Virus record (IMG/VR): IMGVR_UViG_3300024520_004479
Location: 1 to 23,957 of that record
DNA: 23,957 bases
Reading direction: 5' to 3' (one strand)
DNA from: a virus
In this document: one piece after another, positions 1 to 23,957 of the stretch
Layout of the letters: every line of letters begins with the position of its first letter
Position numbering within the stretch: position 1 is the stretch's first letter
Translations under genes and position numbers: made by a program
The notes under the pieces: model-generated
The model's input: the letters and a program-made list of their open reading frames with translations, nothing else
The model's database searches: none
Told to the model about the DNA's origin: nothing

Positions 1-2
1 GC

Positions 3-1652
3 GCGGGAGCTGCTCGTAAAGGGGCCCTGGCCAACCAGTACGCGCTCAATCGCTGGGTCCGCATGACCGACATGCGCGCCACCAACGAGAAGCTGGCTGT
101 CGACTACGGGCTCAAATACTGCGTCTCCGCGGTCTTTCCCAGGCCCATGCCCGGGCTCAGCGAAACAGGCGACCCGGTGCGCATGCCGTCCATGCGGCGC
201 GTCTCGCCCAACCGCTTCCTGACGGACCCCCTGGCGCTCGAGTTCGAGGACCAGCGCTGGCGCTCACATGGCGTCGTGGAGGACAAGGAAGACCTAATGC
301 GCCGCGCCAAGGCGAATCCGCGCGAGGGCTGGGACACCGAGGAGATCGCGAATCTGCCCACCGACGTCGGCCTAAAGGAGGCGCGCGGGACAAGCGACGG
401 GGGCCCCATCGACGTCGTGGATCACCTGGTCCGTGACGAGGTGGGCTATGAGGTCTTCTGGGTGCCCGAGTACCAGCCCGACCCCAAGAAGGGCCCCGAC
501 CAAGGCTACAACGGCGCGCTGCTCACACTCGGGATCGGGTCGGCCTACGGCGGCAGTCACAAGGACGCCGCTCGTTGGCTTCGCAAGCCCATCCCCTACT
601 TCGGGCCGCGCTCGGGCCCGTACAACTACTGCGGCGCGTACATCGTGCCGGACGACGCCACGCCGCTCTCCCCCATCGGAGCGACCTCGGCCCAGGCCGA
701 TCACCTGAACGCCATCGCCAGGGCCATCCAGAGCTCCATCGAGGACTACAAGAGGTTCGCGCTCGTCTCCAACGGCGACCCCGATCTCGAGACGATCATC
801 GCCGAGGGCCAACACGGCTTCGTATACACCACCAACGTCGATGATCTGACGCGCAACGTGGTGCAGCTCGAGCTCGGCGGCCTCACGCAGCAGTTCCTCG
901 CGGCAGAGGAGCGCGCCCGGCAGTCGCTCGATCGCAACACGGGCCTGCCTGACGCGATGCGCGGTAATGTCCAAGGGGGGGCCACGGCCACCGAGGTCCA
1001 GGCGGCCATGCAGGGCGGCGGGGTCCGCGTCTCGCACCACCTGGATAAGTTCCGGGCCTTCCTGGCGCGCAATCTGCGCACGGTCGCCTGGTACCTCGAG
1101 TTCGACAACACCATCAAGCCCTTCGCCCTCGGCGCCGACGCGGCAGCGGCCATGCTGGACGAGTTCGGGCAGCCCATGGAGGAGGTCTGGTTCGCGCCCG
1201 GCCTTGGCGAGGGGCAGCGCTTTGACGACTTCGACGACCTCGACTACGAGATCGAACTCTATTCGATGGAGCGCACCAGCGAGCAGCAGCAGATGGCGCT
1301 CGCCCAGGAGCTCGACTTCCTGGTCCTGCAGCTCGGCCCGATGATGAGCGACCCTCGCATGCAGCATGTGCGCTTCGAGGAGTACCTGGCGCTGCGCGGA
1401 GAGCTGCGCGGCATCGAGAACTACGGAAGGCTGTTCGACATGGAGGTCGCGCGCAAGTTGGCCCGCAAGATGGCGAACATCGGCAGCGTCCAGCCGTCGG
1501 GCAACTCCGTGACGCCGCAGCCGCGCCTGGCTGCGGACATGGCCGGCCCGCGCAAGACCAACAGCGGCATCAACGGCCTCAACCACGCTGAGCCGAAGCG
1601 CTCCCAGCCCTCGCGTAACCTTGGGCGCCAGACGGAGGGGGCCGCCGTATGA
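3..1652 (+). CDS. Phage portal protein (5' end missing)
   Basis: Portal proteins form the dodecameric ring at the capsid vertex through which DNA is packaged and ejected. The reading frame is open to the left edge (from base 3), so the first in-window ATG at 63 is internal and the true start lies upstream; 549 residues are visible. Portal-like signals, counted from the ATG at 63, are the segment RVSPNRFLTDPLALEFEDQR (about residues 45-64), typical of portals that carry a DP-x-A motif, and DRNTGLPDAMRG followed by GGATATEVQAA (about 292-315), a common portal clip/stem-region signature with TATE. The C-terminus is polar and disordered-looking. It overlaps the next gene by 4 bases (ATGA), and scaffold and capsid genes follow, as expected. 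A terminase should lie just upstream of the window. The family call is from motif recognition and gene order, not from a search. Confidence 0.85.
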   Translation, partial: AGAARKGALANQYALNRWVRMTDMRATNEKLAVDYGLKYCVSAVFPRPMPGLSETGDPVRMPSMRRVSPNRFLTDPLALEFEDQRWRSHGVVEDKEDLMRRAKANPREGWDTEEIANLPTDVGLKEARGTSDGGPIDVVDHLVRDEVGYEVFWVPEYQPDPKKGPDQGYNGALLTLGIGSAYGGSHKDAARWLRKPIPYFGPRSGPYNYCGAYIVPDDATPLSPIGATSAQADHLNAIARAIQSSIEDYKRFALVSNGDPDLETIIAEGQHGFVYTTNVDDLTRNVVQLELGGLTQQFLAAEERARQSLDRNTGLPDAMRGNVQGGATATEVQAAMQGGGVRVSHHLDKFRAFLARNLRTVAWYLEFDNTIKPFALGADAAAAMLDEFGQPMEEVWFAPGLGEGQRFDDFDDLDYEIELYSMERTSEQQQMALAQELDFLVLQLGPMMSDPRMQHVRFEEYLALRGELRGIENYGRLFDMEVARKLARKMANIGSVQPSGNSVTPQPRLAADMAGPRKTNSGINGLNHAEPKRSQPSRNLGRQTEGAAV

Positions 1653-2029
1653 CCGTCTACCTCTACCAGGACGTCGAGACGGGCGAGCGGTTCACGCTCG
1701 AGCGGTCCATGAGCGAGGCGCCGGACACGAAGCTTGAGATGGAGGGGCGCACGCTGCGCCGCGTCTACGCGGCCCCCATCGTCCAAAAGCCCAAGTACGA
1801 CAACGGCGACCAGAAGTATCCCGATGGGTCTCCGATCGGAGATCGCGGGCTAGGCCGCAACTGGCCCTTCGCCCGGAACCACGACAAGAAGGGTCGGCCG
1901 CTCTTCGCCAACAAGTCCGAGCGAGACGAGGCCCACTCGCGCGCCAACCATGCCGGCGAGCTGCTCTCTGCGGCGGACCTCTCCCAGCCCGGCACTCCCG
2001 AAACCGGCCGCATGTTTGTGGACAGATAG
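1649..2029 (+). CDS. FmdB/zinc-ribbon-like small protein lacking metal-binding cysteines
   Basis: A 126-residue protein starting in an ATGA overlap with the portal stop. Its first 43 residues align by eye with the FmdB-type zinc ribbon, whose usual form is roughly YEYxCxxCGHxFExxxSMSxxPxxxCPxCGGxxRR. Here the shared parts are YLYQ, GERF, RSMSEAP and GRTLRRV, but all four cysteine positions are replaced (D, T, L and E by my alignment), and the protein has no cysteine at all. The remainder (about 44-126) is polar, with a GRNWPFARNHDKKGRPLF segment, and is not recognised. It sits between portal and scaffold in the capsid operon, so a virion or assembly role is possible. FmdB domains bind zinc in other families; this one should not. 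The fold assignment is inference and the function is unknown. Confidence 0.7.
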   Translation: MTVYLYQDVETGERFTLERSMSEAPDTKLEMEGRTLRRVYAAPIVQKPKYDNGDQKYPDGSPIGDRGLGRNWPFARNHDKKGRPLFANKSERDEAHSRANHAGELLSAADLSQPGTPETGRMFVDR

Positions 2030-2031
2030 CC

Positions 2032-3045
2032 ATGCTCGAATCTCCCAACGACGTCAGCTCCCCCGATCGCCTCAAGAGTGACCGGGCGGTCTTCGACCGC
2101 GTTCGATCCAAGTACGCGGGTGCGCCGCGCCGCGACGACTCCATCACACCGAGTCAGCAAGTAGACGCCGGGAGTCAGCCCGAGTCGGCGCACCCCACCC
2201 CCACCAACGTCGAGGCGGCCACACCGGCTGACCCGGCGGAAACCCCGGCCAAGAGCCAGGAGCCCACCCCCGCGCGTAAAGCCGCGGAGGAGTTCCTGCG
2301 CCTCAAGACCGGGTCTCCCGCATCCGTGTTCGCAGACATGGCCGACGAGGACGTCCAATCCTGGGCGGAAGAACGTCGGTTGCGCGAAGCGAACGTAGAT
2401 GGGGTGTTCTCGCGCGCCGCTAATGCCGAGAGAGACCTCGAAGCCCTGCGTACCAAGGCCGCTACTCCCGCGGAGCCCCCGGGGCCCACCGCCGCGGAGC
2501 AGCTAGCCGAGGCCAACGCAACCCTGGCTAAGGAGGACTCCCTCACGGATGAAGGGCGCGCCGCTCTGGACAAGCTGATTCTGCTTCGCTTGAAGCCTCT
2601 CCAGGACCAGATCGACCAGCACCAAGAGAGTGCCAAGGCCGAGCAGTCCAAGAGGACCGTGCGATGCGTCGACAGGTCCAGGGATGAGCTGGCCAAGCGG
2701 TTTGGCCAGCTCGCGGACGACAAAACGTTCCGGACTGTGCTCTCCGACATGGAACGCCTCGAGGACAGCCCCCGCTTCGGCGGATCGGGCCGGTCTATCG
2801 AGGAGTGGATGCCGGAACTGATGGCCGCGGCTGCAGCGGTCAACGGTCTCGAGGATCACGGTGGGAACGAGGTGTCGGCCGCACGGCTGGCAGCTGAGGA
2901 GGAACTCCAGGAGCGCGCTGCCGGTAGTGTTGAAACGGGAGGCCGAAACGCCCAGCCCACGCCGCCGACCAAGGCGGGCGAGGACAGGCGCATCTACGAC
3001 GCCATCCGCAAGCACCACCGGAAGAAACAGTGGGCCGTGGGGTGA
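2032..3045 (+). CDS. Probable capsid scaffolding protein
   Basis: A 337-residue protein whose ATG follows the previous stop by 2 bases. It has the properties of a scaffold: a Pro/Ala/Thr-rich disordered N-terminal third (about residues 45-85), long Glu/Ala/Leu-rich helices in the middle with coiled-coil character (about 85-225), and a short strongly basic C-terminal tail containing IRKHHRKKQWAVG. In known phages a basic helix at the C-terminus of the scaffold contacts the coat protein. Its place directly before the major capsid gene and after the portal is the classic scaffold slot. No protease motif was noticed, so an uncleaved or externally processed scaffold is more likely than a protease-scaffold fusion. 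Sequence similarity in scaffolds is low; the call rests on composition and position. Confidence 0.72.
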   Translation: MLESPNDVSSPDRLKSDRAVFDRVRSKYAGAPRRDDSITPSQQVDAGSQPESAHPTPTNVEAATPADPAETPAKSQEPTPARKAAEEFLRLKTGSPASVFADMADEDVQSWAEERRLREANVDGVFSRAANAERDLEALRTKAATPAEPPGPTAAEQLAEANATLAKEDSLTDEGRAALDKLILLRLKPLQDQIDQHQESAKAEQSKRTVRCVDRSRDELAKRFGQLADDKTFRTVLSDMERLEDSPRFGGSGRSIEEWMPELMAAAAAVNGLEDHGGNEVSAARLAAEEELQERAAGSVETGGRNAQPTPPTKAGEDRRIYDAIRKHHRKKQWAVG

Positions 3046-3077
3046 TGCCCGGCTGCCACGAGCAGCAACCCATTCCC

Positions 3078-3085
3078 TAAGGAGG
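3078..3085 (+). promoter_or_regulatory. Strong ribosome binding site of the major capsid gene
   Basis: TAAGGAGG lies 7 bases before a GTG codon at 3093. This near-complete Shine-Dalgarno match decides the GTG start, because no ATG is well placed, and fits the high expression expected of a coat protein. Confidence 0.75.
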
Positions 3086-3092
3086 CCCACCA

Positions 3093-4277
3093 GTGGCCGG
3101 CAACCCCCTACCGGAGTTCAACGACTTCCAGGAAGGCACGGGTCCCAACTACATCACGGGGCCCAAGACCCTCACGAACGAGTCTCTCCGGAACACGAAT
3201 CACTTTGGAACGATGATCCAGGGTGAACACAACGGCGTCCAGATTATCCAGGGCGGCGCGGACATCCGAGAGTCGGTCGTCTTCCAGCACAACCAGACCG
3301 GCGAGACCTATCAGCCGGGACAGTCGCACGACTGGAAGAACCCGCAGCGCTTGCGCAAGATCCTTGCCAACTGGCGCTACACGATGGTCCACATGTCGTG
3401 GACCGAGCAGGAGATCATTCTCAACGACAAGATCCAGTACGGCGACGAGGACACCCGTTTCCAGCAGTACGTCGACATCCGCAACGAGAAGGAAATGTTG
3501 ATGTGGTCGGCCAAGTGGGAGCTCCTCGAGGATCTCCTGTGGGCCGAGCCGGACAAGTCGAAGATGGAGGGCGAGGGCGAAGGGTTCACCGAGCCCTACT
3601 CCATCCCGGCCTTCATCAACGAGGACACCGATGGCCTGTTCGCGCGGCAGTCGGCTGGGACGTGGACGCTGGTGGAGGGAATCGACCCCACGGCCTCATA
3701 CGCCAACGGCCGCTTCACCCCGCAGCAGGCGACGTACTCCTCCAAGGTGCAGGGGGCGGACGACAACATTCTCGGCATCTTCGACGAGATGATCGAGGAC
3801 GTGAAGTTCGAGATCCCGCCGATGCACAAGCAGTATTTCGAGGATCCCCAGCTGAACAAGCAGATGATCCTGACCTCGAAGGTCGGCAAGAAGGCCGTCC
3901 GCGTGTTGCTGCGTGCTGGGTCTTCGTACTACGCCATCGGCGCCCAAGACGCCGCCTATCCGAACCCCGCCTACGAGAAGATCCCGGTTACTCGAGTTTC
4001 GACGCTCGAGACCGCGAACCTCTACGACGACGGGGCTTCGGGCAACACCACTGAGTCGGCCGCCACGATCAAGGGCCCCCGATTCTATTGGTGCAACGGG
4101 AACTACATGTTCCCCGTGCTGCATCGCAACAAGTATTTCACGAAGGGTGAAGTCACCAAGCACCACAACGTGCCGGACACGTGGGTCTGCCCCGTGGCCA
4201 CCTGGTACAACGTGATCTGCACGTCGCGGCGCCGCCAGGGCATCGTTTCCCCGTCCGTCGACCTCTACTACGCCTAG
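3093..4277 (+). CDS. Major capsid protein
   Basis: A 394-residue protein with a GTG start behind TAAGGAGG. Coat proteins of this size, placed directly after portal and scaffold, assemble the icosahedral shell. The N-terminal part has a QHNQTGETYQPGQSHDWKNP segment (about residues 68-87), followed by RLRKILANWRYTMVHMSWTE, which resembles coat proteins of several podoviruses as I recall them. The rest is a mixed alpha/beta sequence with a well-ordered C-terminus ending in VDLYYA. No cleavable prodomain is obvious. The next gene begins 15 bases later with an exceptional ribosome binding site. Assignment is by position, length, strong translation signals and partial family memory; an exact family was not established. 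Confidence 0.83.
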   Translation: MAGNPLPEFNDFQEGTGPNYITGPKTLTNESLRNTNHFGTMIQGEHNGVQIIQGGADIRESVVFQHNQTGETYQPGQSHDWKNPQRLRKILANWRYTMVHMSWTEQEIILNDKIQYGDEDTRFQQYVDIRNEKEMLMWSAKWELLEDLLWAEPDKSKMEGEGEGFTEPYSIPAFINEDTDGLFARQSAGTWTLVEGIDPTASYANGRFTPQQATYSSKVQGADDNILGIFDEMIEDVKFEIPPMHKQYFEDPQLNKQMILTSKVGKKAVRVLLRAGSSYYAIGAQDAAYPNPAYEKIPVTRVSTLETANLYDDGASGNTTESAATIKGPRFYWCNGNYMFPVLHRNKYFTKGEVTKHHNVPDTWVCPVATWYNVICTSRRRQGIVSPSVDLYYA

Positions 4278-4278
4278 A

Positions 4279-4290
4279 AAGGAGGTGATC
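4279..4290 (+). promoter_or_regulatory. Extended 12-base Shine-Dalgarno of the decoration-like gene
   Basis: AAGGAGGTGATC is complementary along all 12 bases to the conserved 3' end of bacterial 16S rRNA (GATCACCTCCTT). GGAGG sits 7 bases before the ATG at 4293. Most genes in this window have only partial matches, so this site marks a gene meant to be made in very large amounts. Confidence 0.85.
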
Positions 4291-4292
4291 TC

Positions 4293-4847
4293 ATGACTTG
4301 GCTTTTCCACCCGACTGGAGGGCCTGGCGACGGGCTATTCCCCGTCACCCACCGCGTCGATGCGACGAACCGCACCGGGGCGACCCTTCTCCTCGGAGAG
4401 GCGGTGATCTTCGACACGCTGCTTGGCACCGACGTCGATGACCTGACGCCCGGCTCGACCGACGCTACTGATGGAGACAACACTTCTCAGTGGAACAACG
4501 TTGTGGCTCCGACGCAGGACTCCACGCTTGGCATCGACGCCTTCACCATCATCGGCTTCAACGGTGGCCGCCTGGGTACGGCCGGCATTCCCGCCGACAA
4601 CGCCCTGGCGGACATCATCTACTTCGGCTTCGGCAAGGCTCTCGTCCAGGACGACACCGACAGCGTTGCAATTGGCGACTTCCTGGGGCTGGAAACTGAT
4701 GGCAGTTTCCGGGCGGACCATGCCTCGGATGATCTGCTGGTCGCCCAGGCCCGCGAGGTCATGACGACGCCAACGGCCCCAACGCTCGCCGATATCTTCT
4801 TGGCGGGCACCCTGCTCGGGACCTTCGTGAACACGGTCTTCACCTAA
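4293..4847 (+). CDS. Probable capsid decoration (cement) protein
   Basis: A 184-residue acidic, glycine/threonine-rich protein, predicted by eye to be mostly beta-strand. It lies immediately after the major capsid gene and has the strongest ribosome binding site in the window, which suggests capsid-like stoichiometry. The core, from about residue 60 to 155 (a run of small hydrophobic strands such as FTIIGFNGG, ADIIYFGFGKALV and GDFLGLETDG), is reminiscent of decoration proteins of the DUF2190 type, whose members stabilise expanded heads, but I cannot confirm homology. There is no signal peptide or membrane segment. Alternatives are a head-completion or major structural protein of other function. 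A hairpin follows the stop codon. The virion role is likely; the exact role is inferred. Confidence 0.6.
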   Translation: MTWLFHPTGGPGDGLFPVTHRVDATNRTGATLLLGEAVIFDTLLGTDVDDLTPGSTDATDGDNTSQWNNVVAPTQDSTLGIDAFTIIGFNGGRLGTAGIPADNALADIIYFGFGKALVQDDTDSVAIGDFLGLETDGSFRADHASDDLLVAQAREVMTTPTAPTLADIFLAGTLLGTFVNTVFT

Positions 4848-4865
4848 GTTCCCCTGACGTCTGAC

Positions 4866-4892
4866 GGGAGGGGTCCTTGCTGGGCCCCTCCC
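4866..4892 (+). terminator. GC-rich hairpin after the capsid genes, without a T-tract
   Basis: GGGAGGGGTCC and GGGCCCCTCCC form an 11-bp stem (one T-G wobble) around a 5-base loop, TTGCT. It lies in the 67-base gap between the decoration-like gene and the tail adaptor. No run of T follows, so it may be a partial terminator, a pause site or an RNA-stability element that lowers tail-gene expression relative to capsid genes. Confidence 0.55.
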
Positions 4893-4914
4893 AGCCCCCG
4901 CATCGAAGGAGCCC

Positions 4915-5886
4915 ATGGTCACCACCAATAACGTCCCGGCCCAAAAGGCCGTCGACCACCTCCTGCACTCGACGCGGCTCAAGAAGTTGTCGCTCGACCC
5001 GTTGGACGTCATCAACATGGCCGGCGAGCACCTGGTCAACACCCGCAGCTGGCGCTGGCTGCGCGGCGCCAACGCTTTTCTGGCTGCGCGCGGGAACGTC
5101 GATCTAACCGACGGCAACTGGACCGAGTCGACCAAGACCTTCACGTCCGCGGCAGGGACGCCCTTCGCCGACTACGCCTTCGTAGGCGGGGATACGCTGC
5201 TGTTCTCGGGCGGGGCTGGCGTCATCCTCAAGCAGATCGAGGTGGCGTCCAAGACCTCGAGCTCGGCCATCGTCCTGGCGGAGTCCCTCTCGACCTCGGG
5301 CGGCGACCTGGCCGGGGCCGACATCGCGGGCACCCTGCACGCGCCTACGCTCGAGCTGCCTGACGACTGCGCCCACATCGACTCGATCGTGGGCAAGACC
5401 TCATTAGTCAACTCCGTTGGCCTGGTCGACCCGCTTGTCATCAACCAGCTGCGCGGCCAGTGGGACCGCGAGGACGACACCGGGTTTTACCGCGCCGCCA
5501 TCATCTTCGTCGGCACCCCGCCCCGCCCCGTGCTCGACGTGCACCCCGACTTCGGCAACAACACCGAGGACGTCTTCCGAATCTACTACCTGCGAACCTG
5601 GAAGCGTATCGCGCAGGCGTCCACAACCCTGCCCATCCCGCGCTACTGCAACGGCGCCTTCATGCAGCTCTGCCGGCACTTCGCCCTGGGTTGGGAGGAC
5701 GAGGACGAGGAGGGGCTCGAGGGACGCCTCCAGAGATGGGAGGACGGGCCCATCTTCAAGTCGGCCGCCAAACAAGACGGGCGCAACCAGAGGGTTTGGG
5801 GCCGCATGACCGGCGGGTCCATCAAACGCACGCCCACCAACACCTACCCGAGCGCGCTCTCCTCGCAGGTCGCGGACCCGACGTAA
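4915..5886 (+). CDS. Tail adaptor / tail tubular protein A-like
   Basis: A 323-residue protein starting at an ATG after GAAGGAG. The N-terminal helical part (about residues 10-55) has the pattern DVINMAGEHLVNTRSWRWLR, which resembles the start of podophage adaptor proteins (T7 gp11 type) that ring the portal exit and hold the nozzle. The middle (about 60-150) is beta-rich and may be an inserted domain; the later part returns to helix with YLRTWKRIAQ and FMQLCRHFALGWEDEDEEG. It is followed, with a one-base TAATG overlap, by a gene resembling the nozzle, which is the standard order. The family match is structural and positional; sequence similarity to T7 gp11 itself would be weak. Confidence 0.62.
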   Translation: MVTTNNVPAQKAVDHLLHSTRLKKLSLDPLDVINMAGEHLVNTRSWRWLRGANAFLAARGNVDLTDGNWTESTKTFTSAAGTPFADYAFVGGDTLLFSGGAGVILKQIEVASKTSSSAIVLAESLSTSGGDLAGADIAGTLHAPTLELPDDCAHIDSIVGKTSLVNSVGLVDPLVINQLRGQWDREDDTGFYRAAIIFVGTPPRPVLDVHPDFGNNTEDVFRIYYLRTWKRIAQASTTLPIPRYCNGAFMQLCRHFALGWEDEDEEGLEGRLQRWEDGPIFKSAAKQDGRNQRVWGRMTGGSIKRTPTNTYPSALSSQVADPT

Positions 5887-8708
5887 TGGGACGCTCCACC
5901 GTCGTCGACATCAAGCCGCCCCTGGGGGGCGTGTCGGACAACAACGCCTTCATGGACCAGGAGCCGTGGACGACACGGACGGCCCTGAACGCCCGGGGGC
6001 TCGACCCCGTCACGGGCCGGAGAAGGGTCACCAAGCGGTCGGGGTGGAAGAAGCACGTTGACCCCGACGCGACCATGAACGGGTCGAACAAGGTGGGGGA
6101 CCTGGGCGGGATCACCAAAGACGAGGATCTGCTCACCTACGCGGACGACGACAGCTCCGCGAGCTCCGGGCCCAGCAACGTCTTCGCCAAGCTGCTGCCC
6201 GGTCCCTCGAGCACGGTCGCCGACGCCGACTGCGTCGACATGCGCATGGACGACTTTGGCGACCTGTACGTCGCCCAGCGCTCCACGGGCGTCCACAAGT
6301 ACAACCAGGACGGCGAGCTGCTCGTCGAGATCCCGATTCCCGAGGCCGAAAGCAGCGGGGCGATCCAGGTGGCGGCCATCGCGGTCGACGAGTTCGGCAA
6401 CGTCGCCATCGCGGTGGGGGGCGCGGGCACCGCCACCGTGAGCGACTGCCGGCTGCACCTGTTCGAGAACCGGATCGACGGCACCTACCGTCTGGCCTGG
6501 TCGATCGACTCAGGGCACGCCTTCAACGAGGTGGGCTTCCACCAGGGGTCCGTCTACACGCTCGAGTCGGATCTGATCGCGGGATCCTCGGGGATCACAA
6601 GCTATTTCAAGGTCTACCGCGACTACAACCTGCTCCAGGCTCCATCCGAAGACCTGGACGTCCGCGTCGACCTCACCGCGGCCACCGCTACCGACTGCTT
6701 TGGCACGCGCCTGGCCATCAGGGATGATGGCGTGGTCTACATCACGGGCTGCGACGACGGCACGGGCGTCACGACTATCCAGACCTTCCTCGTCAAGATC
6801 AACCCGAACGGCGACACGCCCACGACCGTCATCTGGGACATCATCAACGACACCGGGCCCACCGACAACGTCAGCGGCCTGGGGTACGGCGTGGCGCTCG
6901 GACCCAAGAACAGCGACGGTGAATACTCGGTCTACACCTACGGACCGCGCGGGGTCAACGCCACGGACAGCGGGGAGGCGCGCCGCATCGTGGACACGGG
7001 AACGGCCTTCTCGACGGCAGCCACCAACGCCTGGGTGGCGAACCTGACCGACCCCCTGGCCAGCCCGCACACGGTCAAGTTCATGCGCCTGGCAACGGAC
7101 GCAGACGGGCACCTGTACCTGTGCACCCCGCAGACCTCGAGCGCCGGGGCTGGCGACATCGTCAGCGTCCTCAAGGCTACTGACGGCACGGCCCTCAACG
7201 GATTCAACGAGGCCCTGGCGGACGCGATCAACGGCGGAACCTCGGTCGCCGTCACCCAGGACGCCAAGCCCAAGGGCAGCAGCTCGGAGGAGGTGGAGTT
7301 CGTCTTCTACGGGACGCGCGGATCGGTCACCGGGTCTACGTCGTTCTTCAAGCAGAGGATGCTCAAGGTCACCCAAGGCACGGGGCCCATGCGCACCCTC
7401 GTCAAGCTGGGCGTGAGCGGCGGCAATGTCGTGAAGTTCACCGCGACCGCCTTCTCGGATCCTGCCGGCGGGACGGGCGTGGCTGCCCTGGACAGCGCGG
7501 CGAGCTACGTCCAGTCGTCGAACCTGGGCCTGTTCCGATACTTCGCGGACGGCAAGCAGTACAAGCGCTACTCGGTGGACGACGACGCCGTTTCGGATTG
7601 GCTCTCGGAGACCTCGGGCGGCATCCCTCCGCGCTGCAAGATCATCGAGACCTGGCGCGGGCGCCTGATGCTCGGGCGCGACCCCGAGGACCCCCAGCTT
7701 TGGCACTCGAGCGCCGTCGGGTTGGCCAACAACTGGGACAACTTCCCCCCGGTTGCCTCGCTCACCCAGGCCGTCAGCGGGATCAACGCCAAGGCCGGGC
7801 GCGTGCCCGACATCGTCAACGCGATCATCCCGTGGGACGACGACCTGTGCCTGTTCGGGGGCGACAACTCGATCTGGCGCCTGACGGGAGACCCGCTGGC
7901 CGGCGGCCAGTTCGACCAGATCTCCCTCGAGACCGGGATCGCCTTCGGCCGGGCCTGGACGCTCGACCCCATCGGGGGGCGGCTGTTCTTCTTCGGGTCG
8001 CGCGGAGGCGTCTACATGATGCAGCGCGGCTCCCTGCCGGTGCGCATCTCGCGCGACCGCATCGAGCGCCGGCTGCAGGACGTCGACCTCACCACGACCT
8101 ACATCCGCATGGTCTGGAACTACCGGGACGAGGGCCTGCACATCTTCCAGCTTCCCTTCGGGGCGGGCGGGACGATCCTCGACCACTGGTTCTGGGACGC
8201 CAAACAAGATGGCTGGTGGCCCGATCGCTACGGCACGACGGGGTCGACCGAGGTGCAGCCGACGGCCGTATTCCTGTTCGATGGCGATGCCCAGGGCGAC
8301 CGGGTCATCATGGCCGGCGGAGAAGATGGCCGCATCCGAGAGTGGAACGAGCTCACCAAGAGCGACGAGGGCGCGAGCGCCGATCTTCCTATCCAGTTCG
8401 AGGTGGTCTACGGCCCGATCGTCGAGGGCAACACGGGCCACGAGTATTCGTTCACCCACATCGAGGCCGTGCTGGCCTCCGACCGCCAAGGGGCCGGCTA
8501 TCGCTGCTACATCAGCGACCAGGCGGACAGCCTCGGTCTCCCGGTGGCCCGCGGCAGCTTCCAACCGGGCCGAAACAACGGCGAGGGGGTAGGCTTCCGC
8601 GGCTCCAATGCCTTCATCTCCGTATCGAACACCCGCGTTGGGCAGAGCTGCTCGATCGAAGACCTGCAGGTGCGCGTTGCCCGGCGCGGGCGAGTGAGGA
8701 AGCGCTGA
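5886..8708 (+). CDS. Tail nozzle / tail tubular protein B-like
   Basis: A 940-residue protein. The frame is open further upstream, but the ATG at 5886 overlaps the adaptor stop (TAATG), and translation from it gives a typical nozzle N-terminus: PPLGGVSDNN, then LNARGLDPVTGRRRVTKRSG (about residues 37-56). Nozzle proteins close the tail tip and channel DNA. The long middle is beta-strand rich with repeated glycine turns, compatible with a propeller-like body. Around 649-735 there is WDDDLCLFGGDNSIWRLTG, then LETGIAFGRAW and FFGSRGGVYMMQRGSLPVR, which I associate with this family. It is longer than T7 gp12 (about 790 residues), so it may carry an extra domain, and a receptor-binding element could be built in, since no separate fibre is seen. 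Confidence 0.68.
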   Translation: MGRSTVVDIKPPLGGVSDNNAFMDQEPWTTRTALNARGLDPVTGRRRVTKRSGWKKHVDPDATMNGSNKVGDLGGITKDEDLLTYADDDSSASSGPSNVFAKLLPGPSSTVADADCVDMRMDDFGDLYVAQRSTGVHKYNQDGELLVEIPIPEAESSGAIQVAAIAVDEFGNVAIAVGGAGTATVSDCRLHLFENRIDGTYRLAWSIDSGHAFNEVGFHQGSVYTLESDLIAGSSGITSYFKVYRDYNLLQAPSEDLDVRVDLTAATATDCFGTRLAIRDDGVVYITGCDDGTGVTTIQTFLVKINPNGDTPTTVIWDIINDTGPTDNVSGLGYGVALGPKNSDGEYSVYTYGPRGVNATDSGEARRIVDTGTAFSTAATNAWVANLTDPLASPHTVKFMRLATDADGHLYLCTPQTSSAGAGDIVSVLKATDGTALNGFNEALADAINGGTSVAVTQDAKPKGSSSEEVEFVFYGTRGSVTGSTSFFKQRMLKVTQGTGPMRTLVKLGVSGGNVVKFTATAFSDPAGGTGVAALDSAASYVQSSNLGLFRYFADGKQYKRYSVDDDAVSDWLSETSGGIPPRCKIIETWRGRLMLGRDPEDPQLWHSSAVGLANNWDNFPPVASLTQAVSGINAKAGRVPDIVNAIIPWDDDLCLFGGDNSIWRLTGDPLAGGQFDQISLETGIAFGRAWTLDPIGGRLFFFGSRGGVYMMQRGSLPVRISRDRIERRLQDVDLTTTYIRMVWNYRDEGLHIFQLPFGAGGTILDHWFWDAKQDGWWPDRYGTTGSTEVQPTAVFLFDGDAQGDRVIMAGGEDGRIREWNELTKSDEGASADLPIQFEVVYGPIVEGNTGHEYSFTHIEAVLASDRQGAGYRCYISDQADSLGLPVARGSFQPGRNNGEGVGFRGSNAFISVSNTRVGQSCSIEDLQVRVARRGRVRKR

Positions 8709-9448
8709 TGGCCCAGGACACCAAGCGGGACCGCCAAGACCGCCTGCTGGGGAGAGGCATCGAGGGGTCTATGTCGCGCTCCGAAAGCCTGGCAGAACAA
8801 GACCCGCGCGGGCGCCGCGGGGCGCAGCGCGAGCTAGACTTCGGCCAGCGCTTCGACCCGGCTCAGTTCTCGCTCGACTCCAACGGTCGCGTGAGCCTGC
8901 GGCTACAAGACAGGCCGCGCACGCGCACCGATCACCTGGACTTCGTGAAGCGCCACCACGGGGACGCGAACAACCCCACTGTCATCGACAACTCAGCCGC
9001 GGCCGGCAACGCGGTCTATGCGTCGGTGGTCGAGGCATTTGCCACGGGCGAGTACCTCTTCATGGTTTGGCCGTTCCCGGGGGACATCGACCTGGGCCGC
9101 CCGGTGCTGCTCGACCTGGGGGTGGTTGAGCGCTCAGACACGGCCGGGGCCGCGCTCAAGATGAGTTGGGACTTGGCGCTGTGGTCCTGGGCGAAGGGCG
9201 AGACCTTGACGCGCGCGGCGGACAAGACTTTGCAGGTGGTGGACCAGGCCCTACCGGCCAGCCCCCTCCTGCGCGATGTCGACCAGCGGGTGCCGTTCAC
9301 TATCCCCGCCGGGACGCTCTTGCCGGGCAGCCTGAGCCTCAAGATGAAGCTGACGCGGCAGGCGGCGACCGGGACTGACCCGCTCGGCATCGCCGTGCAC
9401 GAGATCCTGCTCACCTACGGGGTGCGCGACTACCACACACACGAGTAA
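8708..9448 (+). CDS. Unknown virion protein, beta-rich C-terminus
   Basis: A 246-residue protein whose ATG overlaps the nozzle stop by one base (TGATG). The first 80 residues are highly charged and probably disordered. The C-terminal two thirds (about 95-246) alternate short hydrophobic strands and glycine turns, for example YASVVEAFATGEYLFMVWPF and LPGSLSLKMKLTRQA, and suggest a beta-sandwich. I do not recognise the family. Its position between the nozzle and the ejection proteins is one where podoviruses may encode a tail-tip accessory, a short fibre adaptor or a carbohydrate-binding knob. It contains no catalytic motif that I can see. It is a real gene by coupling, codon use and a clean stop. 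Confidence 0.6.
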   Translation: MAQDTKRDRQDRLLGRGIEGSMSRSESLAEQDPRGRRGAQRELDFGQRFDPAQFSLDSNGRVSLRLQDRPRTRTDHLDFVKRHHGDANNPTVIDNSAAAGNAVYASVVEAFATGEYLFMVWPFPGDIDLGRPVLLDLGVVERSDTAGAALKMSWDLALWSWAKGETLTRAADKTLQVVDQALPASPLLRDVDQRVPFTIPAGTLLPGSLSLKMKLTRQAATGTDPLGIAVHEILLTYGVRDYHTHE

Positions 9449-9452
9449 CGCC

Positions 9453-10043
9453 ATGGGACTACTTGGAGGCTTGGGGGGGATCATTGGCGGCATCGCCGGT
9501 GCCAACAAGGAGAAGTCGTTTACGAGCGGCGCCATGGGCGCCCAGGCGAGCGCCATCGCGGGGATGCTCGGCTTCCAGAAGGCCGGGATGCAGTTCTCGC
9601 AGGAGGAGTACGAGAAGGCGCTCGGCGAGCTCGAGAGCGTTGGGCCGGCCATGCGCACCGAACTACTGGCGCGCGAGAAGGCTGGCCTGGGGGCTGAGAC
9701 GGCCAACGCCCTGGGGACTGGCCTGACGGGCACAACCGCCCTGAGTGGACGGCTGCGCGGTGCACGGGCCGACACGCAGCGCAACCTGGCTGGGCTTGAG
9801 GAGGGGCTGGCTGGGGCGCGGTCATCCCTGCACGCGGCGCGCAGCAGCCAGATCTACCAGCAGTACATCGACCGGGCGAACATCCGCCAGCGCACCAAGT
9901 TCGACCCGTTCCTGGAGAACTTCCAGTTCGGGCAGATCGGCGCGGCGGGGGCAGCGGGGGGCGCGGGTATCGGCGGGTTCCTCGACAAGGAAGGCGGGGG
10001 CAAAATCTCCGGCTTCCTCGAGGGCATCTTCGACTTCATCTAG
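9453..10043 (+). CDS. Small glycine-rich internal virion (ejection) protein
   Basis: A 196-residue protein beginning 4 bases after the previous stop. It has a hydrophobic glycine-rich N-terminus (GLLGGLGGIIGGIAGA, residues 2-17), a central helical region rich in Ala, Glu and Gln (about 40-150), and a glycine-rich tail (GAAGAAGGAGIGGFLD) ending in a hydrophobic FLEGIFDFI. This composition, size and position match the smallest of the three ejection proteins of T7-like phages (gp14 type), which inserts in the outer membrane during infection. Sequence identity to T7 gp14 is not claimed. The two following genes would be the partner proteins. Confidence 0.62.
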   Translation: MGLLGGLGGIIGGIAGANKEKSFTSGAMGAQASAIAGMLGFQKAGMQFSQEEYEKALGELESVGPAMRTELLAREKAGLGAETANALGTGLTGTTALSGRLRGARADTQRNLAGLEEGLAGARSSLHAARSSQIYQQYIDRANIRQRTKFDPFLENFQFGQIGAAGAAGGAGIGGFLDKEGGGKISGFLEGIFDFI

Positions 10044-10052
10044 GGCGACCAC

Positions 10053-11846
10053 ATGGCTCAGATCTTCGACCATCGACCGAAGACGCGCGGCGCCGGGCCG
10101 GGAATGGGCACGCTTGGCGCCGTCGGTGTTGGGCTGTCCGCCGCTCGCGGCATCGAGCAGGAGGAGCAGTCCCTCGCCGCCAACAAGGCGGAAGCCAAGC
10201 GCCGCGAGACGGAGTTCCAGCACAAGCAGTCCCTCTACGGCGAGGAGGCCGAGATCATGCAGCTGCGCCTCCAGGAGGCCAAGCGGGTCTCGGAGGAGGG
10301 CGCGGCGGTGCGCGGCTTTGGGCGGGAGGCGGTCTCCGTGGAGTTCTTCACGGCGGACGGGAGGATGAACCCCGAGATCGCGTCCCAGCTCACACCTGAG
10401 CAGCAGGCGTCCGCGGAGCGCTGGAACCAGGATCCCAACATCCCGGCTGAGTTCCTCAACGACAAGCTCGAGGAGTGGCAGAACGAGGCTGAGCTCAAGG
10501 ACCTCATGGGTCAGTGGGAGGAGTTCGCCCGGCGCGCAGAGTCCATCAGCGGTACCGGCGCTGCGGAGGGCTCGGGCGGCCGAGGCCCCCTCTCCGACGG
10601 CATTGAGGAACTCGTGCTCCAGGCCAAGCAGGATCCGAGCCGGGAGAACCTCGCCAAGCTCACGCTCGAGCTGCACGAGATGGAGCGCCAGGCCCTCGTG
10701 GAGCAGCGGGCTCAACGGGGCTGGGAGCGGGCCCAGGCCCGGCAGGATGAGCTGATCTCAGCCGATGGAGCCACCCTCCCCAAGCCCGACGATGACAACT
10801 ACGAGGACTACGTCGACCTGATGACGGACATCGACTCCTCGGTGACCACCATCAAGCACCCGGTCACGGGCGAGATCATCCCCAAGGATTACGACGCCCT
10901 CATCGACCGCCTGAGCTACTACCTAAATCCGAATATCGCCGAGGCCGCCAAGACCAACATCGCCAACAGGGTCAAGCGCCAGGTCGAGATGCGGGAGTCG
11001 AACCCCGAGGTGTACGCGCGGCTCGCCCAGCAGTACGGCAACGGCGAGGTGCCGATGCGGGCGTTCGCTCGGGCGGCACAGGACCACGAGCTGCGCGCTG
11101 GCGTGGGGGATAGCTTGGTGGGTCGGGCGCGTGCCGGGATGGGCGATCCCGGGCAGGACCCGCTGGCGGCTGGGCCCTCTGCGGTTGGCGGGCCTGCGGG
11201 CCTGCAGGGCGCGCTCCAGGATCGATCGGGCGGCGGGACCTTGGAACAGCCCGCAGCTGGTGGCGGCGCCCCACCGTCCCCGGCTGTCCAGGGCGCGCCG
11301 ACCGACTCCGCGGCCACGCTCCAGGGCATTCGAGAGGGGATCGAGTCGGGCGAGCTGCCGCCGCTCTCGGAGACCCGCAAGCTGCCCGATAGCGTCCTCG
11401 ACGAGCTGATCCAGATGGGCGAGGGCGGGGCATCCAGGTCTGACCTGGCCGCAAAGTTGGCCGTGAATGGCGCAGAGCCGGACTCGGTTGCGGTAGCCGA
11501 GCAGCTCGAGAAGCGGAGGGCGCACCACGAGAAGGCCGCGAAGAAGGAGGCTGACAAGGCGGCCGGCCAGGAGAAGCACAGGGCGAGCCAGAGGAAGCGG
11601 GACTGGTCGAAGTTGTCCGCCATGGTCCACCGTGTCCAGCCTGGGAAGACCGGCTGGGCGGGCAGGCGCTTTCTGTCCCGCCAGGTGCAGAAGCGGGCCA
11701 AGGAGCTCGGCATCCCCCTGAGCAAAGAGGGCTACGAGCGGCTGCTGCGGGACGCCGGCCTGGACCCCAAGGATCCCGTGCTGCGCTTCCACTACGAGCG
11801 GCCCGCGCCGGACCCCGAGCGAGCCAGGGACCACAAGGACGGCTAG
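10053..11846 (+). CDS. Large helical internal virion protein (gp15-like position)
   Basis: A 597-residue, mainly helical, charged protein starting 9 bases after the previous stop. Residues about 33-80 and 130-240 have coiled-coil character. About 360-420 is a Gly/Pro/Ala-rich linker. About 486-520 is very basic (for example KAAKKEADKAAGQEKHRA), followed by a compact C-terminal part with RVQPGKTGWAGRRFLSRQVQ. No enzyme motif was seen. It sits between a gp14-like small protein and a giant protein, the order of T7 internal core genes, whose middle protein forms a periplasmic tube. The basic segment could contact DNA in the capsid. The function is inferred from order and architecture only. Confidence 0.58.
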   Translation: MAQIFDHRPKTRGAGPGMGTLGAVGVGLSAARGIEQEEQSLAANKAEAKRRETEFQHKQSLYGEEAEIMQLRLQEAKRVSEEGAAVRGFGREAVSVEFFTADGRMNPEIASQLTPEQQASAERWNQDPNIPAEFLNDKLEEWQNEAELKDLMGQWEEFARRAESISGTGAAEGSGGRGPLSDGIEELVLQAKQDPSRENLAKLTLELHEMERQALVEQRAQRGWERAQARQDELISADGATLPKPDDDNYEDYVDLMTDIDSSVTTIKHPVTGEIIPKDYDALIDRLSYYLNPNIAEAAKTNIANRVKRQVEMRESNPEVYARLAQQYGNGEVPMRAFARAAQDHELRAGVGDSLVGRARAGMGDPGQDPLAAGPSAVGGPAGLQGALQDRSGGGTLEQPAAGGGAPPSPAVQGAPTDSAATLQGIREGIESGELPPLSETRKLPDSVLDELIQMGEGGASRSDLAAKLAVNGAEPDSVAVAEQLEKRRAHHEKAAKKEADKAAGQEKHRASQRKRDWSKLSAMVHRVQPGKTGWAGRRFLSRQVQKRAKELGIPLSKEGYERLLRDAGLDPKDPVLRFHYERPAPDPERARDHKDG

Positions 11847-14800
11847 GTGCCCCAGGATCCACACCCCCTCGACCGATTCCTCTCCGGGTTCGGTGCTGCC
11901 CAGCCCGAGGCTGCATCGCCAGCCCCGGCGATGGCCACACAGGATCCCGCTGGCGGGGGCCACCCCCTGGACCGCTTCCTGGCGGGCGAGCCCGTCGACC
12001 AGGCGAGGGCCGACCGAGTCGGCTTCCTCGAGGCCGCCACGACGACGACCTTCGGCGAGCGCAAGGGCCTGTGGGACTGGGTCCCGTTCCTCGCCACGGG
12101 GCGTGAGGGCATCGGCTGGGTTGATATGTACCGGTCGGCCGACGCCTTCAACGGCGGCACGGCCACGGGCGAGCAGCGTGAGATGCTCGAGCAGTTCCTC
12201 GACTACCACGCTCGGGAGCGCGGCTTCGGGGGCAGGGTCGGTGAGATCGCGGGCGACCTGCCCACCTTCGCCGTGGAGTTCGGCGCGGGCCTGGGTCTCG
12301 CCAAGCTGATCGGCCAAAAGGCCATGACGACGGCCGCCGGGAAGGGTCTCCAAAAGGCCCTGACCAAGATGGCTCAGTCGAAGATCGGGACGGCCCTCGA
12401 GCACAACGCGGCCAGCAGAACGGCCGGCAAGCTGATGAAGGCGGGAGCCTCGGGCGTGGCGGTCGGGATCGTGAGCGAGCTCCCCCGGGCCCCCTGGGGC
12501 CGGGTCATGGCCAACGCCAGGCGGCTCCAGTTCCAGCGCCGGTTCCAGCTAGACCGGGAGACGGCTGGGGCTCTGACTATTGAAGTCATGGCCGGCGAGC
12601 AGTCCCTCGTGGACGTTCTGCCGACCGCGATCCTGGACGAGCTGATCGAGTACGGGTCGGAGATGACGGGCGCGGCCATCCCGTTCGTGTCCAAGATCGA
12701 CGCCCTGCACGACGACATACTGGCGTTCTTCTTCTCGAAGCACGGGGTCGAGGCGGGGCGCAAGTTCTTCGGCAAGCACGGCATCGGGGGCGTCTTCTCG
12801 GAGATCGGCGAGGAGTACCTGGGTGGCGCGACCAGGGAGACAATCGGCGCGCTGGGCGGCCCCGAGGAGTTCAAGGGCAGCCTGCCGGACACCCTCGGGC
12901 AGACCCTCGAGATGTATGTCGCATTTGGCCTGCGGGGCGGGGTCGGCACCGCCAAGGGCATCTGGGGGGATGGGGTTGAGGCTACCCGCCAGAGGGCCCG
13001 TGAGGACCAGATCCGCACCGGGATCACCGAGCAGTACGCGAAGATGGGCCTCGAGGGCGAGGAGCTCGAGCGGCGGGTCGAGTTCGACATGGAGGCCCTG
13101 CGCAACGCCAAGTCGCTCGAGGAGGCCAACGCCGAGCAGGACGCCGAACAGGACACGGCGATCACCGAGGAGGAGATCGAGGCCCTCGAGGGGCTGGAGC
13201 CGGAGGACGCTGAGGAGATCCTGCGTGGCAAGGGCCTGGTGCCCACGGAGGAGGAATCCGCCGAGGTGGTCGAACCGGAAGAAGAAACGGTCGAACCCGT
13301 CGAGGGGGCCGAAACTTCCGAGGAATTAAGGGGACAGGAAGCGGAAGAGGTGCCCATCGAGGAGGGCCCCGAGGCGGTCGTTACCGAAGCCGAACAAGAT
13401 CAACCCCAAATCGAGCCCTCTGAGCGCGCGGAGGGGGGGGTCGCCCCAGCAGAACAGGAACCCCCGGACTCCGGGCCAACCAAACCTCCCGCCGAGGCCG
13501 AAAGTCGTGGCCCAGAGGAGACGGGGGTTCCTCCTTCCGCCGAGGCGGAGGAGGAGGAGCCCGACCCCGCCGCGCCGCCCGAGGGCGCCACCGACGCGAT
13601 GCTCCGGCACGGGGACGAGAGCGCCGTCGGCGAGGAGTCGTCCGTCGTCCTGCCCACCGGCAAGTCGATCCCGGCGGCCTACGTCCTGGCCGAGGCCGAG
13701 CTGCTCACCCCCTCGCACGACCCCAGGCGGGGGTTCCGCAAGAACGAGGGCGGGGACGAGAACGAGCGCCCCTACGAGGACCCCACGGAGGGCGCCGCGT
13801 CACGGCAGACCGTCCAGGACATCGCGGCCAAGCTGGACCCCCGGCTCCTGCTCACCGACTCCCCGACAGCCGTGGATGGCCCCCCCATCGTCAACCGCTG
13901 GGGCGTGGTCCTGGGCGGCAACGCGCGCACGATGGCCATGCAGCTGGTCTACGGCGTGGGTGGGGAGGCCGCGGAGAAGTACCGGGCCGCGCTCCGAAAG
14001 GCGGCCAAGCGATACGGGTTTACGCCCGCGGACCTGGATGCCTTCACCAACCCGGTGCTGGTGCGCGAGGTCGCCGCCGGGCACGAGGGGGCCCCGGGCG
14101 AGCTGTCCCGGGTCCTCAATCAGGCCCTCACGACCCCCAAGACGGCCACGACCGACGCGGTCTCGAGGGGGCGCTCGATCAACCCCGCGGCGGCCAGCTC
14201 CATCGCGGACACCCTGGGCGAGGACACCCTGGGCAAGGCCCTGGGCAACCCCATCAAGGCCCGGTCGCTCCTGCAGGCTCTCGTGCGGGCCGGCGCGTTC
14301 GTCGAGGCCGACCTGTTCGAGCTCACCGACCCCAAGGGGGCCCTCACCAAGGCCGGCCGGGCCGTGGTCGAGGAGACCCTCCTGGGGGCCGTGGTGACCG
14401 ATGTGCGCGCCCTGGCGTCCCTGGCGCCTGGGCACCGCAACAAGCTGATCGCGGCCCTGCCGGGGCTGGTGCTGCTCAAGGCTGCCTGGCCCGCCTTCGC
14501 CGAGCACCTGGTGGAGACCGCTGACGCCCTGGCTTCCCTGCGCCAGTCCAAGCAGCGCATGAGCGAGGCCCTGCGCCAGCAGACGATCGAGGACGAGTCC
14601 TGGAAGCTGAACCCCGTGGCCGTGATGCTGGCCAACGCCCTGAGGGACCTGGGGCCGCGGCAGTTCGCCTCCAAGGCGTCAGAGGCCGCTCAAGCCGCCC
14701 AGGAGTCCTCCAGCGGGCAGGGTGGGCTGTTTGAGGGCTCGGTGCCTACGGACCCCTGGGAGGCGCTCAGGGGCGTGTTTGGCCAATGGGAGACAGACCT

Positions 14801-17800
14801 GCCCGACGGCGGCGCAGCGACCATGGGCAGCCCGGGGCCCAGCCGGGAAGCTATGACGGCCCGGCGCGCCGCTCGGGCCAGGCGAAGCGGCGGAACGGCA
14901 CTCGGGTCCCCAGGCGCTTCCGGCAAGACTGCCGGCAAGCCGCCCCCGGGGGGCAGGGGCAAGACGGAGCCGAGCACCATGACCGGCGTGGGCGCGCTCC
15001 CCGCCGGAGACTCCCGCGTCGAGCGCACCCACGCCGTCCTGCGCAAGTTCGGGATCCTGGGCCGGGACGACCCCATCGCCATCGCCAGGACCATGGAGGA
15101 CGCGCGTGACGCCGCCGAGGGAATCGGCGAGGTCGACCTGCGGGGCCGCGACAACCTGTACGCCATCATCATCGACCTGGCGCGCCGCTTCGGCCTGGGC
15201 CAGCCCGGGGTCGGCAAGGACAAGCTGCTGCGCAAGTGGGCGGCCGGCTTCTACCAGACCGACACGTCGGCCATCCGCCTCCGCAAGGCCAGTTTCATCT
15301 CGACCTACTTCCACGAGCTCGGGCACCACCTGCACAAGGTCATGTTCCCGCGGCGGGGCAAGCGCAAGGACCCTGAGACGGGTAAGATGACCGTCCCGGC
15401 CCTGCCGTTCCAGCTCAGCGGCAAGGACTTCCCAAAACAGTGGCGTCCCGGCCTGATCCAGCTTGGGCGCGACCTGTACGGCGACCGGAAGCCCGCGGCC
15501 GGGTATGCCGCCGAGGGCTGGGCCGAGGTGGTCCGCTTCCTCGTCACCGACCCCGCGCACCTGGAGGCCCGCGCCCCGGCGCTGTACCAGGACGTGGCCG
15601 GAACGCTCCAGGGCAAGCACCCCGAGACATGGATCGTCCTGCAGGAGGCCCGGCAACGTTTCCGCGCGTGGCTGGTGGGGTCCGATAAGAACCCCGTCGG
15701 GGGGTTCGTTCAGCGTGGAAAACCCTCCCGGTCGAAGGGCCGCACGCGGCGGGACCGCTGGACGATGGACTGGTTCGACCGTCGCGTCCGCGTCCGCACC
15801 GCGCTCGAGGACATGGGGGTCATGGACAAGATCCCTTTTCACGAGAACCCCTACTGGATGATGCGGCGCGTCGAGGGGCACACCTCGGGCGACCTCAAGC
15901 TGGCCGTGGAGCGCGGAACCTGGGACCCCGCCGACCCAACCAAGGCGCGTACGGGCAAGTCCCTCCACGAGATTTTCGAGCCGGTCAAGGACACGCTCGA
16001 GCTCTGGGAGGACTACGCCATCGCGCGGCGTGTGCTCGAGAAGCGCGACCAGGGCTTCGAGGTGCTCCCCTCGGACCCTCGCGCCGAAGTAACCGCCGGC
16101 AAGAAGCTCGAGGACTTCATCGCCGAGATGGAGGCGCTGCACCCCGAGTTCTCGACCGTGCACGCGGGCTTCCAGGAGTTCAACAAGTGGCTGATGACCG
16201 AGTATTCGGTTCACCACCAACTCCAAACGCCAGAAGCCGCGAAGCTGATCGTCGCCAAGAACCGCGAGTACATCCCGTTCAGGTACGCGGCCACCGACGA
16301 CGCGCTGCGCAAGGCCGGCGGCCGGACGGGCTCGTTCGTCAATCTAGGCACAGGCGTCTCCTGGTTCAAGAACAGCCAGGGCGAGCCGCTGCTCCCACCG
16401 CTGCCCGCGTTCATGGCGCAGCTCGAGGGCATCATCGGTCGCGCGCACCACAACGCGGCATCGCGCGCCCTGCTGACCCTCGCCGACAACCCCGACCTGA
16501 ACGACCGTAGCGCTCGGTGGTTCCAGCGCATCGAGCGGCCGATCGAGGGCTTCAAGGCCAAGGGTGACCAGCTCTCAGCCGAAGTCATGAGGCAACTCGG
16601 CATCACGGAGTCCGGCGGCAAGCTGAGCGTCCCAGGGGAGCTCGCCGGCATGGACGAGGGCGAACTGACCACCCTGATCGAGATGATCGAGAACTTCGAG
16701 GATGCGACGTTCTGGAAGCCGAGCAACGACGTGGATGAGGCGCGCGGCGTCGTGCGCATCCTTGTGAAGGGTAAACCGCAGTTCTACCAGGTGAACGGAG
16801 AGGGCGGGGACCTGCTGCTCTGGGAGACCCTGCGCGGCTTCTACTCGCCCGCCCAGGCCGAGGGGTTCGCCCGCATCGCCACGATGCCGGCGGCGCTGCT
16901 GCGCGCGGGGGCCACGCAGAACAACATCAGCTTCGGGCTCATGAACGTCGTGCGCGACGTGTGGCAGGCGCTCACGCTGACAACGACGATGCTCAAGAAC
17001 CCGAGCCAGATCAGCAGCCGCCTGCTGGGAATCCGGGAGGCGTTCGTCGCGGGAGACTGGTCGGCGCTGTACCAGGCCAGTGGCGCGGACATGGAGGGCC
17101 TCTTCGGGGCCCCCTACTGGAACGAGAAGGAGCGCAAGCTCGACCTAGCGGTATCCTTCGACGAGTCCGGCTTGCTGCGCCCGGAGTCGCGCGCCCACCT
17201 CAAGGCCGGCCGTGTCTTCAAGGCCGCGCTATCCGGGCGCATCGCCACGGCGATCGGGCAGGGCAAGCCCGTCAAGGCCGCGTTCGAGGCCAGCCTGCTG
17301 CCCCTGGCTGGCCGCCTGAACACCCGGCTCGAGCGCATGACCCGCCTGGGCGAGTTCATCGTCCGCTACCGCCAGGCGCAGAGCGAGGGCCTCTCGTCCG
17401 AAGCCGAGGCGCTGGCCATCTCGGGACACGCATCCGCGAACATCACGCTCGATTGGACCAAGGGCGGCCGGCACGCCAAGGTCGTCAACCAGTACATCCC
17501 CTTCTTCAACGCGGCCCTGCTCGGGCCCGCTCGGATCGCGGAGCACCTGGCCGGGGCCGCCAAGAAGGGCCCGGGTCACCTGCTGGGCGCCTTCGCGCGA
17601 ATCTCTAGCTTCATGATCCTGCCGTCGGTGCTGATGTTCCTGATGGTCTGGGACGACGACGAATACTGGAACATCGACCAGAAGAAGCGCGACCGCTACT
17701 GGTACTTCCCGACGGGGCGTTCGGACGCGGGAGCCAAGACGTACCTGCGCCTGCCGAAGCCTTATGGGCTCGCCACCTGGTCAATTCTGGCCGAGCGATC

Positions 17801-18569
17801 CTTCGCGTCCTTGTTCGGCATCGACCCGCAGACGGGCGAGCGAACCGGCGACCCAGAATCCTTCGATGGCGTGATCGGGTCCATCTTGAACGAACTCACC
17901 CCGACGTTCTCCATCGCGGGCGTCCAGCCCGTCATCGAGGTCATGGCTGGCGCGCAGGGCTACGACTTCTACTGGGACAACGAGGTCGTGCCCACGCGCG
18001 ACAAGGATCTGCCCGTCGGGATGCGGGGGGCCGAGCGCTCGTCGCGCCTCTCCAGAATGCTGGGCCACGCCCTCGGATACCCGCCGGCCAAGATCGACCA
18101 CCTAATCTTCGGCTTAACGGCCGGCGCGGGCCGCGACATGGTGCGCACCGTCATTGACCCGATGGTGGGCGTGATCGCCCCCTGGACCGGCGACCTGGGT
18201 GAGCCCTTCCGCAGCGAAGACCTGCCGATCATCCGCCGATTCCTGGACTCCGAGGCTCGGGGCCGGAACGAGGCGGTCGAGCGCTTCTACGAGGACTGGG
18301 AGGATGTCGACGCGGCCAATCGCGGACTCAACCGGCTCGAGGAGATCCACGGGCCCGACGACCGGCGGACGCTGGCCTTCGAGAGCCGCCACCGCTACGA
18401 CCTGTCGCGCTACAAGAAGATGAACCGGCAGAAGCGCCGGTTGGCGAAGCTGTGGAGTGAACTGCGAACCTCCTACCGTGTCGTGGTGGATGCCAATGAC
18501 CTCGATAGAGAGATCCTGCGAATCCACCGCGAGATTGTCGAGACCGCCCGGGACCCCTACCAGCGATAA
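11847..18569 (+). CDS. Giant polyvalent ejection protein: DdrB/ParB-like domain plus HExxH metallopeptidase
   Basis: A 2240-residue protein (GTG start directly after the previous stop) filling the slot of T7 gp16. The N-terminus repeats HPLDRFL (residues 6-12 and 39-45). A helical, partly hydrophobic part follows (about 133-160), then an acidic linker (about 470-565). Residues about 596-800 match the DdrB-like ParB-superfamily domain: LTPSHDPRRGF, DPRLLLTDSPTAVDGPPIV and LGGNARTMAMQ (GGN near 690). A zinc metallopeptidase is indicated by HELGHH at 1156-1161 (H1156, E1157, H1160) and a probable third ligand in AEGWAE (E1223 or E1227). The C-terminal half resembles the large polyvalent-protein-associated C-terminal regions, with KSLHEIFEPVKD and YIPFFNAALLGPARI, and has a hydrophobic segment at 1922-1935. 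No transglycosylase motif was recognised. Likely role: injected with DNA, processing envelope or host targets. The domain calls come from motifs; the virion location comes from context. Confidence 0.75.
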   Translation: MPQDPHPLDRFLSGFGAAQPEAASPAPAMATQDPAGGGHPLDRFLAGEPVDQARADRVGFLEAATTTTFGERKGLWDWVPFLATGREGIGWVDMYRSADAFNGGTATGEQREMLEQFLDYHARERGFGGRVGEIAGDLPTFAVEFGAGLGLAKLIGQKAMTTAAGKGLQKALTKMAQSKIGTALEHNAASRTAGKLMKAGASGVAVGIVSELPRAPWGRVMANARRLQFQRRFQLDRETAGALTIEVMAGEQSLVDVLPTAILDELIEYGSEMTGAAIPFVSKIDALHDDILAFFFSKHGVEAGRKFFGKHGIGGVFSEIGEEYLGGATRETIGALGGPEEFKGSLPDTLGQTLEMYVAFGLRGGVGTAKGIWGDGVEATRQRAREDQIRTGITEQYAKMGLEGEELERRVEFDMEALRNAKSLEEANAEQDAEQDTAITEEEIEALEGLEPEDAEEILRGKGLVPTEEESAEVVEPEEETVEPVEGAETSEELRGQEAEEVPIEEGPEAVVTEAEQDQPQIEPSERAEGGVAPAEQEPPDSGPTKPPAEAESRGPEETGVPPSAEAEEEEPDPAAPPEGATDAMLRHGDESAVGEESSVVLPTGKSIPAAYVLAEAELLTPSHDPRRGFRKNEGGDENERPYEDPTEGAASRQTVQDIAAKLDPRLLLTDSPTAVDGPPIVNRWGVVLGGNARTMAMQLVYGVGGEAAEKYRAALRKAAKRYGFTPADLDAFTNPVLVREVAAGHEGAPGELSRVLNQALTTPKTATTDAVSRGRSINPAAASSIADTLGEDTLGKALGNPIKARSLLQALVRAGAFVEADLFELTDPKGALTKAGRAVVEETLLGAVVTDVRALASLAPGHRNKLIAALPGLVLLKAAWPAFAEHLVETADALASLRQSKQRMSEALRQQTIEDESWKLNPVAVMLANALRDLGPRQFASKASEAAQAAQESSSGQGGLFEGSVPTDPWEALRGVFGQWETDLPDGGAATMGSPGPSREAMTARRAARARRSGGTALGSPGASGKTAGKPPPGGRGKTEPSTMTGVGALPAGDSRVERTHAVLRKFGILGRDDPIAIARTMEDARDAAEGIGEVDLRGRDNLYAIIIDLARRFGLGQPGVGKDKLLRKWAAGFYQTDTSAIRLRKASFISTYFHELGHHLHKVMFPRRGKRKDPETGKMTVPALPFQLSGKDFPKQWRPGLIQLGRDLYGDRKPAAGYAAEGWAEVVRFLVTDPAHLEARAPALYQDVAGTLQGKHPETWIVLQEARQRFRAWLVGSDKNPVGGFVQRGKPSRSKGRTRRDRWTMDWFDRRVRVRTALEDMGVMDKIPFHENPYWMMRRVEGHTSGDLKLAVERGTWDPADPTKARTGKSLHEIFEPVKDTLELWEDYAIARRVLEKRDQGFEVLPSDPRAEVTAGKKLEDFIAEMEALHPEFSTVHAGFQEFNKWLMTEYSVHHQLQTPEAAKLIVAKNREYIPFRYAATDDALRKAGGRTGSFVNLGTGVSWFKNSQGEPLLPPLPAFMAQLEGIIGRAHHNAASRALLTLADNPDLNDRSARWFQRIERPIEGFKAKGDQLSAEVMRQLGITESGGKLSVPGELAGMDEGELTTLIEMIENFEDATFWKPSNDVDEARGVVRILVKGKPQFYQVNGEGGDLLLWETLRGFYSPAQAEGFARIATMPAALLRAGATQNNISFGLMNVVRDVWQALTLTTTMLKNPSQISSRLLGIREAFVAGDWSALYQASGADMEGLFGAPYWNEKERKLDLAVSFDESGLLRPESRAHLKAGRVFKAALSGRIATAIGQGKPVKAAFEASLLPLAGRLNTRLERMTRLGEFIVRYRQAQSEGLSSEAEALAISGHASANITLDWTKGGRHAKVVNQYIPFFNAALLGPARIAEHLAGAAKKGPGHLLGAFARISSFMILPSVLMFLMVWDDDEYWNIDQKKRDRYWYFPTGRSDAGAKTYLRLPKPYGLATWSILAERSFASLFGIDPQTGERTGDPESFDGVIGSILNELTPTFSIAGVQPVIEVMAGAQGYDFYWDNEVVPTRDKDLPVGMRGAERSSRLSRMLGHALGYPPAKIDHLIFGLTAGAGRDMVRTVIDPMVGVIAPWTGDLGEPFRSEDLPIIRRFLDSEARGRNEAVERFYEDWEDVDAANRGLNRLEEIHGPDDRRTLAFESRHRYDLSRYKKMNRQKRRLAKLWSELRTSYRVVVDANDLDREILRIHREIVETARDPYQR

Positions 18570-18633
18570 TACCGATGAACCCTACGCCTAGCACCTCGCA
18601 CCTCGATTCTAGCGCCGCATAGTGGGGAAACGC

Positions 18634-18852
18634 ATGTCCACAAACAACAACGGACTCGTGTGGAAAGTTGCGTCCGGCGCACTGGCACTCTTCATCGTAA
18701 CCGCTGGGGCCATGTACGGAATGGTCTCGGTTCACGCCGAGTACCCGCACGAGTCGTCGGTACCGCGCCGCGAGTTCGAGATGTTCGAGGGCGCTATCGA
18801 CCGCCGGCTCGAGCGCATCGAAACCAAGGTCGACGAGCTACTCGCCAAATAG
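18634..18852 (+). CDS. Small single-TM membrane protein, holin or spanin candidate
   Basis: A 72-residue protein from the ATG at 18634, which follows GGGGA with good spacing; an in-frame GTG at 18622 would add MGKR. It has one clear hydrophobic segment (about residues 8-31, VWKVASGALALFIVTAGAMY and beyond), then a polar segment, PHESSVPRREFEMF, and a charged amphipathic helix ending in RLERIETKVDELLAK. Small one-TM proteins with a charged C-terminal helix at the end of the late operon are often holins, pinholins or inner-membrane spanins. No endolysin is adjacent. Base composition is less GC-rich than its neighbours at the 5' end. The lysis role is inference; the membrane nature is well supported. 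Confidence 0.62.
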   Translation: MSTNNNGLVWKVASGALALFIVTAGAMYGMVSVHAEYPHESSVPRREFEMFEGAIDRRLERIETKVDELLAK

Positions 18853-18854
18853 GA

Positions 18855-18888
18855 GCGGCCCCGCGCCCAAGGGATGACGCGGGGCCGC
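18855..18888. terminator. Perfect inverted repeat between convergent operons, likely bidirectional terminator
   Basis: GCGGCCCCGCG and CGCGGGGCCGC are exact reverse complements (11 bp), separated by a 12-base loop. The element begins 2 bases after the stop of the last late gene and lies 30 bases from the end of the minus-strand recombination operon, so it faces both. No long T-tract follows on the plus strand; on the minus strand the exit reads CTCCTATTTGG, with a short T run. The placement supports termination of both units. Confidence 0.65.
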
Positions 18889-18917
18889 AGAGAGGGAGAC
18901 GGAATCGCGCCCCGATT

Positions 18918-19079
18918 CTACCCCCCCTCGTCCTCTAGTTTGTCTTCAAGTCGGGCGTCTTTCGCGCGGGCGTCCCAGTCGATCTCCTCGTCGGCCTCGT
19001 CCTGTAGGCGCAGCTTCTCGGCCAGGACCCAGTCGGGGCAGAGCCTTGGGTCGTCGTACCAGGGACCGTCAATGGGCAT
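18918..19079 (-). CDS. Small acidic orphan coupled to the annealing protein
   Basis: A 53-residue protein. The frame is open a little further upstream, but the ATG at 19079 overlaps the end of the annealing-protein gene by 11 bases and gives a natural start, MPIDGPWYDDPRLCPDWVLA. The middle and C-terminus are very acidic and helical (EADEEIDWDARAKDARLEDK, ending DEGG). No known domain is recognised. It is the last gene of a three-gene minus-strand operon with an exonuclease and an annealing protein, so it may modulate recombination or mimic DNA, but this is speculative. The longer alternative starts at 19127 inside the annealing-protein gene. Confidence 0.5.
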   Translation of the reverse strand: MPIDGPWYDDPRLCPDWVLAEKLRLQDEADEEIDWDARAKDARLEDKLEDEGG

Positions 19080-19959
19080 GGCCGCCGAGCTCCCCCGCCT
19101 CGTCCTTCCCCGCAGCCTCCACCTCATCGTTCAGCTCGTCGGCCGCCACGGCCTCCGCGCTCGGCACAACGAAGTGGTCGGCCCTGGAGCTGTTGCCGTC
19201 CTTGAGCGACAGGAACACCTCGCGCAGTTCGGTCAGCTCCCCGGCGTCGATGTCCGCCACGCCATGCCCCAGCTTGCGCTCGAGCATCTCCTGGGAGACG
19301 GCGTACTCCTCGTCGAAGGCCAGGAGCAGCTTCTTGATCGTGGCCTTGCGGTTGGCTTTCAGGTCGCCGCTGGCCTTCGCGCTGCTGGTCTCCTCGCAGC
19401 GGTCGCAGGCGTCCTCGATCAGGTCGAACGGGAGCACCTGCAGGATCGCGTTCCGCACGGCCAGGGAGGCGCGCCTGTTCACGAGTTCGCGCCGGTCGCG
19501 CTCGTCAGGCACCACCCAGCCATCGCGGCGCTGGATCTTGTTGGGGAAGCGGTCCGAGACGTACTTCCAGACGTTGGTCTGTGCGTCGTGTGCCCACGCC
19601 TCCAGCTGGATCCATAGCTCGTCGTCGTCGGTCGGGACGATGGTGAAGCCCGAGCGGATGTTGCCCCAGCATTGGGCGGCCGTGTTGGCCAGGTTGATCG
19701 AGGGGCCCACTACAGGCTTGCCGCCGCGCGGGAACTTGTACCGAGCCTTCTTGGCGAAGGTCGGCCGCTTGCAGGTCTCCATCAGCTTGGCGAAGGCTGA
19801 TAGCTCGTCTCTCGGAAAACGCTTCGCAATCGTGATGGCCGACTGGATCTCCACCAGGGCGCGTACCGCGAGGGCGGCCCCCTGTTCGCTGTCGGTGGTG
19901 ACCTGGACGGCCTGGTCGAAGACGTCGTCAGGGGCGGTTGTGAGTGCATGGTCTGTCAT
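19069..19959 (-). CDS. Probable single-strand annealing protein (RecT/Red-beta-like)
   Basis: A 296-residue protein starting in an ATGA overlap with the exonuclease stop. Annealing proteins pair complementary single strands produced by a partner exonuclease. The family-like core is AITIAKRFPRDELSAFAKLM (residues about 41-60), then ETCKRPTFAKKARYKFPRGG and VVGPSINLANTAAQCWGNIR (about 81-100), then RRELVNRRASLAVRNAILQV in the middle. I recall this GPS-x-x-L-A pattern from phage recombinase-associated proteins found beside RecE- or YqaJ-type nucleases. The C-terminus (about 235-296) is acidic and disordered, as in several single-strand binding partners. The paired gene context strengthens the call. 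It could alternatively be a distinct, unnamed recombination mediator. Confidence 0.62.
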   Translation of the reverse strand: MTDHALTTAPDDVFDQAVQVTTDSEQGAALAVRALVEIQSAITIAKRFPRDELSAFAKLMETCKRPTFAKKARYKFPRGGKPVVGPSINLANTAAQCWGNIRSGFTIVPTDDDELWIQLEAWAHDAQTNVWKYVSDRFPNKIQRRDGWVVPDERDRRELVNRRASLAVRNAILQVLPFDLIEDACDRCEETSSAKASGDLKANRKATIKKLLLAFDEEYAVSQEMLERKLGHGVADIDAGELTELREVFLSLKDGNSSRADHFVVPSAEAVAADELNDEVEAAGKDEAGELGGHAH

Positions 19960-20876
19960 CTGGCTGGCTCTCCTACGTCAAGAGACTGTCGTTTCCACCG
20001 AGGCAGCCCGATGGGTGTAATTTTGACTCCATAGCCAGGCCATTCGTCGCGCTCTCGGCACCAAGCCAGTCGGTTCAGCGCGCGGCGGTTTTCAGCGCGA
20101 CCGCGCTCAACGTCGGCAGGGTCGAGGACGTACACCCCCACACCGTAGGGCGGCAGCTTCTCGACGGCCACGAAGACGAAGGACTTGATCGTGCCGACGC
20201 CCAGCACCGCGTTGACGCCGTCGATGTACCACGCCGCCTGGCCGTAGTAGCGGAAGCGCGAGATCGAGAGCGAGAACGGATCGGGCCGCGCGTCCATGGT
20301 CGACTTAAGATCGACGAGCAGGCCGCGCCCCTCCCCGCAGGTGTCCGGCCGGCAGCGGCACAGGATGCCCGTCTCGGGATCCTCCCAGATGAACGACGAC
20401 TCGTGCAGGCCCAGCCCGATCACATGCTTGGCGGCGGGGCTTCGCATGACGGCCGCGCGGATGTCGCCCAGGCGGTTCCAATCGGCGGTCGGGATCTGGG
20501 CCTTGCCGCGGTTCTCCAGCAGCCAGGGGTCGAGCACCTGGTCTTGCCAGAGCGAGTAGTTCTCTTTGCCGGCCTTCGTGCGCCGGTCGAACATCTTGCC
20601 GCCGGGCTTCTCGGGCTGCTCGGACGAGTAGCGCTGGTCCAGCTCGTCGGGCTCGAGGACGGTCGTGTGGATCGCGTTGCCCAGCACCATGGCGGGCGTG
20701 GGCTCCTCTGGCCAGTCAGCGGAAGCCTTCAAGTGCGCGGGCGAGCGCCCCAGCAGGCCCAGCTTGGAGGAGTTGAGCGAGGGGTGCGCGTGGTACTCCT
20801 CGATGGGAATGTCCTCGTACCTCCCTGGTTCGAGGGGGAGCGTCGCGGGGCGCTCCTCGGTGCTGGGGTCGCTCAT
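19956..20876 (-). CDS. RecE-like PD-(D/E)XK exonuclease (DUF3799 type)
   Basis: A 306-residue protein from the ATG at 20876. Upstream codons to 20981 are open but overlap the divergent gene, and the chosen start gives the typical short lead, then GRYEDIPIEEYHAHPSLNSS (residues 18-37). Family features are GNAIHTTVLEP with the conserved H70, the RPD motif (D178), the LLVDLKST motif (D189, K191), and YYGQAAWYIDG with Q213. These are the RecE-family active-site set for a metal-dependent 5'-3' double-strand exonuclease. It resects ends to give single strands for the annealing protein encoded next (ATGA coupling). It is far shorter than E. coli RecE and corresponds to the isolated nuclease domain. 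GGAGG lies only 1 base before the ATG, unusually close. Confidence 0.85.
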   Translation of the reverse strand: MSDPSTEERPATLPLEPGRYEDIPIEEYHAHPSLNSSKLGLLGRSPAHLKASADWPEEPTPAMVLGNAIHTTVLEPDELDQRYSSEQPEKPGGKMFDRRTKAGKENYSLWQDQVLDPWLLENRGKAQIPTADWNRLGDIRAAVMRSPAAKHVIGLGLHESSFIWEDPETGILCRCRPDTCGEGRGLLVDLKSTMDARPDPFSLSISRFRYYGQAAWYIDGVNAVLGVGTIKSFVFVAVEKLPPYGVGVYVLDPADVERGRAENRRALNRLAWCRERDEWPGYGVKITPIGLPRWKRQSLDVGEPAR

Positions 20877-20929
20877 GCCTCCAGTTTGCCTAATCTCCAG
20901 GGTGGAATCCAGCACAGGAGAGTGGTAAA
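20877..20929. promoter_or_regulatory. Divergent control region with possible operator
   Basis: About 53 bases separate the exonuclease start (minus) from the HTH gene (plus); promoters for both units should lie here or inside the flanking coding ends. I see no convincing sigma-70 -35/-10 pair on either strand. TCCAGGGTGGA (20896-20906) is a small inverted repeat, and CTCCAG/ATCCAG occurs three times in one direction (20879, 20895, 20907). These could bind the adjacent HTH protein. Low confidence in exact sites. Confidence 0.35.
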
Positions 20930-21181
20930 TTGCGGGGCATGACCACCAAGAAAGAGCGCGCGGCCCGAGAACTCCTGGCACAGGCGATCGAGTGGGCTGG
21001 GTCGAAGCCTGGCCTGGCGGTCGAGATGCGCGTGAGCGAGCAGACCATCCGCGAGTGGACGGTTCGCGGCCGAGTGCCGGCGACCCCCGCGCGGCTCTTG
21101 GGGATGCTCCTGGCGCTCAGCAAGGGCACCAAGGGCACCAAGGGCTCGGCCCGCGACCTCGAGCTGATCCTGCGCGGATGA
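20930..21181 (+). CDS. Small helix-turn-helix regulator (Cro/YdaS-like)
   Basis: An 83-residue protein. The TTG at 20930 is preferred over the ATG at 20939 because AGGAG (20916-20920) lies 9 bases before it, while the ATG has only GGGG one base away. Residues about 24-50 (GSKPGLAVEMRVSEQTIREW, then TVRGRVPA) match the helix-turn-helix of small phage regulators, in which the second helix follows MRVSEQTI and the WxxRGRVPA ending is common. The C-terminus has a KGTKGTKG repeat encoded by a 9-base tandem repeat. It starts the plus-strand early module and is divergently placed against the recombination operon, so it likely controls one or both. It overlaps the next gene by 4 bases. A repressor or a Cro-like role is equally possible. 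Confidence 0.65.
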   Translation: MRGMTTKKERAARELLAQAIEWAGSKPGLAVEMRVSEQTIREWTVRGRVPATPARLLGMLLALSKGTKGTKGSARDLELILRG

Positions 21182-22254
21182 GCCCCGGAGGCGGAATCAG
21201 CCGTTGGATGAAGTTCTACCCCCAGGACTGGCTGGTGGGCGCGCGCGCGATGCCCCTGGCCGCCAAGGGCGCCTACATCGACCTCCTGGCGTACTCGTGG
21301 GACAACCCGCTGCCCGAGGACCCCGCGGCCCTGGCGCGCATCGTTGGGGCCACGCTGGACGAGTTCCTGGCGCTCTGGGACGGCTGGCTGCGGGCCAAGT
21401 TCCAGCGCGGCGAGGACGGCCACCTGCGCAACGCCCGGCTCGAGGAAGTGCGTTCCGGGCAGCTCGCCATCCACGAACAGAGGGTTTCCGCGGGGCGCCG
21501 GGGGGGGGAGGCGAAGTGGGGTGGGAGCGCCGAGCGCGGGCAGCGGACCCGAGCGGAGCGCTTGAAGGCTGCGCGGGCGATCGGAACGCACACCGCGGCA
21601 GAGTGGAAGGCCATGAGGGCGGCCTACGGGCGTTGCCTGCGCTGCGGATCTACCGGCGTCGAGCTCGTCCGCGACCACATTATCCCGCTCTACCAGGGCG
21701 GGTCAGACTCGGTCCAGAACCTCCAGCCGCTCTGTCGCAGCTGCAACGCAGCCAAGGGGCCAGAGTCGCAGGACCACCGCGTAGGTTTGCCGGAGACCGC
21801 GCCCGACTGGATGCCTAGCGGAACGCCTAGCAAACCGATGCAGGTTCAGGTTCAGGTTCAGGTTCAGGATCAGGAGCAGGATCAAGAATCAGATCTGATC
21901 CCGCGCGAGGGAGATCCCGATATGGGGACACCCCGACGTGGAGAACCTGTGGATAACCCCCGATCGGCCAAGCCCTACGGCGGCCTAGCAGATTGGGTAC
22001 CCGAGGCCGTGAGCCGCCTGATCTACGAGACCCTGGTGCCCGCGGGGCTCGCCCACAACGTCATTGACGAAGCGATGGGCCTCCTGATCCGGGGCAACTG
22101 GCTCGGAGGCTTCGACGAGAACACATGCCGGCAGCGACTCACCCAGGTCGTGCTGGCTTCCCCCCAGGCCAGCAAACCGGGCGCCTTCATCCTGTGCATG
22201 CTCCGCGAGGACACCGCAGGCAGGACGGGCCCCATCACCGTGAAGAGCAGATGA
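21178..22254 (+). CDS. DUF1376 replication-type protein with HNH nuclease domain
   Basis: A 358-residue protein starting in an ATGA overlap. Residues about 9-105 are a DUF1376 domain (MKFYPQDWLVGARAMPLAAK, DGWLRAKF, then AGRRGGEAKW), found in phage proteins thought to act in replication initiation. Residues about 135-200 form an HNH nuclease: C153xxC156, then DH at 166-167 (DHIIPLYQGG), then C186xxC189-N190. This gives two zinc CxxC pairs and the catalytic histidine, so the nuclease looks intact. A Gln/Val/Asp linker (about 221-240) precedes a C-terminal helical domain (about 262-358), VPEAVSRLIYETLVPAGLAH and following, like a replisome-organiser tail. It may nick DNA at an origin, or the HNH may be a homing-type intruder in a replication protein. 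A G9 run lies at the domain junction. Confidence 0.75.
   Translation: MSPGGGISRWMKFYPQDWLVGARAMPLAAKGAYIDLLAYSWDNPLPEDPAALARIVGATLDEFLALWDGWLRAKFQRGEDGHLRNARLEEVRSGQLAIHEQRVSAGRRGGEAKWGGSAERGQRTRAERLKAARAIGTHTAAEWKAMRAAYGRCLRCGSTGVELVRDHIIPLYQGGSDSVQNLQPLCRSCNAAKGPESQDHRVGLPETAPDWMPSGTPSKPMQVQVQVQVQDQEQDQESDLIPREGDPDMGTPRRGEPVDNPRSAKPYGGLADWVPEAVSRLIYETLVPAGLAHNVIDEAMGLLIRGNWLGGFDENTCRQRLTQVVLASPQASKPGAFILCMLREDTAGRTGPITVKSR
21841..21882 (+). repeat. CAGGTT hexamer tract coding a Gln-Val linker
   Basis: Four perfect CAGGTT units followed by three diverged ones (CAGGAT, CAGGAG, CAGGAT) encode QVQVQVQVQDQEQD in the linker of the DUF1376-HNH protein. The unit is 6 bases, so copy-number change keeps the frame and only alters linker length. 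Confidence 0.85.
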
Positions 22255-23288
22255 CAAACACCGAACCCACCACCCAGCCCCAGGCCATCGACCTTGAAGC
22301 CATGGTCACCCAGGCCCTCGCCACCTTCTCGCCCACGGACGCCGCCATCGCCGAGATCGGGGAGCGGTACGGCCTGCTCGAGGTCGCCGGCATCGACGAC
22401 GACGAGGGCCTCGCCCTGGTGCACGCCGCCAGGATGGACATGCGCGGGCTGCGCGTGGGCGTGGACAAGGTCCGCAAGGAGCTAAAGGCTGGCGCGCTGG
22501 AGTACAACCGCCGAGTGGAGTCTCGCGCGAAGGAGATCACCGCGAAGCTGCTGCCGATCGAGGGGCGGCTCTCGCGCATCGAGGATGGTGTGGCCGAGAA
22601 GCGGCGGGCCGTCCGCGACGAGGCGGCCCGCGCCGAGCGCCTGCGCCTGCAGAAGCGCGTGGATGAGATGGGGGAGCTGGGGTCGCCCCACAAGGCCATC
22701 GAGATCCTGTCGTGGGACGATGTCCAGTTCTGCGAGAAGCTGGCCCTGGCCCAGCACGCTTACGGCGTCCGCAAGGCCGAGAAGGCCGAGGAGGAGCAGG
22801 CCCGCAAGGCGAAGGCCGCCAGGGACCTCCAGGAGCGCGAGGAGCTGGAGCGCGAACTCGAGCGGGCCCGCGTAGAACAGGCCAAGGCGGAAGCGCTGGC
22901 GAAGGAGCGCCGCGCCAAGGAGGTTGCCCAGCTGGAGGCGCAGCGGGCCGAGCAGCAGGCCGAGCGCGATCGGCTGGAGAAGCGGCGGGCCGAGCTCAAG
23001 CAGCAGGAGCACGTGGTCGAGTTGGAGAAGGCGCGCCTGGAGGCCGCGGCCGAAGCCAAGCGCAAAGCCAAGCAGGAGGAGGAGGAGCGGCGCGTGTTGC
23101 AGCAGATCGAGGCCGAGGCGGCGCTCGAGGAGGAGGCGCGGCTGGAGGCCCTTCGCCCGCAGCACGAGAAGATCCGGACGCTGGCCGGGGCCGTGCGCGA
23201 CCTGGTTGTGCCCGAGGTGGACTGCAGCGAGCGGCTGGTGGAGTTACTCGAGCAGGTGGCGCGGCGGATTGAGGGGTTGGCGAAGTGA
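22251..23288 (+). CDS. Long coiled-coil protein, DUF1351-like N-terminus
   Basis: A 345-residue protein starting in an ATGA overlap. Residues about 45-105 (IDDDEGLALVHAARMDMRGL, then VGVDKVRKELKAGALEYNRR and KEITAKLLPIEGRL) resemble the start of DUF1351-type phage proteins, which often accompany RecT-like genes. Residues about 165-310 are an almost uninterrupted charged coiled coil rich in Glu, Arg, Ala and Lys (for example EEEQARKAKAARDLQERE), with little sequence complexity. A short C-terminal part (about 310-345), VRDLVVPEVDCSERLVELLE, looks globular. A scaffold or accessory role in replication or recombination is plausible. The exact function is unknown, and the coiled coil makes database matches unreliable. 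Confidence 0.6.
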   Translation: MTNTEPTTQPQAIDLEAMVTQALATFSPTDAAIAEIGERYGLLEVAGIDDDEGLALVHAARMDMRGLRVGVDKVRKELKAGALEYNRRVESRAKEITAKLLPIEGRLSRIEDGVAEKRRAVRDEAARAERLRLQKRVDEMGELGSPHKAIEILSWDDVQFCEKLALAQHAYGVRKAEKAEEEQARKAKAARDLQEREELERELERARVEQAKAEALAKERRAKEVAQLEAQRAEQQAERDRLEKRRAELKQQEHVVELEKARLEAAAEAKRKAKQEEEERRVLQQIEAEAALEEEARLEALRPQHEKIRTLAGAVRDLVVPEVDCSERLVELLEQVARRIEGLAK

Positions 23289-23482
23289 GCAGCTCCCCGA
23301 GCGAGGGCGCGGCAGCGGAGTCGAGGCTGCGCCGGCTGGACGGACTGCACGCAACGCGGGACTGGCTCGAGGATTGGTTGGGCCGGGCGTTCGCACTTGG
23401 AAAGATAAGCGGGCGCCGCGAACTGGTGCGGACCCTACGCAAGGAGAAGAAAGCCAATGACAAACAAGACAAAACGAGTTGA
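23285..23482 (+). CDS. Small basic orphan protein
   Basis: A 65-residue protein with a GTG start in a GTGA overlap with the coiled-coil gene. It has a helical middle (RLRRLDGLHATRDWLEDWLG) and a basic tail (RRELVRTLRKEKKANDK). No domain is recognised. The 3' end overlaps the next gene by 26 bases in another frame, and AAGGAG inside it serves as that gene's ribosome binding site. Coupling to its neighbours supports it as a real early gene; function unknown. Confidence 0.5.
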   Translation: MSSSPSEGAAAESRLRRLDGLHATRDWLEDWLGRAFALGKISGRRELVRTLRKEKKANDKQDKTS

Positions 23483-23957
23483 AAAACTAACCCCCGCTCA
23501 AGAGGCTCGCATGGAGTCCTGGGCCGACGAGTGGATTGCCAAGGGGCTGTCTACGGAACGTGCCGACTGGGAGGAGTTTGAGGCGGGCGCGCGGGACTGC
23601 TATCGCTTGGCGGGCCTAGAGCCCCCGAAGGTGATTGTGCGCTGTGCCAGCCCGCGTGTGGTTATGATCGCTGGCAGCCTAGCCGACCAAATCATCGGCG
23701 GCGGCGCGGTGCGCGGCGCGGTGGGCGGCGCGGTGGACGCCGCGGTGGACGACGCGGTGCACGACGCGGTGGGCGGCGCGGTGTACGGCCCGGTGCACGA
23801 CGCGGTGCGCGACGCGGTGCGCGGCGCGGTGGACGACGCGGTGGGCGGCGCGGTGCGCGGCGCGGTGCGTGACGCGGTGAGCGACGCGGTGCACGGCGCG
23901 GTGGGCGGCGCGGTGGGCGACGCGGTGCACGGCGCGGTGGACGACGCGGTGGACGAC
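23457..23957 (+). CDS. Tetrapeptide-repeat protein (runs off right edge)
   Basis: At least 167 residues, from the ATG at 23457 behind AAGGAG, open to the window end. Residues 1-82 form a compact N-terminal part: LTPAQEARMESWADEWIAKG, then LSTERADWEEFEAGARDCYR and LAGLEPPKVIVRCASP. This pattern (WIAxGLSTExAD, then GLEPPKVIVxxxSP) is one I recall from phage and actinobacterial proteins of the DUF6745-like kind that continue into short hydrophobic repeats. From residue 83 the protein is 21 uninterrupted copies of [G/D/A]-[A/P]-V-x. No function is established. The C-terminal domain, needed for a firm family call, lies outside the window. Because the right end is open, the frame has no in-window stop. 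Confidence 0.7.
   Translation, partial: MTNKTKRVEKLTPAQEARMESWADEWIAKGLSTERADWEEFEAGARDCYRLAGLEPPKVIVRCASPRVVMIAGSLADQIIGGGAVRGAVGGAVDAAVDDAVHDAVGGAVYGPVHDAVRDAVRGAVDDAVGGAVRGAVRDAVSDAVHGAVGGAVGDAVHGAVDDAVDD
23703..23957 (+). repeat. 12-bp degenerate tandem repeat, 21 copies to window end
   Basis: The unit is GRC-GCG-GTG-NRY in codon phase. The third codon is GTG in all 21 copies, and the second is GCG in 20 (CCG once, copy 8). The first codon is GGC 11 times, GAC 9 times and GCC once. The fourth varies among CGC, CGT, GGC, GAC, CAC, TAC and AGC. There are no spacers or length changes. Confidence 0.93.

Follow-up and report, generated by a model that had tools for sequence, protein, structure and literature searches.

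A tetrapeptide array at the contig end

The window, by which we mean the whole stretch of DNA analysed here, is a virus record of 23,957 bases that ends inside an open gene. This partial gene occupies positions 23457 to 23957 on the plus strand, as defined by the ORF list and by alignments, and 167 amino acids of it are seen. Its N-terminal helical domain of approximately 82 residues (23457 to 23702, plus strand), delimited by AlphaFold2 and HMM matches, is followed by a tetrapeptide array of 21 tandem 12-bp units (23703 to 23954, plus strand), which is in frame with the ORF starting at 23457. The units read G[G/A]C-GCG-GTG-NRY and encode [G/D]-A-V-[R/G/D/H/S/Y]. The last three bases, GAC (23955 to 23957, plus strand), open unit 22, which is truncated there as the contig stops. 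A first-pass annotation had reported a 21-copy, 12-bp repeat from position 23703, and these coordinates proved exact. Because the ORF leaves the contig inside the array, 21 is the number of units seen rather than the full copy number.

Tandem Repeats Finder assigned the array a score of 278-343, far above all else in the window. Among the 21 units, the first codon is GGC in 11, GAC in nine and GCC in one; the second is GCG in 20 and CCG in one; the third is invariably GTG; and the fourth is GGC (five), GAC (five), CGC (four), CAC (four), TAC, CGT or AGC. The GCG and GTG codons had been described as frozen and the first codon as a swap between GGC and GAC. The former holds, with CCG occurring once, while the latter has one exception, the GCC codon for alanine. 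Elsewhere in this phage, GCG makes up 33% of alanine codons and GTG 37% of valine codons. Given this usage, the probability of 20 GCG codons in the array is 2.5e-10, that of 21 GTG codons is 8e-10, and all synonymous choices of the array together have a probability of ~10^-27.6.

Two other features of the window were recorded. Positions 21841-21884 contain a short CAGGTT/CAGGAT repeat, encoding alternating Q-V and Q-D, within a DUF1376-HNH protein, and a 2240-residue ORF at 11847-18569 gave partial matches only, to phrog_5143 and phrog_9854, which are phage families of unknown function.

A family of array proteins with a conserved neighbour

A protein search together with a DNA-pattern scan of viral contigs yielded roughly 80 different genes that carry such an array. 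In relatives in which the whole gene is available, a helical N-domain of about 80 residues precedes the tetrapeptide array, and a DUF6745 (PF20530) domain forms the C-terminus. The PF20530 matches scored 142.9 bits in L002 (E=1e-41), 95.8 in L004, 93.3 in L005 and 54.2 in L006, against a Pfam cut-off of 27, which bears out the connection to DUF6745 raised in the first-pass annotation. Relatives L002-L004 match the window N-domain and array at E values of 1e-28 to 1e-42 and, as in these relatives, the shared N-domain of the window gene runs straight into the array. By this similarity, the C-terminal DUF6745 domain of the window gene would lie past the contig end. Alignments of 20 sequences (whole gene) and 34 sequences (N-domain and array) were clean in the end domains. 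L11, W26, I27, G30, Y49 and P66 of the N-domain are invariant, as is an A in the alignments of 20 and 34 sequences. A tblastn search for the window N-domain in phage isolates gave no match.

Complete arrays in the set of 80 contain 13 to 81 units. This set is conservative, as nine loci were set aside, six of which are family members with SAT arrays. Arrays with cores other than AV were also found, namely QL (L108, a Mycobacterium abscessus prophage), SL (L109), SAV (L114 and L115, Mycobacterium) and SAT (six loci); in each of them one or two positions vary, mostly among polar residues. What the lineages have in common is the period of four and a variable polar site, not the core residues (AV, QL, SL, SAV, SAT). 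The N-domain is common to array-bearing and array-less homologues, with HMM matches to array-less bacterial proteins at 1e-11 to 1e-16, and the array-less homologues in bacteria and Microcystis phages retain both end domains. Thus the window family is like the DUF6745 proteins of Actinomycetota and of Microcystis phages such as Ma-LMM01 in its N- and C-terminal domains and in its adjoining phrog_27831-type gene, but the homologues examined there carry an ordinary linker in place of the tetrapeptide array.

This neighbour, phrog_27831, codes for a small protein in which QGDV, G-x-H and H-x-EH motifs are conserved, and it lies next to the array gene either upstream or downstream. Its histidine pattern may be cupin-like. 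It is found beside 61 of 90 loci, with most of the others cut by contig ends, and beside 22 of the 23 complete array genes that have 600 bases on both sides. Because the profile was initially built on members chosen by motif beside arrays, bacterial loci provide a more independent test, although bacterial matches also fed the iterated profile; among bacterial DUF6745 loci without an array, taken from one family search, 29 of 29 have the neighbour, and it also occurs in Microcystis phages. Retained beside array-bearing and array-less genes alike, the pair is therefore a module. In the window, no phrog_27831-type gene lies upstream of the partial gene, and the downstream side lies past the contig end. 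On a Streptomyces plasmid (L110:1-3513), a DUF6745 gene that lacks the array adjoins, together with the small neighbour gene, members of the STM4014 and STM4015 families.

A tie to one recombination module was considered and rejected, since of 31 records just three had the PF12684 exonuclease and two had phrog_3657. Comparison with known anti-phage defence families (PADLOC) gave no convincing match, and the literature searched gave no measured function for any DUF6745 protein. Seven GAVD units also occur in a long, unrelated phage protein (L031:6815-8587 and L091:8263-10035) that matched neither the N-domain, DUF6745 nor the neighbour gene, and on these sequence comparisons we regard them as a chance or convergent short array.

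AlphaFold2 run with alignments gave well-folded end domains, with pLDDT mostly 80-95; in the window N-domain, pLDDT was 84-94 for residues 11 to 80 and 75 for the first ten residues. The array was modelled as one long helix, with pLDDT of ~57 in the window protein and 30-60 in L036, and is thus probably a long alpha-helix, at the low confidence of this prediction; the novel solenoid that had been raised as one possibility is not supported. A pentapeptide or hexapeptide beta-helix was discarded, as the period is four throughout, not five or six, and a helix is predicted. Searches with the whole L036 model gave no match with E <2 in the Protein Data Bank (Foldseek) and no Z >4.1 (VIA-align, with coverage mainly of residues 365-456), which at this whole-model scope is not evidence of a new fold; matches among viral models were other DUF6745 proteins. 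Sequence searches found no relatives of DUF6745 proteins with solved structures.

The array could also be a glycine-zipper membrane segment (Pfam Gly-zipper_OmpA, PF13436, GxxxG), and this profile does score above its cut-off of 27 bits in L002 (35.6), L004 (41.7) and L005 (37.6). Nevertheless, we consider this assignment extremely unlikely: the window protein reaches 17.4 bits, Asp occupies position 1 in 37% of units, position 4 carries mainly charged or polar residues, and the regular Gly is absent from the homologous QL, SL and SAT arrays.

Variation within and between arrays

We quantified variation in the 80 arrays, which together comprise 2334 units. Within arrays, heterozygosity along the 12-base unit averaged.03.43.02 /.01.01.02 /.01.00.02 /.48.42.03. 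Variation is therefore confined to three bases, one in codon 1 (its second) and two in codon 4 (its first and second), and all of it changes the amino acid. The variable residues of these arrays are R, G, D, H, S and Y, with W in other lineages, consistent with the small or polar character ascribed to these sites from the window. Silent bases, by comparison, are fixed inside each gene and different between genes, such that 20 DNA backbones, each with its own core codons and third bases, encode one protein pattern. In the same codons, the mean minor fraction was 0.33 and 0.32 for replacement transitions versus 0.005 and 0.004 for silent transitions; the former were variable in 77-79 of 80 arrays and the latter in 3-8 of 80.

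In 26 genes, G and D take one third base at position 1 of the unit and another at position 4, a rule obeyed in 657 of 664 and 412 of 420 codons (1069 of 1084 overall). Since the third bases of G and D differ by position, codon preference is excluded and the units of one gene descend from each other. Together with the codon-usage probabilities calculated for the window array, this split ruled out codon preference as the cause of the frozen silent sites.

Homogenisation, to which the first-pass annotation had attributed the frozen sites, thus stands within each gene but is incomplete as the sole cause. Homogenisation alone would treat replacement and silent changes alike, so something else maintains the residue diversity, and diversifying selection (or targeted change) is needed besides homogenisation. 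The array could in principle be a self-propagating product of slippage in a tolerant linker, its mixture of residues reflecting relaxed selection only. The wide spread of copy number would fit such neutral expansion, as would the array-less homologues, which indicate that the domain pair can do without an array. We nonetheless judge it improbable, since relaxed selection would also admit silent changes, which, within one mutation class and the same codons, are ~70-fold rarer than replacements, and since the same composition recurs on the 20 DNA backbones.

Targeted writing of the variable bases, by a diversity-generating retroelement or a similar system, was also weighed, because variation at set bases recalls a degenerate template. 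A-to-N mutagenesis is the known mode of diversity-generating retroelements, whereas in the fourth codon G and A account for nearly all second bases. Furthermore, reverse transcriptase (PF00078) was found in 0 of 32 virus records that carry the gene, records that may be fragments, while controls were found in 3 of 14. This mechanism is accordingly barely plausible as the source of the variation.

Comparisons between relatives, which the first-pass annotation had proposed, did reveal array dynamics. L076 and L082, from different contigs, share an identical flank of at least 1.5 kb that follows the array, and their arrays begin to differ within a few units of this flank. The arrays of L016 and L041, and of L008 and L089, differ likewise, with flank identities of 91% and 87%, respectively. 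L064 and L100 have identical arrays across the 12 units visible in both contigs, and the contigs are 100% identical over 10.8 kb, so that on sequence they are probably one phage. Many of the lengths were taken from short-read metagenomes, in which arrays may be wrongly assembled. Within the 80 arrays, associations between variable sites are strong only for neighbours and are gone by approximately two units, consistent with frequent fine-scale shuffling. Beyond about two units, the succession of variants showed no long periodicity, at helix phase or otherwise, and we detected no rules of residue pairing or spacing that were consistent across genes.

These patterns bear on the possibility that the variable residues, rather than the length, are what matter, with the array forming a surface that can change so as to evade host sensors or to bind new partners, and with a meaningful order of units. 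Diversity is limited to two positions in nearly every array, and the residues found there would suit such a surface, but pairing and spacing of residues follow no consistent pattern across genes, and the service of AV, QL, SL and SAT cores in the same protein fits a generic spacer better than a specific binding surface. We therefore regard this explanation as unlikely. The stronger proposal that the order of variable residues carries information, as a combinatorial recognition code that evolves fast on a helical rod and is rewritten by phage recombination, we consider very improbable.

In a separate observation, at least 11 viral contigs begin and end inside one array (L012/L047, L033/L039, L044/L048, L052/L064, L053/L067, L061/L081, L075/L078, L021/L045, L066/L082, L041/L089 and L017/L080). 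These are probably circular genomes broken only at the repeat, though they may be classed as linear.

A proposed tunable linker, by analogy with Tweety gp54

Although the array had been put forward as the best candidate for an undescribed repeat system, its 12-bp design was described in 2007, when Pham and colleagues reported that Tweety gene 54 contains a 12-bp repeat with invariant alanine codons and third positions (PMC2884959). First and second positions are variable in that repeat, and the authors suggested selection for variation (PMC2884959). According to reviews, a prophage-encoded defence is counteracted by Tweety gp54, and escape mutants carry more or fewer repeats (PMC9262239, PMC8549241). 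Like Tweety gp54 and its relatives Che8 gp57 and PMC gp51 (phrog_3416), the window family has a central array of 12 bp and four residues per unit with two fixed codons, frozen silent bases, and two other codons that vary in their first and second bases. What does remain of the claim to novelty is that the flanking domains are unrelated to gp54: profile searches gave E = 5 for both end domains, which are not homologous. In addition, the core of Tweety gp54 is AA with G/W/Q and S/Y, as opposed to AV, QL, SL, SAV or SAT in the DUF6745 array proteins, and no phrog_27831 neighbour was found in the stretch of Tweety examined. By sequence, then, the window gene family resembles Tweety gp54 in its repeat and is not a member of the phrog_3416 family. 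As published (PMC2884959), Bordetella phage BMP-1 bbp36 VR2 shares a repeat number that varies among phage isolates, but differs in being a 24-bp element with spacers. Literature searches on tetrapeptide repeats found nothing relevant beyond the Tweety papers.

Sequenced isolates of the Tweety group allowed a direct comparison of arrays. Tweety, DeadP, Taj and KristaRAM are identical over 426 of 426 bases of the N-terminal flank and 108 of 108 bases of the C-terminal flank, and have 48, 38, 30 and 16 units, respectively (our script gives one more in each case, for a further AA before the tail). The edges of these arrays are common to all four and the interior is scrambled.

The explanation we favour, which has about an even chance of being correct, is that the array acts as a length- and surface-variable linker, probably helical, that joins the N-domain to DUF6745 and is rapidly re-tuned in a phage-host conflict module, in which the protein would work with the small protein of its neighbour phrog_27831. 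It draws on the analogy with Tweety and on the low-confidence helix. Slippage or unequal recombination would constantly add, remove and re-order units, and this turnover would sweep silent changes away while selection kept both polar positions mixed. In a helix of four-residue units, each additional unit would contribute approximately 6 angstroms and 40 degrees of rotation, such that copy number would set the distance and relative orientation of the end domains. Encounters with unfamiliar defences of hosts or prophages would then favour new lengths or surfaces, as has been reported for Tweety gp54, which is not homologous. Given the non-homologous end domains and the lack of a phrog_27831 neighbour found for gp54, the transfer of function is by analogy only.

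Taken together, a design that was earlier a curiosity of one phage group recurs in a second, non-homologous family, which is present in many phages and some prophages and bears the genetic signature of maintained diversity plus homogenisation. The literature searched gave no account of the breadth of this family, of the replacement-only signature across 80 genes or of the conserved neighbour. Should linker tuning hold, slippage would offer phages a general route to re-tune a protein; the second system makes the mechanism testable outside the Tweety group and provides a first handle on DUF6745 function.

Within the Tweety type itself, mycobacteriophage Blexus (L156:85-834) carries an array whose variable residues are R, E, K, W and I, S, not G, W, Q and S, Y. 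Over the 108 bases at the C-terminal end Blexus is identical to Tweety, but its N-terminal part aligns poorly.
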